IMG/VR virus record: IMGVR_UViG_3300036791_000851 | Coordinates: 1-64,000 of that record | DNA length: 64,000 bases | Source of the DNA: a virus | Direction: 5' to 3' (one strand) | Shown: piece by piece, positions 1 through 64,000 of the stretch | Layout: each line of letters begins with the position of its first letter | Position numbering within the stretch: position 1 is the first letter of the stretch | Made by a program: the position numbers and the translations under genes | Notes under the pieces: model-generated | What the model was told of the DNA's origin: nothing | Database searches by the model: none | What the model saw: only the letters and a program-made list of their open reading frames with translations

Positions 1-1
1 C

Positions 2-640
2 AACGCCGTGGAGGACAACCAGTACAAGACGGAATTTAATCCGTCGAACCTCGGTCTGCAGGACGTGTTCGCGGTCACCAAGGAAATCTACGCCGCCAAC
101 ATCTTCAACGTCGGCACCGTCTTCGATCCGAATGTCGGTGGTGATCAGCAAGCGCTGTTCTCAGTCAATCATCCGATCGATGTCGGCGTGGTTGCCAACC
201 GGCCGTCGGCCGACGTCGACCTCAACGAATCGACGCTGCTCACGGCAATGACCAACATCAGGAACACCTGGGTCGACGAGCGCAACATCAAGATCGCCGC
301 GCGCGCCGAGCTGGTGCTGGTGCCGGCAGCGCTGGAGCAAGTGATCGTGCGGTTGCTGCGAACCGAGCTTCGTCCCGGAACCAACGACAACGACGTCAAC
401 GCGATCCAGCACGTTGGAGGCGGCTTGCGCGACTACATCGTCGACGAATTTCTGACGTCGCCGTATGCGTGGTTCATCAAGACCGACAAGCGCGGGTTGA
501 TCTACTACGATCGTGTGCCATTCGAGATGGATATGTACGTCGATTTTGATACAGATAATTTGAAGGTGAAGGGTAGAGAGCGTTATGCTTTCAGCTACTT
601 CGACTGGCGCGCTGTGTATGGATCGTTCCCGACTTCCTGA
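2..640 (+). CDS. Major capsid protein, C-terminal part (5' end outside window)
   Basis: This is the shell-forming head protein. The frame is open to the left edge, so the true start lies outside; the GTG at 8 is internal. Visible segments are LFSVNHP (about residue 53), LVLVPAALE (about 103), a stretch ending in TDKRGLIYYDR, and the closing RERYAFSYFDWRAVYG. These follow the order seen in the C-terminal half of HK97-fold phage capsid proteins. About 212 residues remain where the family usually has 300-350. The gene heads a plus-strand run of head and tail genes. The family call rests on remembered motif patterns and position. Confidence 0.8.
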   Translation, partial: NAVEDNQYKTEFNPSNLGLQDVFAVTKEIYAANIFNVGTVFDPNVGGDQQALFSVNHPIDVGVVANRPSADVDLNESTLLTAMTNIRNTWVDERNIKIAARAELVLVPAALEQVIVRLLRTELRPGTNDNDVNAIQHVGGGLRDYIVDEFLTSPYAWFIKTDKRGLIYYDRVPFEMDMYVDFDTDNLKVKGRERYAFSYFDWRAVYGSFPTS

Positions 641-668
641 GACGCGAATCAGGTGAGGGAGACAATGG

Positions 669-908
669 ATGGCACGGCAGTCAACGCGAGGTCCGATTGG
701 CAATTCCCCGCGTGACCTCGGTGACGACTTCATCGGGGAAGCGGCAGAGCCGGCGAAAGGCGGTACACCGCCGCGCTGGCCGCCAAATCCCAAGCGCATT
801 ACGACTAACAGCTTTCATGCCAAGGTGAGCGGCGATCCCGCGCGCAAGCGTGCCGATCGCTCGCCGACCTATCGGCGCGGGCATTTCATGAAGGGAGGCC
901 GCAAATGA
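669..908 (+). CDS. Small basic phage protein of unknown function
   Basis: It encodes 79 residues, hydrophilic and basic, rich in Pro, Arg and Lys, ending FMKGGRK. The start is the ATG at 669 after a GAGGGAGAC ribosome-binding site. An ATG four bases earlier is in another frame. The stop overlaps the start of the next gene by four bases, so the two are probably translationally coupled. No domain is recognised. Its place between the capsid gene and the GG-motif protein suggests a minor head function, which is inference. Confidence 0.55.
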   Translation: MARQSTRGPIGNSPRDLGDDFIGEAAEPAKGGTPPRWPPNPKRITTNSFHAKVSGDPARKRADRSPTYRRGHFMKGGRK

Positions 909-1612
909 AACGCAGACTTCCTCCCGCTTTCCTCAAAAAGAAGAAAAAGGCGCCACCGTTTCAAAGCAACGTCGAAGGTGCGGCCGCTCGCCACCGTCCC
1001 GATCGCAAGGCGCGCGGCGGCGCCGTCAAGGGCGCCTTTGGCGAGGTCGAGGCACCGAACAAGAAGGTGGGCGCCGAAGGCAAGGTAGAGCAGAAGTTTC
1101 AGGAAGGCGGCAGTGTTCGGAAACGGTACAACGCACCGCGACCGCCGTGGACGGACTACGAGCAAGAGTTTACCCGCCATCCCAGCAAGGAATTTGGCTA
1201 CGCCGGCACCGGACGCCGTGGGACGGATGAAAATGCGGATGAAGGCGCGGGCACAACCCCGGAGAAAAAGCAGTTCGGCGGCAGAGTCAGCCATGCGGTC
1301 GTCAGAGACGTCGCGCATGGCGACCCGATGCGCCATCGCAGTACGACGGTCCATCGTGTGTCGAGAGACCCCGCGGCCGGCGGTTACAAGAAAGGCGGCC
1401 GGCTGACCGCAGGTGAGCGCCAGTCGCTGCCGCGTTCCGACTTCGCGCTCCCCGGCAAGGGTAAGGGGCCGAAAGGCGCGGGCTCTGGTTCGTATCCGAT
1501 CCCGGATCGAAGCCACGCTGCGAACGCGCTCGCGCGCTCATCGGGCAAACCGGTAGCGGCAGCGGTCCGAGCTAAGGTGCATGCCAAGTATCCGGACATG
1601 GGAGAGAAATAA
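905..1612 (+). CDS. Basic GG-motif virion-region protein with C-terminal DUF6582-like segment
   Basis: It encodes 235 residues, very basic and probably disordered for the first two thirds. Four copies of a short G-G-x-V/L turn flanked by basic or aromatic residues are visible (ARGGAVKG, EGGSVRKRY, FGGRVSHAV, KKGGRLTAG). The last 60 residues carry LPRSDFALPGKGKGPKG, then SYPIPDRSHAANALAR and a KVHAKYP end. That segment recurs in phage and actinobacterial proteins of unknown function (DUF6582-like, from memory). The start ATG overlaps the preceding stop. Its role is unknown; a head-associated or internal protein is likely from position. Confidence 0.65.
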   Translation: MKRRLPPAFLKKKKKAPPFQSNVEGAAARHRPDRKARGGAVKGAFGEVEAPNKKVGAEGKVEQKFQEGGSVRKRYNAPRPPWTDYEQEFTRHPSKEFGYAGTGRRGTDENADEGAGTTPEKKQFGGRVSHAVVRDVAHGDPMRHRSTTVHRVSRDPAAGGYKKGGRLTAGERQSLPRSDFALPGKGKGPKGAGSGSYPIPDRSHAANALARSSGKPVAAAVRAKVHAKYPDMGEK

Positions 1613-1644
1613 GCTTCCTGCGCTCGTCCAGCCGCGCAGGGACA

Positions 1645-1702
1645 GGAGAGGCTGGGTCTATCCAAAGTCCTCCTCTTACACGGGTAGCGATCCAGCCTCT
1701 CC
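1645..1702 (+). other. Large inverted repeat between head genes
   Basis: GGAGAGGCTGG at 1645-1655 is the exact reverse complement of 1692-1702, with a 36-base loop. It fills most of the 112-base gap between the GG-motif gene and the next structural gene. No T-run follows, so it is not a classical terminator. It could be an RNA-processing or mRNA-stabilising hairpin. Confidence 0.5.
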
Positions 1703-1724
1703 AACCGTTTAAGGCAAGATCAAG

Positions 1725-2285
1725 ATGGCGACGATCAAGAATAAGATTATTGGCGGCAACCAGAATGTGAGCGCGGCCGCGGTTGCGGTCGGCGGCTCCG
1801 GCTATGCCGTCGGCAACACCATCACGCTGGCCAATGGTGTCGTGCTCACGGTCGCGACGCTTTCAGTCAGCGCGGTTGCTACTGTCACGGTCACCAGTGG
1901 AGGTAATATCCCGGGGGGACAATCGCCGCCGGCAAACCCGCAGGCCCAGGTGTCGACCAATGGCGCCGGTACTGGAGCAACTTTCAACCTGACCTGGGTT
2001 GCCACGGTGCCGGGCCCGCAATTGTATGCCTGTGACTGGATGCAGGAGCCGTTCCAGATGGATGTCTTTGTCAATCCGACTGGGACCGGCACCTATGGAA
2101 TACAGTATACGCTCGATGATGTGATGAACACGCCGTCGGGACAAGTGCGCTGGATCAACGACACCACCATCCCGGCCGGCACGACCGGGCAGAAGCAGAC
2201 AACCTACAGCAGTCCGATTACCGCGTTGCTGCTGACGATCACGGCACTGAGCGCGCCGATCGAATGGAAGATATTGCAGAGCTAG
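1725..2285 (+). CDS. Head-associated structural protein with Gly-Tyr turn domain
   Basis: It encodes 186 residues. Residues about 15-90 are Ala/Val/Thr/Gly-rich and include GGSGYAVGNTITLANG and GAGTGATFNLTW, a short beta module repeated in many phage surface proteins. The C-terminal half (ACDWMQEPFQMDVFV, then a TYGIQYTLDDV-like segment) is characteristic of small head or neck proteins next to capsid genes. ATG at 1725 follows GGCAAGATCAAG, a weak ribosome-binding site. A decoration or head-completion protein is the likeliest role; this is by position and composition only. Confidence 0.6.
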   Translation: MATIKNKIIGGNQNVSAAAVAVGGSGYAVGNTITLANGVVLTVATLSVSAVATVTVTSGGNIPGGQSPPANPQAQVSTNGAGTGATFNLTWVATVPGPQLYACDWMQEPFQMDVFVNPTGTGTYGIQYTLDDVMNTPSGQVRWINDTTIPAGTTGQKQTTYSSPITALLLTITALSAPIEWKILQS

Positions 2286-2294
2286 GGGCAGGCG

Positions 2295-2993
2295 GTGAAT
2301 GGCACCACTGGCACTTTCGCATGGTACCCAGCCCTCGCTGACATCGTCTTTGCGGCGTACGGGCGCTGTCAGGTTCGCCGCAACGCGATCGGCATTGATC
2401 ATCTCATTGACGCCGCCATGGCGGCAAACCTGTTGCAGGTTGACTGGTCGAATGAGCAGGTCAATCTCTGGACCGTCGATCTGCAGACCATAGCGCTGAA
2501 GCCGTTCACGGCCACCTATGACGTCGATCCGGCGACCGTGATGATCATGGCGGCCTACATCACGACCGGAACCAATCCGCCCAAAGACCGCATCATCACC
2601 TCGGTTGATCGCGATATATACGCCAGCTATCCCGACAAGGTGACGCCGGGGCGGGTGACGGTTTATTGGTTCAACCATCTGATCAATCCAACGATCACGG
2701 TGTGGCAACCGCCGAACGATGAAGAGCCCTATACGCTGAATTTCTATCGTGCGCGGCAAATCCAGGACGCATCGGTGCCAGGCGGCCTGACGGCCGAGGT
2801 GCCTTACCGTTTTCTCGAAGCTTATGTTGCCGGCTTGGCGTTCAAGCTTGCCGAGCTTTATGCCCCGGCGCGCATGGAAGAGCTGGCGGCGCGCGCGCTC
2901 GGTGCCCTCGACAAGGCCAAGAAGCGCGACGTCGAGAATGCGCCGCTGCGCATCGTTCCGGCGCTCGGCGGCTACACGGATGCTTCGTATTGA
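2295..2993 (+). CDS. Head-tail adaptor-like structural protein
   Basis: It encodes 232 residues from a GTG start nine bases after the previous stop (GGGGCAGGCG precedes it). A conserved-looking C-terminal helical stretch, RFLEAYVAGLAFKLAELY, is followed by a long helix with ALDKAKKRDVEN and a PLRIVP end. This pattern matches podovirus adaptor or tail-tube-A/gp4-like proteins that sit under the portal. The central part (DPATVMIMAAYITTG, VTVYWFNHL) is beta-rich. Assignment is by pattern; the exact connector class is uncertain. Confidence 0.55.
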   Translation: MNGTTGTFAWYPALADIVFAAYGRCQVRRNAIGIDHLIDAAMAANLLQVDWSNEQVNLWTVDLQTIALKPFTATYDVDPATVMIMAAYITTGTNPPKDRIITSVDRDIYASYPDKVTPGRVTVYWFNHLINPTITVWQPPNDEEPYTLNFYRARQIQDASVPGGLTAEVPYRFLEAYVAGLAFKLAELYAPARMEELAARALGALDKAKKRDVENAPLRIVPALGGYTDASY

Positions 2994-3002
2994 AGGTGAA
3001 AG

Positions 3003-3470
3003 ATGACTCGAGAAGAGGTTCGCGAGCTATTTGATTACAATCCAGATGATGGGCTTCTGCGCTGGCGCAAGGGGCGTAGAGCTGGCTGCGTTGCTGGCAC
3101 CCCGAATAGTGGAGGGCGTCTTACGGTATGGGCCGGAGAAAAGTACAAGCAACATTATGTGCATCGTCTGATTTGGTTGTGGGTCTATGGTGTGTGGCCA
3201 TCCGAGATGGACCACGTCAATCTCAATAGGACTGATAATCGGTTGGCTAATTTGCGGCTTTGTACGGCGTCACAAAGTGCTGCGAATAGGCGGGGATGGG
3301 CCAAGTCCGGTTTCAAAGGCGTTCATCAGCGTGGAAAGAAGTGGGCAGCCTATATCACGAAAAACGGCGTGAAATGCTATATCGGGATTTATTTCACGCC
3401 TGGGTTAGCGAACGCAGCTTTTCTTGAAGCGGCTAAATCAATTCATGGTGCATTTGCGAGGGGGATGTGA
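3003..3470 (+). CDS. HNH homing endonuclease with AP2 domain
   Basis: It encodes 155 residues. Residues 45-95 hold the HNH_3-type core: VHRLIWLWVYGVWP, then MDHVNLNRTDNRLANLRL, then an Asn-rich end NRR. The C-terminal 50 residues match an AP2 DNA-binding domain (SGFKGVHQRGKKWAAYI, then GIYFTPGLANAAF). Freestanding enzymes of this kind cut intron- or gene-less alleles and spread by repair. It sits between two structural genes with very short gaps and is less GC-rich than its neighbours, which supports insertion as a mobile gene. Start ATG at 3003 follows a GAAGGTGAAAG ribosome-binding site. Confidence 0.9.
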   Translation: MTREEVRELFDYNPDDGLLRWRKGRRAGCVAGTPNSGGRLTVWAGEKYKQHYVHRLIWLWVYGVWPSEMDHVNLNRTDNRLANLRLCTASQSAANRRGWAKSGFKGVHQRGKKWAAYITKNGVKCYIGIYFTPGLANAAFLEAAKSIHGAFARGM

Positions 3471-3772
3471 TGGGCAGTTTTGCTCCTCGGGGCCATGCCA
3501 AGCTCGATCCGCAGCATCCGTCGGCTTTCGCCATTTGCGAGAGGTGTGGATTCCAATATCTCCATCGTGATCTAAAGTGGGATACCCAGTATCGCGGCCG
3601 CGAGATACGCAGGACCGGATATCTGGTCTGCCCGACCTGTACCGACATTCCCAATCCGACCTTGCGGCCGATCGTGGTGCCGGCTGATCCGCCGCCAATC
3701 CTCAATCCGCGGTCGGAGACGCAGGAAGTCCCGCCGACCACGCCGCCCTACAAACCGCCGCAGATACCTTGA
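3470..3772 (+). CDS. Zinc-ribbon phage structural-region protein
   Basis: It encodes 100 residues. A CERCGFQY pair near residue 24 and a CPTCTD pair near residue 55 form a probable zinc ribbon. The rest is Pro-rich and ends in PPYKPPQIP. Proteins of this kind, with CGF...HxDL...TGxLVCPxC, are common among phage head-tail genes, and their function is not established. The start ATG at 3470 overlaps the endonuclease stop by one base; a GTG directly before it is in frame but less likely. Confidence 0.65.
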   Translation: MGSFAPRGHAKLDPQHPSAFAICERCGFQYLHRDLKWDTQYRGREIRRTGYLVCPTCTDIPNPTLRPIVVPADPPPILNPRSETQEVPPTTPPYKPPQIP

Positions 3773-3787
3773 TCTTGGAGGACCGTG

Positions 3788-5635
3788 ATGGCACTTGGAA
3801 CTTTTACTGTCCTCGACGGCAATGGCACTCCCGTTCCGATCCAGGTTCTGAACATTCCTACCCCGTCCGTGACTTGGGCTCATGTTCTCATCGACGGCTT
3901 GGCTGGCGCCAATGTTGCTGCCATCACGCCGGCGAACGCGCTCAAGGTTGACGGCAGCGGCGCCACCCAGCCGGTCTCGTTTTCTGGAGCAATGACGGTC
4001 AATGGCGCAGTGTCGGTTATTCAAGGCACCAACACCGCAGCCGTTAAGCCGCCGTCGACTGGTCCGGTTGCGTCCGATCCGGCGCTGGTGGTGGCGATCT
4101 CGCCAAATTCGGCGCTTACGCTAGGCTCAGTTTCAATTGCGCAGGGCGCCAATACTGCGAGCGTCAAAGCGCCTTCGACTGCGCCCGTTGCCGCTGATCC
4201 TGCGCTGGTTGTCGCGATCTCGCCCAATTCGCCGACGCTTGCCAGCTCGGTGGCGATCGCGCAGGGTGGTAATACGGCTGCGGTCAAGTCGGCAGCGACT
4301 GCTCCGCTTACATCTGATCCCGCACTGGTCGTGGCGATCTCGCCCAATTCTCCGACGCTCGCCAGCTCGGTTTCGATTGCACAAGGCGGCAATACTGCAA
4401 CCGTGTCGGCAGGCGGGGCACTAAAAGTCGACAGTTCGAGTGTCACCCAACCGGTCTCTATTGCGGGGTCGGTGACTGTTTCTGGCACCGTCACGGCCAA
4501 CATCGGGGCGGCTGGAGCGCTGGCCCTGGAGGGCGGCGGCAATCTTGCCGCTATCCGTGCATCGCTGGTTGCTCCTGGTACGGCGCTTGGATCAGTTCAA
4601 GAGCAGATGGTTGCCGGCAGCGTGACGACCGCTGCTCCAGCCTATAGCGCTGGTCTGATCAGCCCGTTGTCGCTCACGACTACAGGTGCGCTTCGGGTTG
4701 ATAATTCTGCTGTGACGCAGCCGATCAGCGGAGCGATCACAGTCTCAAGTGGTTCGGTTGCAATCTTACAGGGCGGCAACACTGCTGCGGTGAAGGCGGC
4801 CAGCACGGCGCCGGTTGCGGCTGATCCGGCGTTGGTTGTGACACTCTCTCCCAATTCGCCGTCGAACCCGGTTTCGATCGCCCAAGGCGGCAACACCGCC
4901 GTCGTCAAGGCAGCTTCTACTTCTCCAGTACCAGCTGATCCTGCTCTGGTTACTACGTTATCCCCAAATTCGGCTGCGTTGAAGATTTGGGATGCAACAA
5001 ACTATACCGTGGTTAAGCCGGGATTGACGCCGCCAGCTGCTGCCGATGCCGCTCTGGTTGTCGCAATCTCTCCGAACTCGCAGAACCCCAACGGCCAGGC
5101 CACGATGGCGAGTAGTTCGCCCGTGGTTCCGGCGAGCGATTATGTTGGTCCGGTCGTTGGCAATATCGCCGCTGGTACAACCGATAGCGGCAATCCTGTC
5201 AAGATTGGTGCCATAGGCCGAACTACCAATCCCGGGGGTGTAACCGACGGCCAACGGACGAGTCTGATTGCAGACAAGCTCGGCAAGCTAATTACGGTTG
5301 GAGCAATTCGTATTCTCAAGGGCGTCACCCAGACAGCGATCACGGTCAATACCGAGACCACGATCATTGCCGCGGGTGCGGCTGGTGTTTTCAACGATCT
5401 CTACGGTTTAATCCTAGCCAACAGCAGCGCAACGGCTACGACCGTGACGATAAAAGATGCCACCGGTGGTACAACCAGGGCCGTGATTGTGGTACCGGCC
5501 GGAGAAACACGCGGGTTCATGTTGCCGGTCGATAGCGCAATTCCGCAGGCGGCGGCTGCCAGCGCTTGGACAGCGACGTGTAGCACGGCAGTCACCACCC
5601 TCAATGTTACCGCGCTCTGGGTGCAAAACACATGA
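3788..5635 (+). CDS. Repeat-built virion surface or fibre-like protein
   Basis: It encodes 615 residues after a TTGGAGGACC ribosome-binding site. The middle is built from about 40-residue units of the form QGGNTAAVK-x(5)-P-x(3)-DPALVVAISPNSP, with linkers such as GGALKVDSSSVTQPVS. The last 130 residues (LKGVTQTAITVNTETTIIAAGAAGVF onward) form a separate beta-rich domain also seen at the end of other phage surface proteins. Gly, Ala, Val and Thr dominate, as in shaft proteins. It overlaps the LamG gene by four bases. Likely a tail-fibre or head-fibre shaft; which virion part carries it is unknown. Confidence 0.6.
   Translation: MALGTFTVLDGNGTPVPIQVLNIPTPSVTWAHVLIDGLAGANVAAITPANALKVDGSGATQPVSFSGAMTVNGAVSVIQGTNTAAVKPPSTGPVASDPALVVAISPNSALTLGSVSIAQGANTASVKAPSTAPVAADPALVVAISPNSPTLASSVAIAQGGNTAAVKSAATAPLTSDPALVVAISPNSPTLASSVSIAQGGNTATVSAGGALKVDSSSVTQPVSIAGSVTVSGTVTANIGAAGALALEGGGNLAAIRASLVAPGTALGSVQEQMVAGSVTTAAPAYSAGLISPLSLTTTGALRVDNSAVTQPISGAITVSSGSVAILQGGNTAAVKAASTAPVAADPALVVTLSPNSPSNPVSIAQGGNTAVVKAASTSPVPADPALVTTLSPNSAALKIWDATNYTVVKPGLTPPAAADAALVVAISPNSQNPNGQATMASSSPVVPASDYVGPVVGNIAAGTTDSGNPVKIGAIGRTTNPGGVTDGQRTSLIADKLGKLITVGAIRILKGVTQTAITVNTETTIIAAGAAGVFNDLYGLILANSSATATTVTIKDATGGTTRAVIVVPAGETRGFMLPVDSAIPQAAAASAWTATCSTAVTTLNVTALWVQNT
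4025..4384 (+). repeat. Three exact-period 120-nt coding repeats
   Basis: The G-x-NTA codons recur at 4025, 4145, 4265 and 4385, a period of exactly 120 nt (40 codons). The copies differ by many silent and some coding changes. Further, less regular copies begin near 4772 and 4886. This is a diverged tandem duplication inside the fibre-like gene. Confidence 0.8.
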
Positions 5636-6378
5636 GCATGATGGGTGTTCTTATCGATCGAAAGGTGGTGACAGGTGCTGGTGATTACACCACTGGCCTG
5701 ACCAACTATTGGCCGCTGGACGACGCCAATACGAATGTGGGGGCGCAAAACGTAGATGATGTTGTTGCAAGTAACAACGCTCTTTGGCCTAATGCCGGTA
5801 CCGTCACCAGTGCTGCAGGCCCCCCAAGTTCATCACTTGCAACGGCACGTGCGCTCGATGGTGCAGCAAACACTCGACTGGCGATCACCACCACTCCGCG
5901 CAACTGGAATACCGGCGGTAGTTTCTCGATTGCGTTCTGGGGATTCGTCACGAGTAACACAGTCAATAGTTCGGGCGGTGGTGGCCAGACGTTCTTTTGC
6001 AGCGATCTGGTCGGGGACGGCTCGAATTATGTACGTATTTCCTGCCGCGCCACCACACCCGGCGGGTGCTACTTCGGCACTTCCTCTACGGGCATTGCGA
6101 GTAGCGCTACGGTCTTTTTGAATAACACTTGGGTACACATTGTCGCCACTAATTCGGGTGGTGGTGCAGGCGGCGCAATGATTTTGTATGCCGGTGGCGT
6201 CGCTCTCTCTACTGCCGCGCTCAACGGCAACTTCGGCGGGAATGCTGTTTTCGACAATATGGGGGCGATGAACACCACAGACGGCATGCTCACGGGGCGA
6301 CTACAGAAAGTTCGACTTTATAGTCGAGCGCTGTCCGCTGCTGATGTAGCGGCGCTTTTTGCGGCAGGAGGAGGCTAA
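5632..6378 (+). CDS. LamG/concanavalin-like carbohydrate-binding protein
   Basis: It encodes 248 residues. The N-terminal NYWPLDDAN, then SLATARALDGAANT and WNTGGSFSIAFWGF, then NNTWVHIVA with a long Gly-rich turn, and finally GRLQKVRLYSRALSAADVAALF follow the order of a Laminin_G_3 (concanavalin-like lectin) domain over nearly the whole length. Such domains bind glycans; here it probably helps adsorption. The start ATG overlaps the stop of the upstream fibre-like gene, and the next gene, a tailspike, follows directly. Confidence 0.8.
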   Translation: MSMMGVLIDRKVVTGAGDYTTGLTNYWPLDDANTNVGAQNVDDVVASNNALWPNAGTVTSAAGPPSSSLATARALDGAANTRLAITTTPRNWNTGGSFSIAFWGFVTSNTVNSSGGGGQTFFCSDLVGDGSNYVRISCRATTPGGCYFGTSSTGIASSATVFLNNTWVHIVATNSGGGAGGAMILYAGGVALSTAALNGNFGGNAVFDNMGAMNTTDGMLTGRLQKVRLYSRALSAADVAALFAAGGG

Positions 6379-7578
6379 ATGCCCGTCATCAACGTCAAAT
6401 CTGCTCCCTACAATGCCTTCGGAGATGCGATTCACGATGACAGCGGAGCCATTCAGAATGCCTTCAACGACGCATTCGGCACGAGCGGATCGCCACACGG
6501 CTCAAACACAGCCTTAAACAGTGATGTGTATTTCCCGGCTGGGAATTACCTGTGTAATTCCTTGCATCTGACAAAGGTGGTGAATGGTCGTATTTTCGGC
6601 GACAATCTTCGCGCGAGTACCCTCATTTGGAGCGGCGGTGCTCCGTCCCCAGGTGCGTCGATCATCTCTACTGATGGATTCACAAACAGCATCGTTGAGA
6701 ACCTTGGATTCAACTGTAACTCAATTGATAGTAGCAACCTGCGCATCTTTAACCTGGATTGGCAGGGCGACACGTCGAACGGGGGAGGACTATCAGGAAA
6801 CACATTTTTTAGTTGTTTTCTGATCGGTGCTGGCACCGGTTTGACCACCGGTATAGCCGTCGCTCCAAGCAATAATGGCGGCACATCCAATACATTCTTT
6901 AGTGTCGCCGGCCAATCCTGCTGTGCGATCAAAATCATTGGATCGGGAGCAAACGGTAATCAAATGCTCGAGTGTGATTTCGGTGGTACTCCGAAAATGA
7001 CGTGGGTTGCGGGAGGGACGAATACCAGCTTGGTTGGTTGTCAGTGGTCAACCTCGGTCGATGGCGGGATTGTTCAATTCGACAGTGGTAGTGTGATTGT
7101 TGCAGGATGCCGCTGCGAGCAACAGCCAGCTGGACTGCCAAATTGGTCCTGGCTCAACATCACTGCCGGCAGTCTGATAGTAAATGCGTGTGGTGTTCAG
7201 AGTAACGGTAGTAGCGGAAGAGGGTTTGTGACCATGGCTGCTCCCGCAAGTGTTGTCCTGGATGGAGTGTTCGATGGGGCAGGGTCCAACGGGAAGATAG
7301 GTGGTACTGGCACGCTTGAGATTCACAGCGCTAGGTTCGTTGGACCACCAGACCCAGGCCAAGCGATATCGGGTTTTACTGGCTCGCTGGCGCTCTGGCG
7401 ATTACCGAATACGCTGTATGCAAATCTTCCGGCCACTCCGCACGCAGGAATGGAGGCCAACATCACAGATGGCGACAATACGCATTTGACGTACCTTGGA
7501 ACAACGGAATCGGGTGGCGGCACGCGCTGCAAGAAATACCATTATAATGGAACAGCCTGGGCTCTGATTGGAATATGA
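6379..7578 (+). CDS. Tailspike 1, right-handed beta-helix (pectate-lyase-like)
   Basis: It encodes 399 residues, with ATG immediately after the LamG gene's stop and a GCAGGAGGAGG ribosome-binding site. The N-terminus DAIHDDSGAIQNAFNDAF, then VYFPAGNY, is the usual entry to a pectate-lyase-3 beta-helix. It is followed by about 250 residues of N/S/G-rich beta rungs (FTNSIVENLGF, NTFFSCF). The last 50 residues form a small terminal module (LPATPHAGMEANITDGD, GTTESGGG, NGTAWALIG) shared with the next gene and with the gene at 14420. Role: host surface-polysaccharide binding or cleavage. Catalytic residues cannot be named. Confidence 0.85.
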   Translation: MPVINVKSAPYNAFGDAIHDDSGAIQNAFNDAFGTSGSPHGSNTALNSDVYFPAGNYLCNSLHLTKVVNGRIFGDNLRASTLIWSGGAPSPGASIISTDGFTNSIVENLGFNCNSIDSSNLRIFNLDWQGDTSNGGGLSGNTFFSCFLIGAGTGLTTGIAVAPSNNGGTSNTFFSVAGQSCCAIKIIGSGANGNQMLECDFGGTPKMTWVAGGTNTSLVGCQWSTSVDGGIVQFDSGSVIVAGCRCEQQPAGLPNWSWLNITAGSLIVNACGVQSNGSSGRGFVTMAAPASVVLDGVFDGAGSNGKIGGTGTLEIHSARFVGPPDPGQAISGFTGSLALWRLPNTLYANLPATPHAGMEANITDGDNTHLTYLGTTESGGGTRCKKYHYNGTAWALIGI

Positions 7579-7579
7579 C

Positions 7580-8953
7580 ATGACACTCAGTATTCCTAGC
7601 CTCACGTCTTTCACTTCGGCTAAGCCGCCCATAGCTGGCTGCATTGATGTGACAACCTATGGCGCAGACAAAACTGGAGGAACCGTTACCGCAGATTCGG
7701 GGCCTGCAATACAAGCTGCTTTCAATGCTGCATGGCCGGCTCGTGCAACTCCGACTAGCGCATGTGATCCAACCAAGAACATTCCAGTCTACTTCCCCGC
7801 CGGTACCTATAACATCGCAACTACGATCAACATCATTGGCGTTTCAGGCGCTCTTATATTTGGCGATGGGCCAACGGCTTCAATTCTGAAGTGGACGGGC
7901 GCTCGTGGTTCCGGTCAGCTCGATACCCCTGCCGATATTGGTAGTGGGTCTGGCACTGGCACCTTCAGCCACTTGATCTTGTGCAATGGCCTTAACCATT
8001 CGACGATCCGTGACCTTGGTTTCGATATGGGCACCTCCTCTGGAAACAGAGATACAGAAGGGACGATGTGCTTCAACTGGAATTGGGAAGGAAACCCGGG
8101 CGGCAATCCCGTACTCCACGAAGGTAACACCCATGTTAAGTTTTTTAACTTGAACTTTTCTAACGCTGGATACGGCTTGATCTGCGCTTCTCTCGAACCG
8201 GCAGCATTACCGCCCGGAGGTTACCCGCCAAATGGCGGCAGCGGCAATCAAAGCGACACGGTGGTTGTTTGGAATTGCAATTTTAATAACATTTCCGTTG
8301 GATTAGGTGCGTACCAGTTCAACGCTATCGGCTACAGTGTACGTGGAGGCTCGTTTACAAATTGCGCATATGGAATCAAAAGCAAGAATGCAGTGGAGGT
8401 TATCGACGGAGTGACTTTTTCTGGCAGTTCCGGTTTTGATGTACAGTCCGATTTTCCGTGTGTCATTCTTCGTTGTCACAGCACCAGCGGCGCTAATGGT
8501 TCCTTTTATAACTTTTCTGAGATGAACATCATTGGCTGTACCTTTGCCACGTTTGCTGTTAATGGCAGTGATGCGACCGGTGTTCTCTCGATAGAGGGCT
8601 GCACTCTCACTAGTAGCGCCGCCACAATGGGTGGGTACGGCAGCACGGATGTAATTACGTCGAGTCCTGCGACTACCATCGTGGCGGGTGATCCGTTCGC
8701 TCCTCCAGGTAATCTAACCTACTGGCAGCAGACAACCACTTTCGCAGCATTAACCGCAAAAACTGCCCGCAATGGCTACGAGGCCATCATCTCTGATGGC
8801 GATGCGAATACGACGTGGGGCCATGTCGAGACTGGAGGAGGGTCCACATCCAAGCAGATAAGATGGAACGGAACCGCCTGGACCGTTGTGGCACCGACAA
8901 CGAGCGGAACTACTCCTACTGCTGGGTTTTCCGGTAAGTCGCGGGTTAAATAA
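7580..8953 (+). CDS. Tailspike 2, right-handed beta-helix (pectate-lyase-like)
   Basis: It encodes 457 residues from ATG at 7580, two bases after the stop of tailspike 1. The start of the helix is clear: DVTTYGADKTGG, SGPAIQAAFNAAW, then VYFPAGTYNI. Rungs such as HSTIRDLGFDMG and IIGCTFATF continue to about residue 375. The final module (ISDGDANTTWGHVETGGG, NGTAWTVV) is homologous to that of tailspike 1. The two genes are tandem paralogues with strongly diverged rungs, as expected if they recognise different sugars. A TTG four codons upstream is a less likely start. Confidence 0.85.
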   Translation: MTLSIPSLTSFTSAKPPIAGCIDVTTYGADKTGGTVTADSGPAIQAAFNAAWPARATPTSACDPTKNIPVYFPAGTYNIATTINIIGVSGALIFGDGPTASILKWTGARGSGQLDTPADIGSGSGTGTFSHLILCNGLNHSTIRDLGFDMGTSSGNRDTEGTMCFNWNWEGNPGGNPVLHEGNTHVKFFNLNFSNAGYGLICASLEPAALPPGGYPPNGGSGNQSDTVVVWNCNFNNISVGLGAYQFNAIGYSVRGGSFTNCAYGIKSKNAVEVIDGVTFSGSSGFDVQSDFPCVILRCHSTSGANGSFYNFSEMNIIGCTFATFAVNGSDATGVLSIEGCTLTSSAATMGGYGSTDVITSSPATTIVAGDPFAPPGNLTYWQQTTTFAALTAKTARNGYEAIISDGDANTTWGHVETGGGSTSKQIRWNGTAWTVVAPTTSGTTPTAGFSGKSRVK

Positions 8954-8954
8954 C

Positions 8955-9374
8955 GTGGCCAACGCACTTTACCCGCTCTGGAAACAGAGCTTGATGACGG
9001 CCTCCGATCTCAACAACGGGATGGACGGCGCGGGCGTCGACGCACCTTATCTTGCGCTGGTTGCGATCAGTCCCGGATATGTCTACTCGGCGGCGCATCA
9101 GTTTTACACCGCTTTGAGCAACGTGCAGGGAACCGATCAGCCGATCCTGACAAACACGGTGGCAGGTGGCGTGTTCAAGGGTGGCACGGTGGTGTTCGTC
9201 AACGTCACCGGGGCACCGGTTGGCGCGCTCGTGGTCTATCGGCACAATAGCGGCGTCAACAGCAGCTGGCGGCTGGTGATGTACGAGGACACCGGCGTGG
9301 TTGGATTTCCAGTCTCTGCCAATGGGGGCAACGTGATCGTGACGTGGGATACACAGGGGATTTTTCAGCTGTGA
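8955..9374 (+). CDS. Conserved small phage structural protein (ALYPLWKQ family)
   Basis: It encodes 139 residues from a GTG at 8955, one base after the tailspike stop. The opening ANALYPLWKQSLM, then VDAPYLALVAISPGYVYSAAHQFYTAL, resembles a family of small beta-rich phage proteins (pattern: ALYPxxKxAL, then Y-T-Y-S-x-x-H) that lie among tail and neck genes. The second half (GGTVVFVNVTG, GALVVYRHNSG) is beta-sandwich-like. Its function is not established. Confidence 0.6.
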   Translation: MANALYPLWKQSLMTASDLNNGMDGAGVDAPYLALVAISPGYVYSAAHQFYTALSNVQGTDQPILTNTVAGGVFKGGTVVFVNVTGAPVGALVVYRHNSGVNSSWRLVMYEDTGVVGFPVSANGGNVIVTWDTQGIFQL

Positions 9375-9676
9375 ACGATCCGCTGACCGAAGGGCCCGAG
9401 TACGAGCTGCTGAGCAAGATGATGGACATCTGCAATGGCGCACCACATGACATGGTGAAAAGCGTAGCTATGAACCTGATGATTCATGCCATCCGGCAAT
9501 CGGTTCCGACGCGGCGTGAAGCCGAGGCAGAGCTGGATGACTGGACCGGACGCGCCAAGTCGTTACTGCTCGATCATCACTATGATCTGGTGACCGGGCT
9601 GCGACGCACGGTGTTTCCGTTCACGCAGGTTGTCAGGGCGCCGTTCGTCGTCAACGAGAACAAGTTTTTCCGATGA
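9371..9676 (+). CDS. Small helical protein of the tail region
   Basis: It encodes 101 residues from a GTG at 9371 that overlaps the previous stop. The N-terminal 60 residues are helical and charged (EYELLSKMMDICNG, SVAMNLMIHAIRQS, REAEAELDDW). The end (TVFPFTQVVRAPFVVNENKFFR) resembles short ends seen in other small phage structural proteins. No function is recognised. Confidence 0.55.
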   Translation: MNDPLTEGPEYELLSKMMDICNGAPHDMVKSVAMNLMIHAIRQSVPTRREAEAELDDWTGRAKSLLLDHHYDLVTGLRRTVFPFTQVVRAPFVVNENKFFR

Positions 9677-9685
9677 GAGCCGACA

Positions 9686-10024
9686 ATGCAGCCGTCGCCG
9701 TTTTCGTTGGATATCTACCGAGGGGACACCGGACGGTGGCAATTTGCATTTTGGACGGATACCGCATTGACACAACCTGCCGATCTCACCGGGGTCACGG
9801 CCAAGAGCCAGATACGCGATAAACCGGCCGGCACGCAGGTTACGGAATTGATTTGTACGGTCACGCTGCCCAACATCGTTGATGTGCAATTGGCTGCGGC
9901 CGACAGCCATCTTCTGCCGGCAAAGGGAGCTTGGGACCTTCAGCTGACCTATGCCTCGGGCGAGGTAGCCACGCCAGTAGCGGGGCCGGTTACGGTAACG
10001 TCGGATGTGACCGACAGCACGTGA
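9686..10024 (+). CDS. Baseplate/BppU-N-terminal-like phage protein
   Basis: It encodes 112 residues. IYRGDTGRWQFAFWTD, then PADLTGVTAKSQIRDKP and GAWDLQLTYASGEV with a final VTVTSDVTDST, follow the layout of a widespread small phage beta-sandwich domain (RGD-T-x-x-F, DLTG-x-x-x-x-x-QIR, W-D-L, T-x-DVT). That domain occurs in baseplate, receptor-binding and fibre-attachment proteins. Here it stands alone among small tail genes. Confidence 0.55.
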   Translation: MQPSPFSLDIYRGDTGRWQFAFWTDTALTQPADLTGVTAKSQIRDKPAGTQVTELICTVTLPNIVDVQLAAADSHLLPAKGAWDLQLTYASGEVATPVAGPVTVTSDVTDST

Positions 10025-10033
10025 GGTCCGAAA

Positions 10034-10198
10034 ATGAGCAACGGTGCCCCTCCATCTGCTAACATTGTCATGACGCCGGCAGCTCCGGTCGATCTTTTTT
10101 ATTTCCAGCCGCTGCCTCCGATTTCGCCGCCGGTGACATTGCTGCCAGCGATGAAATTCAATCATAAGACAAACAGCATGTATCTCGGGGGACCGTGA
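10034..10198 (+). CDS. Small hypothetical protein, 54 residues
   Basis: The frame runs from ATG at 10034 to TGA at 10196-10198 in an otherwise empty gap within the tail-gene run. It is Pro-rich in the middle (PLPPISPPVTLLP) and ends NSMYLGGP. GAGGTCCGAAA precedes the start. Compact spacing to both neighbours supports it; no function is recognised. Confidence 0.45.
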   Translation: MSNGAPPSANIVMTPAAPVDLFYFQPLPPISPPVTLLPAMKFNHKTNSMYLGGP

Positions 10199-10211
10199 GG
10201 ACAGCGGATAA

Positions 10212-10499
10212 ATGTACTATGTCTATGAGCCGCAGTACGTTCCTTGGGGTTGGCAGGACCAGGCCAACCTATCGCCATGGTCGTGGTACGATCGCAATCT
10301 CGCCGACGCGAATGCGGGGGTGCCGCTCTTTGTCAACACCAACCTGTTTTTTTCGCCGATAATCGAGATCGAGATTTTCCCGCAGCTTGTTGTCAATTTG
10401 AACCGTTTTTTCCCGCCAAGGATTTTTGTGGTTAAGCGGCCAGATCACATGCTCAAGAACGAGATCAGGAGGATTACGTTTCTGAGCCACGAGAAGTAG
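10212..10499 (+). CDS. Small tail-region protein with YVYEP module
   Basis: It encodes 95 residues after GAGGACAGCGGATAA. The first 35 residues (YVYEPQYVPWGW, then a WYDRNL segment) resemble a stretch inside the large protein at 11578 (YVYEPKYVALGW, then WLDRDV). The rest is hydrophobic and basic (NTNLFFSPIIEIEIF, VVNLNRFFPPRIFVV). It ends in a TAG that also forms part of a strong TAGGAGG sequence, and the next conserved frame continues in phase behind that TAG. Confidence 0.5.
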   Translation: MYYVYEPQYVPWGWQDQANLSPWSWYDRNLADANAGVPLFVNTNLFFSPIIEIEIFPQLVVNLNRFFPPRIFVVKRPDHMLKNEIRRITFLSHEK

Positions 10500-10841
10500 G
10501 AGGCGGTCACGTATTGCGGACGCGATTTTGATCCCGTCGAGCAGAGCGAGAGCCAGGTCTACGGCCTCGATTTTGTCAACGATCTCGATCCTAACGAACA
10601 GCTGCTGTCGTCGAGCTGGACGGTCGTTGTTATTGCGGGTGTTGATCCTGATCCCAGTGCTCATCTGCAGGGACTGTCGAGTTTGTGGACGACAAATGGC
10701 AGCGCCTTGCCGACGGCAACCATACAACGCATGGGTGGCTTTCTTCCCGGTGTGACTTATGCGCTGCATGCTTCGATCACTACCGACAGCGGCAACTTGC
10801 GGAACCTATGGACGCACATCCGAGGAGTTTCCGTGACATGA
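10500..10841 (+). CDS. Conserved small phage protein lacking a normal start codon
   Basis: The frame behind the TAG at 10497 reads TYCGRDFDPVEQSE, then VYGLDFVNDLDPNEQLLSSSWTVVV, then GGFLPGVTYALHASITTDSGN to a stop at 10841. This is the order of a common small phage beta protein (FDFxxDL, then S-x-W-T, then G-V-Y-x-L-x-x-x-x-T-T). No ATG, GTG or TTG occurs before the conserved part; the first in-frame ATG is at 10731. TAGGAGG ends at 10503, five bases before an in-frame ACG at 10509. The start could be non-canonical, reached by amber readthrough, or hidden by a sequence error. The coordinates give the open frame, not a proven start. Confidence 0.55.
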   Translation, partial: EAVTYCGRDFDPVEQSESQVYGLDFVNDLDPNEQLLSSSWTVVVIAGVDPDPSAHLQGLSSLWTTNGSALPTATIQRMGGFLPGVTYALHASITTDSGNLRNLWTHIRGVSVT

Positions 10842-11578
10842 CCTATGATGAGGCTGTCTCGTGGCTGCAAACGATGTGCGAGGTACCGCTGAACGGCAGC
10901 GATGACAATTTCCAGCGCATTGTGCCGGCAATGTTCCTCTACGCCGATGGACGCATCTATCGCGAGTTGCTGTTCCCAGCGAACGAGATCACGCAGCCGG
11001 TACAGCTTACCGCGCGCAATCGCGAGGTCGTGCTGCCGCCTGCGGTGATAAACCTGCGCGGCGTTAACATTTGCACGCCGGTGACGACCTCGATCACCAT
11101 GAATACCACACGTACTCCGCTGGAGCGCATACCGCCGCAGGTACTCGATTATCTATGGCCGCAGCCGCTGTATCGGCCGAACGTCCCGCAAAAGTACGCT
11201 ATGATCGGCGGGGTGGTGTCGGCATCACCACCGCAGATGATGCAGCATGTCCTGCGGTTCATGCCGACACCGGATCAGCCCTATCTCATCGAGGTGCTGG
11301 GGGACATTCGTCCCGTTCCGCTGTCTCCGACCAATACGACGACGTATTTGAGCGTGGCCTATCCCGAGTTGTTTCTGTGCGCCTGCATGATCTTTGCCGC
11401 CGGTTATCAGCGTGACTTCGGGGCGCAGGCCGATGATCCGCAGCGCGCGCAGAGTTGGCAGGCGCAGTATGATTATCTCAAGGGCGGCGTCATGCTTGAG
11501 GTGGCGCGCATGCGCGGCGAGGGCCCGGGCTTCACCGCCGAGCCGCCGGCGCCGGCAGCACAGCCGAGAGCGCCCTGA
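10838..11578 (+). CDS. Neck/tail adaptor-like structural protein
   Basis: It encodes 246 residues from ATG at 10838, overlapping the preceding stop (ATGA). The N-terminus MTYDEAVSWLQTMCEV is helical. The body holds PPQMMQHVLRFMPTPDQPYLIEV, then RPVPLSPTNTTTYLSVAYPELFLCACM, and a final SWQAQYDYLKGGVMLEVARMRG. The chain of hydrophobic beta strands followed by an L-F-x-x-A-C helix matches proteins found just upstream of stabilisation proteins in short-tailed phages. A connector or neck role is likely. It overlaps the next gene by one base. Confidence 0.55.
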   Translation: MTYDEAVSWLQTMCEVPLNGSDDNFQRIVPAMFLYADGRIYRELLFPANEITQPVQLTARNREVVLPPAVINLRGVNICTPVTTSITMNTTRTPLERIPPQVLDYLWPQPLYRPNVPQKYAMIGGVVSASPPQMMQHVLRFMPTPDQPYLIEVLGDIRPVPLSPTNTTTYLSVAYPELFLCACMIFAAGYQRDFGAQADDPQRAQSWQAQYDYLKGGVMLEVARMRGEGPGFTAEPPAPAAQPRAP

Positions 11579-14352
11579 TGCCGTTAGTCAAGCCTGCATC
11601 CCAGCCCGGTTTTAATTCGCAGGCGAGCCAGGTGCAGGCTGCCGGCGCTTGGTTTGCCGGTAATCGCGTGCGTTGGCGCTTCGGTCTTCTGGAGAAGATG
11701 GGCGGATGGATACGGCTGTACGCAGACCCGTTTTTCGCGCGCATCCGCCGCATGCATGCGTGGGCTGACCTCGAGGATTACAGGAACCTTCTGGTCGGAA
11801 CCGACCTTGGCTTGGAGATTCTCGTCCAGAACACCAAGTATACCCTCGGGCATCAGCTCAATTTGCTGGGCGGCATCATTGTCGAGATTGGTCCGACACC
11901 GAGCACCACGACGTTCAATGCCACCAGCGGTTCGAAAACGGTGACGGTCAATACGAAGGTTGGGATACCGATAGGTGAGAGATTCTATACGTTGCTACCG
12001 CTTTCGATCGGCGGCCGGATCATTCCGGCTAATTCCTATTTCACGGTCACGAACACGCTCGCTGGCAGCTGGTTCACCTTCGATATGCCGCAGGCCGCCA
12101 CCTATACGGAGACCGGCACCTACGGTACGCGCCTGTTCAAGAACACCGTCGTCAACGGCATAACCTGCACCTGGAAGGCGCATGGACTGGTGGCTGGCAG
12201 CACCATCACGTTCAACCAGCAAACGGTTTTGGAAGCAGGCTCGGCGTCTTTGAACTATGAGGTGGTGGAATTTTATCCTGCTCCCGGCAGCACGGCTACC
12301 GTCAATGCCGTGATTGATGCGGACAACTTCACGTTTCCAATGCCGGCGCCGTTCACTGGCAATGGCAGCGGCAGGGAGGTTTATGACGGCTGTCAGGTCC
12401 AGGACAACACCGGTGGCCCGTTTAATAGCTCGCTTGCAAACATGATCGGCATCCCGGTTTTGGAAGCGCTGGGCAACCCACAGCAAGACACTTGGTTTCT
12501 CGACAATCTCGGCGAGACCGGCCTGGCGTTGCGCACCGGCGGCGCGCTTGAGGCCTTCATTCCGCCGATTGAAAATGGACCGTGGACTGTGGCTGTCGGC
12601 GGTGGTGCTATCCCGGCGACTGCGCCGCAGCACAGCAACGGCATGTTCACCACGATGCCGCAGGCCCAGGTGGTGTTGTTCGGGTCTGAGCCTATCATGG
12701 GCAATGGCGACATCGATCCGCTGCTCGTGCGCTGGTCCGATGCCGGCACCTATGACGTCTACACCGCGACAGTCAGCAACCAGGCCGGCAGCTATCGGCT
12801 CTCGCGCGGTTCCAAGATCGTTGCGGGCATCCAGGCGCCGCAGACCACGCTGCTCATCACCGACATGGACCTGTGGTCGATGAGCTATATCGGGCCGCCG
12901 CTGATCTACGGCTTTACCGTCATGGGAACGGGCTGCGGGGCGATCGCGCCGCATGCGATCGTCACGCTCGGCAAGACCACCTATTGGCTATCGCTGAGAA
13001 ACGTGTGGTCGTTCGGTGATCAGGGCGTGCAGATGATGCCTTGCTCGGTGTGGGACACCATTTTCGAGAACCTCGATCCTATCAACATCAAGAAGTGCCA
13101 CGGCGCTGCCAATTCGACTACTGGCGAGATTGCGTTCTACTTCGTCGCCAAGTCGGAAGCATTGGATCAGCCGAATCTGCTGGCAGACTCGCAGAACTTC
13201 GCGGGCCCGGCGTGGACGCCGCTGGGGCTAGGCGCATTCCTGCTGGTCAACTTCAACACCAGCTATGTCTACGAACCAAAGTACGTGGCGCTTGGCTGGT
13301 TTGACGACAACGGCCTAGCGACGATCTCCTGGCTTGATCGCGACGTGCAGGCAGCGCCCAGTTCTACGGTGATGGCGCCTGACGGCACCTTCACAGCAAC
13401 GACGCTGCTGGAGGACAACAGCAACGGCGTACATCTGGTCCAGCAGGAAGTCCTGAAGTTTGGCGAGCCGCAGATTTTCACGCTGTCGATTTATGCCTAC
13501 AAGGGCAGCACGCGCAACATCACGTTGGAGGCCAGATCGTCGAGCAGCAATGCGTTCGTGACGTTTAATGTGACCAACGGGACCGAGGTTGCCAACGGTG
13601 CAGCTGGCGGCTTCAAGGTCATCAGCTGGGGAGAGACAGCTGATGATTTTGCAGGCGGGATCACGGTCGATGGTTGGTTACGCTACTTCATGGTGTTCGA
13701 GACCGATGACAGCGAAAGCATGACCGTATCCATCAATCTGACCAATGGCACGCAGGTGAGCTACGCTGGCAGCGGGCAGTTTGCCAATGTCTGGGGTGCG
13801 CAGCTCAATCTCGGCGGCGCGTTGCTGGAATATACTGTTACAGGTGATCTGATTCCGCAGAACGAGACCGTCCACTATATCAAGTACAACACGATCGAGA
13901 ATGCTTGGGACAGCGGCGCTCTGGATCGCTCGGCATGGATCGATACCAGTATCTGGGGCACGCCGCTCGGTGCCGACGGCAACAACCTCGTGCAGCAGCA
14001 CGAGCGCGGCTTTGACGATGATGGCAACCCGATGGAGGACGTGTTTGTTGAGAGCGGCTTCACCGAACTGAGCGATGGCTCGCAGATGCTTTCCGTCCAC
14101 CAGTGCCATCCCGACTTCAAGTGGTTCGGGAACAATGGCGAGGTGAAGGTCTCGCTCAAGATGCGGAGCTACCCCGAAGGACCGGAGCAGCACTTTGGCC
14201 CGTTCTCGATGACGCCGACGACGCAGTTCTTCAATCCGCGAGCGCGTGGACGTTATGTGGCGATGCGCTATGATTGGTCGCCGCTGTTCGGCTTCTCGGC
14301 CCGCGTCGGTGCGACTACCTACCTGGTGAAGCCAGCGGGGCGCCGGCCATGA
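11578..14352 (+). CDS. Packaged-DNA-stabilisation-like protein with inserted carbohydrate-binding-like domain
   Basis: It encodes 924 residues. The N-terminus (KPASQPGFNSQASQVQAAGAW, then RVRWRFGLLEKMGGW) matches the opening of large tail-stabilisation proteins of podoviruses (P22 gp10-like by pattern). Their body is resumed at the end: VHYIKYNTIENAWDSG, DRSAWIDTSIWG, YVAMRYDWSP. Residues about 529-757 (13162-13850) interrupt this body with a domain of the NLLADSQNF...PDGTFTATTL...FTLSIYAYKG type, typical of fibre-attached carbohydrate-binding modules. That insert itself contains the YVYEP stretch. Role: closing the portal channel after packaging, with an added surface lectin-like module. Confidence 0.65.
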   Translation: MPLVKPASQPGFNSQASQVQAAGAWFAGNRVRWRFGLLEKMGGWIRLYADPFFARIRRMHAWADLEDYRNLLVGTDLGLEILVQNTKYTLGHQLNLLGGIIVEIGPTPSTTTFNATSGSKTVTVNTKVGIPIGERFYTLLPLSIGGRIIPANSYFTVTNTLAGSWFTFDMPQAATYTETGTYGTRLFKNTVVNGITCTWKAHGLVAGSTITFNQQTVLEAGSASLNYEVVEFYPAPGSTATVNAVIDADNFTFPMPAPFTGNGSGREVYDGCQVQDNTGGPFNSSLANMIGIPVLEALGNPQQDTWFLDNLGETGLALRTGGALEAFIPPIENGPWTVAVGGGAIPATAPQHSNGMFTTMPQAQVVLFGSEPIMGNGDIDPLLVRWSDAGTYDVYTATVSNQAGSYRLSRGSKIVAGIQAPQTTLLITDMDLWSMSYIGPPLIYGFTVMGTGCGAIAPHAIVTLGKTTYWLSLRNVWSFGDQGVQMMPCSVWDTIFENLDPINIKKCHGAANSTTGEIAFYFVAKSEALDQPNLLADSQNFAGPAWTPLGLGAFLLVNFNTSYVYEPKYVALGWFDDNGLATISWLDRDVQAAPSSTVMAPDGTFTATTLLEDNSNGVHLVQQEVLKFGEPQIFTLSIYAYKGSTRNITLEARSSSSNAFVTFNVTNGTEVANGAAGGFKVISWGETADDFAGGITVDGWLRYFMVFETDDSESMTVSINLTNGTQVSYAGSGQFANVWGAQLNLGGALLEYTVTGDLIPQNETVHYIKYNTIENAWDSGALDRSAWIDTSIWGTPLGADGNNLVQQHERGFDDDGNPMEDVFVESGFTELSDGSQMLSVHQCHPDFKWFGNNGEVKVSLKMRSYPEGPEQHFGPFSMTPTTQFFNPRARGRYVAMRYDWSPLFGFSARVGATTYLVKPAGRRP

Positions 14353-14422
14353 TGCGGAGCATAGATGTGTCATGGATGCGGAGCATAGATGTGTCATGGA
14401 TGCGGAGCATAGATGTGTCATG
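14351..14422 (+). repeat. Three perfect 24-bp tandem repeats spanning stop and start codons
   Basis: The 24-bp unit at 14351-14374 is repeated without change at 14375-14398 and 14399-14422. The unit contains an ATG in the frame of the next gene at 14372, 14396 and 14420, because 24 is a multiple of three. The array begins inside the stop codon of the stabilisation-like gene. Confidence 0.95.
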
Positions 14423-14680
14423 AGAGGCGACGCGCTTGCTGCTCGGCAGCGTCTGATAACGCAAGCAGTGTACGCGCTGGCCGATCACATCGAGCAGGCA
14501 ACCGGCTATGCGCTCACGCCGGTTACATTCGCCAGTCTGCCGACGACGATCACAGCCGGCATGATCGCGTGCATCAGTGACAGCACCGTCAATACCTGGG
14601 GCAGCGTTATTGCTGGTGGTGGGACGCACACCGTGCTTGCCTTCTACAATGGCGCGAATTGGACAGTGGTGGGAGCGTAA
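14420..14680 (+). CDS. Fibre-terminal-module protein
   Basis: It encodes 86 residues from ATG at 14420; starts at 14372 or 14396 would add one or two copies of an eight-residue repeat encoded by the tandem array. A short helix (RQRLITQAVYALADHIE) leads to LTPVTFASLPTTITAGMIACISDS, then GGGTHTVLAFYNGANWTVVG. This C-terminal module is the same type as the ends of both tailspikes, so the protein is probably exposed on the tail. The true N-terminus is unsettled. Confidence 0.6.
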   Translation: MRGDALAARQRLITQAVYALADHIEQATGYALTPVTFASLPTTITAGMIACISDSTVNTWGSVIAGGGTHTVLAFYNGANWTVVGA

Positions 14681-14681
14681 A

Positions 14682-14846
14682 ATGATCCCTACGCCGGCGG
14701 CTACTGCTCCTGTTTCGGTGCCGCCTCCTGTTTCACAGACTGAGGGCTTTCTTTGGATCGATCAATTAAGCGAGGAAATGCTGCTGACGGTGCAGGCGTT
14801 CCAGCGGCTGCATACGGCGCTGCAAAACAGGATGATCGGCAAGTGA
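14682..14846 (+). CDS. Small protein, 54 residues
   Basis: The ATG at 14682 lies two bases after the previous stop, with GGTGGGAGCG upstream. The first 20 residues are Pro-rich (TPAATAPVSVPPP) and the rest forms a helix (LSEEMLLTVQAFQRLHTAL). The stop overlaps the next GTG start. It resembles other tiny phage structural-region proteins; no function is recognised. Confidence 0.5.
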   Translation: MIPTPAATAPVSVPPPVSQTEGFLWIDQLSEEMLLTVQAFQRLHTALQNRMIGK

Positions 14847-15085
14847 TTGCTTTGGACAACTACCTGATGCAGGCCTATCGTCGGGACGTCATGGGCCAGT
14901 CGGTGACCATTGAGATGCCGCAGGTCGATCTGAAAGAGGTCGAGGCGCAGATCGCGCGTATCGACGCCTTGCGGCTGGGCGCGCATCTCGCCAGCCGCGA
15001 CTTCGTTTCCTACCAGAACCGGCGCGCGCTGACCTTGCTGCGGGAGCAGTTTAAGAAGCGGGAGAAGGACGATGGATCGGCGTGA
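14843..15085 (+). CDS. Small helical protein, 80 residues
   Basis: It starts at GTG 14843, overlapping the previous stop by four bases. The sequence is a charged helical region (DLKEVEAQIARIDALRLGAHL, RRALTLLREQFKKREKDD). It overlaps the next gene by 14 bases. No domain is recognised. Confidence 0.5.
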   Translation: MIALDNYLMQAYRRDVMGQSVTIEMPQVDLKEVEAQIARIDALRLGAHLASRDFVSYQNRRALTLLREQFKKREKDDGSA

Positions 15086-15518
15086 GATTCTCAAGATGTT
15101 TGGTGTCGCGGCCGCAACTGCTGTGCCGGTGGCTGCGGCTGCGCGCGTCACTTCTGTCGAGCGACACGTCATTGGCGCCACCAGTGGCGATGAGGCTCTT
15201 GTGCGGACGTTCGATTTTGCGCCGCCGCCGCCGCCCGAGGGCATGACGTATCAGTGGAAACGGGTGTTCATCGCCAGTGACGAGCCGGATTTCCGCAACA
15301 TTGCCAACATGATCGACGCCGGCTGGAAGCCGGTGCCGGCATCGCGTCACCGCGAGAAATACCCCGACAACGGTTCTTATTGGGTCGAGATCGGCGGCAT
15401 GGTGCTGATGGAGAAGTCGGCGAAGGGCATCCCACCACCGCGGAAGTATCCCGAGCCACACGATGAGCACGCTGGTTTCGTCGAGATCGACGGGCATGGG
15501 ATGATCATCGAGGAATAG
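15072..15518 (+). CDS. Phage structural-region protein with Tat-like N-terminus
   Basis: It encodes 148 residues. Residues 2-9, DRREILKM, followed by FGVAAATAVPVAAA and an A-x-A site near residue 25, have the layout of a twin-arginine signal peptide. The body (YQWKRVFIASDEPDFRN, then AGWKPVPASRH and VEIGGMVLMEKSA) belongs to a common family of small phage proteins that lie beside structural genes and normally have no signal. GGAGAAGGACG precedes the start. The family's function is unknown; export through Tat is inference from the motif. Confidence 0.6.
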   Translation: MDRREILKMFGVAAATAVPVAAAARVTSVERHVIGATSGDEALVRTFDFAPPPPPEGMTYQWKRVFIASDEPDFRNIANMIDAGWKPVPASRHREKYPDNGSYWVEIGGMVLMEKSAKGIPPPRKYPEPHDEHAGFVEIDGHGMIIEE

Positions 15519-15520
15519 CC

Positions 15521-15910
15521 ATGCCGCTGATCAAGTCTGGCAGCGACGCCGCGCGTCAGACGAATATCCGCACCCTGATGGGTGAAGTCGGCAAGTCTCC
15601 GCACGTGCAGTCGCGGCAGCAAGCGCTCGCAATTGCATACGAGACCCAGCGCCGCGCCGGGCGTGCCGAGGGCGGCCCGGTCGGCGGCCTGGTCGACCAC
15701 GATCGCGATCCCGATCTGCCGCCGGCCGAGGATGCGGTGCGTCTGGAGCCCATGATGCAGCACCAGACTGATCCGGCCTATATAGCAACCATCCAGCGCC
15801 TGATGGAGGGCCAGAGGCGGCTCAACGCTATGCACCCGATGCAGCGTGACATGCTGCGCCGCTTCTGGCTCGGCGGCCTGGCTTACTGGATGGGCGGCTA
15901 TGTGAAATGA
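15521..15910 (+). CDS. DUF6496-like small phage protein
   Basis: It encodes 129 residues starting two bases after the previous stop. MPLIKSGSDAARQTNIRTLM, then RQQALAIAYETQRRAGR, is the usual opening of short phage proteins of the DUF6496 kind. It continues with an acidic linker containing EGGPVGGL and ends in a helix with FWLGGLAYWMGGYVK. It overlaps the next gene by four bases. The family has no known function. Confidence 0.6.
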   Translation: MPLIKSGSDAARQTNIRTLMGEVGKSPHVQSRQQALAIAYETQRRAGRAEGGPVGGLVDHDRDPDLPPAEDAVRLEPMMQHQTDPAYIATIQRLMEGQRRLNAMHPMQRDMLRRFWLGGLAYWMGGYVK

Positions 15911-16551
15911 CGCCCTTCAGCGCGCTCGTCGACGCTTCGACATCGGCGCTGCTTTGTTTGAGCGCACAGCCGAATATCATCTCGTTTCTGGCGCGCTCGC
16001 CGCCGCTGCAAGCGGAAGAATGGCACAGCGTTAACCTCCCCAATTATCAGCAGAATTTCACCATTGCGAACGATGCTGCGGCTTATCCGAGGTGGGCTTG
16101 GGATAGAAAGACGCGCCTATTCTCGCCGATGGAACGGGTCAGCGATGATCTGAAGCGGCGCTCAGAGCTGGCGATCAAGAAATGCGCAGCGCTCGGCGAG
16201 ATGATCTACGAGCTGTCGGTTGCGCGCTATCCGATATGGCGCGGCATCATCATGCAGGAGACCATCTATCAAGCCAAGAAGACGCAGGCGCAGCGCTACA
16301 AGGACCTCGGGTACCCGGAGAACATGTTGCAATTTCCCTACGTGCTGCAGTACGCAGATTTTGCCGCCTTGACGACGCAAGCTGCTGCCGACGAGATATT
16401 GTTCAAGGCCAAGCTCGACGATGATTGCTTGCTGAAGAGCGAGTTGATCAGGCTGAGGTATTTCAACTTGGTGAGCGAGGCCGAAGAGACGAGCGAGCTG
16501 GATACCATTCTCAGGGACTTTCGCGTGGACATGTACCGGAGAGGCTTTTGA
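15907..16551 (+). CDS. Hypothetical phage protein, 214 residues
   Basis: The start ATG overlaps the previous stop. The protein is mostly helical in the second half (SDDLKRRSELAIKKCAALGEMIYEL, KAKLDDDCLLKSELIRLRYF) with a Trp/Tyr-rich middle (AAYPRWAWDRKTRLFSP). No motif is recognised. Its stop overlaps the TTG start of the PP-loop gene, so the two are probably translated together. Confidence 0.5.
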   Translation: MTPFSALVDASTSALLCLSAQPNIISFLARSPPLQAEEWHSVNLPNYQQNFTIANDAAAYPRWAWDRKTRLFSPMERVSDDLKRRSELAIKKCAALGEMIYELSVARYPIWRGIIMQETIYQAKKTQAQRYKDLGYPENMLQFPYVLQYADFAALTTQAAADEILFKAKLDDDCLLKSELIRLRYFNLVSEAEETSELDTILRDFRVDMYRRGF

Positions 16552-17645
16552 GATTCACGTTCTATAACGTCAACTACATCGCCCGATTTCAGGAGGTCCC
16601 GGTCATCAGGCGGTTCATGTCCTACTTCAAAGTATATGGCCCAACCACTGCGCCCGTCGACCGTAGCGGCGTTCTCAAGTTTCCCGTCCGCATGCGGTCG
16701 ATGTTTCCGCTGCCACAGCAAAATGGGTCGTTTACGAAGACCTACGAGGAACTGTGCAACGAGCGTGCCCAGCAGCTCCTCGCGCGTGCGGAACGGCTGG
16801 ACACACAGCTCTATGCATTTTGGTCAGGTGGCATTGACAGCACCTGCCTTCTGATCTCGCTACTGAAGAACGCGAGCCCGTCGCAGAGAGAGCGGCTGGT
16901 CGTGCTGATGTCGGAAGAGTCGATAGCCGAGTATCCGTTGTTCTATCGAAAGTACATTCGCGGACAGCTACGGCGCGAGTCGGCGATGCTGTTTCCATAC
17001 ATCATTGGCACACCGGTTTTGCTCGTAAACGGAGAATGCAACGATCAGCTGTTTGGTTCCGACATTATCGAGACGGCGATCAACCGCTTTGGCACCGACG
17101 CTGTTTGCAAGCCCTATGATCGAAACCTGTTTGCGTCGTTCTTCACACAAGGGATCGGCGGCGAAGGAATGGGCAGCGACACACCGTTCTATGTCGAGCT
17201 GTTCGAGCATCTCTGCGACAACGCTCCTGTGACTTTGAGCTCAAACTATGATCATTTTTGGTGGATTAACTTCGTGCTGAAATGGCAGACCGTCTACATG
17301 CGGATGCTCAACTACACAGCAGAGCGGAACGCGCATCTGCTCACTGAGACCTATCTGCGCAAATACTATGCGCCGTTCTACAACACGGAAGGGTTTCAGC
17401 TCTGGAGCATGGAGAACACTGATCAGCGGCTCACAAACGGATGGCGCAGCTACAAATGGCCGGCAAAGGATGTGATCTACAATTTCACCAAGGATGCCAA
17501 CTATCGTGACATCAAGGTGAAGCGCGGCTCGTTGAAGTTTCTGATCATGAGCCAGGTCTCAAGCAACTTCATCGACGACAAGTTTGGCTTCCATAATGAG
17601 GTTGCGATCGAGGACTTCTATGCCAAGGACAATGTTTTCGTGTGA
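16548..17645 (+). CDS. PP-loop ATP pyrophosphatase (asparagine-synthetase-like)
   Basis: It encodes 365 residues from a TTG at 16548 that shares two bases with the preceding TGA. FWSGGIDSTCLLISLLK near residue 100 is the SGGxDS PP-loop that binds ATP and adenylates a substrate in asparagine synthetases, QueC, TilS and relatives. Later segments (MSEESIAEYPLFYRKYI, SSNYDHFWWINFVLKWQTVY) fit an asparagine-synthetase C-domain rather than QueC, and no zinc Cys cluster is seen. It has no glutaminase domain. It lies alone among structural genes, beside a GNAT-like gene. The substrate is unknown; amidation or thiolation of DNA, tRNA, sugar or protein is possible. Confidence 0.7.
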   Translation: MRFTFYNVNYIARFQEVPVIRRFMSYFKVYGPTTAPVDRSGVLKFPVRMRSMFPLPQQNGSFTKTYEELCNERAQQLLARAERLDTQLYAFWSGGIDSTCLLISLLKNASPSQRERLVVLMSEESIAEYPLFYRKYIRGQLRRESAMLFPYIIGTPVLLVNGECNDQLFGSDIIETAINRFGTDAVCKPYDRNLFASFFTQGIGGEGMGSDTPFYVELFEHLCDNAPVTLSSNYDHFWWINFVLKWQTVYMRMLNYTAERNAHLLTETYLRKYYAPFYNTEGFQLWSMENTDQRLTNGWRSYKWPAKDVIYNFTKDANYRDIKVKRGSLKFLIMSQVSSNFIDDKFGFHNEVAIEDFYAKDNVFV

Positions 17646-17656
17646 TAGGTTGAGGC

Positions 17657-18169
17657 ATGGATTCGGGCACAGTGCAGGCGCCGGGGACGTCCCTTGTCCC
17701 GCCTGAAATGCTGCTGCAGTTACGACGCTTCCGCTTGGAATACGAGCGGTGTTGGCCATGGCTTGATGGAGCGATAGCGCGCTTCGGACGAACGCACGAC
17801 AGGGAGCAACTTTGGCAGGAGCTTTCTGCAAAGCGTAACGTCTTTTTCTTTTCGATGCCGCACTGCGCTGCAATCGTCAGGGTGACTCTTTGGCCGACTG
17901 GGCTTAAAGACCTGCACGTTTGGTTGGTCGGCGGCAATTTGAGGGAGATCAGAGACGGGCTTTATCCCAAGATGGAGGCTTGGGGTAAGCAGATAGGATG
18001 CCATCGAATCATTGGGTACGGCCGCAGAGGATGGCTGCGGGTGCTTGAAGGCTGGATGTCGCACGGTACGACGCGGGTGAAGAGCTTGATGGGCCCGCAA
18101 CCAACCGAGGTGGAATTGAAGATTCTCGGGTACAGCGAACTGGCCGCAAGAGATGGCGAGGAAGGCTAG
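17657..18169 (+). CDS. GNAT-like phage protein
   Basis: It encodes 170 residues. After a helical N-terminus (LRRFRLEYERCWPWLDGAI), the body reads KDLHVWLVGGNLREIRDGLYPKMEAWGKQIGCHRI, then GYGRRGWLRVLEGW. This is the layout of a phage-specific GNAT-like fold (strand, G-G-x-L helix, G-C, then G-R-x-G-W) often found near head and tail genes. Acetyl-CoA binding is not certain because the usual Q/R-x-x-G-x-G/A loop is not clear. It overlaps the start of the giant gene. Confidence 0.55.
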   Translation: MDSGTVQAPGTSLVPPEMLLQLRRFRLEYERCWPWLDGAIARFGRTHDREQLWQELSAKRNVFFFSMPHCAAIVRVTLWPTGLKDLHVWLVGGNLREIRDGLYPKMEAWGKQIGCHRIIGYGRRGWLRVLEGWMSHGTTRVKSLMGPQPTEVELKILGYSELAARDGEEG

Positions 18170-21100
18170 AAAACGGAGAAGCCTGACGACGCGCTGTCCA
18201 CAGCGTCGGAAGGTGCGCCAGGCGGGCGGTGGTCTCCGCAGCCATCGCCCGCCACCGCCGCCGCCGCTGGGTTTTTTCCTGAAGAGCAGAGCTGAACTGC
18301 CCGAAGGATACCGGCCGCCACCGAAGCGCCGGCGTCAGCTTCCTGCACCTTCCGTGACCGATGCAGCACGTGGCGTCCCCGGATACGGGTCCTTCAAGTG
18401 GTCACATGCGGGCAAGATGAACGGCTCCAGCTTACGGTTTCGTCGCGGAATACCGTTTGGCATGGATTGGTGCCAGGTCAACGGCCGTCTTTACCCGATA
18501 GGTTATCCTCAGAGCCAGGCCTGTACGGCGGCCTGCGGCCACATGGCGAGCGAACGCGGTGGCTGCGGCGGCTGCGGTGGCTGCGGCGGCTGTGGCTGCG
18601 GCGATGCTGGCGGCGGCTGTGGCTGCGGCGATGCTAGCGGCGGCTGCAGCTGTGGCAGTCCTGGCGGGGGCGATCCCGGCGGGGGCTCTCCTGGCGGCGG
18701 TCCTGCTTGCGGCTGCTCAGATACAGGCTGTGGCCAAGGCGCCTGCGGCGGCTGCAACTGCGGCGGCTCTTGCGCCGGCGGTTGCGGCGGTCCAGGCGCT
18801 TGCGCCGGTTGCACAGGTACCGGCGCCGGTCTTGGCGGCGGCTTTGGCGCTCCCGCTGGCGGCGATCCTGGAGCGGCGGCTGCAGCGGATGGTGCGCTGG
18901 GTGCGGCGGCGGATGCAGCAGCCTCCGGTGCCCTTGCCGGTGGCGATCCCGGCGGTGCTTTTGCAGGCGGCGATCCCGGAAGCAGTTTTGGCGGCGGCTT
19001 CGGGTTAGGAATGGGTGATCCTAGCAGCGGCTTCAGCAGCGGTTTCGGAAGTTTCTCCTGCGCCACCCCCGGGATGGACATCGGTACTGCTCTCGGCCTG
19101 GCCGCGGCCGATCCCCAGGGATTCGGCATGAGTACGGAGGACATTCAGGCTGGTGTCACCCCGAGCAGCCCGGCAGCGCTCGCTCAATCGGTGGGATATG
19201 CCGTCAGCCCGGCCGAGTCCTCGGTCGAGCTTGGTACTTCAATAGCAGGTGCGATGAATGCGGCAGCAGCCAATGCCGTCCTGAACGCTCCCCAATCGCA
19301 GGTGCCTGCGGTGACTGCCGCAGTGGCACAGGCGACGTCGCTGTCTGAGGTCCTGGCCGCCGCCGCCGCAATGGGTGTGTCGACAAGTGGACCGTTTGGC
19401 GAATTTGGAGGACCGTCACCGGTAGGCATACCCGCGCCCTCACCGCCCGGGCAGGCGATTTTTGTGCCTGATCCCCAGTCCGCTGCGATGAATGCTGCCG
19501 GCGCTCCGGGTGGCGACGTCGGTCTTGGGGATTTTGCAGCATCTCAGCCGTCCGACGGTGGAGATCAATCCCAAGTTGCCGGGCTCGGGGACACCGGCGG
19601 CCAAATGGTCTCGCCGGATTTTGCGCCGCCTGCAAGTGCAGATCAGACCCAGGTAGCGGGTCTGGGCCCTGACACGTTCTCTCCCTCTGCTGACATCTCT
19701 CCTGACACGTTGGACCTGCTGTCGGGCGGCCAGATGTTCGGTCAGGCGCCATCGCAGGGCGGTGCGCAGGTTGCGAGTCTCAGCCAAGACTTTGTCCCGA
19801 GCGCTCCGAGCGGCGGCGGTTTAATCGGCGGCGACAATGTCATCGGTGGCCTCGGCGGTGATTTCAATCTTCCAAGTGGCCTACCGTCGGGGCAAGATCA
19901 GGCGTCTCTTACGGCCTCTAACATCTACAACATGGACTCGCCGTCAAGCCTTGCCTTCATGGGAGGCAGTTCGGGCGGCGGTCAGCAAGCTGCAGAAAAA
20001 GAAATAACAGCCAATGTCGCGTCTCCCGATGGTGGCGGTAAGACCGAGGGACCGATAGCAGGACTCGCAGATCAACTCGGCATAAACGATATTCCGTCAT
20101 CAGGCGGCGGCGATCAGCCGGACACGGCTAAGTCGGATACGACAGAGCCAGACAGCTCGGCGCCGGACAAGGCTGCATCAGAACCTTCAGCACCATCAGA
20201 ACCTACGACGCCATCAGAGCCTACGACACCGTCAGAAGGCGGCAGTCTTGCGAAGGACATTGGTATCGGCGACATCCCGACATCAGCATTCACACCTGGT
20301 GGGTTTGAGACAACGAAGGCGGACACGAGAGAACCAGAGAGCACAACGTCACGGCAGCAAGCGGCGGGGGAGACAACAACAACTTACGATCCGCTGACCG
20401 GTTATCCCATGGGAACGACGACGTCCGCGCCGGCGGAGACAATACCTGATTGGCTAAAAGGCGCGTTCGGCGGTGCGACTCTCGGCGTTCCTGCAATACC
20501 CTTCGCGGGACCGTTCGCTCCGCTTGTGGGCGGCATATTAGGTGCTGGTGTGTTCCCGTTTCTCAACGATCCTAATTTGTTGGGAAGCACACCATTTCCA
20601 GAGCCGTCAGCAACTCCCGAAAGTACCCAACGACCGGCCGGAACTGCGGCGCCGCCGAGCGTGCCATCAGAGCCCTTTGTCGATCCGCTGACCGGCTTTG
20701 CCATGCCGGCACCTGCGCCACCAGGACCAACGACGATAGCAGGTGTTGGTGAAAATGTTCCCGTCAGCGGAGGTGCGGGGAACGAGCCAGTTGTGTCCTC
20801 CGCTACAATACCGGAGGCCACCGGCATCCCGGAAGCGGTGACAACTTTCGATCCATTGACCGGCTATCCCATGGCGGCACCCCCGCCACCGGGGCCCACG
20901 ACCGTAGGAGGCATTGGTGAAGATGTTCCTGTTGTCGGAGGTGCGGGGACCGAGCCAGTCGTGTCTTCCGCTACAATGCCAGAGACCGCCGCCGGCCCGG
21001 GCGGGCTCACCGGAATAGAGACGGGGTTACCGCCTGATTTCAGCATCGCTAGCGTGCGCGAGGCGGTAGGTTTGCCGCCGTCAGTATCTTACGACCCGCT

Positions 21101-24100
21101 CAGCGGCGCCTACATGCCGCCGTACATGGGGCCGACGGCGCCGCCACCGCTTACAGCTTATGAGCTGCCGCCGGTGACGGTCACACCGCCTGATCAACCG
21201 ATAGAGGTTGTTCGACCAGAGGACCTGCCACCGGAAGAACGAGCGCGGCCGACGGAGGCAGCTGCAGTTCCGCTGCCGACTGCGCGGCCGACTGCGGCAC
21301 CTCCGACGACAGCGGCTGAGCGTGCTGATCAAAAAAATCAAGCGACGGCAAATGCTGCAGCAAACGCTGCAGCGAATGCTGCAACACCGCAAGCCACGCC
21401 ACAAAATGCAGCAAATGCCGCAGCGAATGCTGCAGCGAAATCAGTGCCGCAAGCCACACCGCAGCAAGTGGCGAACGCTGTCGCAAACGCCGTGCCTAAT
21501 GCCACGTCGAAACAGATAGAGAACGCCGTGGCGAATGCCGTGCCTAACGCCACCCCGAAACAAGTGGCAACTGCCGTGGCGCAAGTCACACCATCAGCGC
21601 CATCGGTTACCGAAGCGCCGACCGGCGCAGTGCCCACAGCTCAGCCGACCGCAGGCCTCGTGCAGCAACCGGCAGCGTCAGCAGCAGCAGCGACAGCTCC
21701 AGCGGCGCCGACGGTGGGAGGACTTGCGGCAGCACCGAGCGCAACAACGCCTGGTGCTACAGCCGACACCACGGCGCCTAGTACTGTGGGGAGCTTGTTG
21801 AGCAGCGTTGCGAGCGCGATTGGCAGTGCGTTCATCACGCCGGCAGAAGCACGTGAGCGACGGGGTCGACAACAGCAGCCAGGGCGGACGCAGGCGCAGC
21901 AGCAGCGAGCGGCCCGTCAGCAACAGCGATTGCAGACAGCGCGGCAGGCATACATCGTTAACCAAGAGGCCCAGCGAGCTGAAAACGAGAACGCCGCGAA
22001 CAACACCTGGCCGACTAATTCAGCTCAAGCAACTGCGCGTGCCCCGCTCGTAAACGAGCTACGCACCAATCAAACTGCTATGCGGCATTTTGCTGCCGCT
22101 CTTTCAAAAGAAAGTTGGCCTGGAACGAACGAACGCACGGCAACTGCCGTCGGCGAAGCGCTAATGAATCGGGCACCAAGAAGTGGCTCGATTGATGCAG
22201 AGCTCCACAGCCGCTTCTACGGTCCCGTCAATGATGCCGGTCCCAATGGTACCCACCTCGGGCCGCATGGAAGCGGCAACGCCGAAAATCTCTGGAACAG
22301 TTTGACGCCGGCGCAACAAGAGGCGGCAATGGCTCAGGCAAATCGAGTCCTGGACCGACTCGCTAACGGCTCTTCCATCATTGGCAACCGCACCAATCAG
22401 GGCACGAACGACGCGAGACATACTGAAGTGGCAGGGCCGGATGTTATGCGCGTGGGCGGCGAAGCTTTTGGGCACATGGGCGGCGCTCCTCCTGGAGCAA
22501 CGCCGCCTACCCAGACGGCGGCGAGACCAGCAGCACCGGGAGCACCGGAGCAAACCGCCGGGCTCACGGTGGGCGGCGTTTCAATGGGGACGAGCCCAAG
22601 ACCGGGTGAGCAAGGTCGACCTGGTCATGGACAAATGCCCGGACCGCAACTGCAAAACATCCTGGAATATGCCGGCCGTCAGGCCAACGTCCATACTCAA
22701 GTTTTCGCCGGCATCGAAAGGGGTCATCATCGACATGAGGTGAGCGCGAAGACGGGCGGGATCGGCTCTGCCGATGTCAAGCTGGTCGACCCCACTGATG
22801 GGCACGTGCTCAATTCAAACAATCCAGAAGATCGCCAAAGGATTTCAACCTACATCTCGGCGGCGAGAGCTGCCGGCGGTACCGGCATCGGACATGCACA
22901 GAATTATATGGGGCCTTCCGGTATTCATGTCGGTGGATCGGGCCCTGGACATCCAGCGATCGCTTGGGGCGCAGGCGGGAAAAGTGCAAATGTCCCAGAT
23001 TGGGTGCGACAGGCGTATAACCAAGGAGCGCGCAGCACGCTGACGCCAAATCAACTCAACACACGATTGGCGCAGCTTCGGACAACAACACCAGTAGCGG
23101 AGCCACGACCAGCGCCTGCACCAGCACCAGCACCAACGCCTGCACCAGCGCCGGCACCAGCGCCAGCACCTGCACCTGCACCGGCACCTGCACCCGCACC
23201 GGCACCGGCACCGGCACCGCCGCCGCCGACGCAACCACCTCCGATGCAGCCGGTAGCGCCTGCGCCAGCGCCACCGCCCGCGCCAGCACCAGCGCCTGCA
23301 CCACCGCCGATGCAGCCGTCACCGCCGCCGATCAGCCCCGGATTTGCAGGCCGCGCTGGTCTTGGTGAGGCTGGTGGTGTCCGCGGTTTGCCCGGTGCTC
23401 CCTCTGGAGCGGCGCCGCTTTCAGGTCTTGCGGCTGCACCGCCGACAGCCGCGGAGCTTGGTGGTGGGCACGCCGCACCACCATCCGGTTCTTATGCCCA
23501 ACGTGGCGCGGCGCCCCAGCTTGGAACGGGGCGACCTGGTGAGCCGCAACTGCCGTCCACGGCTGCACCATCGGCGGGACCATCCGGTTATGCACAGCCT
23601 GGCGTCACCGCTCCTCAGCCTGGAACGGGCCAGCCCGGTGTGCCGCCATTGCCATCGGAGACGACTACCCCTCCGCCGATGATCTCAGGGCAACCGCCTG
23701 GTGGCCCCGGTGGCCCCGGTGGAATTTTCCCCATCGCGGGACTTGGTGGTGGTGCTGGACTTGGCGAAGCTGGCGGTGTTCCTGGCATGCCCGGTACGCC
23801 TTCTGGCGCACAGCCCGCTGGTGCGCCGACGCGGCCGACAGAGGCGCGGCCGGAAGCGCTGCCACCGCAGACGTCGGAGGAAAGGGAGAAGACGGAGCAG
23901 GCGATAGCGACGATTGCGGGGCTAACTGCGGCTCCGAAGCCGCCGGCACTGGCTAAGGTGGGAACGCCCCAACAGCGCGCGACCGAAGCGTTCGAACGTG
24001 GCCGCCAGCGCATGACAGCAGAGGAACAGGCACAGGCAAAACAGTATGAGCAGAATGTTACTCCACAACTAAGGCAAGACTTGGTGGATGGAAAAATCAA

Positions 24101-25070
24101 CATTTACGACTTCATGTCGAAATCGTCTGGAGGCAAGTATTCCCCAGACACCATCAGGAAGACAGGCGAAGGGGGAATGCCATTTGGCGCCGGGCAGACA
24201 ACTGTCCAGCACGCTGTGCAAGGTCTGCAACGGGTCATCAACGATTATAGGCAGGGCACCGCCAGCGACCGCGCGCTGCAGCAGGCCAACGACAAGGCCA
24301 TGGCGGCATTTACCAGCGCGAGATCGGCTTACGAGGCAAGGCTAGAGGCAGCGGCGGCGGGATATGAGCCGTATACGCCGGCACCTGGTCCTGCTCCTCC
24401 TCCTGCACCCGAAATAGTTCCGATGACACCTACTGGTCCGCCTGGTGGCCTTGGCGGCCCTGGCGGAATTTTCCCGATCGCGGAATTTGGTGGCGGCGCA
24501 GGTCTTGGCGAGGCTGGTGGCGTGCCTGGGTTGGCGGGCGGTCCATCTGGACCGGAGCAGGTTGTGCCGATGACACCAACGGCTCCCTACGTCACCCAGA
24601 ACCTACCGCAGTATCCGCCGATGGGATGGGAGCCGCCGCCGTCTGAGGTGCCCCCTGCTGCTGCGCCTGCTCCGCCTGCTGCTGCGCCTGCTCCGCCTGC
24701 TGCCGCGCCACCACCACCACCGTCCGCTGCACCTACTCCGCCTGCAGCTGCACCACCGCCGCCTGCTGCCGCGCCGCCTGCCGTTGCGCCTGCTCCATTG
24801 GTCGCGGGGCTCGGGCCCGCTTCTGCGCGCGCGCCTTATTATGATCCGAGCTATTTTGGCGATCGTGATTCGCAGGCCGCGCAAGTGCAAGCGATGGTGC
24901 GGCGAGACCCGAGAGCGATGGCTGCAAGAATGCAGGCTGATCCAACGATAGGTGCGATGCTGGCCTCGACGTTCACCCCTGCGGAGCTATCGGCTATCTT
25001 CGGCGATATCGGATTTAATCAGGGTGAGTCGAACCCGGTGGGCGGTCTTGTTCAACAGCAGCAAGGATAA
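18153..25070 (+). CDS. Giant low-complexity virion-type protein with hydrolase-like islands (2305 residues)
   Basis: The first 100 residues are basic and Pro-rich. Residues 107-220 hold 22 cysteines, 19 of them in 138-220 among glycines. Residues about 230-1290 are Ala/Gly/Pro/Ser-rich, with four DPLTG-type repeats (740-990) and an Ala-Asn repeat (about 1063-1145). Residues about 1300-1435 (FAAALSKESWPGTNERTATAVGEALMNRA split by a short gap, then NRTNQGT) resemble a cell-wall hydrolase. Residues about 1499-1626 (ILEYAGRQANVHTQVF, GSADVKLVD, GIHVGGSGPG) resemble a DD-peptidase/M15-like fold. A Pro-Ala run, three AGLGEAGGV repeats and helical C-terminal segments follow. It is probably internal or tail-associated and helps DNA entry through the wall; both enzyme calls are tentative. 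Start ATG 18153 overlaps the previous gene. Confidence 0.6.
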   Translation: MARKARKRRSLTTRCPQRRKVRQAGGGLRSHRPPPPPPLGFFLKSRAELPEGYRPPPKRRRQLPAPSVTDAARGVPGYGSFKWSHAGKMNGSSLRFRRGIPFGMDWCQVNGRLYPIGYPQSQACTAACGHMASERGGCGGCGGCGGCGCGDAGGGCGCGDASGGCSCGSPGGGDPGGGSPGGGPACGCSDTGCGQGACGGCNCGGSCAGGCGGPGACAGCTGTGAGLGGGFGAPAGGDPGAAAAADGALGAAADAAASGALAGGDPGGAFAGGDPGSSFGGGFGLGMGDPSSGFSSGFGSFSCATPGMDIGTALGLAAADPQGFGMSTEDIQAGVTPSSPAALAQSVGYAVSPAESSVELGTSIAGAMNAAAANAVLNAPQSQVPAVTAAVAQATSLSEVLAAAAAMGVSTSGPFGEFGGPSPVGIPAPSPPGQAIFVPDPQSAAMNAAGAPGGDVGLGDFAASQPSDGGDQSQVAGLGDTGGQMVSPDFAPPASADQTQVAGLGPDTFSPSADISPDTLDLLSGGQMFGQAPSQGGAQVASLSQDFVPSAPSGGGLIGGDNVIGGLGGDFNLPSGLPSGQDQASLTASNIYNMDSPSSLAFMGGSSGGGQQAAEKEITANVASPDGGGKTEGPIAGLADQLGINDIPSSGGGDQPDTAKSDTTEPDSSAPDKAASEPSAPSEPTTPSEPTTPSEGGSLAKDIGIGDIPTSAFTPGGFETTKADTREPESTTSRQQAAGETTTTYDPLTGYPMGTTTSAPAETIPDWLKGAFGGATLGVPAIPFAGPFAPLVGGILGAGVFPFLNDPNLLGSTPFPEPSATPESTQRPAGTAAPPSVPSEPFVDPLTGFAMPAPAPPGPTTIAGVGENVPVSGGAGNEPVVSSATIPEATGIPEAVTTFDPLTGYPMAAPPPPGPTTVGGIGEDVPVVGGAGTEPVVSSATMPETAAGPGGLTGIETGLPPDFSIASVREAVGLPPSVSYDPLSGAYMPPYMGPTAPPPLTAYELPPVTVTPPDQPIEVVRPEDLPPEERARPTEAAAVPLPTARPTAAPPTTAAERADQKNQATANAAANAAANAATPQATPQNAANAAANAAAKSVPQATPQQVANAVANAVPNATSKQIENAVANAVPNATPKQVATAVAQVTPSAPSVTEAPTGAVPTAQPTAGLVQQPAASAAAATAPAAPTVGGLAAAPSATTPGATADTTAPSTVGSLLSSVASAIGSAFITPAEARERRGRQQQPGRTQAQQQRAARQQQRLQTARQAYIVNQEAQRAENENAANNTWPTNSAQATARAPLVNELRTNQTAMRHFAAALSKESWPGTNERTATAVGEALMNRAPRSGSIDAELHSRFYGPVNDAGPNGTHLGPHGSGNAENLWNSLTPAQQEAAMAQANRVLDRLANGSSIIGNRTNQGTNDARHTEVAGPDVMRVGGEAFGHMGGAPPGATPPTQTAARPAAPGAPEQTAGLTVGGVSMGTSPRPGEQGRPGHGQMPGPQLQNILEYAGRQANVHTQVFAGIERGHHRHEVSAKTGGIGSADVKLVDPTDGHVLNSNNPEDRQRISTYISAARAAGGTGIGHAQNYMGPSGIHVGGSGPGHPAIAWGAGGKSANVPDWVRQAYNQGARSTLTPNQLNTRLAQLRTTTPVAEPRPAPAPAPAPTPAPAPAPAPAPAPAPAPAPAPAPAPAPPPPTQPPPMQPVAPAPAPPPAPAPAPAPPPMQPSPPPISPGFAGRAGLGEAGGVRGLPGAPSGAAPLSGLAAAPPTAAELGGGHAAPPSGSYAQRGAAPQLGTGRPGEPQLPSTAAPSAGPSGYAQPGVTAPQPGTGQPGVPPLPSETTTPPPMISGQPPGGPGGPGGIFPIAGLGGGAGLGEAGGVPGMPGTPSGAQPAGAPTRPTEARPEALPPQTSEEREKTEQAIATIAGLTAAPKPPALAKVGTPQQRATEAFERGRQRMTAEEQAQAKQYEQNVTPQLRQDLVDGKINIYDFMSKSSGGKYSPDTIRKTGEGGMPFGAGQTTVQHAVQGLQRVINDYRQGTASDRALQQANDKAMAAFTSARSAYEARLEAAAAGYEPYTPAPGPAPPPAPEIVPMTPTGPPGGLGGPGGIFPIAEFGGGAGLGEAGGVPGLAGGPSGPEQVVPMTPTAPYVTQNLPQYPPMGWEPPPSEVPPAAAPAPPAAAPAPPAAAPPPPPSAAPTPPAAAPPPPAAAPPAVAPAPLVAGLGPASARAPYYDPSYFGDRDSQAAQVQAMVRRDPRAMAARMQADPTIGAMLASTFTPAELSAIFGDIGFNQGESNPVGGLVQQQQG
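18522..18815 (+). repeat. Cys/Gly-rich trinucleotide-like coding segment
   Basis: The DNA is dominated by GGC, TGC and GGT codons and encodes C-G-G-C and C-G-C-G type runs. The same frame gives coherent GGDPGG repeats directly downstream, so the frame is probably real. Such sequence is prone to slippage and to assembly error. Confidence 0.75.
21343..21590 (+). repeat. Ala-Asn (ANAAANAVPNAT) coding repeats
   Basis: About 80 codons encode repeats of the forms NAAANAA and VANAVANAVPNAT, joined by QATPQ or KQ linkers. The region should form helices or a flexible spacer within the giant protein. Confidence 0.7.
23106..23330 (+). repeat. Pro-Ala coding repeat
   Basis: Alternating CCA/CCG/CCT and GCA/GCG/GCC codons encode a (PA)n stretch, then PPP-rich pieces. 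It separates the peptidase-like island from the Gly-rich C-terminal third. Long Pro-Ala runs act as stiff spacers in other proteins. Confidence 0.8.
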
Positions 25071-25073
25071 GCG

Positions 25074-26402
25074 ATGTACGCACAGGGCGGATTGATCGAT
25101 TTGCCGGGCTATTACCAGGATGGCGGTGACACGCCGCAAGACGACGAGCCGCAAGGCGCGCAGTCACAGCTGCAAGCCCCGACTCCGCTTCCTCGTCCTG
25201 ATCCGCGTTCTTACGAAGAGAAGCTGACAACGAGCCCCGAAGCGCGGGCGCAATTTGAGCAGGACATGCGCGGCCTCGCTTTTGGCGGATCACAGCCTGC
25301 GCCACAGCCGCAAGTTCCTCTTCCGCGGCCGCGACCTCCAGAGGCCCCTCTCCCAGGTGATATCCCATCCCGTCCGGGACCGGCTGATCTGGCGACGCAG
25401 GCAGGGTTGCATGATCTACCTCCGTGGAGGGCGATGGGACCTCGTTCGATAGGCACTTCTTACGATCCGACGACGCCAGTTCCTGAAGAAATAGCTCGGC
25501 AGCAGCGGATTCCGACGGTGTCGCCTCACGATCTCAGAGCCTGGGATGCGTGGGAAGCACAGCAACGGCAGAGCGGCAACGTAGAAGACCGGCGAACACC
25601 AGAACAGATCGCGGAGGACACCAGAAGGTGGGGGGAAGCGACTTTTGTGCCTGCGCCTTGGGTGGGCGACAGGCCGCCGCCGTGGACGGTGACAAGGTCG
25701 AGCCCGTCGCGTCCGCGCGCTCGCGGAGGCCTGGTTAACTTCCGCCAGACCGGCGGTGACGTGGATGAAAACAAGTTCGCCCAAGCTGCGCGGCAAGGAG
25801 GGCAGCTGATGCTCCGCGCGCTCGACACTTCTCCGATAGGCAAGGCGTCTGGCTTCCAGTTCGGTGGAATTGCAAAGCCGCAGCTCGGCATCCCACAGAT
25901 GACCGGCTATGCCAGAGGAGCGCATTTCAGCGGCCCCAATACACAGCACGCCGCTGTACCTGGCGTGCATCTGATCAATTCCAGTGTGCCCGGTCGTGTC
26001 GACCGCATTCCAATGCGTGCGCGTTCGGGCTCCTACGTGCTGCCATCTGATGTCGTGTCAGGGATGGGGCAAGGCAATACGAATGCCGGCGCCAAGATGT
26101 GGGGAAACCTGATCTCGCATTCAATCGGTCCCATGGGAATACAGAATGCGATCAAGCAGCGATCGATGCCATCAGCGCGATTGCGCATGACCGGGGCAAC
26201 GAAGACCTTTGCGGGCGGAGGTGCGAACGAATATACGCCGATCATCACGGCAGGCGGCGAATGCCTGGTTGACCCAGAGATCGTTCGCGAGCTTGGTGAT
26301 GGTGATTCAGAGGAGGGTAAGAAAGTGCTGGCCAATTCCGTTGCGCAGGTTCGTAAGCAAACCCTACAGCATATCAAAGCGCTGCCGAAACCGGTGTCAT
26401 GA
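25074..26402 (+). CDS. Phage virion-type protein with GSYVLPSDVVSGMGQGNT motif
   Basis: It encodes 442 residues, starting three bases after the giant gene. The N-terminal half is Pro/Gln-rich and probably disordered, with GG turns (AQGGLIDLPGYYQDGG, ARGGLVNFRQTGG). The C-terminal half is ordered: SSVPGRVDRIPMRARSGSYV, then LPSDVVSGMGQGNTNAG, and EYTPIITAGGECLVDPE. That last part recurs in phage proteins placed between internal proteins and portal or tail genes. Role unknown. The stop overlaps the GNAT gene by four bases. Confidence 0.55.
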   Translation: MYAQGGLIDLPGYYQDGGDTPQDDEPQGAQSQLQAPTPLPRPDPRSYEEKLTTSPEARAQFEQDMRGLAFGGSQPAPQPQVPLPRPRPPEAPLPGDIPSRPGPADLATQAGLHDLPPWRAMGPRSIGTSYDPTTPVPEEIARQQRIPTVSPHDLRAWDAWEAQQRQSGNVEDRRTPEQIAEDTRRWGEATFVPAPWVGDRPPPWTVTRSSPSRPRARGGLVNFRQTGGDVDENKFAQAARQGGQLMLRALDTSPIGKASGFQFGGIAKPQLGIPQMTGYARGAHFSGPNTQHAAVPGVHLINSSVPGRVDRIPMRARSGSYVLPSDVVSGMGQGNTNAGAKMWGNLISHSIGPMGIQNAIKQRSMPSARLRMTGATKTFAGGGANEYTPIITAGGECLVDPEIVRELGDGDSEEGKKVLANSVAQVRKQTLQHIKALPKPVS

Positions 26403-27079
26403 CCAGGGTCCTTTATGACCTAGAAAGCGGTGTGCCGGGTGTGCGGTGCGCAACTGCTGATGACGAGACCGATCTCTTCATACTTTTGCTGCTACTACAT
26501 CGCGAGAATGGAATCTTCGGACTCAACGAGGAAAAGGTTATCAAAGGCATTCGATATGCGACAGGGCGGGAGGGCGGCATCATCTTTTGCATCGACGAAG
26601 ACCAGGCGCAACCGCATAGCAGTGACAATCACGTGGTTGCGTCCTTGGGGATGTGCGTCACAACGGATTGGTACAGCGACGATCCGTACCTGCTGGAACG
26701 CTGGAACTATGTGCATCCAGAGCATCGTCGCAGCGATTATGCCCGCAAGCTTCTTGAGCAAGCCAAGTGGAGCCATCATTGGTTTAAGCAGCCAGAGAGA
26801 GATGCGCCATTGAACATGCCGTTCCAGTGCGGCATCAACAGCTTCGATCGCACGGAAGCAAAGGTACGTCTCTACGCGCGCCACATGCCATGCATCGGCG
26901 CATGCTTCTTGTACGGTGCACCACCGCTCCAGGCCGACAAGTATCAAAAGAGCATGCGAGAAATCGAGGATATGGCGCGACGGATCAGAGGACTTCCGTC
27001 GCCGCAGAACAGAAAAGTCGTACCGTTAGTTGAAACCATTCTTCGGGAGGGCCAACGAGATGTGCGGCAAGGGCGGTAG
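26399..27079 (+). CDS. GNAT family N-acetyltransferase
   Basis: It encodes 226 residues. The acetyl-CoA-binding core is visible as NYVHPEHRRSDYARKLLEQAKW (positions about 105-126), preceded by strand VVASLGMCVTTDW, and a later KVRLYARHMPCIGACFLYG fits the last strands. A similar gene stands before ejection-protein genes in several phages; its target is unknown, with a phage internal protein or host protein as options. The start overlaps the previous stop, and its 3' end overlaps the next gene by 20 bases. Confidence 0.75.
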   Translation: MTRVLYDLESGVPGVRCATADDETDLFILLLLLHRENGIFGLNEEKVIKGIRYATGREGGIIFCIDEDQAQPHSSDNHVVASLGMCVTTDWYSDDPYLLERWNYVHPEHRRSDYARKLLEQAKWSHHWFKQPERDAPLNMPFQCGINSFDRTEAKVRLYARHMPCIGACFLYGAPPLQADKYQKSMREIEDMARRIRGLPSPQNRKVVPLVETILREGQRDVRQGR

Positions 27080-30000
27080 TCCTCCTGTTCCCGGCTCAAC
27101 CTCGACCGCGTTCCAGTCGGCGACGGCGGCGAATCCAAACGTCGCGCCGATGTATCAAAGCTTCCTCGCCAACGCCAACAACCTTTCGCAGACGCCGTTC
27201 AACCCGGCGATGTATGGCTCGGTTGCGCCGATGAATACGGGTCAGATTGCGGCTGGCAGCCAGCTTTCCGCCCTTGGCATGGACTTGGGGAACTTCGATC
27301 CCAATGCGGTGACATCGATGGAGTCACCGTTCACGACGGATGTGGTGAACGCGACACAGAACTGGTTCAACAATCAGAACGCCATCCAGGGCACTGATCT
27401 GATGAGCCAGGCGATCCGCTCTGGCAACGCCTTCGGCGGTGATCGCGCCGGTGTTGCCGAAGCGCAGCTCGCGGGGCAGCAGCAACTCGCGCAGGCACCG
27501 GTGATCGCTGGTTTGCGTCAGGCCGGTTACACCCAGGCGCTCAATGAGTACAACCAACTCAAACAATACGGTTTGACAGGCGCGCAAGCCGCGCTCGGCT
27601 GGGGCACGCAGGTGCAGCAGCAGGCACAGCGTGAGGCCGATGTCGCACAGCAGAACGCGATGATGTCGTCGGCCTATCCGTTCCAGCTCGCGAACTGGTA
27701 CGGCTCGACGCTCGGCGGTATCGGCCCGCTGCAAGGCACGTTTGCGCAAGGCTACACCACCCCGCCAAATCCGAACCTGGTCAACCAAGGGATCGGCATT
27801 GCCACCTCGCTGGCCGGCATAGGCAGCTCGCTGTTCGGCGGTAAATATGGCGGTCCAGTCGGACGTAGATACGGCGGCGTCGTCGTTCCGGTGCGCAGGC
27901 ATGGCGGTATTATCGAGGGCGGCATTGCAATGCCGCGCTATCGGCGCGGCGGCTTGATGGCGCCCTATCCTCGCCGTTTCCAAGTCGGCGGTCTAACCGG
28001 CTTTGATCCCAGCGGTTTCAGCGATCCTGGTGGCAATCTTGATCCGGCGAGGAGCAATGCTCCTCCTAATGCTGGCGCGCTCATCCAGCACATGATGGAT
28101 CAGCAGCAGAGGCAAAAGCAGGGCACAACACAAGACGACAGCCTCGCCGGCATTGTTAAGAATGCAGCCAGCTTGGCGACCAAGGCGGCTCCGCTGTTTG
28201 CGCTACTCAGATACGGCGGTCCTGTTCCTCGCTTCCAAGGCGGAGGCGATGCCGACGACACCGATATGGACGGAAGACAATATGCTGCTCTGCCCCCGAC
28301 TGCGGCACCTGACAAAGGTGGTGCGATCAGTCTGCCGCCCGTTGATGTGTCGTCGTCTGACGGCACGATGCCGTTGCCACCGCCCCGCCCGCCACAAGCC
28401 GGTCTTGGTGCCGATCGCGTACCGAGGATGGGCACACCAGAGGCGATGCGTGAGACGCCCACGCCGCAACAGGCGCGTGTCTATGGTGAAGGTGCTGCAG
28501 GAGGCGAGGATTATCGTGTGCCTCCTGAAGACAGCACCGCTCCAGCAGCTGCGCGTCCAACCAGCGGTGCGGGCGGCAGCGGCGGCCGGGGTATTTACGC
28601 GGGCACGGAGACTATCCCTGGCCTCGGGCGACCGCCGCAGACGTTCTCTCAACGCTTGGCAACAAATCCGTTGCTTGCGATGGGGGCCGCGATGCTCTCT
28701 AGCCGCAGTCCGTATTTTGGGGTGGGACTGGGAGCTGGCCTGCAGGCAATGCAGGGTGCCGCTGCGGCTAGAGGCAAAGAAGAAATGTTCGATCAGGAGC
28801 CGCAGCTGATCGACGATGGTCAGACGCTCAGCTATCGGGTCGGCAACAAGATCATCAAGACGACCATGCCGTCACCGAAGGCAAGGGAAGGAAAAGCTGT
28901 CTCTGATGCGCAATTACAGCAACAGACAAAGTTGCAGTTGCAGGCATTGCAGACTGATCCAGAATGGTCGCTGAAGCCAGACACTGAGGTATTGCAGGAG
29001 GCTGATATCCGCGCTCGTGAGCACTGGAATGCAACGCATCCAGGCGCTCAACAAGTAATTGTCCCCCCACGGTCTACGGCGACGACCAAGCCGCCGGAAG
29101 GGACGGAAGGTACGACACCAGGCCCGGCAGGACCTCCGGGGGCGCCGCCTCCGATGACGGTAACAAGTCAGACGCCACCGCCGAAACCTCCTGCACCAGC
29201 GGCAGAGACGACGACAGGTGGGCCACCAGATGTAAGGGAGCCGACTACTCCGGAGGAACAGGCACGAGCTGATCGATTACTGAATCATGACCAAGAATTT
29301 CAATCGCCAAATAAGGTAAATCCGAAGCTTCTGGCACGGCTGAATACTACGCCAGAGGATTTTGATTTCATGGCGCGGCAGCTTGCCTATGGCGTCCCGA
29401 TACATCAGCTTGTTCGTGGCCAGGGGAAGGACGCTACGGCCGCAGCCTCTGCCCTAAGAGCGCGTGCTACGCAGTATCTGAGAGAGCAAGGATGGACTCC
29501 TGAGCAAGCAGCCGGAATCATGCAACAGTATGCGGCGCGAACAGCCGGCGCTCGGGTACTCGGTCAACAAGAAGCTCGGTTGACCAACGCTATCCAAGAA
29601 GTTCGTGCGACCGCACCTCGCGTGCTCGAAATCTCTGATCGGATAAAGCGGACACAATACCCGACAATCAATTCTCTCATTCTGGCTGCTCAGAAGCAGA
29701 CCGGTGGTGAGGACGTCGTCCGGCTAGGTACGGCTACCGAAACTTTGATCAATGATTATGCTGCAACGCTTGGTCGCGGCAATGGCACGATGACTGATGA
29801 GGCGAGAAGGCGCGCTAGCGAATTGCTCGAAAGAGGATACAGCCAGGGGCAGATGGGTGCCGTTGTCGACCAGATGCTGATCGAAATCGATGCGGCAGCA
29901 CAGTCCATTCGCCGCGGTCTTGGTACTTACACCGGAACCCGACCCGAAGAGCGCTACGAACCGGGCAGCATTCTTAGACGGCCGGGCGCTGGTCAACCCG

Positions 30001-30131
30001 GTGCTGGCGGCGGCGCGGGTGCCGCAACACCGCCAGTTCGAGTTGGCTCGCCGGAAGAGGCGCGAAAATTGAAACCTGGGACCCGGTTCATAATCCCTGA
30101 CGGCAGTGGCAGGATTGGAACGGTGCCATAA
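27060..30131 (+). CDS. Internal virion / DNA-ejection-type protein (1023 residues)
   Basis: It starts at ATG 27060 after CGGGAGGGCC. The N-terminus MCGKGGSPPVPGS leads to a long helical Gln/Asn/Ala-rich region (residues 25-240: LANANNLSQTPFNP, GDRAGVAEAQLAGQQQLAQA), then GG turns (YGGPVGRRYGGVVVPV, RRGGLMAPYPRR). Residues 560-960 are helical (DFDFMARQLAYGVPIHQLV, INDYAATLGRGNGTMTDEARR), and the end carries SPEEARKLKPGTRFIIPDG. This architecture matches long proteins injected with the DNA by short-tailed phages. No enzymatic motif is seen. Confidence 0.6.
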   Translation: MCGKGGSPPVPGSTSTAFQSATAANPNVAPMYQSFLANANNLSQTPFNPAMYGSVAPMNTGQIAAGSQLSALGMDLGNFDPNAVTSMESPFTTDVVNATQNWFNNQNAIQGTDLMSQAIRSGNAFGGDRAGVAEAQLAGQQQLAQAPVIAGLRQAGYTQALNEYNQLKQYGLTGAQAALGWGTQVQQQAQREADVAQQNAMMSSAYPFQLANWYGSTLGGIGPLQGTFAQGYTTPPNPNLVNQGIGIATSLAGIGSSLFGGKYGGPVGRRYGGVVVPVRRHGGIIEGGIAMPRYRRGGLMAPYPRRFQVGGLTGFDPSGFSDPGGNLDPARSNAPPNAGALIQHMMDQQQRQKQGTTQDDSLAGIVKNAASLATKAAPLFALLRYGGPVPRFQGGGDADDTDMDGRQYAALPPTAAPDKGGAISLPPVDVSSSDGTMPLPPPRPPQAGLGADRVPRMGTPEAMRETPTPQQARVYGEGAAGGEDYRVPPEDSTAPAAARPTSGAGGSGGRGIYAGTETIPGLGRPPQTFSQRLATNPLLAMGAAMLSSRSPYFGVGLGAGLQAMQGAAAARGKEEMFDQEPQLIDDGQTLSYRVGNKIIKTTMPSPKAREGKAVSDAQLQQQTKLQLQALQTDPEWSLKPDTEVLQEADIRAREHWNATHPGAQQVIVPPRSTATTKPPEGTEGTTPGPAGPPGAPPPMTVTSQTPPPKPPAPAAETTTGGPPDVREPTTPEEQARADRLLNHDQEFQSPNKVNPKLLARLNTTPEDFDFMARQLAYGVPIHQLVRGQGKDATAAASALRARATQYLREQGWTPEQAAGIMQQYAARTAGARVLGQQEARLTNAIQEVRATAPRVLEISDRIKRTQYPTINSLILAAQKQTGGEDVVRLGTATETLINDYAATLGRGNGTMTDEARRRASELLERGYSQGQMGAVVDQMLIEIDAAAQSIRRGLGTYTGTRPEERYEPGSILRRPGAGQPGAGGGAGAATPPVRVGSPEEARKLKPGTRFIIPDGSGRIGTVP

Positions 30132-33100
30132 ATGGCTGACGATCCTTGGGCAGAGTTCAAGCCAGAGTCGCCGTCAGCTTCGGCTGATGATCCTTGGGCA
30201 GAGTTCAAGCCGATTGCGCCTGCGGAGGAGCCAGCGCCAACAACATGGTCCCAGGTACCAGGACAGGCACTGCGACATTTGCCCGCCAGTGCAATGGAAT
30301 TTGGCAAGAGTGTTGCTGCTCCCTTGGGTGATGTGGCCGAGCTAGGCGCACGCGGCATCGATTGGGCAGCGCAGAAGTTTGGTGCAACGCCGCGCGCACC
30401 ACAGCCGATGGAGACGACAGAAGCATTTCGTAATTTGGGATTGGGTTTGCTCGAAAAAACAGGGGTCAAGGCGTCGGCAGGTCATGAGAAATACGCCGAG
30501 GCCGTCGGCCAATTCTTTGCTGATCGATATGGGGGGATAGAAAACGTAAGAAAGACATTGGCCCAAGACCCCGTTGGTTTCGCCGCCGATGTGGCAACCG
30601 TGTTGACGGCCGGAGGCGGTCTTGCAGCTCGCGGCCCTGGCTTGGTTGGCAAGGTTGGCAAAGTAGCTACCGCGGCGGGCCGCGTCGTTGATCCGCTTTC
30701 TGCAGCTGCAAAAGTTGTATCGCCGTTAGCGCGGCCTGCTGCCGAAGTTTTGGGTGTATCAAGCGGTGTTGGTCCAGAGGCGATTCAATTGGCAGGTCGG
30801 GCAGGCTTGGAAGGCGGCGAAGCGGCAAAAGCATTTCGAGAAAACATTCGCAGCGCTGTTCCTACTCAAGAGGTTGTTGCTGATGCTGGGGATGTCGTGC
30901 GTGATTTGCGTGCGAAGCGATCGGCTGCATACGTCCAGGGGATGCAAGATGTTGCGGCGGTTAGAACGCCGCTCGATTTCGACCAGGTTGACCAAGCCCT
31001 GCAAAAGATTACTGACATCCAGACGTTCCATGGACAAGTGCTTTCGCCAGAGACGCAAGGGATTAGAACGAAGATAGGCCAGACTGTTCAGAAATGGAAA
31101 GAGCTTGATCCAGCACTCTTTCACACGCCCGAAGGTCTCGATGCCCTGAAAAAAATAATTGGAGATATCAAAGACAGCACTGATTGGGGTACGCCGCAAA
31201 GAGTGGCGGCGAACCAAGCCTATAATGCAATCCGGCAGACGATAGTTAAGGCAGCGCCAGAGTACGCCAAAACAATGAAAGGATACGAGGAGGCATCGAA
31301 TCAAATAAAAGATTTGGAGCGAGAGCTGTCAATTCCAAATCCTAATCGAGGGAATGTCGACACCGCGTTGCGGAAGTTGCAGTCAGTTTTACGTAACAAT
31401 GTAAACACGGCATACGGGCGTCGTCGCGAGCTGGCGCAATTTCTTGTCGACAACGGGTCACCTGACCTTCTTTACAAGCTTGCTGGTCAACAGCTTCAGC
31501 CAATTGCACCGCGCGGATTAGCACGATTAGGTTCAGCGCTAGGAGCAGAACTTGCGGCAATGCTGGGGATAGGTCTGGGCCACACTGGTCTTGGTCTATC
31601 AGCAGTTCCTCTGGCCGTTGCAGCATCGCCGCGCGCTATAGGCGAAGCCGCATATTGGGGCGGGACAGGATATCGCGCACTGCATCCAGCAGAATTGCCG
31701 CTTTATCAAACTGGAAGGATCAATGAAGCACAGCCAACACCACGCGCAGCGGGAGGCAATGTTCCGCCGCCTGGCGGCACAGGAGGGCGACCCTACGGAG
31801 AAAGAGCGCTTAATGCGCTGCGCAAAGCACGAGAAAGGAAAAGCAAAGCTGTATCGCATGGTGGAACGCCGCTACGCTACCAGGAAGGCGGCGCCGTAGA
31901 TGATGATTCGCGTTATGATACTAAGCTAGAGCCCGGCAAGGAGACAGCATTCCAGACTTGGAAGCAGAAGTATGCGCCGCAAGACAGCGGTGCTGATTAC
32001 GATCTGCGTGGTGCCTTCAAGGCTGGCCTTAAGCCTGACCCGGTAACCAAGCATTGGCCGGACACCTTCAAGAAGCCGGGTCATCCCACGTTCAGTGTCG
32101 AGAGCCAGTATGCCAAGGACCGGCCAGACCTCGCCGGCCATTGGGGAGGTCCGCAGCATGACCAGTACGTTCCCCCGGGGCGCCAGGAGGGTGGCGAGGT
32201 CAAGGATGAGGCGCCGCCGGAGCCTCCGGTAGACGAGGCCCAGCAGGCCCAGGAAGCCCGTGAGCGGGCCGCGTTGCGCACCCAGCGCAGCGTGCAGGGG
32301 GCCGAGCGCTTCACTGAGGGACCTGGCCGACAGGAAGGTCCGCTGACGTCCTTCGTTGAGAGCGGCTATGGCGTGCCGGCGATTATTCGCGGCGCGAACG
32401 AAGAGGCCCGGCGTGCGTTCGAAAGCGCCGGCGAGCTCCAGCGCACCGGCGAGTACGATGCAGAGCCAATTGTGAAGCAGACGATCGGTGCGATTGGCGC
32501 GCCAGGTTTAGGTCCAGCTGTGCGTGGTGGCGTTGCCCTCGGTGCCGGCGCTGTGCGCAGAGCTGCAGCTGCTGCACCAGAGGTGCGCGCCGGATTGACG
32601 GCGGCTGAGCGTGCAGCTCCGTTGCGTGAGGCGCCCTATCCACAGTTCGCCGAGGAGTATCCCGCGACCGGGCCAGGCACGCCGACGCCTAAAACTGATC
32701 CGAGCTATCCTGGCGAGACCTATCTCAAAAAGACGTTGACACCCGAGGCGCAGGAATTTGAGAAGGTACGCACCAAGATCATCGCAGACATGAGAAAGAA
32801 AGGTTATGAGCCGTACTACGATCCAGCGGAGCGCTATGCTGCCGATCCCAGCAAATATCCTGGCCCCAATGTCGATACGTTGACGCTGACACCGACGAGG
32901 CCGGACACGATCGAGAAATATATGGAACAGATTGGCGCGCCGGCAACACGCCAGGCGCTGCGCAAGGCTTACAAGAATGGCCTGCAGCTGGGCAACGCCC
33001 ACGATTGGTACTTCATGGGCCAGTTGGAAGCCGACTTCATTAAGGAGCTGGGACCAGAGGCGGGTCGCGAAGCTTTCCTGAACCGCTTCGCTACCCCGAT

Positions 33101-33728
33101 GGCCGCGACCACGTCAGGCAACCAGCCGACGGCCAATCTGTTGATGGGGCATTATCTGAACTACCTGCGCAACCGCGGCTTGCCGTTTCCAGTTGGGTCC
33201 TCCGAAATGCCGGTGACGGTTGGCGGTCGCTTCGGCATGACCAACGTGCGCGATTACGGGAAGATCATGGGCGGTGGTGGCTATGAGGCGCTCGGTGCTG
33301 ATCAACCGAAGATGCATAACTTCGCGCGCTCGTTCGTTGGTGATCTGTTGCGTGCGGTGATGGATGAGCAAATGGCCGAAGGCATGCTTGCACACGCCGG
33401 TAAGAAAAGCCTCGCCGATCCGGCGCGCAAGACTGCGTATGGATTGCTTGAGCAGCCCTTGCATAAAGAAGCAGCGCGCATCGGTGTCAAGCCTGGAGCA
33501 TTTCAGGATGTTGCATGGGCCGGCTTCAAGAACGAACGCGGCAAGCCGATGATCGAGCACGTCAACGATGCCATCGAGCGCACGCACCGGCTCACGGGCA
33601 CGCCGCGGGACGAGATCGTGCGGCACGGATTGATCCGGGGTGAGATACCGCTTTACACCACGGGTGCGATGCCCCTGCCGTCTCTCCCTAGCGAGCAAGA
33701 AAAAACGGCAGGCCTTGGCCCACCGTAG
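30132..33728 (+). CDS. Internal virion / DNA-ejection-type protein (1198 residues)
   Basis: The start abuts the previous stop. The N-terminus has a repeated DDPWAEFKP element (residues 3-11 and 19-27) found at the start of many phage internal proteins. Residues 60-560 are helical (FADRYGGIENVRKTLAQDPVGF, LRAKRSAAYVQGMQDV), followed by two EGGAV/EGGEV turns (about 590-690). The C-terminal 250 residues form an ordered domain: GNAHDWYFMGQLEADF, FATPMAATTSGNQPTANLL, NYLRNRGLPFP. A DNA-translocating or core protein is likely; the C-terminal domain's activity is unknown. Confidence 0.6.
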   Translation: MADDPWAEFKPESPSASADDPWAEFKPIAPAEEPAPTTWSQVPGQALRHLPASAMEFGKSVAAPLGDVAELGARGIDWAAQKFGATPRAPQPMETTEAFRNLGLGLLEKTGVKASAGHEKYAEAVGQFFADRYGGIENVRKTLAQDPVGFAADVATVLTAGGGLAARGPGLVGKVGKVATAAGRVVDPLSAAAKVVSPLARPAAEVLGVSSGVGPEAIQLAGRAGLEGGEAAKAFRENIRSAVPTQEVVADAGDVVRDLRAKRSAAYVQGMQDVAAVRTPLDFDQVDQALQKITDIQTFHGQVLSPETQGIRTKIGQTVQKWKELDPALFHTPEGLDALKKIIGDIKDSTDWGTPQRVAANQAYNAIRQTIVKAAPEYAKTMKGYEEASNQIKDLERELSIPNPNRGNVDTALRKLQSVLRNNVNTAYGRRRELAQFLVDNGSPDLLYKLAGQQLQPIAPRGLARLGSALGAELAAMLGIGLGHTGLGLSAVPLAVAASPRAIGEAAYWGGTGYRALHPAELPLYQTGRINEAQPTPRAAGGNVPPPGGTGGRPYGERALNALRKARERKSKAVSHGGTPLRYQEGGAVDDDSRYDTKLEPGKETAFQTWKQKYAPQDSGADYDLRGAFKAGLKPDPVTKHWPDTFKKPGHPTFSVESQYAKDRPDLAGHWGGPQHDQYVPPGRQEGGEVKDEAPPEPPVDEAQQAQEARERAALRTQRSVQGAERFTEGPGRQEGPLTSFVESGYGVPAIIRGANEEARRAFESAGELQRTGEYDAEPIVKQTIGAIGAPGLGPAVRGGVALGAGAVRRAAAAAPEVRAGLTAAERAAPLREAPYPQFAEEYPATGPGTPTPKTDPSYPGETYLKKTLTPEAQEFEKVRTKIIADMRKKGYEPYYDPAERYAADPSKYPGPNVDTLTLTPTRPDTIEKYMEQIGAPATRQALRKAYKNGLQLGNAHDWYFMGQLEADFIKELGPEAGREAFLNRFATPMAATTSGNQPTANLLMGHYLNYLRNRGLPFPVGSSEMPVTVGGRFGMTNVRDYGKIMGGGGYEALGADQPKMHNFARSFVGDLLRAVMDEQMAEGMLAHAGKKSLADPARKTAYGLLEQPLHKEAARIGVKPGAFQDVAWAGFKNERGKPMIEHVNDAIERTHRLTGTPRDEIVRHGLIRGEIPLYTTGAMPLPSLPSEQEKTAGLGPP

Positions 33729-33738
33729 GGAGGATAGC

Positions 33739-33843
33739 ATGCTGTGTGGGATGCTCGCTGCGCGGTGGCGCTTTCAGCCCACCCTCGCGGGACGAACCAT
33801 GCTTCCGCCCGTTAATATATACATGTATAGCAGGGAAGTCTAG
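33739..33843 (+). CDS. Possible short protein, 34 residues
   Basis: The frame starts at ATG 33739 behind GGGAGGATAGC and runs to TAG at 33841-33843. The product is basic with a Met-rich end and has no recognised feature. Support is the good ribosome-binding site and the otherwise empty gap before the lysis region; it may be untranslated. Confidence 0.25.
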   Translation: MLCGMLAARWRFQPTLAGRTMLPPVNIYMYSREV

Positions 33844-33849
33844 ACCCCA

Positions 33850-33966
33850 ATGCGCTGGCCACAAGACAGCGAAAAGCGTGCGATCTATACGTTCCTGGTT
33901 ATCGTCGCGGTGCTGATCGTCATGATGATTTATGGCTGTGTGACCGATGTCCAAGCTCCAGCGTGA
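33850..33966 (+). CDS. Small membrane protein, 38 residues (possible lipoprotein)
   Basis: The frame from ATG 33850 to TGA 33966 encodes a charged N-terminus, a hydrophobic segment (FLVIVAVLIVMMIYG) and C-V-T-D after it. The G-C pair could be a lipobox, although Tyr at -2 is unusual. It sits at the head of the lysis region, where small holin or spanin parts are expected. No clear ribosome-binding site is visible. Confidence 0.4.
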   Translation: MRWPQDSEKRAIYTFLVIVAVLIVMMIYGCVTDVQAPA

Positions 33967-33986
33967 TCGAAATAGGGAGGCGTTTC

Positions 33987-34421
33987 ATGAGCGGTTCGGG
34001 TCTCGTGCAGTTCCTGGTGAACATCATCGCGTTGCTGGCAGCAGGCGGCATCTTCTTCATCTCGATTGATAAGGTCGCGCCCGACGCATTCTTTGCCAAG
34101 GTCGCCAAGATCGCCGTCGGGGCGCTGCTCTTGATCGCGGTGATCGTTACCATCGCTGCGGTATTCGGGTTGGCATCCGGGGTGACTGTCTCACCCATCG
34201 GTGTCATCTGGTTTGCGATCGCGGTGATCGTCGCTGTCGTTGTGCTTTATGTGATCAATCTGATTGTCGACTGGATCGTTGGTCAAATGGGCGGGGGTCC
34301 ATGGGCAGGTATCGTCAAGTATGTGCTCGGAGCCATCGTGCTGATCGGCCTGCTGGTTGCTGCGGCAAACCTGCTATTCGGCTATCATATCGGCGGTCTG
34401 CACGTGCCAGAGGTTCGATGA
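33987..34421 (+). CDS. Multi-pass membrane protein, holin candidate
   Basis: It encodes 144 residues from ATG 33987 behind TAGGGAGGCG. Four hydrophobic segments are visible: VQFLVNIIALLAAGGIFFI (8-28), VAKIAVGALLLIAVIVTIA (44-64), IGVIWFAIAVIVAVVVLYV (76-98) and YVLGAIVLIGLLVAAANLL (112-132). It lies 550 bases upstream of the endolysin and before a strong hairpin. A holin role is inferred from topology and position. Confidence 0.55.
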   Translation: MSGSGLVQFLVNIIALLAAGGIFFISIDKVAPDAFFAKVAKIAVGALLLIAVIVTIAAVFGLASGVTVSPIGVIWFAIAVIVAVVVLYVINLIVDWIVGQMGGGPWAGIVKYVLGAIVLIGLLVAAANLLFGYHIGGLHVPEVR

Positions 34422-34525
34422 GGTTACCTGTGAAGAGGAGCGCGCGCCGGCCGTGTCCGCCGGCAACCCAGTGAGGTACCCGCGCTGACGGCCATCGTCA
34501 GCACCTTCGCACGAAGAGAGAGAGC

Positions 34526-34559
34526 GGGGCGCCGGTTCTCAACCCTTTCCCGGCGCCCC
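34526..34559 (+). terminator. Strong GC hairpin after the holin-like gene
   Basis: GGGGCGCCGG (34526-34535) pairs perfectly with CCGGCGCCCC (34550-34559) around a 14-base loop. The tail is TGTTATC, not a full U-tract, so termination may be partial or the hairpin may stabilise the upstream mRNA. Confidence 0.55.
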
Positions 34560-34597
34560 TGTTATCATGCGAGGGCTGATTCGGGGGCTCGCCCGAG

Positions 34598-34978
34598 ATG
34601 AAATGGCTGAACCACGACAAGACTGAGACCTGGATCATCTATTTCGTTCTCGTCGTGGTGATCCTGATGATGCTTGCCGCGGTCGGGTACATATCGGGAC
34701 GCTGGTACATCGAGCCGAGCACAGCCGCGCCACAGGCTCAGATCGATCTCTATGGTGACGTACCGCTTGATGCGGTCTTGCTGCCTATCGACCGCGCGGC
34801 GCTTACTGAGGCATACCGCGGCCATTTAATCCGGTTGTGGAATGTCTGGCTGACCGATGGCGCAAAAGACGCATCGCGTTTTCGCAATGGACTGAAGATC
34901 GCTCGCGGAGCTTACCACCAGGCAGCAGAGGCGATTGCTAAGCGCGAGGAGGTAGAACGGCAGGAGAACAAGCCATGA
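34598..34978 (+). CDS. Membrane-anchored protein upstream of endolysin
   Basis: It encodes 126 residues. One N-terminal transmembrane segment (WIIYFVLVVVILMMLAAVGYI, about residues 12-32, split here for length) is followed by a soluble part that ends in a charged helix (RGAYHQAAEAIAKREEVE). It overlaps the endolysin start by four bases. Topology and position suit an i-spanin-like or lysis-regulating protein, but no partner o-spanin is evident. Confidence 0.5.
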   Translation: MKWLNHDKTETWIIYFVLVVVILMMLAAVGYISGRWYIEPSTAAPQAQIDLYGDVPLDAVLLPIDRAALTEAYRGHLIRLWNVWLTDGAKDASRFRNGLKIARGAYHQAAEAIAKREEVERQENKP

Positions 34979-36528
34979 GAATCGCAATCTCAGCAGGCCA
35001 TGGTTCCAAAATTGCAGGTGCCGCAGGTCCTGAACCATGGGGCCTCATAGAGTACGATGAGAACGTCCGGGTCATGAACCGGACCGCTGAGTATCTGCGC
35101 GCTGCCGGCGTCCCGACTGAAACGTACACGGACACGATTTCTACGGATCAAGATTCCAACCTCAAGCTGCTGACCGATTGGCACAACAATGTCGCGTTCG
35201 AGGGTGTCGGCGGCGACGATAGGTTGGACGTCTCGATTCACTTCAACCATGATGGCGATACCACGGGCGGGCGCGGCACTGAATGCTGGTATTGCTCTCA
35301 GAGCACATTGGCTGCGGCGGTGTCGGAGGCGATTGCAGATGCCGGCCATCTGCAAGACCGGGGCGCAAAAAAATCGACCGGATATTATTTTCTCAATCAT
35401 ACCTATGCCGCGAGCCTGATTGTGGAATGTTGTTTCGTGAATGCCAAATTGGACTGCGATCTGTTCCGCCAAAACTTCGATGCCATTTGTGGGGCCCTTG
35501 CCGCAGTGCTATCTGGCGAGCCCATCGAACTTCCCCCGATGCCTCCCATCGACGTCGAGCACCCAATTCTGGAGGAAGGCGACAAGGGGCCAGCCGTGGC
35601 TGAGGTGCAGCGCATCCTCGGGCTGGTGCCGCCCGATGGCGATTTCGGACCCGCAACAACGGCCTGGGTCAGATCATTCCAAGCGGCAGCTGGGCTCTCC
35701 GATGTTGATATTGACGGTGTGGTCGGCCCGGCTACGTGGAACGCGCTTACCGATCTCGACGCCAAGATGCGACGAGGCAATGACGGCATCAGCGACCAGC
35801 TTGCCCAGCAGATTGACCAGCTGTGCGCCGCTTCGCCGCTGAATGACTACTCGTGGATAGATCGAGGCACCTTGCCTGCTGGTATCTACGCCGGCCTAGC
35901 GAAGACGTATGCAATGGTGCTGCAGAATGAAGAGCCGGCGATCGCCAACGCTGTTATGGTCATGGAGCGTGCGAGCAAGGGCGACGAAGAGCACGATGCG
36001 CTCGCCTTGTACGAGGACGCATTCGAGGAGATGGATATCGATGTCCAGGAGGGCGGCATCGAGACGTTGCGGGCGCTGTTCATCATGATGATCGGATTAG
36101 CAGCACGCGAGTCGTCTGGTGACCACTGGTGCGGCCGAGACACCTCGGCCTCAAACGTCGAAAGCACGACAGCTGAAGCCGGTTTCGTGCAGACGAGCTA
36201 TAATATCTCCAGCTTTTCCTCGACCATCCCGCCGTTGCTCAAAGTCTATTGGGATGATCCCAACGGCTTTCTCCCGACCTTCGATCGCGGTTGCCCTTCG
36301 CCGTCAGCGGACGATCTCAGCAGCTACGGACGGGGAGACGGCGCGCGCTACCAATTCCTAGCGCGCTTCAGCCCTGCCATGCATGCCCTGATCAGCGGGG
36401 TTGGCATGCGGCTGGGATGCAAACACTGGGGGCCTATTCAAAGGGGGGAAGTGGACCTTGTTCCAGAGGTGGAGCAGCTTCTCCTGGCGGTCGAGCAGCT
36501 GGTGGACGATCAGAAGGCCGGGGCCTAG
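34975..36528 (+). CDS. Three-domain endolysin: Amidase_3, peptidoglycan-binding, lysozyme-like C-domain
   Basis: It encodes 517 residues and has no signal peptide. Domain 1 (1-185) is a zinc N-acetylmuramoyl-L-alanine amidase: SAGHG with His9, Glu26/Glu29, SIHFN with His89 and catalytic-type Glu151 in IVECCFV. Domain 2 (about 195-260) is a peptidoglycan-binding repeat (GDKGPAVAEVQRILGL, DGDFGPAT, DGVVGPATWNAL). The C-terminal 220 residues (IGLAARESSGDHWCGRD, AEAGFVQTSYNI, CKHWGPIQ) look like a lysozyme/transglycosylase-type domain with Glu in ARESSG. It would cut both the amide bond and possibly the glycan. Release by the upstream holin is expected. Confidence 0.85.
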   Translation: MRIAISAGHGSKIAGAAGPEPWGLIEYDENVRVMNRTAEYLRAAGVPTETYTDTISTDQDSNLKLLTDWHNNVAFEGVGGDDRLDVSIHFNHDGDTTGGRGTECWYCSQSTLAAAVSEAIADAGHLQDRGAKKSTGYYFLNHTYAASLIVECCFVNAKLDCDLFRQNFDAICGALAAVLSGEPIELPPMPPIDVEHPILEEGDKGPAVAEVQRILGLVPPDGDFGPATTAWVRSFQAAAGLSDVDIDGVVGPATWNALTDLDAKMRRGNDGISDQLAQQIDQLCAASPLNDYSWIDRGTLPAGIYAGLAKTYAMVLQNEEPAIANAVMVMERASKGDEEHDALALYEDAFEEMDIDVQEGGIETLRALFIMMIGLAARESSGDHWCGRDTSASNVESTTAEAGFVQTSYNISSFSSTIPPLLKVYWDDPNGFLPTFDRGCPSPSADDLSSYGRGDGARYQFLARFSPAMHALISGVGMRLGCKHWGPIQRGEVDLVPEVEQLLLAVEQLVDDQKAGA

Positions 36529-36892
36529 TCGGTGCGACCATCCACCCTGGTGGCCGAGGGATAGTCTTCTTCTGCGGCCGCCAGAGATGCAGACAATACG
36601 GATGCACGTTGACGTGCTCAGTCGGCGGGACATGGAGCTGCATCACTGTCTCGTCATCTTTGAAGAACAGACGTTTGATGTGCTCCATCTCCGGCCAGTT
36701 TGGACAGCGGTTTGCACGGGATACCGAGACGTGATCCCAGCCGCCCCCATCCGATGCGACGACCGTAAGCAGCCCTTTGTCAATCGATGAGGGCACGTTG
36801 AACACGCCGCAGCCATAGTCGCCTGGATGACCGTAAACACGGTGAGCGGCATCGCGGTCGCGATATAGATCAAGCAGGTTCAGGTTTCTCAT
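36434..36892 (-). CDS. DUF7694-like small phage protein
   Basis: It encodes 152 residues. The core reads DHVSVSRANRCPNWPEMEHIK, RLFFKDDETVMQLH, VPPTEHVNVHPYCLHLWRP and ends in a Pro-rich tail. This is the pattern of a common phage early protein of unknown function (DUF7694-like). It is convergent with the endolysin and overlaps its last 95 bases; the overlap covers only the Pro/Arg-rich tail. The start ATG at 36892 overlaps the stop of the upstream small membrane gene. Confidence 0.7.
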   Translation of the reverse strand: MRNLNLLDLYRDRDAAHRVYGHPGDYGCGVFNVPSSIDKGLLTVVASDGGGWDHVSVSRANRCPNWPEMEHIKRLFFKDDETVMQLHVPPTEHVNVHPYCLHLWRPQKKTIPRPPGWMVAPTRPRPSDRPPAARPPGEAAPPLEQGPLPPFE

Positions 36893-36981
36893 AGAAATAT
36901 GATTACAAGCATTGCGAACGTGGTTGCGATCACTAGCGCGAGCCCGACTACGCCGGCCATGTCATCCCGATCGGCGAACAT
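36889..36981 (-). CDS. Tiny membrane protein, 30 residues
   Basis: The frame runs from ATG at 36981 to TGA at 36889-36891. The product has an acidic N-terminus (MFADRDDMAG) and one hydrophobic segment to the end (VVGLALVIATTFAMLVIIFL). It is coupled to the next gene by an ATGA overlap and overlaps the preceding gene's 3' end by 20 bases. The start/stop arrangement is the main support. Confidence 0.5.
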   Translation of the reverse strand: MFADRDDMAGVVGLALVIATTFAMLVIIFL

Positions 36982-37414
36982 CTAGCATCTCCTCAACCTC
37001 GCGTGTCAGATCGTTGCGATTCATCCCAGGCAGAATATCAGCGCAGATAACGTCTTTGATTCTCTCCGTCAGAAGGCGGAGTTGCTCACCGTCGATTCGC
37101 GTTATCGATCTAACGGCTGGCTCCATCTGTTTCGTCTCCGGATTACGAACCGCCTTGGTGAAATTAACGCGCTTCTTCAAGGCTATCATCGCACGGTGAT
37201 GATCAATCCAGTAATCGGTGTTCTGCCAGGTCTTGTAGACGAGGCCCCACAAGAACCGCTGCGCCTCAAGGGTTTTCGGCTGGTAGCCTTTGAAGAACAC
37301 CTCGCCCAGACTGAACAAGCGGAGGTCCTCTTCAGCCATCTCGTTGTCGGCGAACAATCCCAACTCGCCCTTGTAGAGCGATCGACGTTTTGTCAGGAAG
37401 GTTTCGATAGCCAT
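36962..37414 (-). CDS. DUF1367-like phage recombination-region protein
   Basis: It encodes 150 residues. FSLGEVFFKGYQPKTLEAQRF, LWGLVYKTWQNTDYW, LKKRVNFTKAVRN, RSITRIDGEQLRLLTERI and CADILPGM follow the layout of the DUF1367/Nin-region type of early phage proteins. Those genes usually sit beside recombination functions, as here next to ERF. The activity is unknown. Start ATG 37414, three bases after the ERF stop. Confidence 0.55.
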   Translation of the reverse strand: MAIETFLTKRRSLYKGELGLFADNEMAEEDLRLFSLGEVFFKGYQPKTLEAQRFLWGLVYKTWQNTDYWIDHHRAMIALKKRVNFTKAVRNPETKQMEPAVRSITRIDGEQLRLLTERIKDVICADILPGMNRNDLTREVEEMLDVRRSG

Positions 37415-37417
37415 GAG

Positions 37418-38515
37418 TCATGCTGCCTCCGGCTCTGGCGCTGGTGGGTTTAGCCGGCGTTCAGCACGGGCAAATTCATCCAGCAACATGCTCCAGTCGA
37501 CGGGATCAAACTGCTTTTCAAGTGGCGCAACCATTTCGTTCCAGAACGCCTCGGCCGCGTCGTACGTGCTCATGGCCTGCAGCTGGGCGGCGATCCAGTT
37601 CATACTGTCCTGCGGGTCCACCTTCGGATCGGGCATGCCGTCAGGCGTGGTCTTGACTAGGTCTGACAGCCGGCGTTCAACCGCGACCCTGATCCTGTCG
37701 TATAGCTCTGAGCGTGTGTCGCTCATTTTCTGCAGGATGGAATCATTGAGCTTATCCCATTGCTCGATCTCTTCTTGCGATTGGGCAGTTCCGATCGCTC
37801 GGATATAGGCAGACGCATAGTCGTCGGCGTCATGTCCGGGGCCCAGCATCAACTTGTGCGGCTCCTTGGGCTGAGAGGTGGCCATTTTCCCCAGGGCCGC
37901 CGTGGGTTGGGTTGGCTGTGCCGGTTGTTGTGGCCCCGGCACGGGACCGCGCGTTTTACGTTGATTCGCGTCCTCGTCCTCATCCACATCGGGGAAGTCG
38001 CCTGCCGGAATCTGAAACAGGCTGGAGACAAAATACTTCCTCGCGGCCGTGTGACATTTGTTGATGGCTTTGTCGTCGATGTTCCCCTTGCTGTCACGCG
38101 CCATCGCCATGCCTGTGCCCCGCATCGGAGGCCAGATTTCGCCGCTCTCGTGAATGAGGTGAAATTCGTAGACCACACCAACGCGGTTATTCTCGATCTG
38201 CTTGATTTCAATCTCGTTCTGAATAATTGCCAACCCGGCTTGTCCCATCAACGGCGTCACCGCATTCAAAACGTCTTCCATCAGAACGTAGTGGTAGTTG
38301 TGGAATTTGTTTAAGCCGCGCTTGGGAATCGTGCCGACTTGTTTCATCACGCTGGCAACTGCCTTGGCGAGGTTGCCGACAGGGCCAATTTGGAAGAGCG
38401 TCGGCCGTCCGTTTTCCCTGATCGGCACAGCTGCGCTGGGAAGACCAGGAGGGCCTCCGGAACCGGGCGGTCCCGGCACCATGGGCAAGCGGCGGGGCTT
38501 GATATCGTCATTCAT
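37418..38515 (-). CDS. erf: ERF family single-strand annealing protein
   Basis: It encodes 365 residues. After a Pro/Gly-rich leader, residues about 47-165 carry the ERF core: NLAKAVASVMKQVGTIPKRG, LNKFHNYHYVLMEDVLNAV, TPLMGQAGLAIIQNE and GNIDDKAINKCHTAARKYF. ERF proteins anneal single strands and drive recombination or circularisation of phage DNA. The C-terminal half is a linker plus helices, probably for oligomerisation or partner binding. It overlaps the next upstream gene by eight bases, in an operon running leftward. Confidence 0.85.
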   Translation of the reverse strand: MNDDIKPRRLPMVPGPPGSGGPPGLPSAAVPIRENGRPTLFQIGPVGNLAKAVASVMKQVGTIPKRGLNKFHNYHYVLMEDVLNAVTPLMGQAGLAIIQNEIEIKQIENNRVGVVYEFHLIHESGEIWPPMRGTGMAMARDSKGNIDDKAINKCHTAARKYFVSSLFQIPAGDFPDVDEDEDANQRKTRGPVPGPQQPAQPTQPTAALGKMATSQPKEPHKLMLGPGHDADDYASAYIRAIGTAQSQEEIEQWDKLNDSILQKMSDTRSELYDRIRVAVERRLSDLVKTTPDGMPDPKVDPQDSMNWIAAQLQAMSTYDAAEAFWNEMVAPLEKQFDPVDWSMLLDEFARAERRLNPPAPEPEAA

Positions 38516-38894
38516 TGGTCGTGTTTCCTTTTTTGTCGGCTTTCCATTCCGCGATCACTTTGTCTATGTGTGACTTCCACGCATTTGCAGATTGGTAATT
38601 TTCCAGGGTTACGTTTTCCAACGGCACAATAAATTCTTGCTGGTAGTTGATATCGCTGATTTCCAATCCATTTTCTCGCAATTCCCAATTTGCATCGTTG
38701 ATATAACTTTCGATGGCCTCCTTCACGATTTTGCGAACGACCTCTTCAAAGCCTTCGTTATCGATTTCAATCTCGATGCTATAGTTGGTTTTCTCAACCG
38801 TGACTTTTTCCCACAGACGTTCAACCCAATCGCCCAATCCCCAATCCGAGACATCGATCGTGAACCGCGTCCTTGATGTTATTTCTTTGCTCAT
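38508..38894 (-). CDS. Acidic hypothetical protein beside ERF
   Basis: It encodes 128 residues from ATG at 38894; a longer frame upstream lies over the neighbouring gene. The sequence is acidic with alternating strands and helices (TRFTIDVSDWGLGDWVERLW, EGFEEVVRKIVKEAIESYI). It is noticeably AT-richer than its neighbours. No family is recognised; an ERF-associated role is possible from position only. Confidence 0.5.
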   Translation of the reverse strand: MSKEITSRTRFTIDVSDWGLGDWVERLWEKVTVEKTNYSIEIEIDNEGFEEVVRKIVKEAIESYINDANWELRENGLEISDINYQQEFIVPLENVTLENYQSANAWKSHIDKVIAEWKADKKGNTTNE

Positions 38895-39832
38895 ACAGCC
38901 TGGCTCTCCTCCAGCACCTTGGCACCCGGCACTGTAATGCCGGCACGGACTGCCCGATTGGCCAGGTCTTGCACGGTTGCTTTCACATCGGGGCTCTCGG
39001 CGAAGTACGCGAGGCACTTGTCGTAGTCATAGATTTCAGCGCGCTTGAGCGACTTGAGGCTCATCGCACGACCGCGGGTGCCCGCTCGGGGCCGTTTCAT
39101 TTCGATCGGAGCACCCGCGGCCGCGGCCGCCTCGGCCTCTTTTTTGCGCTCGTCATCGAGTCGCTTAAGCCAAGGCGTAAGCAGCTTGTATTTGAGATTG
39201 CGATAGGTCTCTGTTTTCAGAAGCCATGGTGCCCACTTCTTCTGGATGAGCTTGGCAGCTTCATCGTGCGGTTTTTTCTCATGTGCGCGAGTACCGTCCG
39301 CGATCTTATTGAGCTGCTGCAAGGCGTCGGCAAGATTCGCGATCCGATCAGCTTCGTCCTGATCCGCAATCGGCGGTCCCTCAATACGTCTTTCAGCCTC
39401 GCGTGCGAGGTTATTAATCTGGTCATGCAGCTGTTCGAGCAGCTCGGTATCATCCGGCTGAATGTACTCTATCTTTTCCCAATCGATGTCGGGTGGTCTG
39501 TTGTGCCCCATCGGTACCAGCTCATGCTCGTCTGGCCACAGCGCGCCCTTCTCGGCTACGTCGTTGAAAGCCTCGAAGGTGACAGGGTTGTTGTGGACAT
39601 GGTTCCACATTCTCGTTGCCCTGATCGAGTCACCACTGATGTCCTCATCGCCAATGCGGCAGCGCATCTCACCGGTATCGGCATCAGGATAATATGCGAC
39701 AGGTGTGAATGTTTTACGCCCACCATAGACCGCCTTGTAGGACTGACGGTAAAATCCCCAGCGTGGCGAATCCGGGTTCGCCTCCACCGGCTTGCCGGCA
39801 AGCTTGTCCATCCACCAAGACCAATCATCCAT
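38891..39832 (-). CDS. Conserved early phage protein, 313 residues
   Basis: The N-terminal 110 residues (RWGFYRQSYKAVYGGRKTFTP, RIGDEDISGDSIRATRMWNHVH, GHNRPPDI) match an opening common in alphaproteobacterial phages. The remainder is a long charged helical region (LLEQLHDQINNLAREAERRI, ALQQLNKIADGTRAHEKKPHDE). Such proteins lie next to single-strand annealing genes. An accessory recombination or DNA-binding role is plausible but unproven. The stop overlaps the downstream start by four bases. Confidence 0.6.
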   Translation of the reverse strand: MDDWSWWMDKLAGKPVEANPDSPRWGFYRQSYKAVYGGRKTFTPVAYYPDADTGEMRCRIGDEDISGDSIRATRMWNHVHNNPVTFEAFNDVAEKGALWPDEHELVPMGHNRPPDIDWEKIEYIQPDDTELLEQLHDQINNLAREAERRIEGPPIADQDEADRIANLADALQQLNKIADGTRAHEKKPHDEAAKLIQKKWAPWLLKTETYRNLKYKLLTPWLKRLDDERKKEAEAAAAAGAPIEMKRPRAGTRGRAMSLKSLKRAEIYDYDKCLAYFAESPDVKATVQDLANRAVRAGITVPGAKVLEESQAV

Positions 39833-39983
39833 TGGTTTGCTCGTCTTTCTTTTCGGGCTCTGGTGCCGCTCTTTCTGGGTGTGCCTTACGTAGTGCGTCC
39901 AGCATGTCGCCCTTGTCGACCGGCCGGCCGTCGGCGAGATCGAGCTTTTCGTTTTTGCCGGAATACCCCTTTTTTGCGGTCAT
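39825..39983 (-). CDS. Small charged protein, 52 residues
   Basis: The frame runs from ATG at 39983 to TGA at 39825-39827 and fills the gap between two larger genes. It reads MTAKKGYSGKNEKLDLADG, then a Lys/Asp/Glu-rich end. It overlaps the next gene by eight bases and the preceding gene's 3' tail by 98 bases in another frame. No function is recognised. Confidence 0.45.
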   Translation of the reverse strand: MTAKKGYSGKNEKLDLADGRPVDKGDMLDALRKAHPERAAPEPEKKDEQTNG

Positions 39984-40371
39984 GTTTGCGCACCTTCTTT
40001 TTGGTGTACGCTACAAGCTCCTTCATCAGTTCAACCTGGGCATGCCCGACCTCGCTCACGACCACACCGTGACGAACGGTGCTGTTGCGGATGATTTCGA
40101 GATCGCGGGCGTTCTGGTGCTTGAGATCACCTATAAATTCGCGAATCCGACTGACATGCCCGCAGCAGCTTTGCGTCCAGTCACGCATTTCCGTTAGCAG
40201 CAGATTCATATGCTTGAGCTGTGAGCGGATATCCATCAGCACTGCGACGGTGGCTTCTGCGGCGCTCGGCTCTGAGCAGATTTCCCACTGAGCATCACGG
40301 AAGCGCTGCTGAAGCCCTTCGAGCCTTTTCTCTTCTCTTTCCATCTGCTCTGCGGTAACCATTTTTCTCAT
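39886..40371 (-). CDS. Helical phage protein with basic tail
   Basis: It encodes 161 residues from ATG 40371, overlapping the preceding stop. It is helical (QMEREEKRLEGLQQRFRDAQ, MDIRSQLKHMNLLLTEMRDW) and its last 40 residues are highly basic (KKVRKHDRKKG, RQKRKARSRRRPAGRQ). A nucleic-acid-associated role is possible. The tail overlaps the small charged gene. Confidence 0.45.
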   Translation of the reverse strand: MRKMVTAEQMEREEKRLEGLQQRFRDAQWEICSEPSAAEATVAVLMDIRSQLKHMNLLLTEMRDWTQSCCGHVSRIREFIGDLKHQNARDLEIIRNSTVRHGVVVSEVGHAQVELMKELVAYTKKKVRKHDRKKGVFRQKRKARSRRRPAGRQGRHAGRTT

Positions 40372-40772
40372 CGCTTCGCTACCGTCCCATCCATCTTGCG
40401 TCTGCGCGTCTTGTCGAAACCGCGCGAGCGCAGCTTGCGCTTGTGTTGTTTGATGCCTTCGACAACAGCGACTGCTGCCGGAAGTTTTAACCATTCGCTC
40501 AACAGCTTGCCCCCACGGATGCGCCGTCCCTTGGCGACGATCTTGACGTCTCGCTTGGTCTTGGCCCGGTGCTCCGCGATCAGCCGCGGTGTCAAATTCC
40601 AGAACTTGTTCCGATCGGGATGGCCCGTCTCATGCAGGATGTTATGGTCGATGTGATAGAGGCTGATGATGTGGTCCTCAGCCATCTTGGTGGCATGGAT
40701 GTAAGGAATATCATCAAGGGCCAGCAATGCTGACGCATATTTTGTTTTCCAGCTGATGTGCTTGCGCCGCAT
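40368..40772 (-). CDS. HNH-like early phage protein
   Basis: It encodes 134 residues from ATG 40772. MRRKHISWKTKYASALLAL leads to a compact core: ISLYHIDHNILHETGHPDRN, FWNLTPRLIAEHRAKTKRD, IVAKGRRIRGG. The D-H...N-L-T-P...H-R-x-K spacing resembles a beta-beta-alpha-metal (HNH) nuclease site and is common in phages of this kind. Cleavage activity is inferred. It is divergent from the RHH gene at 40800, with only 27 bases between starts. Confidence 0.6.
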   Translation of the reverse strand: MRRKHISWKTKYASALLALDDIPYIHATKMAEDHIISLYHIDHNILHETGHPDRNKFWNLTPRLIAEHRAKTKRDVKIVAKGRRIRGGKLLSEWLKLPAAVAVVEGIKQHKRKLRSRGFDKTRRRKMDGTVAKR

Positions 40773-40780
40773 GATTCTCC

Positions 40781-40795
40781 TTGCTATACAAGCAA
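40781..40795. promoter_or_regulatory. Palindrome in the 27-bp divergent gap
   Basis: TTGCT and AGCAA form a perfect inverted repeat with a 5-base spacer (ATACA) between the starts of the HNH-like gene and the ribbon-helix-helix gene. Its position fits an operator for the RHH protein. Confidence 0.35.
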
Positions 40796-40799
40796 TGCT

Positions 40800-41003
40800 A
40801 TGACCAATCAAGCAGAAAGAAACCGGGCCCAAGTTTCCTTTCGGTTACCGATGCAACTACTTAAGCGGCTGCGCCGCATGACGCAGGGTAGACGCCAATG
40901 GCCGCCATCGGGCCCGTCACAGACCGACATAATTGCCCGCGGCATCGAGCTGGCATTACTGGAGCTGGAAGAGCAGCGACATGAAGCTCGGCGCGACCGG
41001 TAA
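40800..41003 (+). CDS. Ribbon-helix-helix DNA-binding protein
   Basis: It encodes 67 residues from ATG 40800. QVSFRLPMQLLKRLRRM, then PSQTDIIARGIELALLELEE, is a strand-helix-helix layout of Arc/CopG type. It likely represses its own divergent promoter region. It overlaps the next gene by 23 bases. Confidence 0.6.
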   Translation: MTNQAERNRAQVSFRLPMQLLKRLRRMTQGRRQWPPSGPSQTDIIARGIELALLELEEQRHEARRDR

Positions 41004-41241
41004 GTTTCCTGACGATAAGATCAGTGCCGATGATGAGGGCGAGCTGACGTGCGCGATCTCGTCGTTGCCGAACGGTAATGTACGGATCGACTTCGGCAAG
41101 GATGTCAAGTGGATCGTGCTGTCGCGCGAGTTAGGATTCCAGTTTGCCAGAGAGATCATGCGGCGATGCGTCGACCAGGTCATCAGCCTCGAAAGCGGCG
41201 CGCACATATCTTCGACAAAGAAAAATGCGGACATTACGTAG
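40981..41241 (+). CDS. Hypothetical early protein, 86 residues
   Basis: From ATG 40981, inside the end of the RHH gene in another frame. The product is mixed alpha/beta: GELTCAISSLPNGNVRIDFG, KDVKWIVLSRELGFQFAREIM. It resembles short phage early proteins with a strand pair then a helix; no function is recognised. It overlaps the next gene's 5' end. Confidence 0.45.
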   Translation: MKLGATGKFPDDKISADDEGELTCAISSLPNGNVRIDFGKDVKWIVLSRELGFQFAREIMRRCVDQVISLESGAHISSTKKNADIT

Positions 41242-41756
41242 AGCCCGCCTGGGTCTCGCGCCGGCTGTTTGAGGTCGAGAGTTTTAGCGCCTTCATCTAT
41301 GACCCTGCCTGTGGCTGGGGTACTATTCTAAAAGAGGCCAAAGACGCGGGCTATCAAGTTTTTGGCACCGATGTTGTTAATCGCCGTCGTCATGGGCTTA
41401 GTAATTTCTACAAACGCGATTTCTTGACCTGGCAGGGTCGCTTGCGTGGCAGCGTCGTTTGCAATCCGCCGTTCGATCACGTGCAAGAATTTTGCGAACG
41501 TGTGCTGGAGCTGGGCGCAATGAAAGTTGCAATGATCTGCCTTGTGCGTCGGCTCAACGCAGCTCACTGGTTGCAGGATTTGCCACTGCGGCGCATCTGG
41601 TTATTGACGCCGCGGCCGTCGATGCCGCCGGGATCATGGATCGCTGCCGGCAATAAGCCAGGTGGCGGCACGCAGGATTTCTGTTGGCTAATCTTCGAGC
41701 GCAGCTATGTCGGCAAGCCCGAAATCGGCTGGCTACATCGGGAGGCGAGCAAATGA
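41166..41756 (+). CDS. DNA adenine methyltransferase-like protein
   Basis: It encodes 196 residues if the start is ATG 41166. YVEPAWVSRRLFEVESF precedes DPACGWGTI (SAM-binding motif I). The catalytic-type motif CNPPFDHVQEF follows near residue 100, and the chain ends PRPSMPPGSW and GGGTQDFCWLIFE. This is the gamma-type order of N6-adenine enzymes, but no target-recognition domain is seen. It may modify phage DNA or be a degenerate relative. The N-terminal 20 residues overlap the previous gene, so the start may lie further in. Confidence 0.7.
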   Translation: MRRPGHQPRKRRAHIFDKEKCGHYVEPAWVSRRLFEVESFSAFIYDPACGWGTILKEAKDAGYQVFGTDVVNRRRHGLSNFYKRDFLTWQGRLRGSVVCNPPFDHVQEFCERVLELGAMKVAMICLVRRLNAAHWLQDLPLRRIWLLTPRPSMPPGSWIAAGNKPGGGTQDFCWLIFERSYVGKPEIGWLHREASK

Positions 41757-42247
41757 GCGACAACATTAATATACGACTGACATGGACTGAGGTGTTGATT
41801 GCCGCGCAAGTTGGCTGCATGCGGAATGTTCAAAGCCTACGCGGCAAATGGCAACCTGGTGCGGCCCGAGGGCTCGATGATACTTGGACTGCAAACATTG
41901 AGGGCGCGGCTGGGGAAATGGCAATTGCCAAGCATCTTGGCGTCTATTGGTCCGCCACTATCGGCGATCCAATGTCTGATGATGTGGGGCCTTACCAAGC
42001 TCGCACTAACACTAGCCGGCGACTCGATGACATGATTCTGCGTCCGAAGGATCGTGACGACCGGATTTACATCTCGGTTTTAAGTTTCGTGCCTGACTTC
42101 ATTATTTGTGGGTGGATTTTGGGTGAAAACGGCAAACGCGATGAATGGAAGCGTGAGGGCTCTTTGGGCCGGCCGCCATGTTATTTTGTGCCGCGCTCGG
42201 CTCTTGAGTCCCTCGATGTCCTGCCGTTACCTGCGTCCGAACCATAA
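41753..42247 (+). CDS. Phage protein, possibly PD-(D/E)XK-like
   Basis: It encodes 164 residues from ATG 41753 behind GGGAGGCGAG, overlapping the methyltransferase stop. GAAGEMAIAKHLGVYW, DVGPYQARTNTSRRLDDM, LRPKDRDDRIYI and FIICGWILG show an E...D...Q-x-R arrangement reminiscent of a restriction-nuclease-like core found in other phages. No catalytic Lys is evident, so an active nuclease is uncertain. Pairing with the methyltransferase is suggestive only. Confidence 0.45.
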   Translation: MSDNINIRLTWTEVLIAAQVGCMRNVQSLRGKWQPGAARGLDDTWTANIEGAAGEMAIAKHLGVYWSATIGDPMSDDVGPYQARTNTSRRLDDMILRPKDRDDRIYISVLSFVPDFIICGWILGENGKRDEWKREGSLGRPPCYFVPRSALESLDVLPLPASEP

Positions 42248-42400
42248 GCCGTAGAGCATGTCGGCAGAAAGAAATCCTGCGGTGATCATGAAGGCTGCGA
42301 GCAGCGCGCTCTGCCAGCTGAAGTCGACCGAGAAGTAATAGATGAGCGCGCCAATAGTTGCGAGGATGGCGAGCCATTCCCACGCGCTCATCTTTGTCAT
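42227..42400 (-). CDS. Small membrane protein, 57 residues
   Basis: From ATG 42400, two hydrophobic segments are visible (WEWLAILATIGALIYYFSV and WQSALLAAFMITAGFLSADM). It is convergent with the gene ending at 42247 and overlaps it by 21 bases. The start overlaps the upstream stop. Confidence 0.5.
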   Translation of the reverse strand: MTKMSAWEWLAILATIGALIYYFSVDFSWQSALLAAFMITAGFLSADMLYGLWFGRR

Positions 42401-42582
42401 TTTAATCCAATTCCTTCGGCTACTACTCGCGCTACCCATGCGACACACATGGCGCTGATTAGTAGGCCGACATACAAAAACGTGAGCTTCAGCCAAACAA
42501 ATCGGTCAAATGCTCGTCTCGCCATCAACAGTGTTTTATGATGGGTGGCTTTTTTTATCGCTATCACTATGTGGTTCGTCAT
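42397..42582 (-). CDS. Small membrane protein, 61 residues
   Basis: From ATG 42582, overlapping the preceding stop; an internal ATG at 42525 is an alternative. One hydrophobic segment (LTFLYVGLLISAMCVAWVARV) follows a basic N-terminus. It is one of three coupled small genes read leftward. Confidence 0.45.
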   Translation of the reverse strand: MTNHIVIAIKKATHHKTLLMARRAFDRFVWLKLTFLYVGLLISAMCVAWVARVVAEGIGLK

Positions 42583-42764
42583 TGGACTATGAACAAGCGT
42601 TTAGGATCAATCCAGCTTTCGCTGCCGACGGGATGATCCCAAGCGACGGCAACATCGGTGTTCTCGTGCGGCCAGTCGGTGTTCAATAGACGGTGCGATG
42701 GATAGATGATTGTACCCGTACTGAGCCTGTCGGATTTAACCCGCGTCCCGATTAGCAGTCGCAT
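42579..42764 (-). CDS. Small beta-rich protein, 61 residues
   Basis: ATG 42764 follows AGGAAGGAAAA. MRLLIGTRVKSDRLSTGTIIYP, DVAVAWDHPVGS and WIDPKRLFIVQ suggest a small SH3-like beta barrel. It is the first gene after the terminator of the PEP-CTERM-like gene. Function unknown. Confidence 0.5.
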   Translation of the reverse strand: MRLLIGTRVKSDRLSTGTIIYPSHRLLNTDWPHENTDVAVAWDHPVGSESWIDPKRLFIVQ

Positions 42765-42786
42765 TTGTATTTTCCTTCCTTTCCAT

Positions 42787-42819
42787 AAAAGACCGCTGCG
42801 GCAGGATAGTCGCAGCGGT
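42787..42819 (-). terminator. Rho-independent terminator after the PEP-CTERM-like gene
   Basis: Read on the minus strand, ACCGCTGCG (42819-42811) pairs perfectly with CGCAGCGGT (42800-42792) around a ten-base loop, followed by CTTTTATGG. It begins nine bases beyond the stop at 42828. Confidence 0.75.
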
Positions 42820-42827
42820 AATTCTTG

Positions 42828-43634
42828 TTAGGCCGAAGCCTGCGCCATGCGCGCCCACCAGAAACGCTTCTGGCGCAGACGCGCAAAGCCTAGCAACAGG
42901 AGACCGACCAATCCCGGCAGACCAGCACCGGCGATTGGACCGGGGACCGCTGCCTGGTTGAAGCCCAGGAAGCTTTCCGCCCCGTCCGTGGACGGCAAGC
43001 AAGGGCTGATGGTGCTTGGACAACCGAACGAGGCTGACAAGCCCTCGAACAGACCATTAGCGTTGCCACCATTCGCAGCGATGATGCTGTTGAACGTGGT
43101 CCGCTCAGCAGCACTCAGTACGATGTCGAACACGGAATTGCCGTTGCCTTGCTGTTGAGCCAGTTGGGCAGCGGTGATGTTGACCGGGCCGTCGCCGGAG
43201 AAGGTTCCGAGGACAACGCCCGCTGAGTTGTAGATTTTCAACACCAATGTATCAAATGTGAGACCGACCACGTTACCAGTCTCGTTGGTATCGAGGCCGA
43301 TGCCGACATTCGCGCCGCTGGTCCAGCCCAAGGAATTGAGGCTCACCACCAGGCTTTCATTGGTGCCGGTGCTCGGTTGATGCACCGGGCAAGTTGCTGC
43401 GGTGCAAGCCGTTCCTGTGGGGCCGGTAAAGAGGGTTGTCCCTCCTGCACCAGCAACCGTGCCGCCCGCCTCGAAGCCGTTGTTTTGCAACGTCAGAAGA
43501 CGGGGTGCATTGCCAAAACCGGTTGCCCCAAGATCGGCAAACGTGCTCTCGGCAATCATGAGATCAGCCTGAGCGGCGGGCGCGAACGCGACCGAGGCCA
43601 AGGCGGTAGCAAGCAGCAGAGATTTTACATTCAT
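42828..43634 (-). CDS. Exported PEP-CTERM-like protein
   Basis: It encodes 268 residues from ATG 43634 behind GCAGGAGCTAG. Residues 1-23 form a Sec signal peptide (MNVKSLLLATALASVAFAP, then AAQA). The mature part is Gly/Thr/Asn-rich and beta-like (NNGFEAGGTVAGAGGTTLF, ESLVVSLNSLGWTSG) with a Cys pair near CTAATC and another near CPSTISPC. From residue 230 it has VPGPIAGAGLPGL, a hydrophobic stretch, then RLRQKR: the tripartite signal read by exosortases, in the form common in Rhizobiales. Eleven further residues (FWWARMAQASA) follow the basic cluster, which is unusual. It stands alone between a divergent gene and a terminator, like a moron. Confidence 0.8.
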   Translation of the reverse strand: MNVKSLLLATALASVAFAPAAQADLMIAESTFADLGATGFGNAPRLLTLQNNGFEAGGTVAGAGGTTLFTGPTGTACTAATCPVHQPSTGTNESLVVSLNSLGWTSGANVGIGLDTNETGNVVGLTFDTLVLKIYNSAGVVLGTFSGDGPVNITAAQLAQQQGNGNSVFDIVLSAAERTTFNSIIAANGGNANGLFEGLSASFGCPSTISPCLPSTDGAESFLGFNQAAVPGPIAGAGLPGLVGLLLLGFARLRQKRFWWARMAQASA

Positions 43635-43787
43635 TCTAGCTCCTGCAAGGAGACGAGGCGTAGGCTTGTTGCCATTCTGCCTCTGGGGGTGTTTGCCGTT
43701 TTCCTCCGAAACCGGCGCCTCACACGCTAGGCTATACGTGCATATCATGCTAGAGTTTATTTTTGGATTTGGTTACAGGTGCAACCT

Positions 43788-44060
43788 ATGAAGGTGACTG
43801 AATTTGCTGCCGAGACGACGGAGCTGCTCAATCTCATGGCTGCAGCTTTGAAGGGGCATCATACGTATATCCAAGGCGCAGTGCTGGCTGATCTGCTGTC
43901 TATGTTCTTGGCTGGCCACTATCTTGCGGACAATCCCGAGGAAACGGACAAGATGCGCGAGGCGCTACTCACGGCGCACATCGCGCAGGTTCGCAGGCTG
44001 ATCCCGCGCAATGAGAAGCTGATCCTCGAAGGCCTTACCAAGGCGACGCGGAAGCAATGA
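43788..44060 (+). CDS. Small helical protein, 90 residues
   Basis: ATG 43788 lies 153 bases from the divergent exported-protein start; a GTG three codons earlier is possible. The product is helical (TEFAAETTELLNLMAAALKGH, LADLLSMFLAGHYLADNPEET). The gap before it holds promoters for both directions by position, but I see no convincing -35/-10 pair. Function unknown. Confidence 0.5.
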   Translation: MKVTEFAAETTELLNLMAAALKGHHTYIQGAVLADLLSMFLAGHYLADNPEETDKMREALLTAHIAQVRRLIPRNEKLILEGLTKATRKQ

Positions 44061-44125
44061 TGACGCATCTGCCACAAATCCGCCATCTGCAAAGTGTTGC
44101 GTTTCGCTAACGGAGGGACGGTGCG

Positions 44126-44215
44126 ATGATCCATCCAACGATGCTGGTTTATCTTGGTTTGACGGCGCTTCAGATTTGGGCATTCGTTGCGTTTGTCAAA
44201 TGGCTGTTTTTTTAA
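44126..44215 (+). CDS. Tiny membrane protein, 29 residues
   Basis: ATG 44126 follows CGGAGGGACGG, and the frame ends in TAA at 44213-44215. One hydrophobic helix (MLVYLGLTALQIWAFVAFV) fills the product. Tight spacing to both neighbours supports it. Confidence 0.5.
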   Translation: MIHPTMLVYLGLTALQIWAFVAFVKWLFF

Positions 44216-44230
44216 CAGGAGGACGACGCG

Positions 44231-44638
44231 ATGCTGGACGACAAGGAAGCTTATCATGCTGTTGCTCGCGCAGTGCAACAAACGCGAGAAGCGACGGGCG
44301 AGGCGCCGACAAGCGAGGCACCCGTGGTCGAGGACTTCGGCAACCTCAGCGCCGAGCCGCTACTGAAGTTTGCGGAGGCGGCGGCTGTCCATATCGAACG
44401 CTGCGGCGCCGAGGTACAGTTGGAGGCGACGAAGCTTGCGGCCGATTGCCAGCGTCTCGCCAACGATATTCGTGAAGTGGCGGCCGGCCAGGCTGATGCG
44501 ATCTTGCGTGCGACCAAACGAAATCGCAAAGCGGCAGCAGCTCTGACAACGATCCGAGACGAGTTCAGGGAAGATGTCGAGCAGGAGATCGCAACTGTTC
44601 AGAAGCTGGACAAAGCCAAGAAGGAGGAGGCGGCATGA
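44231..44638 (+). CDS. Coiled-coil protein, 135 residues
   Basis: ATG 44231 follows CAGGAGGACGACG. Almost the whole product is charged helix (EPLLKFAEAAAVHIERCGAEV, CQRLANDIREVAAGQADAIL, ALTTIRDEFREDVEQEI). It overlaps the next gene by four bases. Function unknown. Confidence 0.5.
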   Translation: MLDDKEAYHAVARAVQQTREATGEAPTSEAPVVEDFGNLSAEPLLKFAEAAAVHIERCGAEVQLEATKLAADCQRLANDIREVAAGQADAILRATKRNRKAAAALTTIRDEFREDVEQEIATVQKLDKAKKEEAA

Positions 44639-44796
44639 ACACGTATAGCAAAATAGTGCTGACAATCATCGCTGGTGCGCTGGTGACATTATGCATTCAG
44701 AATGCAGTAGCGGTCAGCAAAGCTTCCAGTGAATGCGGATACGCTAGTTTCGTGCCTTGTTACGTAGAAATTCTGCGTATGCCGCGTCAATACTAA
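44635..44796 (+). CDS. Small exported or membrane protein, 53 residues
   Basis: ATG 44635 follows AAGGAGGAGG and overlaps the previous stop. An N-terminal hydrophobic segment (IVLTIIAGALVTLC) is followed by a short Cys-containing part (SSECGYASFVPCYVEILR). It could be a signal-anchored or secreted peptide. Confidence 0.5.
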   Translation: MNTYSKIVLTIIAGALVTLCIQNAVAVSKASSECGYASFVPCYVEILRMPRQY

Positions 44797-44854
44797 TCAC
44801 TGCCACCACCCTCCCATCGATGTCCCGTCGTTGTGTTGTGTCAGTGGTGGCGTG

Positions 44855-44886
44855 AGGTGCGGCCGGGCCCCTGTCCGGCCGCACCT
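44855..44886. terminator. Bidirectional terminator between convergent genes
   Basis: AGGTGCGGCCGG (44855-44866) pairs perfectly with CCGGCCGCACCT (44875-44886), followed on the plus strand by GTTTTAAT. It lies between the plus gene ending at 44796 and the minus gene ending at 44890. Confidence 0.75.
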
Positions 44887-44889
44887 GTT

Positions 44890-45213
44890 TTAATCCACCA
44901 CCACCAATTCGCGCGACGCTGAAGCGATCTGCGGAACCGGCGGCGCGATCTGTGGGACCGGCGGCGGCAAAGCCAATCGCTCTGCCCGTTCTAACGCCGC
45001 TCCATATGTCCACGGTTTGGCCTGCGCGATCTCCTCGTAGTGCGGCAAGGCGCGATAGTCGACCGCTCCCCAGCTCGACCCGTGATCAGCCAGGTATCGG
45101 CCCATCAAGCAAAACACCGGGTCTGACCAGATGTATTCCTCGTCCGGCTCTTGCCGGCGTAACCAGGAAACCACCATCTCAACCGTCAACGGAACCGTCA
45201 TCTCGACGCGCAT
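44890..45213 (-). CDS. Hypothetical early protein, 107 residues
   Basis: ATG 45213 follows GGAGGCAACCC. The product has a helical N-terminus (VPLTVEMVVSWLRRQEPDEEY), a Trp/Asp-rich middle and a doubled PPVPQIA element near the end. It is the last gene of the long leftward early block. Function unknown. Confidence 0.5.
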   Translation of the reverse strand: MRVEMTVPLTVEMVVSWLRRQEPDEEYIWSDPVFCLMGRYLADHGSSWGAVDYRALPHYEEIAQAKPWTYGAALERAERLALPPPVPQIAPPVPQIASASRELVVVD

Positions 45214-45289
45214 GGGTTGCCTCCGTGAAACGGCCCGCCCCAACCAGAGACGGGCCGTTGCCCAATCAAAGAAGACTGACAGGTTGGTT

Positions 45290-45499
45290 TCATACCTTCA
45301 CGCGCTCATTATAGCTGAAAGCCTCCGGCGGCGCCAGTCGCTGCGCGTTCCACTGCAGGAAGCCGCTGATCTTCTCGGCCAATTCATAGCTCTCGGCCAA
45401 CTCGAGCCAATGCTGCTCCATGTCGCGCAGCCGCAGCTCACGGCAACGCGCAGCGCGCTTGCGACAGTACTGAGCCTGTCCGGCGAGGTGGAACCGCAT
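45290..45499 (-). CDS. Small helical protein, 69 residues
   Basis: ATG 45499 follows GGAGGTAGCT. MRFHLAGQAQYCRKRAARCRE, then EQHWLELAESYELAEKISGFL, is a pair of helices with many Arg and two Cys. Similar short proteins occur in Rhizobiales genomes. Function unknown. Confidence 0.5.
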   Translation of the reverse strand: MRFHLAGQAQYCRKRAARCRELRLRDMEQHWLELAESYELAEKISGFLQWNAQRLAPPEAFSYNERVKV

Positions 45500-45534
45500 A
45501 GCTACCTCCGCACGAGGTAGCCAGACATGTAAAG

Positions 45535-45720
45535 CTAGCCACGCTGAGTCGCAAGTTGCTTGCGCAGGTTTTCCCGTGTCGCTTTGTTGAGCGCGATCAC
45601 GCAATCCCAGCAGGCGCAGCCGCGCAGATCGCGCAGCCCGAGCAGCTGCAGCGCTTCGGTTGCGCTAAAGCCCTCCATTTGGAGGAGCTTGATCGCGTAA
45701 TGTGCGTCGGATGTCCGCAT
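45535..45720 (-). CDS. Small hypothetical protein, 61 residues
   Basis: From ATG 45720; it overlaps the 3' end of the preceding gene by 56 bases. SATEALQLLGLRDLRGCACWDC is followed by a charged helix. The C-A-C-W-D-C cluster might bind metal. No good ribosome-binding site is seen, so the start (or the ATG at 45678) is uncertain. Confidence 0.4.
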   Translation of the reverse strand: MRTSDAHYAIKLLQMEGFSATEALQLLGLRDLRGCACWDCVIALNKATRENLRKQLATQRG

Positions 45721-45889
45721 CTTTCAGTAGTCTCATAAGCTCTGGAGGCACGTGGATCAAGATGCTGTTTGCGCTGCGCACTTCGCCCCAACCATCATTA
45801 AATTCCACCAACCAAAAATCTTCGCCAGCCTCGACCCAGTGACGATAGACCCAATATTCTCGCATTCTGATCGGAGTGTCGTTGGTCAT
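45665..45889 (-). CDS. Small hypothetical protein, 74 residues
   Basis: ATG 45889 overlaps the helicase stop (ATGA). REYWVYRHWVEAGEDFWLVEF, DGWGEVRSANSILIHVPPEL suggest a small beta domain. Coupled to the helicase but not recognised. Confidence 0.5.
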   Translation of the reverse strand: MTNDTPIRMREYWVYRHWVEAGEDFWLVEFNDGWGEVRSANSILIHVPPELMRLLKDADIRRTLRDQAPPNGGL

Positions 45890-47436
45890 GCTTGCTTCCG
45901 ATTGGGATTGCGCGGATCGTTGGCCCAAGCGATGAATCTGCTGCGGATATATTGATTGACCTCGGCCCCAACCTCGGGCGCCGGCGGCAGCTGCTTCCAC
46001 GACCAAGGCGGCCATTGTCCCCCGAATTTCTCGCGAAAAGTTACATCAGGCCATCCTGGTCTGTAATGCGGCTTCGTTAACGCAAAAGCCTTGAGTTGCA
46101 GATAGAACGCGCGCTTCTCTGCGTAGGTATATGGAAAAAGCTCGGGATTGCGGCGCTTGCCTTGTGGACGTCCGTCGAGTTCCTGCAGCTCGCCCTCGCG
46201 CTCATAGATGCTGCTCACTGTCTTGCGTTCGAACCCGCATTCGGGGCATTTCTTGCAGCCAACTGGAATCAGATAGGCGCACTGCGGGCAAGGCTTCGGC
46301 AACGGTGGACTGCGCTCGACCTTTTCTTTCTCTTCATCAAAGCGGCTGCCGTTGAGGCACTCGTGGTGGATGCTCGTGACAAAACCAAGACGCGCGGTCG
46401 TATCGGTGTGATCGAGAATCAGCGCGTAGTCTTTACCCTCGGCGGTACGCAGGCATCGGCCGATGATCTGCACGAACAGCATCTCTGACTTTGTCGGGCG
46501 TGCTAGCTGCAGGCAACGCACATCCCAGTCGACGCCAGTCGTTAATGTGCCGATGTTTGCGATCACCTTAAGCTCGCCGTTGTGGAACGCGCGTTTCAGC
46601 GCGGCGCGCTCGTGGCTTGGCGTATTAGCGTCCTGATAGCCGCAAGCGATGCCGGCCTCGACGAACCGATCACGCAGCGTTTGCGCGTGGGCGCAGTCGA
46701 CCGCGAACAGCAGCGTTTTGTCCTTGTTCCATAGTTTGCGCCAGGTCTCCACAACATTGGCAACGAGGGGCGATTGGCTCATGACATTGGACAATTGCCC
46801 CTCGTGGTAGTCGCCGGCCACGGTCTTGACCGAAGACAAGTCCGGGTGGTCAGCGGCGTACACCTTGAACTTGGACAGAAAGCCCAGCTCAATCAGATCG
46901 GCCGTCGTGCTCATCACCAGCAGGCTTTCGAAATAGCGTCCGAGACCTTTCGTCCATGGCGTCGCGCTAAGCCCGATGAACGGCACCTTGTCCCAGCCGT
47001 CGGTGCAACCCGTCAGCGCGCCGGTCTCCTTGTCGAAATGCCCCATCCATTTCGCGTGCTGCTGATGGAGCTGGTGGCATTCATCGACCACCACGAGTTT
47101 GGCCTCGGGGTAAGTGCCGCGCGATCGGATCGTCTGGATGCTCGCCACCTGGACGGGGAGAGCCCAGTTGGTCATGACGTGGTTGGCCTGGATGACGCCA
47201 ATGTCGCGGATGCCCTCGGCATAGAACATTTCCACGGTTTGATCGATCAGCATGAGCGCCGGCACGACGAATACCAGTCGGTTGCCCTTGCGCCGGGCGC
47301 CCTCGACCATGGCGGCCGCCAGGAGCGTCTTGCCTGAACCGGTAGGAGCTTGCACCACGAGCCGGCGCACACCTTGACCAAGGGTGTCGCGGATACTGGC
47401 AAGTGCTTCTTCCTGATACGGCCGAAGCTCTGTCAT
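45886..47436 (-). CDS. SF2 DECH-box helicase with zinc ribbon
   Basis: It encodes 516 residues from ATG 47436. RPYQEEAL (Q-like motif), APTGSGKT at 30-37 (Walker A), DECH at 118-121 (Walker B), GLSATPW (motif III) and QIIGRCLRT (motif VI) define an UvsW/RecG-like superfamily 2 ATPase similar to those of phages and restriction systems. After about residue 380, CPQCAYLIPVGCKKCPECG forms a probable zinc ribbon. It should unwind or remodel DNA at replication or recombination forks. It is the only replication-type enzyme seen in the window. Confidence 0.88.
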   Translation of the reverse strand: MTELRPYQEEALASIRDTLGQGVRRLVVQAPTGSGKTLLAAAMVEGARRKGNRLVFVVPALMLIDQTVEMFYAEGIRDIGVIQANHVMTNWALPVQVASIQTIRSRGTYPEAKLVVVDECHQLHQQHAKWMGHFDKETGALTGCTDGWDKVPFIGLSATPWTKGLGRYFESLLVMSTTADLIELGFLSKFKVYAADHPDLSSVKTVAGDYHEGQLSNVMSQSPLVANVVETWRKLWNKDKTLLFAVDCAHAQTLRDRFVEAGIACGYQDANTPSHERAALKRAFHNGELKVIANIGTLTTGVDWDVRCLQLARPTKSEMLFVQIIGRCLRTAEGKDYALILDHTDTTARLGFVTSIHHECLNGSRFDEEKEKVERSPPLPKPCPQCAYLIPVGCKKCPECGFERKTVSSIYEREGELQELDGRPQGKRRNPELFPYTYAEKRAFYLQLKAFALTKPHYRPGWPDVTFREKFGGQWPPWSWKQLPPAPEVGAEVNQYIRSRFIAWANDPRNPNRKQA

Positions 47437-47449
47437 TTGATGACGGCGG

Positions 47450-47623
47450 TCATGGGATGTCTCCCAGCATGCGGCCGATGCCGGTCTCATGGTCGTGGTC
47501 GGCCTTCTTGAGTGCCATGACCAAGCTGAAAACCTGACGGCGCAGCAGTTGTAGATCGCTGGCATGGCGGTCTAGTTCGCCGGCGATGCGTTCAAGTTCG
47601 GCGAGCAGATTGACTTTGGCCAC
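47450..47623 (-). CDS. Small helical protein upstream of helicase, 57 residues
   Basis: GTG 47623 follows GAGGAGTTGGACC; the frame ends in TGA at 47450-47452. MAKVNLLAELERIAGELDRH, then a long helix to GRMLGDIP. It overlaps the HTH gene's 3' end by 32 bases. Function unknown. Confidence 0.5.
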   Translation of the reverse strand: MAKVNLLAELERIAGELDRHASDLQLLRRQVFSLVMALKKADHDHETGIGRMLGDIP

Positions 47624-47840
47624 GGTCCAACTCCTCGACGATGTTATTGAATTTGTAGTCGGGAATAGTCAGGTGCAGCCGTACCAGCAGGCGCAGCAAA
47701 CGCGCAGCCGGTTCGGGGATTCCGGTCTTGCCGGCCTGGTAGCGAAACACTGTGCGCTCGTCTACACCCAGCACCTGGGCGACCTTGAGGTGGCCCCAGC
47801 CTAATTCGGTGCGCGCGGCGCGATATTGAGAAGGCGTCAA
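47592..47840 (-). CDS. Helix-turn-helix regulator (Cro/C1-like)
   Basis: It encodes 82 residues from TTG 47840, five bases after GGAGG; a TTG four codons earlier is an alternative. TPSQYRAARTELGWGHLKVAQ, VLGVDERTVFRYQAGKTGIP, EPAARLLRLLVRL is a XRE-type HTH with the G-V-x-x-R-T-V-x-R-Y recognition helix. It probably controls the early block. Four-base overlap with the small upstream HTH gene. Confidence 0.7.
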   Translation of the reverse strand: MTPSQYRAARTELGWGHLKVAQVLGVDERTVFRYQAGKTGIPEPAARLLRLLVRLHLTIPDYKFNNIVEELDRGQSQSARRT

Positions 47841-47980
47841 ATGTGCCTCCAATTGATGCGCTGACGGATGAAACGGATAGCCGCGCGTGTTACGCCAAAT
47901 TCGCGGGCTAATTCCGTGTTGGTCTTTTGTGAAGCTCTATGATTGCGATCTATCTTTACTTCAATTCGCTTTGGCATCAT
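47837..47980 (-). CDS. Small HTH protein, 47 residues
   Basis: From the first of two adjacent ATGs (47980, 47977) after AAGGAGATAGTGGG. MPKRIEVKIDRNHRASQ, then TELAREFGVTRAAIRFIRQ, is a homeo-like HTH of the kind used to read host or phage promoters. Its stop overlaps the TTG of the next HTH gene, so the two regulators are coupled. Confidence 0.6.
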   Translation of the reverse strand: MMPKRIEVKIDRNHRASQKTNTELAREFGVTRAAIRFIRQRINWRHI

Positions 47981-48249
47981 CCCACTATCTCCTTGACCTC
48001 GTCGCAGCAGTCATAAGTCGCAGCGCACGTTTGCAGCCACCAATCTCTGGAGACATTGGAATTGACTGCGATGGTTGCAGCCAGCCGCAGAAATGTCGAG
48101 CCGACGCAAGACCAAGCGTCGCTTGTCGTTAGCTCGATGATATCGGCAAATTGCGCGACATCTTGCATGAGCTTGTAGGCCTTGCCGGTCGCGTATTTCT
48201 GCAGGTCGCGCTCGGCCTGACTGAGTCCTGCTGTTGCTCGTGTTGCCAT
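47977..48249 (-). CDS. Hypothetical early protein, 90 residues
   Basis: ATG 48249 follows GAGGAGGACTGATC. Helical product (LSQAERDLQKYATGKAYKLM, FADIIELTTSDAWSCVGSTF) with Cys residues near the end (CAATYDCCDE). Its stop overlaps the small HTH gene's ATGs. Function unknown. Confidence 0.5.
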   Translation of the reverse strand: MATRATAGLSQAERDLQKYATGKAYKLMQDVAQFADIIELTTSDAWSCVGSTFLRLAATIAVNSNVSRDWWLQTCAATYDCCDEVKEIVG

Positions 48250-48251
48250 GA

Positions 48252-48524
48252 TCAGTCCTCCTCGTCATCGTAGTCGTAGCCTCGTCTCCGAAGCTCGAAC
48301 ATGCGTTCTTGGTGACGCCAGTATCTTCGCGATGCTCGCAGACGTTCCTGCTCCTCAATGTCTTCGCGCCATTGACGCTGCTGCTCGTATTGGAACATGC
48401 CTTGCAGCATATCGTTGGCGGTAGGCGCCCCCGAAGGATTACCAGGATTGAAGCGCGGAGAATTGAATTGCGCCCATGCCGGGGTTGAAAGCAGCATGGC
48501 GATGGCAACGATGGCGGTTTTCAT
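48252..48524 (-). CDS. Exported small protein with signal peptide
   Basis: ATG 48524 follows AAGGAGACTGAC. Residues 1-18 (MKTAIVAIAMLLSTPAWA) form a clear Sec signal. The mature part is charged (QYEQQRQWREDIEEQERLRAS, split for length) and ends YDYDDEED. Periplasmic proteins of this look are common in Bradyrhizobium-like bacteria, so host origin is possible. Confidence 0.6.
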   Translation of the reverse strand: MKTAIVAIAMLLSTPAWAQFNSPRFNPGNPSGAPTANDMLQGMFQYEQQRQWREDIEEQERLRASRRYWRHQERMFELRRRGYDYDDEED

Positions 48525-48575
48525 GTCAGTCTCCTTGGTTGCGGTTCGCTATCATGACACGCTGTCGCCGCTACG

Positions 48576-48746
48576 TCAAAACTTCGGCTCCATCGCCTCG
48601 ATATCCTTGCGTACTTGTTCAAGCTCAGCGCGCAAGCTGCGTATCTCGTCGCACGCGACCGCGATCAGATCGCTCAGCTCGTCGGGCACGTTGTCGTGGC
48701 CTTCCCACCAACCGAGCGCTGCAACAATGTCCAAAGGCTGGGGCAT
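48576..48746 (-). CDS. Small acidic helical protein, 56 residues
   Basis: ATG 48746 directly follows TAGGAGACTGAC, which includes the preceding gene's stop. PLDIVAALGWWEGHDNVPDEL, then a long helix (CDEIRSLRAELEQVRKDIEAM). Function unknown. Confidence 0.5.
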   Translation of the reverse strand: MPQPLDIVAALGWWEGHDNVPDELSDLIAVACDEIRSLRAELEQVRKDIEAMEPKF

Positions 48747-48747
48747 G

Positions 48748-48936
48748 TCAGTCTCCTAGATGTCGGTAGCCCTGCCGGCGGATGCGGTAGGGCACGTTGC
48801 CAGCTTCAATGCGAACGTCAGGACCATCGTGCGCTGGCATGACGGACCACAGCAACTTGCTGCTGCCTTTGCGCGAGCGCTCGGCCACGTAAATGCACCC
48901 AGCAAACGGCGCGCTGATGTAGATGCCGCGGATCAT
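48748..48936 (-). CDS. Small hypothetical protein, 62 residues
   Basis: ATG 48936 overlaps the preceding stop. MIRGIYISAPFAGCIYVAERS and VRIEAGNVPYRIRRQGYRHL suggest a small beta fold. Its last codons and stop form the ribosome-binding leader of the next gene. Confidence 0.45.
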   Translation of the reverse strand: MIRGIYISAPFAGCIYVAERSRKGSSKLLWSVMPAHDGPDVRIEAGNVPYRIRRQGYRHLGD

Positions 48937-49124
48937 CGCGCCCTCCGTTTGTCGCCTTCGGTGTATCGCTTTGCTGCAGCGACGGCGTCACGAAAAGAGG
49001 CATGCTTGCTGAGATGATCAAACACGGTGCCGTTCTTCGGGATGACAAACCAACCGGGGATGCCGACCGGCGAGAGCGGGTGCCAGCGCACGATGCGGTA
49101 GTTGCCGATAACGCGCTTGCTCAT
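48933..49124 (-). CDS. Small hypothetical protein, 63 residues
   Basis: ATG 49124 overlaps the preceding stop. NYRIVRWHPLSPVGIPGWFVI, then a helix (FRDAVAAAKRYTEGDKRRA). Resembles short phage proteins with a W-F-V strand pair; function unknown. Confidence 0.45.
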   Translation of the reverse strand: MSKRVIGNYRIVRWHPLSPVGIPGWFVIPKNGTVFDHLSKHASFRDAVAAAKRYTEGDKRRAR

Positions 49125-49336
49125 CGCCAGCCCTCCTGATTGGTGATCTGCTCGCAGCGCATCGCGGCACGATCCAGCTCACGAGCGATTCGCATCCACA
49201 CGCGACCTGGGCCACACTCCTGCCATGAGGCTTCGAGGCCGAGCGCATCGCTGCCGAACGTGTCGGCGGCCTCGCGCAGCACGCGGGCCACTTCGATCGG
49301 GCTGGCGACGTCGAGGGAAAGCTTCGGGTTAGACAT
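49121..49336 (-). CDS. Small helical protein, 71 residues
   Basis: ATG 49336 follows CAGGAGACTGAG. PIEVARVLREAADTFGSDAL, then WMRIARELDRAAMRCEQI. The start with the shared leader was preferred over an ATG eight codons upstream. Function unknown. Confidence 0.5.
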   Translation of the reverse strand: MSNPKLSLDVASPIEVARVLREAADTFGSDALGLEASWQECGPGRVWMRIARELDRAAMRCEQITNQEGWR

Positions 49337-49380
49337 CTCAGTCTCCTGTGTTGGGCTCATCAGGTGCCGCTTACGGCACG

Positions 49381-49400
49381 ACCGCGCGTTAGCGCGCGGT
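49381..49400. other. Tight GC hairpin containing a stop codon in its loop
   Basis: ACCGCGCG (49381-49388) and CGCGCGGT (49393-49400) are perfect complements with the four-base loop TTAG. On the minus strand the loop holds the TAA that ends the gene at 49389. No T-run follows in either direction. Confidence 0.6.
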
Positions 49401-49565
49401 TTCGCCCTGCTGTCTCACCTTGCGTGAGCTCTCCAGCGGCACCAATTCGGTGGCGCCGTTCTCGAGGTTCATTTCCAGCACGTAGGGCACGCCGCCGATG
49501 CGGCAGCGATAATCTGGATGCGTGCGGTTCCACACCATCCGCTCGGGCTTGGTCATCTTGCGCAT
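49389..49565 (-). CDS. Small basic protein, 58 residues
   Basis: ATG 49565 follows GAGGAGGCTCGC. MTKPERMVWNRTHPDYRCRIGG, PYVLEMNLENGATELVPLE (first piece from residue 4, split for length). Its stop lies in a hairpin loop. Function unknown. Confidence 0.5.
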   Translation of the reverse strand: MRKMTKPERMVWNRTHPDYRCRIGGVPYVLEMNLENGATELVPLESSRKVRQQGETAR

Positions 49566-49575
49566 GCGAGCCTCC

Positions 49576-49815
49576 TCACACCACGAACGACACGGCATAG
49601 CGCCGGCCGTTGGGCTCTTGATTGATGATGGCGACGGGGCCGTGCCGATCGCGCAGCGCGTAGGCGACGGCGAACAGATCACAGTCGGTGGGGAAGGGCA
49701 GAGGCAGCGGGCAAACGGGGAATTGCCCGAAGCCGGAAAAGCGTCCGGTCCAGCACTTGGCTTGGACGTCGCGTTCCAGGACGATGGTGCGGATCACGTT
49801 GCAGTCGATACACAT
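49576..49815 (-). CDS. Hypothetical early protein, 79 residues; first gene of the long minus block
   Basis: ATG 49815 follows AAAGGAGACCGAT. MCIDCNVIRTIVLERDVQAKCW, DLFAVAYALRDRHGPVAII, NGRRYAVSFVV, mixed alpha/beta with a C-I-D-C pair. It is the promoter-proximal gene of the leftward early operon. A TTGACA on the minus strand at 49872-49867 could be part of its promoter, but no good -10 is seen. Confidence 0.5.
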   Translation of the reverse strand: MCIDCNVIRTIVLERDVQAKCWTGRFSGFGQFPVCPLPLPFPTDCDLFAVAYALRDRHGPVAIINQEPNGRRYAVSFVV

Positions 49816-49933
49816 ATCGGTCTCCTTTGCTTGGGAAACCATACAAAGCATGACGCTCTGTCACTGTCAATATGCCATGTGGATAATTCTTTAGATAGCC
49901 TGCGACATGGTGCGCAATAGGTCCGAAGCGGGA

Positions 49934-49952
49934 TGGTTGCCTTTAGCAACCA
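49934..49952. promoter_or_regulatory. Palindrome in the divergent early region
   Basis: TGGTTGC (49934-49940) and GCAACCA (49946-49952) form a perfect inverted repeat with a 5-base spacer, between the divergent starts at 49815 and 50006. Two direct TCGCGCC copies follow within 25 bases. An operator is likely. Confidence 0.4.
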
Positions 49953-50005
49953 ATAATTGTCGCGCCAATCGTCGCGCCTGCAACGATTTCGGATTAGGAT
50001 GAGAC

Positions 50006-50212
50006 ATGCGTCTGCGCATGAAAGCCGGCTTCGATTGGGGCCGCCTGGCATGGGGCAAGCCCGACAGTCCGGTGCGGTCGTTCTGTGCTTATTGCCACGC
50101 TTACATTCCCGACGACGATGTGCCGCTGATGTTTTGGGCGGACGACGGTTCGGCGATCTCACTGTGTGAGGCCTGCAGCGAACGATGGATCGTTAGAAAG
50201 AAACAGACGTAG
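50006..50212 (+). CDS. Small zinc-finger protein, 68 residues
   Basis: ATG 50006 follows TTAGGATGAGAC; an ATG four codons later is possible. CAYCHAYIPDDD and CEACSERW give four Cys for a zinc ribbon. Read away from the leftward early block, it may be an early regulator; function unknown. Confidence 0.55.
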   Translation: MRLRMKAGFDWGRLAWGKPDSPVRSFCAYCHAYIPDDDVPLMFWADDGSAISLCEACSERWIVRKKQT

Positions 50213-50768
50213 GCGCGCCAGCGCAAATGCGAGCGCCTCGCGAGGCTGCAGCACATCATCGATATCAACAGAGCTAAGAATATCGGGGAGCGAGCGCGCT
50301 TTGCGCTTGCACGAATCAGCGCGCAGTGCTGCGATGATGAGGTTGGGCGGGTACCGGCTTGCCTGTTAAGCTATTGAGCGCCCACAACAAAAGGCCCCAG
50401 AGCTTGCGCTATGGGGCCCGCTAGATGGGATTAGATGGGATCGCATTTGGGACTACGACAGTATTCCTTCCATATCCCATCTAGCGCTGATGCGCAACAG
50501 TCGGTTGGCCTGATCTACCAATCGAAAGCGCGCGGTATGCCGGTCGCCAGCCGGTCTCGGGGCGCGCTCTAACAATAGGGCCCGAGCAGTGGGCGTTCAA
50601 GGAGGAACGCTTCAGCAATCCCAGCCTCTGAGCGCCCGCCGCGGCGCAATGCACTCACACGTCTCATCGGCAGCGTGGGGCAAAAAGGGGGTAGGGGGTT
50701 GCTGCCCCAAACAGTGGACTACCAAGAAAGCGAAGGAAGAAGAAGCAAGTAAGAGGTCCGGCAGCGAT
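50213..50768 (+). other. Non-coding stretch with hairpins
   Basis: I see no convincing gene here. It holds a hairpin (GGCCCCA 50393-50399 with TGGGGCC 50412-50418) and an 11-bp inverted repeat (CTAGATGGGAT 50421-50431 with ATCCCATCTAG 50474-50484), whose left arm is followed by a second direct copy of TAGATGGGAT. No tRNA T-loop was found. An open frame starting at 50589 runs through the end of this stretch into the next gene but has no good ribosome-binding site. Confidence 0.5.
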
Positions 50769-50978
50769 ATGACTACAAAGGGTGGTCAGTGGACATCGAA
50801 CGCAAAATGGTTCTCGACACAGGTCTGCCGGCATTGTGGTCAGGCCGGCGGCTTGTTCGATCGGGCGACGTTCGAGGGGGCGCCCGTCGATGGCGTACCG
50901 ATACATCGTGACTGCCTGGTTGTTTGGTTTGCGAGGATGGACGATCGTGGTTGGGCAATTGGTGCGAGGGAGTTGTGA
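50769..50978 (+). CDS. Small Cys/His protein, 69 residues
   Basis: ATG 50769 is preferred over in-frame starts at 50589 or 50649. QVCRHCGQAGGLFDRATFEG, then PIHRDCLVVWFARMDDR, has a C-x2-C...H-x2-C zinc site. The stop overlaps the next start. Function unknown. Confidence 0.5.
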   Translation: MTTKGGQWTSNAKWFSTQVCRHCGQAGGLFDRATFEGAPVDGVPIHRDCLVVWFARMDDRGWAIGAREL

Positions 50979-51133
50979 TGTCGGCCAAGTTTTATCACCG
51001 GGGCGATTACTGCTTCGTGAGCCTCGATCACTCGGATGCTGACCTACCCTATGGTCTGTGTCCCGTCAGCGTCGTGGGCTATGGCAAGTGGCACTGGTGC
51101 TCGGCCTCGTTCTGGATGGTGCCCGGGTGGTGA
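50978..51133 (+). CDS. Small hypothetical protein, 51 residues
   Basis: ATG 50978 overlaps the previous stop by one base. It is Tyr/Trp/Cys-rich (FYHRGDYCFVSLDHSD, GYGKWHWCSASFWMVPGW). Function unknown. Confidence 0.45.
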   Translation: MSAKFYHRGDYCFVSLDHSDADLPYGLCPVSVVGYGKWHWCSASFWMVPGW

Positions 51134-51137
51134 TGCG

Positions 51138-51482
51138 ATGCCGCACTGGCACGAGCGCGCGATCGGCGGACCATCGATGATCTGTGACGTCTGCGGCCGC
51201 GGTCCCGACGGTGCCGCTCGCGTATTCGTGCATCCGCGCTGGCGCGCGCTCAGGACGAGAGATGAAACGCTCGCCTGGGCACGCACGGCCGGCCGGCGTA
51301 TAGGTGAGGAGCTGCGAATGGAGATCGAGCGTGAGCGCGGACAGCGCGGCGAAATGCACGAGTGGGAGCGGCACATCCTTGCGCTGCGTGCCGAGATTGT
51401 TAATGCTGGCAATCAGATCAAAGCCGAAAGCAAAGTCAAAACCGAGAGCAAAAGCGATGGCAACAAGCATCAAAGCGCCTAA
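51138..51482 (+). CDS. Small protein with C-x2-C pair and helical tail, 114 residues
   Basis: From ATG 51138; an ATG at about 51177 is possible. ICDVCGRGPDGAARVFVHP is followed by a long helix (WARTAGRRIGEELRMEIERE, EWERHILALRAEIVNAGNQI) and a Lys/Ser-rich end. The last 26 bases overlap the next gene. Function unknown. Confidence 0.45.
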   Translation: MPHWHERAIGGPSMICDVCGRGPDGAARVFVHPRWRALRTRDETLAWARTAGRRIGEELRMEIERERGQRGEMHEWERHILALRAEIVNAGNQIKAESKVKTESKSDGNKHQSA

Positions 51483-51801
51483 GCCGAAGCCGAGCGTTAC
51501 CACACTCGCGGCTGCCGACGATGCGGCTGCCAATCAAGTGGTATTCACCGCCACCGTCGAAGGCGAACAAGGCGGCGGCCCGGCGCCCACTGGCACGATC
51601 ACGTTCAAGGATGGCACCAAGGTCGTTGCGACGGTGGTCGTCGATGCCAGCATGATCGTAGCCGCCATGCCCGCAGCTGCGGTGACTGCGGAATATAGCG
51701 GCGATGCCAAGTGGGGGCCCAGCACCTCCAATGCGCTCAGTCCGCCCTATGTTTCAGCGCGCACACCCTTCGTTGAAACGCGCGCAGAGCGCAGGCCATG
51801 A
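51457..51801 (+). CDS. Single Ig-like domain protein, 114 residues
   Basis: ATG 51457 lies inside the previous gene in another frame. SVTTLAAADDAAANQVVFTATV, GPAPTGTITFKDGTKVVATVV and VTAEYSGDAKWGPSTSNAL (first piece written in part) match a bacterial Ig-like (Big_3_5 type) domain over residues 13-95. Such domains decorate phage capsids and tails. No signal peptide. Its place upstream of the terminase genes is unusual for a virion decoration. Confidence 0.65.
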   Translation: MATSIKAPKPKPSVTTLAAADDAAANQVVFTATVEGEQGGGPAPTGTITFKDGTKVVATVVVDASMIVAAMPAAAVTAEYSGDAKWGPSTSNALSPPYVSARTPFVETRAERRP

Positions 51802-51889
51802 CATCCCGCCAGCCACAGAAGGCCGCGCTACGCCTCAGCGGTGACCTCTGACAAGGCCGCGATCTAACAACTCTCCATCCCTCAACTAA

Positions 51890-52351
51890 ATGGCCTACAC
51901 TCATCCCATGGCCACCCCAACCCCAATAACACCATGGAAGCCACAACGAACCCCAAAAGGTACATTCGTTAAGGGGCATTCAGGCCATCCCGGTGGTGAT
52001 GCTGGTCGGGCGCGTCGTGAGCTAAACACCGACACGATCCGCGAGATGCACCGAGCCTTCCGGCTCGGTGGAAGGAAAGCCATTGACAAGGTGATGAAGC
52101 AGCAACCAGCGATATTCCTTAAGCTATTGGTGCTCCTGGTCCCGCGTGAGTTGGAGGTTTCACACACCAACATCATCAAGAGCATGACCGACGAACAGAT
52201 CGAGGCCGCGATCGAGGCTATCCAGAACATGCTGGCCGCGCGCGATGCCGGGGCTGCGGCGAAGGTGATCGAGCACCAGACGACGGCATTGCCGGCACCG
52301 CGGAAACGCAAGGTGGCTTCCCCCCTACTTCCCAGCAATGGGGCCGAATGA
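51890..52351 (+). CDS. Small terminase subunit-like protein
   Basis: It encodes 153 residues from ATG 51890 (or 51908). GTFVKGHSGHPGGDAGRARRE is the usual K-G-x-S-G-x-P-G-G start of DUF5681/small-terminase-like proteins. It continues with TIREMHRAFRLGGRKAIDKV and QPAIFLKLLVLLVPRELEVS, then a helix (DEQIEAAIEAIQNMLAARDA). It would bind the packaging site and recruit the large subunit, which is unusually far away at 56341. Confidence 0.6.
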   Translation: MAYTHPMATPTPITPWKPQRTPKGTFVKGHSGHPGGDAGRARRELNTDTIREMHRAFRLGGRKAIDKVMKQQPAIFLKLLVLLVPRELEVSHTNIIKSMTDEQIEAAIEAIQNMLAARDAGAAAKVIEHQTTALPAPRKRKVASPLLPSNGAE

Positions 52352-52854
52352 CTAAGCCGTTGGCATTGCTGTGGTTATGTAAGTAGACATACTGCCTATC
52401 CCACAGTTTTATCGCATTTTTGCGATTCGCCATTAGCGCTTTTGGCACGAGCGCCCATGGCCTGGTCATGCGCCCCCGCGGGGCCCGGCGAGGGGGGGGA
52501 GGGGGGCGGACGAAAAAACTTTTTTTGCCCTCGGCCCCTCCCCCAAATGCCCGCCATTTTTTCGTTCTGAGGAGGTAAGGTACTGATATGATTGCGTTAT
52601 ATGCTAGTTTGCTGTGGACGTCCGAAGACGGTGTGTTCTTTTCTGCTCCGACCATCTAAGTAATTATTTTTGCTGGGGATTTTTCATTTGTACAGTTTGT
52701 ACAGTTTGTACAATTTGGACGACTTGTACAGTTTGGACAACTGGGACAATTGGGACAATTGGGACAACTTGTTCAGATGATACCTGGCCTGTTTTCGTTC
52801 TGACCACCTAATAGGTTGGGATTGCTGGGATTTTCGTAGTATTAGGACGTACGG
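52352..52854 (+). other. Non-coding stretch between small-terminase-like gene and minus gene
   Basis: About 500 bases with strong local composition swings: a G-run (52494-52508 region), A/T-rich segments and the 9-bp tandem array at 52689-52778. No gene with a supported start is seen. Two copies of TTTTCGTTCTGA occur at about 52559 and 52792, flanking the array. A cis-acting site (packaging or replication) is plausible. Confidence 0.45.
52689..52778 (+). repeat. Ten tandem 9-bp units
   Basis: Units start at 52689 and every nine bases to 52770: TGTACAGTT twice, TGTACAATT, TGGACGACT, TGTACAGTT, TGGACAACT, GGGACAATT twice, GGGACAACT, TGTTCAGAT. Consensus K-G-K-ACA-R-Y-T. The left half is TGTACA-like and the right half GGGACA-like, so the array is graded. 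Confidence 0.95.
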
Positions 52855-53214
52855 CTAACCTAGGGGGTTAGCTGCGCGGGCTTTTTTGCGGGCGCGGTAG
52901 TTACGGGCGCGTTCGGCGTTTGAGAGTTTTGTTGGGGAGGGGGGTCGACCTCTGGGACGGGTGGCCTTTTTTGGACGCGGGTCCTTCATCACGGAAATTG
53001 TGGGATTTGGTGTGGGGGGCTTTGGAGTTTTCGTGATGGATATGGGAGGATTTTTTGTGACGCGCTCTGGGATTAAGGGGGCGCGGCGTTTGGTTGGTGG
53101 TGGGGTGAGGCCGCGGGAGGTATCGGCGCGCGGGGAGCCGTGTGAGGGGGTGATGCCTGGGCAGATGCGGGTCCAGTGGCGTTGACCGCAGATTTTACAG
53201 AGGGGGATTTCCAT
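52855..53214 (-). CDS. Zinc-knuckle and basic-tail phage protein, 119 residues
   Basis: From ATG 53214. CKICGQRHWTRICPG near the N-terminus is a probable zinc knuckle; the middle is Pro/Thr-rich, and the end (KLSNAERARNYRARKKARAAN) is a basic helix resembling DNA-binding tails. Similar proteins occur in Rhizobiales phages. Its start codon overlaps that of the divergent plus gene at 53213. No good ribosome-binding site is seen on the minus strand. Confidence 0.6.
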   Translation of the reverse strand: MEIPLCKICGQRHWTRICPGITPSHGSPRADTSRGLTPPPTKRRAPLIPERVTKNPPISITKTPKPPTPNPTISVMKDPRPKKATRPRGRPPSPTKLSNAERARNYRARKKARAANPLG

Positions 53215-53434
53215 GGCTTCAAATCATCAGGCTCGGCTGCGGTATTTGTGTGCGGGGCCTTATCCGTCGGTATCTGATCAGGCTTTACGGTTGCGTGCGG
53301 AGGCTATTTCCGAGGCTGTGCCGGTGTGGCCGCTCGAGCATTACATCGAAGTGGTGGAGGCTGTGAACGAGTATTTGCTGGGGCTTTTGGTCGCTCGGAT
53401 GCGTGAGCGGCGGCGTGATTTGTATGGCTGGTGA
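53213..53434 (+). CDS. Small helical protein, 73 residues
   Basis: ATG 53213 follows AGAGGGGGATTTCC. YPSVSDQALRLRAEAISEAV, LEHYIEVVEAVNEYLLGLLV. The start lies within the same CATG as the divergent gene's start. Function unknown. Confidence 0.5.
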   Translation: MASNHQARLRYLCAGPYPSVSDQALRLRAEAISEAVPVWPLEHYIEVVEAVNEYLLGLLVARMRERRRDLYGW

Positions 53435-53447
53435 GGGGGTTGCTGCG

Positions 53448-53747
53448 ATGGCTAAGCGGTTGGTGAGGAGGTCGCGGGAGGCGGAGCTTGCGCGCCGGGT
53501 TTTGGCGGCGAAGAAGGCGCGGCGGCGGCAAGCTTTGAGGGATCATGCGTTGCGGGTGCAGGTTTCACGGGAAATGATGCCTATCATGACTGCGCTTGAG
53601 CGGCGTTATTTGGCGCGTTTCATCTGCTTGGGCTGTGAGATGTCGCTGGATCGTGATTATTGCGGCGCGGTCAATCCGGCCAAGCACTGTACGGCGGAGA
53701 GCCGGGCCGAACGCCGGGCCAAGGTGCTGGAGGGTTATCGGCCGTGA
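53448..53747 (+). CDS. Basic protein with C-x2-C pair, 99 residues
   Basis: ATG 53448 follows GAGGGGGTTGCTGCG; an ATG at 53424 is an alternative. A very basic helical half (AKRLVRRSREAELARRVLAA) is followed by ICLGCEMSLDRDYCG and KHCTAESRAERRAK, a probable zinc site. The stop overlaps the next GTG start. Nucleic-acid binding is likely. Confidence 0.5.
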   Translation: MAKRLVRRSREAELARRVLAAKKARRRQALRDHALRVQVSREMMPIMTALERRYLARFICLGCEMSLDRDYCGAVNPAKHCTAESRAERRAKVLEGYRP

Positions 53748-54046
53748 GCGACAGCTATATTGCTCGTTTGGCTGGCGAGCTTGACCGGGCCGAGACCAAG
53801 ATCGTTAAGCTGGAGAGCGAGATCGAGCGGCTAAAAGCTGATTATGAAATCCAAATGCGCAAGACGGATGCCGCGGAAGCCGAGATCGAGCGGCTGACCG
53901 GCGAGATCAACCACGCCATGCTGCCGAAGACCATGCAGGAGATGGTTGCGATGATCGTGAAAGTTACCCCGGCGATCACCCGTGCCGAGGCGTTGGATAT
54001 GGTGGAGAAGGCGGTGGCGAAGGTGTTCAACGCAGCGGTGCCGTGA
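53744..54046 (+). CDS. Coiled-coil protein, 100 residues
   Basis: GTG 53744 overlaps the preceding stop. Heptad-rich helices (LDRAETKIVKLESEIERLKA, AEAEIERLTGEINHAM) are followed by a short helical end (TRAEALDMVEKAVAKVF). Function unknown. Confidence 0.5.
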   Translation: MSDSYIARLAGELDRAETKIVKLESEIERLKADYEIQMRKTDAAEAEIERLTGEINHAMLPKTMQEMVAMIVKVTPAITRAEALDMVEKAVAKVFNAAVP

Positions 54047-54142
54047 CGAATTGACGAATGTTGTGTTGCGTTTCGTAAATGTTTCGCGGTAGCTTGGTAT
54101 TGTCGCGTCGCGAGCTTCAACCAAATCCTCGGAGGATGAAAA

Positions 54143-54775
54143 ATGGCTTCTATTCCAGTCACGATCATAGGCACGATGACTTACACGGAGGTCGGCGTCG
54201 GCGGCGGTCCGATGCCCGGAGGTCCGTTCCCCTCACATCCCATTGCCCCGGGAGGTCCGCCGCCCGGCATTTGGGGTGGTCCCGGCGCATTGCCGCCCTG
54301 GGTGATGCCGCCGATCGCGCCCGGAGGCCCCGGAGGGGCGCCGCCTGTTCCTGCCCACCCGATCGTGATCCCGCCGGATGCTATTGCCCCAGGTGTGCCA
54401 ACGCATCCGATCTATATCCCGGTTTATCCGGCCCACCCGATCGTGATTCCGCCCGAGGCAATTGCGCCCGGCGTGCCCGCGCATCCGATCGTGTTGCCGC
54501 CACCTGGTCGCCCCGAGCATCCCATCGTAATCCCTCCGGATGCGATCGCACCAGGGGTACCGACGCATCCGATTGTGCTGCCACCGGTACCGCCGCTGGG
54601 CATTTGGGGTGGTGGCAATGAGCCGTTCCCGACGCCGCCGATCTACATTCCGCCGGGAACAGGCGGCGGTGGTGACAGGGAGCCGCTAGTCGAATGGAAA
54701 GTAGGCTGGTCGCCCAATACCGGATGGGTTGTCGTTGGTGTGCCGAACGTGCCGCACCCAGTTCCGTCGAAGTAA
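54143..54775 (+). CDS. Pro-rich repeat protein with conserved C-terminal WKVGW motif
   Basis: It encodes 210 residues after CTCGGAGGATGAAAA. Residues 30-150 repeat units of the form HPIVIPPDAIAPGVP (four to five copies, with LPPPGRPE and YIPVYPA variants). The last 45 residues (REPLVEWKVGWSPNTGWVVV, GVPNVPHPVPSK) are conserved-looking and recur in Rhizobiales phage proteins. Probably a structural spacer with a small ordered end. The -10/-35 of its promoter is unclear. Confidence 0.6.
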   Translation: MASIPVTIIGTMTYTEVGVGGGPMPGGPFPSHPIAPGGPPPGIWGGPGALPPWVMPPIAPGGPGGAPPVPAHPIVIPPDAIAPGVPTHPIYIPVYPAHPIVIPPEAIAPGVPAHPIVLPPPGRPEHPIVIPPDAIAPGVPTHPIVLPPVPPLGIWGGGNEPFPTPPIYIPPGTGGGGDREPLVEWKVGWSPNTGWVVVGVPNVPHPVPSK

Positions 54776-54867
54776 TATCGCGCCAATCGACGCGGATAGG
54801 GCGTGGCCGCCCGACAAGGCCGCAGGTTTTGACACCGCACCACAGCGGCTTTCCGCGTTGATTTTTA

Positions 54868-54876
54868 TGTTATGAT
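54868..54876 (+). promoter_or_regulatory. Candidate extended -10 promoter
   Basis: TGTTATGAT is an extended -10 (TGn-TATGAT) 42 bases before the start at 54918, in a short AT-rich stretch. No good -35 is seen. Confidence 0.3.
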
Positions 54877-54917
54877 TGGGAAGGATCAATCTTTTTGAGC
54901 ACGGATAGGAGGCTCTC

Positions 54918-55265
54918 ATGCCGAGATCGATGACGACGCCGGTGGTCGGGAGTGTATTGCGCTATTACGCCAATGCCACGTCGGCGACGCCGCAGGCGGC
55001 GATCGTGGTCAATGTTCCGGATGGCACGCACTTTGACTTGTTTGTGCTCAGCGCCGCCGGGGTTGGCAGCGCGGTATTAGGCGTGCTGTTCTGCGACCGC
55101 AGCTTCAAGCCGTCGACGGCGTTCTGCGAGGCGATGTGGACCAACATCCGCCTGACCGGAGGGGTATCGCCGTCACCGTCGATGATGCAGCAGGACCTTG
55201 CCGGTCCGGCCGAAGAAAAGGAAGCGACGACGGCTCCCGGCAAGCCCAAGGACAAGGCCGCCTAG
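54918..55265 (+). CDS. Small beta-rich protein, 115 residues
   Basis: ATG 54918 follows ATAGGAGGCTCTC. TPVVGSVLRYYANATSATPQ, AIVVNVPDGTHFDLFVLSA, then an acidic Pro/Lys end. It is convergent with the next minus gene and overlaps it by four bases. Function unknown; beta composition suits a minor virion protein. Confidence 0.5.
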   Translation: MPRSMTTPVVGSVLRYYANATSATPQAAIVVNVPDGTHFDLFVLSAAGVGSAVLGVLFCDRSFKPSTAFCEAMWTNIRLTGGVSPSPSMMQQDLAGPAEEKEATTAPGKPKDKAA

Positions 55266-55504
55266 CTCACCAGCCGCGGCTTGGTCGGTGCGGGCGGCGG
55301 CGGCTTCGGCCATTGTTCCCGTGCCATCTTCTCTATTGTGGCGCGCATTTCGCGCGGGCGCACCCGGCTCGACAGCATCGGCCATTCCTGGTCGCGGCGC
55401 ATCTCGACGATGAAAACCTCGCCGTCGTCGTCGGTCAGAAACACCGTGCCGTCCTTGCGCAGCTCGGCCTTGACGAAATACGGGCTTTTCAGTTTTCGCG
55501 CCAT
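55262..55504 (-). CDS. Small hypothetical protein, 80 residues
   Basis: ATG 55504 overlaps the preceding stop by one base, with AAAGGAGAACTG upstream. LKSPYFVKAELRKDGTVFLT, DDDGEVFIVEMRRDQEWPML suggest a beta hairpin domain; the end is Pro-rich. Function unknown. Confidence 0.5.
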   Translation of the reverse strand: MARKLKSPYFVKAELRKDGTVFLTDDDGEVFIVEMRRDQEWPMLSSRVRPREMRATIEKMAREQWPKPPPPAPTKPRLVS

Positions 55505-55791
55505 CAGTTCTCCTTTCGCAGCAATTTGCGCATGGCCTGATCGAGCCTGGCCTTTTCGACGACGATGGCCACCGACGGCGTGATGTTGGCCTGCCGCATG
55601 TCGTTGATCATGAGGTCGATCAGGAGGAGCGCGCTGTTGAGCGTCACGACCAGTGCCGCGCATTTATCGTTCAGCTCGGCGATGTTGGCGCCGGCGATCT
55701 TGAGCGCGACCTTGAGCCGCTCAGGATTGTCGGCCGCCAGTTCGCTGTCGACGGCGATCGCCACCAGCTGAGAGCCCGTCTCGTTTGTCAT
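55504..55791 (-). CDS. Small helical protein, 95 residues
   Basis: ATG 55791 overlaps the preceding stop. Helical (ERLKVALKIAGANIAELNDK, ALVVTLNSALLLIDLMI). Its end KARLDQAMRKLLRKEN closely matches the end of the upstream protein (KAQLDEAMRKIIRPSG), so the two are probably distant paralogues. Confidence 0.5.
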   Translation of the reverse strand: MTNETGSQLVAIAVDSELAADNPERLKVALKIAGANIAELNDKCAALVVTLNSALLLIDLMINDMRQANITPSVAIVVEKARLDQAMRKLLRKEN

Positions 55792-56147
55792 GGTTTTGCT
55801 CCGCTGGGCCTGATGATCTTGCGCATGGCCTCGTCGAGCTGGGCCTTGCAGGATACCACCGATGGATGCATCGGCACGCCCGCCGGCCAGAACGCCATCA
55901 GCACCTCGGTCAGCTGGAAGGCGCGATCGAGCGCATGTACGATCAGCGCACCCTCGCGGCGCATCTTGTCCATCAGTATGATGTTCTCGGCATGGACATT
56001 GGCGTGTTTTTCGATCTCTATTTCGAGGTATTGGTTGTCCTCAACTTGTCGGCGCAGCTTGACGTAGAGATCGGTAATCTCGGCCTTTAGCGCCGTGGCC
56101 TCCTCGGCATAGAGGTCGGCGCGCTCGCTGTGGCTGTGGTTGGGCAT
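55788..56147 (-). CDS. Coiled-coil protein, 119 residues
   Basis: From ATG 56147, divergent from the gene at 56187. The N-terminal half is coiled coil (EEATALKAEITDLYVKLRRQ, YLEIEIEKHANVHAENII); the second half parallels the next gene (ALIVHALDRAFQLTEVLMAF). Function unknown. Confidence 0.5.
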   Translation of the reverse strand: MPNHSHSERADLYAEEATALKAEITDLYVKLRRQVEDNQYLEIEIEKHANVHAENIILMDKMRREGALIVHALDRAFQLTEVLMAFWPAGVPMHPSVVSCKAQLDEAMRKIIRPSGAKP

Positions 56148-56150
56148 GTT

Positions 56151-56164
56151 GCGTTTGTAAACGC
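56151..56164. promoter_or_regulatory. Perfect 14-bp palindrome in a divergent gap
   Basis: GCGTTTGTAAACGC is a perfect inverted repeat (6+2+6) lying between the divergent starts at 56147 and 56187. A CTATAGG follows at 56170-56176. An operator for the small RHH-like protein encoded next to it is plausible. Confidence 0.4.
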
Positions 56165-56186
56165 TGCGCTATAGGCTGGCAAGATC

Positions 56187-56363
56187 ATGGCCAGGCAAAA
56201 ACCGGAAAATCGCGACGTCGCCATCATGCTGCGGGTGACAGCAAAAGAGCGCATCAAATTCCAACGGCACGCAGATAAGATGGGGCTCAAGCTGTCAAGC
56301 TGGATGCGGATGCAGCTGCTTGCGGCTGCAGGGGTGCAAAGTGGGACGGCGAAAAAAGACTGA
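56187..56363 (+). CDS. Small ribbon-helix-helix-like protein, 58 residues
   Basis: The frame runs from ATG 56187 to TGA 56363. RDVAIMLRVTAKERIKFQRH, ADKMGLKLSSWMRMQLLAAA follows the strand, helix, turn (G-L-x-L-S), helix order of RHH proteins (MobC/Arc-like). It lies directly upstream of the large terminase and overlaps it by 23 bases. Confidence 0.6.
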   Translation: MARQKPENRDVAIMLRVTAKERIKFQRHADKMGLKLSSWMRMQLLAAAGVQSGTAKKD

Positions 56364-58029
56364 GCTTGAGAAGCTGGTCGCACCCGAGGTGGCGCAAGCC
56401 TCGCTGCAGGCGCTGCAGGACGAAATCCGCGTGCGGCGTGAGCGCGCGCTCCAGGCCCGGCCGGAAGGCCTGGTAAGTTTCGTACGCTATTTCTGGAACG
56501 TGCTCGAACCGGAAACCAAGCTGGTCGAAGGCTGGCTGCTCGACGCCATCGCCGAACACCTCGAAGCCATCACCTTCGGCAAGATCACAAGATTATTGGT
56601 CAACGTCCCGCCCGGCAGCATGAAATCACTCATGGTCAACGTGTTCTGGCCAGCCTGGGAATGGGGCCCGATGGGTATGCCCCACCTGCGCTTCGTGTCC
56701 TTCTCCTACTCCAGCGGGTTGACCGAACGTGACAACACCAAGTTCCGCAAGCTCGTCATGAGCGAAAAATACAAGGAGCTATGGGGTGACAAGTTCGCGC
56801 TCGAAAAGGAAGGCGAAATCAAGATCACCAACGACAAGACCGGCTCGAAGTTCGCCTCCTCGGTCAAAGGCATCGGCACCGGCGAACGCGGCGATCGGGT
56901 TGTCATCGACGATCCCCATGACGTTCATAAATCAGAAAGCGATGTCGTTAGAACCGATACTGTGCGTTGGTTTCGCGAAACGATCACCGACCGGCTCAAT
57001 AATCTTGACGATAGTGCCATCGTCATCATCATGCAGCGGGTGCATCAAGGTGACATTTCCGGCTTCATCCTCGAACAGGGCTGGCCCTACACCCACCTAA
57101 TGGTGCCGATGGAATACGAGGCCGGGCGCGAGCCTTTCAATGCGCTCGGCTGGACCGATCCGCGCACCGAAGACGGCGACCTGGCGTGGCCGGAGCGGTT
57201 CTCGCCCGAAGCGGTCGCCACCATCGAAAAAGAAAAAGGCTCCTGGGCCTACGCCGGACAATACCAGCAGCGCCCAGCACCGCGCGGCGGTGGCGTCATT
57301 AAACGCGAGCACTGGCGCGCGTACACGCCCGACGAATGTGGGAAGTTTGGGATGCCCTGGCCCAAGTTCCCGATCATGAGCTACACGGTGCTCTCGCTCG
57401 ATACCGCGCAGACCGAGAAGAAGCAGAACGATCCCTCGGCCGCAGTGGTTCTCGGCGTGTGTCGAGATATCTGGCAAAACCGCCGGCTCATTCTGATGTG
57501 GGGCTGGAGCGAGCGGCTGGAACTGTACGAGCTGATCAAGAAGATCGAGGAGACAGCCAAGAAGTACAAGGTCGACCGAGTCCTCATCGAGGACAAAGCG
57601 TCAGGCTATCCGGTCGCCCAGGAGCTGCGCCGGCGCGGCCGTACCATCGCCGAACGGCTGGCAAAGAACCCCAAGACGCTCGATCGTGCGGATTTTGGCG
57701 TGCAACTTATCTCCCCAGAAGGAGATAAGATCGCGCGCATGTACGCGGTGCAGAACCTGTTCGAATGCGGGCTGATCTATGCCCCCGCCGAAGGCGTGGG
57801 TGCGGAAATCGTGTTCAAGGACTGGGCCGACAAAGTCATCGGCGAATGCGAGGTGCTCGGCAAGGGCCAGCACGACGATCTCGCCGACGCGATGTCGCAG
57901 GCGCTCGCGCATCTGCGCGCCATCGGTCTGGCAACGCTGCCGGATGAAGACGACCTCGATGCGGAGGAAGCCAACAAGTATCACAAGCCGCCGCCGCCGA
58001 TGTACCCGGCCCACGGGCATTGGGGCTGA
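56341..58029 (+). CDS. terL: Terminase large subunit
   Basis: It encodes 562 residues from GTG 56341, preceded by GCAGGGGTGCAAA. ATPase: VNVPPGSMKS (about 86-96) as Walker A variant, FVSFSYSSGLTERDN, and DRVVIDDPHD (about 186-195) as Walker B. Nuclease: LSLDTAQ (about 351), VLIEDKASG (about 415) and HDDLADAM (about 513) give the acidic triad of the RNase-H-like domain. It pumps DNA into the head and cuts it. The portal follows after two structural genes. Confidence 0.93.
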   Translation: MGRRKKTELEKLVAPEVAQASLQALQDEIRVRRERALQARPEGLVSFVRYFWNVLEPETKLVEGWLLDAIAEHLEAITFGKITRLLVNVPPGSMKSLMVNVFWPAWEWGPMGMPHLRFVSFSYSSGLTERDNTKFRKLVMSEKYKELWGDKFALEKEGEIKITNDKTGSKFASSVKGIGTGERGDRVVIDDPHDVHKSESDVVRTDTVRWFRETITDRLNNLDDSAIVIIMQRVHQGDISGFILEQGWPYTHLMVPMEYEAGREPFNALGWTDPRTEDGDLAWPERFSPEAVATIEKEKGSWAYAGQYQQRPAPRGGGVIKREHWRAYTPDECGKFGMPWPKFPIMSYTVLSLDTAQTEKKQNDPSAAVVLGVCRDIWQNRRLILMWGWSERLELYELIKKIEETAKKYKVDRVLIEDKASGYPVAQELRRRGRTIAERLAKNPKTLDRADFGVQLISPEGDKIARMYAVQNLFECGLIYAPAEGVGAEIVFKDWADKVIGECEVLGKGQHDDLADAMSQALAHLRAIGLATLPDEDDLDAEEANKYHKPPPPMYPAHGHWG

Positions 58030-58060
58030 TAACAAGGCCTAGCGAATCTCCCAGCTTAGA

Positions 58061-58119
58061 GGCTATGGTTGCGCGCCCCCAAGGGTCGCGCACGCGCGCG
58101 CCATAGGCCTTTAGCAACC
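58061..58119 (+). other. Inverted-repeat region between terminase and next gene
   Basis: GGTTGC (58067-58072) pairs with GCAACC (58114-58119). Between them GGCTATGG (58061-58068) and CCATAGGCC (58101-58109) also pair with one bulge, around GC-rich GCGCGC runs. The gap is only 91 bases, so most of it can fold. Confidence 0.5.
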
Positions 58120-58120
58120 G

Positions 58121-59020
58121 ATGCTCATTCTTGCCTCCGCCACCGACAAGCTGCAGATCGTCACCGCCAGCCCCGGCACGATCAATGTCCACGCCAGCTA
58201 TCTCGACAACGTCGCCGGCACGGTGGTGCCCGGCCGCAAGAATACGCAAGTAACCACCGCGACCACGACCGATGTGGTGCTCGCCCCCGCCGGCGGCACC
58301 TATCGCAACCTCAAAACCTTGCAGGTCTACAACGCCGGCGCCGCAGCGAACACCGTCACCGTGCAACATACCGACGGCGCCACCGCCGCCCAGCTGCATC
58401 AGGTCACGCTCGGCGCCCAAGCCACGCTGCAATATATCGATGAGATTGGATTCCTGATTGCCAATGCGCCGCGCCCCGGAAGCACCGTTCTCATCTCCTC
58501 GCAAGTCGTCACCACGCCGGTGGCAACAATCAATTTTGCCACTGGCCTTGACGCCACCTACGACGAATATCTGATCCGTATTCTTACATTGCGCCCGAGC
58601 GTTAACGATAGCCTGCGAATGCGCATCTCCGAGGACGGCGGTGCCACCTGGAAACAAGGCGTCAATGATTACGTCTGGGCCGGCATGTTTTGCGGCTTCA
58701 ACACCCCCAATGGCACCGCCGGCGTGATCAAGAATGGGGGATTGGACAATGCCATTGCTATCTCCACCAACATCACCAGTGCGCCGCCCTATCTCAACAA
58801 CAATATCCGCCTGTCGGTCGCTTTCCCGGCCGCGTCTGGACAGACCAAGGAATTTGTCGTCGACGGCGCTACCCACGATCCCGTGGAAGGTATCTGTCGG
58901 CTCTGTCTGGCTGGCATGTATTTCGCCGATGCCAATCCTATCAATGGCATCCAGTTCTTCCTTGCCGGCGGCAATACTATTGCCGGGGGCACCTTCAACT
59001 TCTATGGGATCGCCAAATAA
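58121..59020 (+). CDS. Structural protein with N-terminal module shared with next gene
   Basis: It encodes 299 residues. Residues 1-115 (MLILASATDKLQIVTASPGT, INVHASYLDN, YRNLKTLQVYNAG, LQYIDEIGFLI) form a beta domain often found between terminase and portal. Residues 130-299 are a second beta domain (DATYDEYLIRILTLRPSVND, MRISEDGGATWKQG). A neck, head-fibre or surface role is likely. The stop overlaps the next start by one base. Confidence 0.6.
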   Translation: MLILASATDKLQIVTASPGTINVHASYLDNVAGTVVPGRKNTQVTTATTTDVVLAPAGGTYRNLKTLQVYNAGAAANTVTVQHTDGATAAQLHQVTLGAQATLQYIDEIGFLIANAPRPGSTVLISSQVVTTPVATINFATGLDATYDEYLIRILTLRPSVNDSLRMRISEDGGATWKQGVNDYVWAGMFCGFNTPNGTAGVIKNGGLDNAIAISTNITSAPPYLNNNIRLSVAFPAASGQTKEFVVDGATHDPVEGICRLCLAGMYFADANPINGIQFFLAGGNTIAGGTFNFYGIAK

Positions 59021-59373
59021 TGCTGCTGCTCACCTCGACCAGCGATCAGCTCCAGATCGTCACCAGCGCGGCGGCGTCGATCGACGTGCATGCGACCTGG
59101 ATCGACACGCTGGGTGTCACCATCACGCCGGGACGCACCAACACCCATATCGCGGCGGTGGCGACCACGATCGCGGTCGGCTCGCCCGCAAGCTCGGCGC
59201 AGCGCAATGTCAAGACGCTGCACGTGCGCAACAAGGATGTTGCGCTGCTTTGTGGCATCATCGTCCAGGTCTTCGACGGGACGTTGACATTGCCGATCTA
59301 CAACGCCGCGCTCAAACCGGGCGAAATGCTGGAATTGACCGATATGGGCGGCCTCCAGGTCCAGCACGTATAA
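59020..59373 (+). CDS. Structural protein, paralogue of the preceding N-terminal module
   Basis: It encodes 117 residues from ATG 59020. MLLLTSTSDQLQIVTSAAAS, IDVHATWIDT, AQRNVKTLHVRNKD, MLELTDMGGLQVQHV parallels residues 1-115 of the protein before it. The pair is a tandem duplication in which only one copy kept or gained the second domain. Confidence 0.6.
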   Translation: MLLLTSTSDQLQIVTSAAASIDVHATWIDTLGVTITPGRTNTHIAAVATTIAVGSPASSAQRNVKTLHVRNKDVALLCGIIVQVFDGTLTLPIYNAALKPGEMLELTDMGGLQVQHV

Positions 59374-59380
59374 GGCGCCG

Positions 59381-61702
59381 ATGATGGCCAACGGTGCGCC
59401 GATCAATGGTAGGGGATTGGGCCCGGTAACGCCGACCGAGCATTACCGCAACCTGGACGACATCGCTGGCCAAATCCCGCCGACCGATACCGGCGAGGAC
59501 ATCACCATCGTCCTCCAACCGGATGCGGAGCAACCGGTAGAAGAGGTGGGCATCGAGCGCGCCGACGGCGCGCTGCTGATCCGTCTCGACGGCAAGAAGA
59601 TCAGCCGCGAGCCGACCGGCAACGCCAAGAACCACGACGCTAACCTGGCAGATTTTATCGATGCGCGCGAATTAGCGCGCATCTGCGACGACCTGCTCAA
59701 CGGCATCGACGCCGACATCCAGACCCGGCGCGATTGGATCGAACGGCGCGCGCAGGGCATCAAGCACCTTGCGCTGAAGGTCGAAAACCCGCGCTCGCCC
59801 ACCGCCGACGCCGACACCGCGGTCGAGGGCCAGACCACGGTGCGCACGCCCATCCTGCTCGACGCCGTGATGCGGCATCAGGCCAATGCGCGGGGAGAAT
59901 TGTTGCCCGCCGGCGGCCCGGTCAAAATCCAGAACACCTCAACCGCCAAGACCCCGCGCCGGCAATTTCTGGAGCAGCAGACGCAGCAGCCGCGGCAGGA
60001 CACGGGCAACGATCGCGATATCCTGGCCGAAGACCTGGAGTTGCTGTTCAACCGCTATCTGACCATCGTCGATCGCGAGTATTATCCCGATTCGACCAGG
60101 ATGTTCTTCCTGCAGGGTTTCGGCGGCTCGGGATTCAAAAAAGTCTATCGCTGCCCGATCCGGCGCCGGCCGGTGGCGCGCTCGATCGACGCCGATGACA
60201 TCATCGTCTCCGACAACGAGGTCTCGCTGCACGACTGCGGGCGCGTCACCCATCGTATCCATATGCGACAGTCCGTGATGCGGCGCATGCAGCTCTCCGG
60301 ACAATACATCAACGCCGATTTGACACCGCCGATCCCGCCCGACGCCGATGCAGTCGACCAGGCCGAGCGCGATGTCGCCGGGCTCTCCGTCTTCACCCAG
60401 CGTCCGGAGGATTACAAGCACACCGTCTACGAATGCTATTGCGAGCTTGACGTTGCCGGTTTCGAGCACAAGGAAGACGGGCATTTCACCGGACTCGCGC
60501 TGCCCTACAAGGTGGCGATCGATAAAGACAGCCAGACCGTCATGGAGGTGCGGCGCAACTGGAACGAGGGCGATGATCGCTACCTCAAACGCATGCCGAT
60601 TGTGAAATACCCCTTCGTCGACGGCCTCGGGTTTTACGGCATCGGGTTGTTGCAAATCATGGGCAATGCGACCGCTGCTATCACCACTGCCTGGCGGCTG
60701 GCGCTCGATAGTGCCGGGTTCTCGTCCTGGCCGGGCTTTCTCTACAGTGAAACCGTGGGCAGGCAGGACACGATGACTTTCCGTGTCCCCCTCGGCGGCG
60801 GCTGTCGCATCAACACCGGTGGCCAGCCCATCGGCAACAATGTCATGTCCTTGCCCTACAAGGACGTCACGGCGGGGTTGGTTCAGGTCACCAAACACAT
60901 CGAAGACGAAGCCCGCCGCGTCGGCGGCACACCCGAGCTGATGGTGGGCGAAGGCCGTCAGGACGTGCCGGTCGGGACCACGTTGGCAATGCTGGACCAA
61001 GCCGTCAAAGTCTTGGATTCTGTGCATAAAGGCATGCACATCGCCCAGTCCGAGGAATTTGCGCTGCTACGCGATCTGTTCATCGAGGACCCTGATGCGT
61101 TGCTCTGTGCGTCGCCTTCGGCGACGCCCGCAAACCAATGGGAGCGCGAAGACATCATCAGGGCGCTCAACGAATGTACGCTCTCGCCGCGCGCCGATCC
61201 CAACACGCCGAGCCATACGATTCGTGTAATGAAGGCAGTGGCGCTTGTTCAATTGGTGCAGATGAACCCGCAGATGTGGAACCTGCAGGCGGTCGTTCGC
61301 CGGGTTGCGACCATGGTCGGAATGGGCAACGTCGACGAGCTGTTCGCTCCGCCCGGTCAGAACCAGCAGCAGGCTGACCCGAAGGCGATGAAGGCGATGG
61401 GCGACATGCAGACCAAGATGGCCGAGTTGGCGCAGAACAGCAAGGATATCGAGCAAAAGGGGCAGCTCCAGCTGCTCTCTGAAAAGATGAAGTTCTTGAC
61501 CCAGCAGATGCAGCTGCAGAACAATCGTGAACAGCGCGACTCGCTCGAGCGCATCGAGGCCGCCAAGCTCGCCAACGAGCGCATGCAGATGGCGGAAGGC
61601 GCCCTGGTCCATCCGGAGGCGACGCCGGTGGCGCAAACCTTCGCCCAGCTATGGCCGGGACCGGTGATGCCGCCGCAGCAGCCAGGGGGCAGGATTCTTT
61701 AG
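59381..61702 (+). CDS. Portal protein
   Basis: It encodes 773 residues (two ATGs in tandem at 59381). Large podovirus-type portals read like this: FNRYLTIVDREYYPDSTRMF, FLQGFGGSGFKKVYRCP, then YIVSDNE-like IIVSDNEVSLHDC, PFVDGLGFYGIGLLQIMG, GGTPELMVGEGRQDVPVGTT, and a long Gln/Met-rich helical C-terminus (QNSKDIEQKGQLQLLSEKM) that would form the barrel. It makes the dodecameric ring through which DNA passes. Position after terminase supports it. Confidence 0.88.
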   Translation: MMANGAPINGRGLGPVTPTEHYRNLDDIAGQIPPTDTGEDITIVLQPDAEQPVEEVGIERADGALLIRLDGKKISREPTGNAKNHDANLADFIDARELARICDDLLNGIDADIQTRRDWIERRAQGIKHLALKVENPRSPTADADTAVEGQTTVRTPILLDAVMRHQANARGELLPAGGPVKIQNTSTAKTPRRQFLEQQTQQPRQDTGNDRDILAEDLELLFNRYLTIVDREYYPDSTRMFFLQGFGGSGFKKVYRCPIRRRPVARSIDADDIIVSDNEVSLHDCGRVTHRIHMRQSVMRRMQLSGQYINADLTPPIPPDADAVDQAERDVAGLSVFTQRPEDYKHTVYECYCELDVAGFEHKEDGHFTGLALPYKVAIDKDSQTVMEVRRNWNEGDDRYLKRMPIVKYPFVDGLGFYGIGLLQIMGNATAAITTAWRLALDSAGFSSWPGFLYSETVGRQDTMTFRVPLGGGCRINTGGQPIGNNVMSLPYKDVTAGLVQVTKHIEDEARRVGGTPELMVGEGRQDVPVGTTLAMLDQAVKVLDSVHKGMHIAQSEEFALLRDLFIEDPDALLCASPSATPANQWEREDIIRALNECTLSPRADPNTPSHTIRVMKAVALVQLVQMNPQMWNLQAVVRRVATMVGMGNVDELFAPPGQNQQQADPKAMKAMGDMQTKMAELAQNSKDIEQKGQLQLLSEKMKFLTQQMQLQNNREQRDSLERIEAAKLANERMQMAEGALVHPEATPVAQTFAQLWPGPVMPPQQPGGRIL

Positions 61703-61725
61703 AACGGGTCTAAGGAGAGAGAGCA

Positions 61726-63129
61726 ATGGCACATCCGATGGCAGGTCAGGCGAAGGCATCCGAAAAGGCCCGTCTCAGGCGCTTGAATGCAACCGCCGGC
61801 AAGGCGTGGGGTTCGTCCAGCATGTACGACAAAACGTCGTATCCCAAGAAAAACGCCGGTACCCAACGTGAGATGACGATCGCAGGCGGCAAAGGCAGGC
61901 GCCGGCCCGACCGCATGGCCACCGGCGGCACCGTCAAGAGGAGCAGCAAAAAAGGCCACCACACCACCAACATCGTGATCGCGGCACCGGGCGGGGCCGG
62001 CGGCCGCGGGGTTGGCGTCCCAGCCGTTGGTGGTGGAATGCCGACACGGCCGCCGATCGCGCCCGGTGCACCGCCGGTCGTACCGCCGGTCGTACCGCCG
62101 CGGCCGATGATGGGTGCGCCGATGGGACCGATGGGACCGACGGCGGCGATGGGTGCGCCGATGCTGCCGCGGCCGCCGATCGCACCGGGCGCCGGCATGC
62201 CTCCGCCCGGCATGAAGCGCGGCGGCGTCGTCAAGAAGCGCAAGATCGGCGGCGAAACCGAGGGTAAGGCCTATCGCGGCTTCCCGCATTCGCCGACGAC
62301 CGAGGTCGACGATGCGGTCTCGGCGCACAAGCGCGGCGGCCGTGTCGGCAGGCGGCAATACGGCGGCACGACCAAGAAGCCCGGGCAGCAGGACGACGAC
62401 GACGATGCGGCGGCTGAGATGCAGCAATCTGGTGGCCCACCGATGGCCGCACAGCAGGCGCTAGCATCGAGCCAGCTGCCATCGAGCATGCCGAACACAA
62501 GCAAGCGTGGCGGCGCGGTCAAAAAACGCCAGGTCGGCGGCGGCCTCTTCGGCATGACGCGCCCAGGCTCTACCGCGATGCCGGCACAACCGGGACCACC
62601 GACGATCTCCGGCCGCGCGGCGCGCCCGGCGCAGCCGCTCATGGTGCCGACGCCGGCCAATCTCGCCGCCTACCGCACGCGCCCGGCGCCAGGTACGACC
62701 GTCGGCTTCAAGAAGGGTGGCAAAACCGAGAAGCACGGCGACGAGGCCGAGGACAAAAAGCTGTTCAAGAAGCTGTACAAGGAGGAGGAAGCGAAGGAGG
62801 AGAAGACGAAAAAGCGGGCGACCGGTGGCAGCATTACCAATCCGTTTGATACCAAGCCAATGCCGCATGAAGGACCGAAACCAGAGGTGCCACCTATGCG
62901 CAAGAAGTCAGGCGGTGCCGTCAAGCGTGCTGCTGGCGGCTTTACCCCCAAGAACCAGGACAGCACCGATCCGGGCCTCGCCGGCAGCGGCATCTATCAC
63001 CAGCAGGGCAAGGGTTATGCCCGCGGAGGGCTGGTGACGGGTAAATTGCTGGGCGGGGCCGGCAGCGGGCTCGGCCGCCTGCGGGCTACCAAGACCGCCG
63101 CCAAGGTGCCCGACAAGACGGAACTTTAG
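61726..63129 (+). CDS. Disordered KRGG-motif virion-region protein
   Basis: It encodes 467 residues after AAGGAGAGAGAGC. A short ordered start (AKASEKARLRRLNATAGKAW, YDKTSYPKK, GTQREMTIAGGKGRRRPDR) is followed by mostly Pro/Gly/Lys-rich sequence with at least seven G-G turns flanked by basic residues: TGGTVKR, KRGGVVKKR, KRGGRVGRRQ, KRGGAVKKRQ, KKGGKTEK, SGGAVKRAAGG, ARGGLVTGK. It lies between portal and scaffold, so a head-assembly or packaged core protein is likely. No known domain. Confidence 0.6.
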   Translation: MAHPMAGQAKASEKARLRRLNATAGKAWGSSSMYDKTSYPKKNAGTQREMTIAGGKGRRRPDRMATGGTVKRSSKKGHHTTNIVIAAPGGAGGRGVGVPAVGGGMPTRPPIAPGAPPVVPPVVPPRPMMGAPMGPMGPTAAMGAPMLPRPPIAPGAGMPPPGMKRGGVVKKRKIGGETEGKAYRGFPHSPTTEVDDAVSAHKRGGRVGRRQYGGTTKKPGQQDDDDDAAAEMQQSGGPPMAAQQALASSQLPSSMPNTSKRGGAVKKRQVGGGLFGMTRPGSTAMPAQPGPPTISGRAARPAQPLMVPTPANLAAYRTRPAPGTTVGFKKGGKTEKHGDEAEDKKLFKKLYKEEEAKEEKTKKRATGGSITNPFDTKPMPHEGPKPEVPPMRKKSGGAVKRAAGGFTPKNQDSTDPGLAGSGIYHQQGKGYARGGLVTGKLLGGAGSGLGRLRATKTAAKVPDKTEL

Positions 63130-63143
63130 AACAATTGGCTTTG

Positions 63144-63395
63144 ATGCTCGAACGCGACGACCTGAACTTCGCTCAACAGCTGGAGCGCGAAATCCTGCGC
63201 CGTCTCAACGGCACGCAGGACGTCCCCGGGCTCTTTCGCACCGTGCTCGGTTGCGCAAACTGGGATGCGTTCATGTTCACCAAAGGCAGCATTCTCACCT
63301 ACGAGGAGGTGCTCAAGATCATGCGCGAAATTGCCCGCCGCATGAACACGGCGGATGAGCAATCGCATCAGCAAGCAGCCCCGAGGATCAACTGA
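63144..63395 (+). CDS. Small helical protein before scaffold, 83 residues
   Basis: ATG 63144 is preferred over a TTG three codons upstream. MLERDDLNFAQQLEREILRR, YEEVLKIMREIARRMNTAD. The stop overlaps the next start. Short proteins of this kind sit between portal and scaffold in several phages; function unknown. Confidence 0.5.
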   Translation: MLERDDLNFAQQLEREILRRLNGTQDVPGLFRTVLGCANWDAFMFTKGSILTYEEVLKIMREIARRMNTADEQSHQQAAPRIN

Positions 63396-63874
63396 TGCTG
63401 GAAGTTCCAAGGATTTCGACCATCCAGCAGGCTCCGGAGCCGCCTTGGGGCAAAGACCCGGATTCGGAAGTGGCCGACGAGTATGTCCGCGATCCCAAGC
63501 AGTTTTTGCTCGATCGCTGTTCGCTATGGACCCCGAGCTGTCACCTCCTGGGAAGCCTGATTTTGTGCGCGACCTACTTCGCGCCGCCCTATGACATTAT
63601 GCCGAACGGAACGAGGTGGTACCGCACCGACAAAAGCCATGACGAGGCCGCCTGGCAGGGCAAGGTCGGCCTCGTGATCGCCAAGGGCCCCATGGCTTTC
63701 GTCGACGAGCCCGCGCTGCGAGTCTATTTTCACGGTAGCAATGTCGAAATCGGTGATTGGGTGCAGTGGGATATCCACGACGCCCGGCAATCCAGCGTAC
63801 ACCGGGTCCATTGCCGCTATCTGCGGGATGTTCAGATCATGGCCAAATGGGATGATCCAAGATTGGTCTACTGA
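63395..63874 (+). CDS. Hypothetical head-region protein, 159 residues
   Basis: ATG 63395 shares one base with the previous stop. DVADEYVRDPKQFLLD-like N-terminus, then beta-rich GKVGLVIAKGPMAFVDEPAL, YFHGSNVEIGDWVQWDIHDA and HRVHCRYLRDVQIMAKWDDP. The second half resembles a small beta-barrel (quinone/GroES-like look) used in some phages as a head accessory. Function not established. Confidence 0.5.
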   Translation: MLEVPRISTIQQAPEPPWGKDPDSEVADEYVRDPKQFLLDRCSLWTPSCHLLGSLILCATYFAPPYDIMPNGTRWYRTDKSHDEAAWQGKVGLVIAKGPMAFVDEPALRVYFHGSNVEIGDWVQWDIHDARQSSVHRVHCRYLRDVQIMAKWDDPRLVY

Positions 63875-63891
63875 GATGCTGGAGCACGAAC

Positions 63892-64000
63892 ATGGCTGAT
63901 GAAGAGGAAAACGAGGAGATAAGCCTCGCCGATCTCGAAGACGAGGAGCCAAAGGCTGCAGAGAAACCGCAAGCGAAAGCACCGGCGAAGCCCCCGCCAG
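63892..64000 (+). CDS. Scaffold-like acidic protein, N-terminus only (3' end outside window)
   Basis: ATG 63892 opens a frame that runs off the right edge. The 36 visible residues are strongly acidic then Lys/Pro-rich (MADEEENEEISLADLEDEEP, KAAEKPQAKAPAKPPP). Together with position after the portal and, presumably, before the capsid gene, this fits a head scaffolding protein. The identity is inferred from composition and order. Confidence 0.5.
   Translation, partial: MADEEENEEISLADLEDEEPKAAEKPQAKAPAKPPP

Follow-up and report, generated by a model that had tools for sequence, protein, structure and literature searches.

A phage protein with a C-terminal sorting tail as candidate substrate of a divergent host exosortase

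We have found that a C-terminal protein tail with the signature PGPIxGAGLP pairs, both statistically and positionally, with one divergent enzyme of the exosortase family. The same tail closes a protein of 268 residues encoded in the window (by which we mean the whole stretch of DNA analyzed, 64 kb out of a 66.6-kb IMG/VR virus record that corresponds to a soil phage). We strongly infer that this protein is sorted by the host exosortase; it is probably a phage-encoded substrate of that enzyme, presented at the surface of the cell during infection or lysogeny, and the site of display is probably the polysaccharide layer of the cell. An earlier note on this DNA had described an exported PEP-CTERM-like protein of a phage, a reading that is partly supported and was right in substance, the signal being not PEP-CTERM but a distinct PGPIxGAGLP tail.

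If this is true, phages would have a recurrent strategy of taking over a bacterial pathway for surface sorting, the tail would predict the hosts infected (linking up to 85 phage contigs to a host group) and a new exosortase subfamily would become accessible through the phage proteins as tractable substrates. The literature searched, open-licence papers only, yielded no paper on phage-encoded exosortase substrates. To our knowledge, the biochemistry of exosortases in Gram negative bacteria is still poorly known.

The 268-residue protein and its phage setting

The window codes for a terminase large subunit (E 1e-79), a portal, a virion structural protein, an endolysin, an Erf-like annealing protein and a helicase. 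The presence of terminase, portal, virion structural, endolysin and replication genes identifies it as a tailed phage, in agreement with the context given in the earlier note. The structural half of this phage also contains an ORF of 2305 codons (18153-25070). The only candidate for an integrase was a single match of a crude motif scan, antisense to a long ORF, and was taken as spurious. The features of the gene under study are collected in Table 1.

Table 1. Features of the sorting-tail gene and its surroundings (positions in the window)
Feature	Position	Strand	Basis or remark
Endolysin gene	34975-36528		About 6.3 kb from the sorting-tail CDS
Inverted repeat 3' of the stop codon, terminator-like, weak T tract	42792..42819	-	
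CDS, 268 aa, exported protein with C-terminal sorting tail	42828..43634 (including stop)	-	
Basic cluster and WW extension, residues 252-268 (RLRQKRFWWARMAQASA)	42831..42881	-	Similar extensions in L001, L010, L016 and L041
Hydrophobic stretch of the tail, residues 240-251	42882..42917	-	Hydropathy and model
Signature motif VPGPIAGAGLPGL of the sorting tail, residues 230-242	42909..42947	-	Core invariant in 30 aligned tails
Mature domain, residues 24-229, predicted beta-sandwich	42948..43565	-	AlphaFold2 model
Sec signal peptide, residues 1-23	43566..43634	-	Sequence; putative cleavage after AQA
Intergenic region, probable promoter region	43635..43778		Between the 268-aa CDS and the divergent + strand gene 43779-44060
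Shine-Dalgarno AGGAG	43640..43644	-	Sequence

An alternative in-frame ATG at 43748 would give a longer ORF, but it is the start at 43634 that is preceded by the ribosome-binding site GCAGGAGCTAGAATG and from which the signal peptide, MNVKSLLLATALASVAFAPAAQA, is read. This peptide ends in AQA and is followed by DL. Both the export of the product and a ribosome-binding site belonging to the gene itself had been proposed before and are supported. The mature part is rich in Gly, Thr and Asn. The C-terminal tail, VPGPIAGAGLPGLVGLLLLGFARLRQKRFWWARMAQASA, reaches a peak mean hydropathy of 2.02 over a 17-residue window, and the AlphaFold2 model places a helix at residues 240-267, with residues 234-246 at pLDDT below 50. 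The tripartite C-terminal sorting signal that had been recognized here is supported by sequence and hydropathy, as well as by the viral contigs that share the tail (see below).

Like the phage morons of superinfection exclusion and lysogenic conversion, this is an extra gene for an exported protein and a probable transcription unit of its own, as had been suggested, with a divergent neighbour and a hairpin 3' of the stop codon. No moron using an exosortase-type sorting tag was found described in the literature searched. The hairpin had been called a perfect terminator. It does have a good stem, but its minus-strand T tract is only CTTTTA, and for this reason it was missed by a consensus scan in the minus orientation. 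In the region upstream of the CDS, no sequence of the minus strand was convincing as a sigma-70 site.

Another phage contig (L001) has an ortholog, 89% identical; the neighbouring genes can be recognized in both translations, and a hairpin, of different sequence, is also found 3' of the L001 stop codon. The dN/dS between both copies was ~0.10, a low value from which we conclude that the protein is maintained by purifying selection. The divergent neighbour at 43779-44060, a gene for a 93-aa protein, is kept in L001 too.

The 268-aa protein had no match in NCBIfam, Pfam or 50,697 phage records, and nothing significant among the PHROGs (one at E 0.47). Full-length homologs were absent from the phage records, plasmids and genome contigs that were searched by tblastn or with peptide patterns, the latter reaching close relatives only.

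The sorting tail in viral contigs

We searched for the tail with a 35-base degenerate DNA pattern for VPGPI[AV]GAG[LF]PG and found it in 85 viral contigs, when only ~0.001-0.01 would be expected by chance (for an assumed 60 Gb). In a collection of bacterial genomes the same pattern appeared in eight contigs, all of them titled Bradyrhizobium or Alphaproteobacteria MAGs. The motif was located 28-41 residues from the C-terminus in every complete viral protein and, by crude motif rules, 61 of the 73 complete proteins had a signal-peptide-like start and 71 of the 73 a basic tail. Once signal peptide and tail were removed, 79 proteins fell into 22 blastp clusters and therefore the tail is common to proteins with unrelated mature parts. 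The cluster of the 268-aa protein has nine members, the others being 40-88% identical to it. The extension of 11 residues past the basic cluster, regarded before as an oddity, is instead a recurrent variant of the R.KR..WW type, found in the loci listed in Table 1.

Among 63 flanking ORFs of the tail loci, the most frequent families were major head, terminase, head protease, endolysin and integrase, and these head and packaging families indicate that most of the tail-bearing viral contigs are phages. Several phages carry two tail genes close together. Beyond genes specific to one type of phage, the tail loci revealed no conserved neighbour that could be a functional partner, and two sister tail-protein families gave no match in the phage records. 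One viral tail protein (L048, 897-1583) matched the DVUA0089 family at 144 bits, and another (L072, 1395-2114) matched the XDD4 exosortase-dependent surface family below the cut-off, both families being linked to sorting systems of this kind. The family formed by L041 909-1721 and L083 3033-3830 has host homologs at 44-57% identity, with the same tail and coming from one alphaproteobacterial MAG (L087 and L092), and is a likely case of host-to-phage transfer.

The signal had been attributed to the PEP-CTERM class read by exosortases. The pairing with an exosortase stood, although with a divergent one, and the assignment to PEP-CTERM did not: TIGR02595 gave no match to the 268-aa protein at E<=10 (hmmscan), four of 26 related tail proteins matched it only at E values of at least 0.5, and VPGPI is found where PEP-CTERM has a near-invariant Pro-Glu-Pro. 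The window's own record had no TIGR02595 match either, a null that is weak alone as the control genomes were also silent. As for the two outcomes that, in combination, the earlier note named as speaking against its own reading, a PEP-CTERM match was indeed missing, but best hits to phage tail proteins did not appear at all. The overall organization is nonetheless that of the PEP-CTERM/EpsH system (TIGR02595, PF09721; PMC1569441): a signal peptide, a C-terminal motif with hydrophobic stretch and basic cluster, many unrelated mature domains, an association with exopolysaccharide genes and Cys, Arg and His motifs in a polytopic partner enzyme. It departs from it in the motif, PGPIxGAGLP and not PEP, and in having putative substrates that phages, and not only the host, encode.

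The partner enzyme in host genomes

G001 is a Bradyrhizobium MAG that carries the tail, and we analyzed 147 genomes of its genus. A tail profile (A2, with matches at E<1e-9 taken as strong) was strong in four of them, G001, G126, G059 and G002, with 9, 7, 3 and 1 copies, respectively. Each of the four has one gene of ~320 aa that matches TIGR04178, the exosortase/archaeosortase signature, at 26-28 bits for a cut-off of 23; by hmmscan one of the enzymes scored 24.1 bits and another 22.7, just below the cut-off. Two EpsH-positive controls were above this cut-off as well. Only this general signature passed its cut-off, the named NCBIfam Xrt subfamilies giving no match; there were weak matches, below cut-off, to archaeosortases D and E, and PF09721 matched nothing in the four genomes. 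The motifs CSS, NVTR and H-x-x-W-G (HNQWG) are kept in all four enzyme sequences, and C199, N242-R245 and H260-G264 are invariant in the profile built from them (A4). They parallel the CxG, NxxR and HxxxG motifs of EpsH (PMC1569441), although the enzyme described here escapes PF09721 and has CSS and not CxG. A crude hydropathy count gave seven membrane segments, not eight. By its signature and motifs, then, the enzyme is a member of the exosortase/archaeosortase superfamily and not EpsH proper. It was not found in the viral contigs.

When A4 was run on the same 147 genomes as A2, the tail was detected in 20 and the enzyme in 21, with 19 having both, one the tail only and two the enzyme only (Fisher p ~1e-20 over the 147 genomes, ignoring kinship). 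The EpsH-type exosortase (PF09721), considered as partner and rejected, is present in 19 of the 147 genomes and in one of the 20 with the tail (p 0.47). At the level of the order, all six genomes with the enzyme above 100 bits carry the tail (p 1e-10), and three other tail matches are partial and inside frames of 750 aa. The association was weaker at the family level (11 genomes with the tail and 12 with the enzyme, of which six had both, five the tail only and six the enzyme only). Two MAGs with strong tails, G003 and G004, had no detectable enzyme, perhaps through being incomplete.

Enzyme and tail genes are adjacent or at most ~1 kb apart in G017, G055, G085, G132, G138, G148, G155, G167 and G170, an arrangement reported for sorting systems with a single target (PMC3237569). 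In G126 and G059 the enzyme gene and several tail genes, ~28-47 kb from it, share one exopolysaccharide region that includes a polyprenyl glycosylphosphotransferase (TIGR03025) and an ElyC-like gene. It also contains what we take, from reading the sequence, to be an asparagine-synthase-like gene.

Most of the additional shared genomes have a second branch of the enzyme (270-300 bits). They code for tiny exported proteins (~60-100 aa) ending in GAPGPIAGAGLPxLAxGYGVYWLxRRRRK, often adjacent to the enzyme gene, and both are probably a dedicated enzyme-target pair. This second branch and its tiny proteins were seen at L103-L110 and L141-L147 (Bradyrhizobium and relatives). The tail of the tiny proteins was found in a single viral contig, and VPGPI tails in which A, V, L, I, F, S, T, P or M replace the Gly after LP in two. 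Given the 85 viral contigs with the main pattern, the phage tails match the first enzyme branch.

The Bradyrhizobium-type host system put forward in the earlier note is supported by the occurrence of tail and enzyme in Bradyrhizobium-like genomes. For the window phage itself, a host of this type is suggested by the tail and by a partial terminase match, its terminase having 49% identity, along part of the sequence, with one in a Bradyrhizobium genome.

Two other sorting systems are comparable. The archaeosortase/PGF-CTERM system (ArtA of Haloferax; PMC11980579) shares the superfamily signature TIGR04178 and a motif containing Pro-Gly, but it belongs to another domain of life and its motif is different, the PGPIxGAGLP system being bacterial. 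The GlyGly-CTERM/rhombosortase system (PMC3237569) has in common with ours a Gly-rich motif, the tripartite layout and an enzyme that adjoins its single target, but there the partner is a rhomboid protease, whereas here it is an exosortase-family enzyme.

Possible role at the cell surface

In the mechanism that we propose, Sec would export the 268-aa protein and signal peptidase would remove residues 1-23. The tail would hold the protein in the inner membrane, with the basic end inside, until a host enzyme of the exosortase family, belonging to a subfamily that acts specifically on PGPIxGAGLP tails, would recognize the motif, cut off the hydrophobic tail and pass the mature domain to a surface anchor; enzyme and tail are matched in this step because of their co-occurrence and adjacency. 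Taken jointly, the course of events up to this point seems to us very likely. The beta-sandwich mature domain might then lie in the exopolysaccharide layer and alter the cell surface during infection or lysogeny, with a glycan bound or masked in such a way that other phages could not adsorb. This last step is conjectured from the fold predicted for a sister phage family that shares the tail, a fold resembling a carbohydrate-binding module, and in its specific form, the masking of a glycan against other phages, we put it forward tentatively.

The AlphaFold2 model of the 268-aa protein is a beta-sandwich (mean pLDDT 70.6, pTM 0.69) with no Foldseek match under E 0.001 and a best Z of 5.8, which is uninformative since this level is common for any beta-sandwich. 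The model of the sister family (mean pLDDT 80.7) matched CBM29, with a Foldseek E of 2e-4 and a VIA Z of 7.5 (rmsd 3.5, 120 residues). For this model the top Foldseek rows were a flagellar sheath protein, and VIA ranked a domain of an insecticidal protein first (Z 8.7), so that the ranking favours a fold of the glycan-binding type and not an identity. Zoogloea cells require PEP-CTERM proteins to retain exopolysaccharide (PMC9012009). From this role, the sister model and the exopolysaccharide setting of the host genes, a glycan-associated phage surface protein would be the most likely role. How the phage would benefit is a conjecture, with exclusion of competing phages as a first guess and polysaccharide remodelling as a second. 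A whole class of soil phages might in this manner place a glycan-binding coat on Bradyrhizobium-type cells through a new exosortase subfamily, excluding phages or remodelling the exopolysaccharide, a generalization that we find possible but doubtful.

The same sorting could serve another benefit, a changed polysaccharide layer or aggregation (for biofilm or progeny retention) in place of exclusion. The Zoogloea precedent, the location of host tail genes in an exopolysaccharide region and the fold predicted for the sister family all point this way, but the protein's own model says nothing about it, and we consider this explanation rather unlikely. Another alternative is that the tail is a mere membrane anchor inherited with a captured host gene, the exported protein staying uncut in the inner membrane. 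A signal peptide, a hydrophobic tail and a basic end would in principle be enough for anchoring. However, anchoring alone needs no motif before the hydrophobic stretch, and the one found there is invariant over unrelated proteins and tracks one enzyme family across genus and order; besides, none of the host tail proteins compared is homologous to the mature domain. All this makes the anchor improbable. That the gene codes for a part of the virion or of the lysis machinery (an accessory tail, holin or spanin protein, for instance) and that its product is exported by coincidence could be suspected from its distance to the endolysin gene (Table 1) and from the endolysins that flank some related loci, but it is very improbable when no PHROG or phage record matches the protein, unrelated tail-protein families adjoin different genes in different phages and the tail is common to chromosomal host proteins. 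Finally, although some tail loci of the viral collection may be host DNA (L043 and L074, for example, have tails resembling host ones), the idea that the window is misbinned bacterial DNA and the gene an ordinary host surface protein is largely refuted, and in our opinion scarcely credible, given the phage genes of the window, the close ortholog with similar surroundings in L001 and the head and packaging families flanking other loci.

Phage-encoded substrates of host exosortases, the reading that we prefer for the 268-aa protein, may be a more general phenomenon, since the strict canonical pattern VPEPATLALLG was found in 27 viral contigs (L151-L177), mostly in one protein family. Portal, major head and DNA methyltransferase families are located nearby. 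In several of these contigs the canonical PEP-CTERM gene is only a few genes away from the portal gene.
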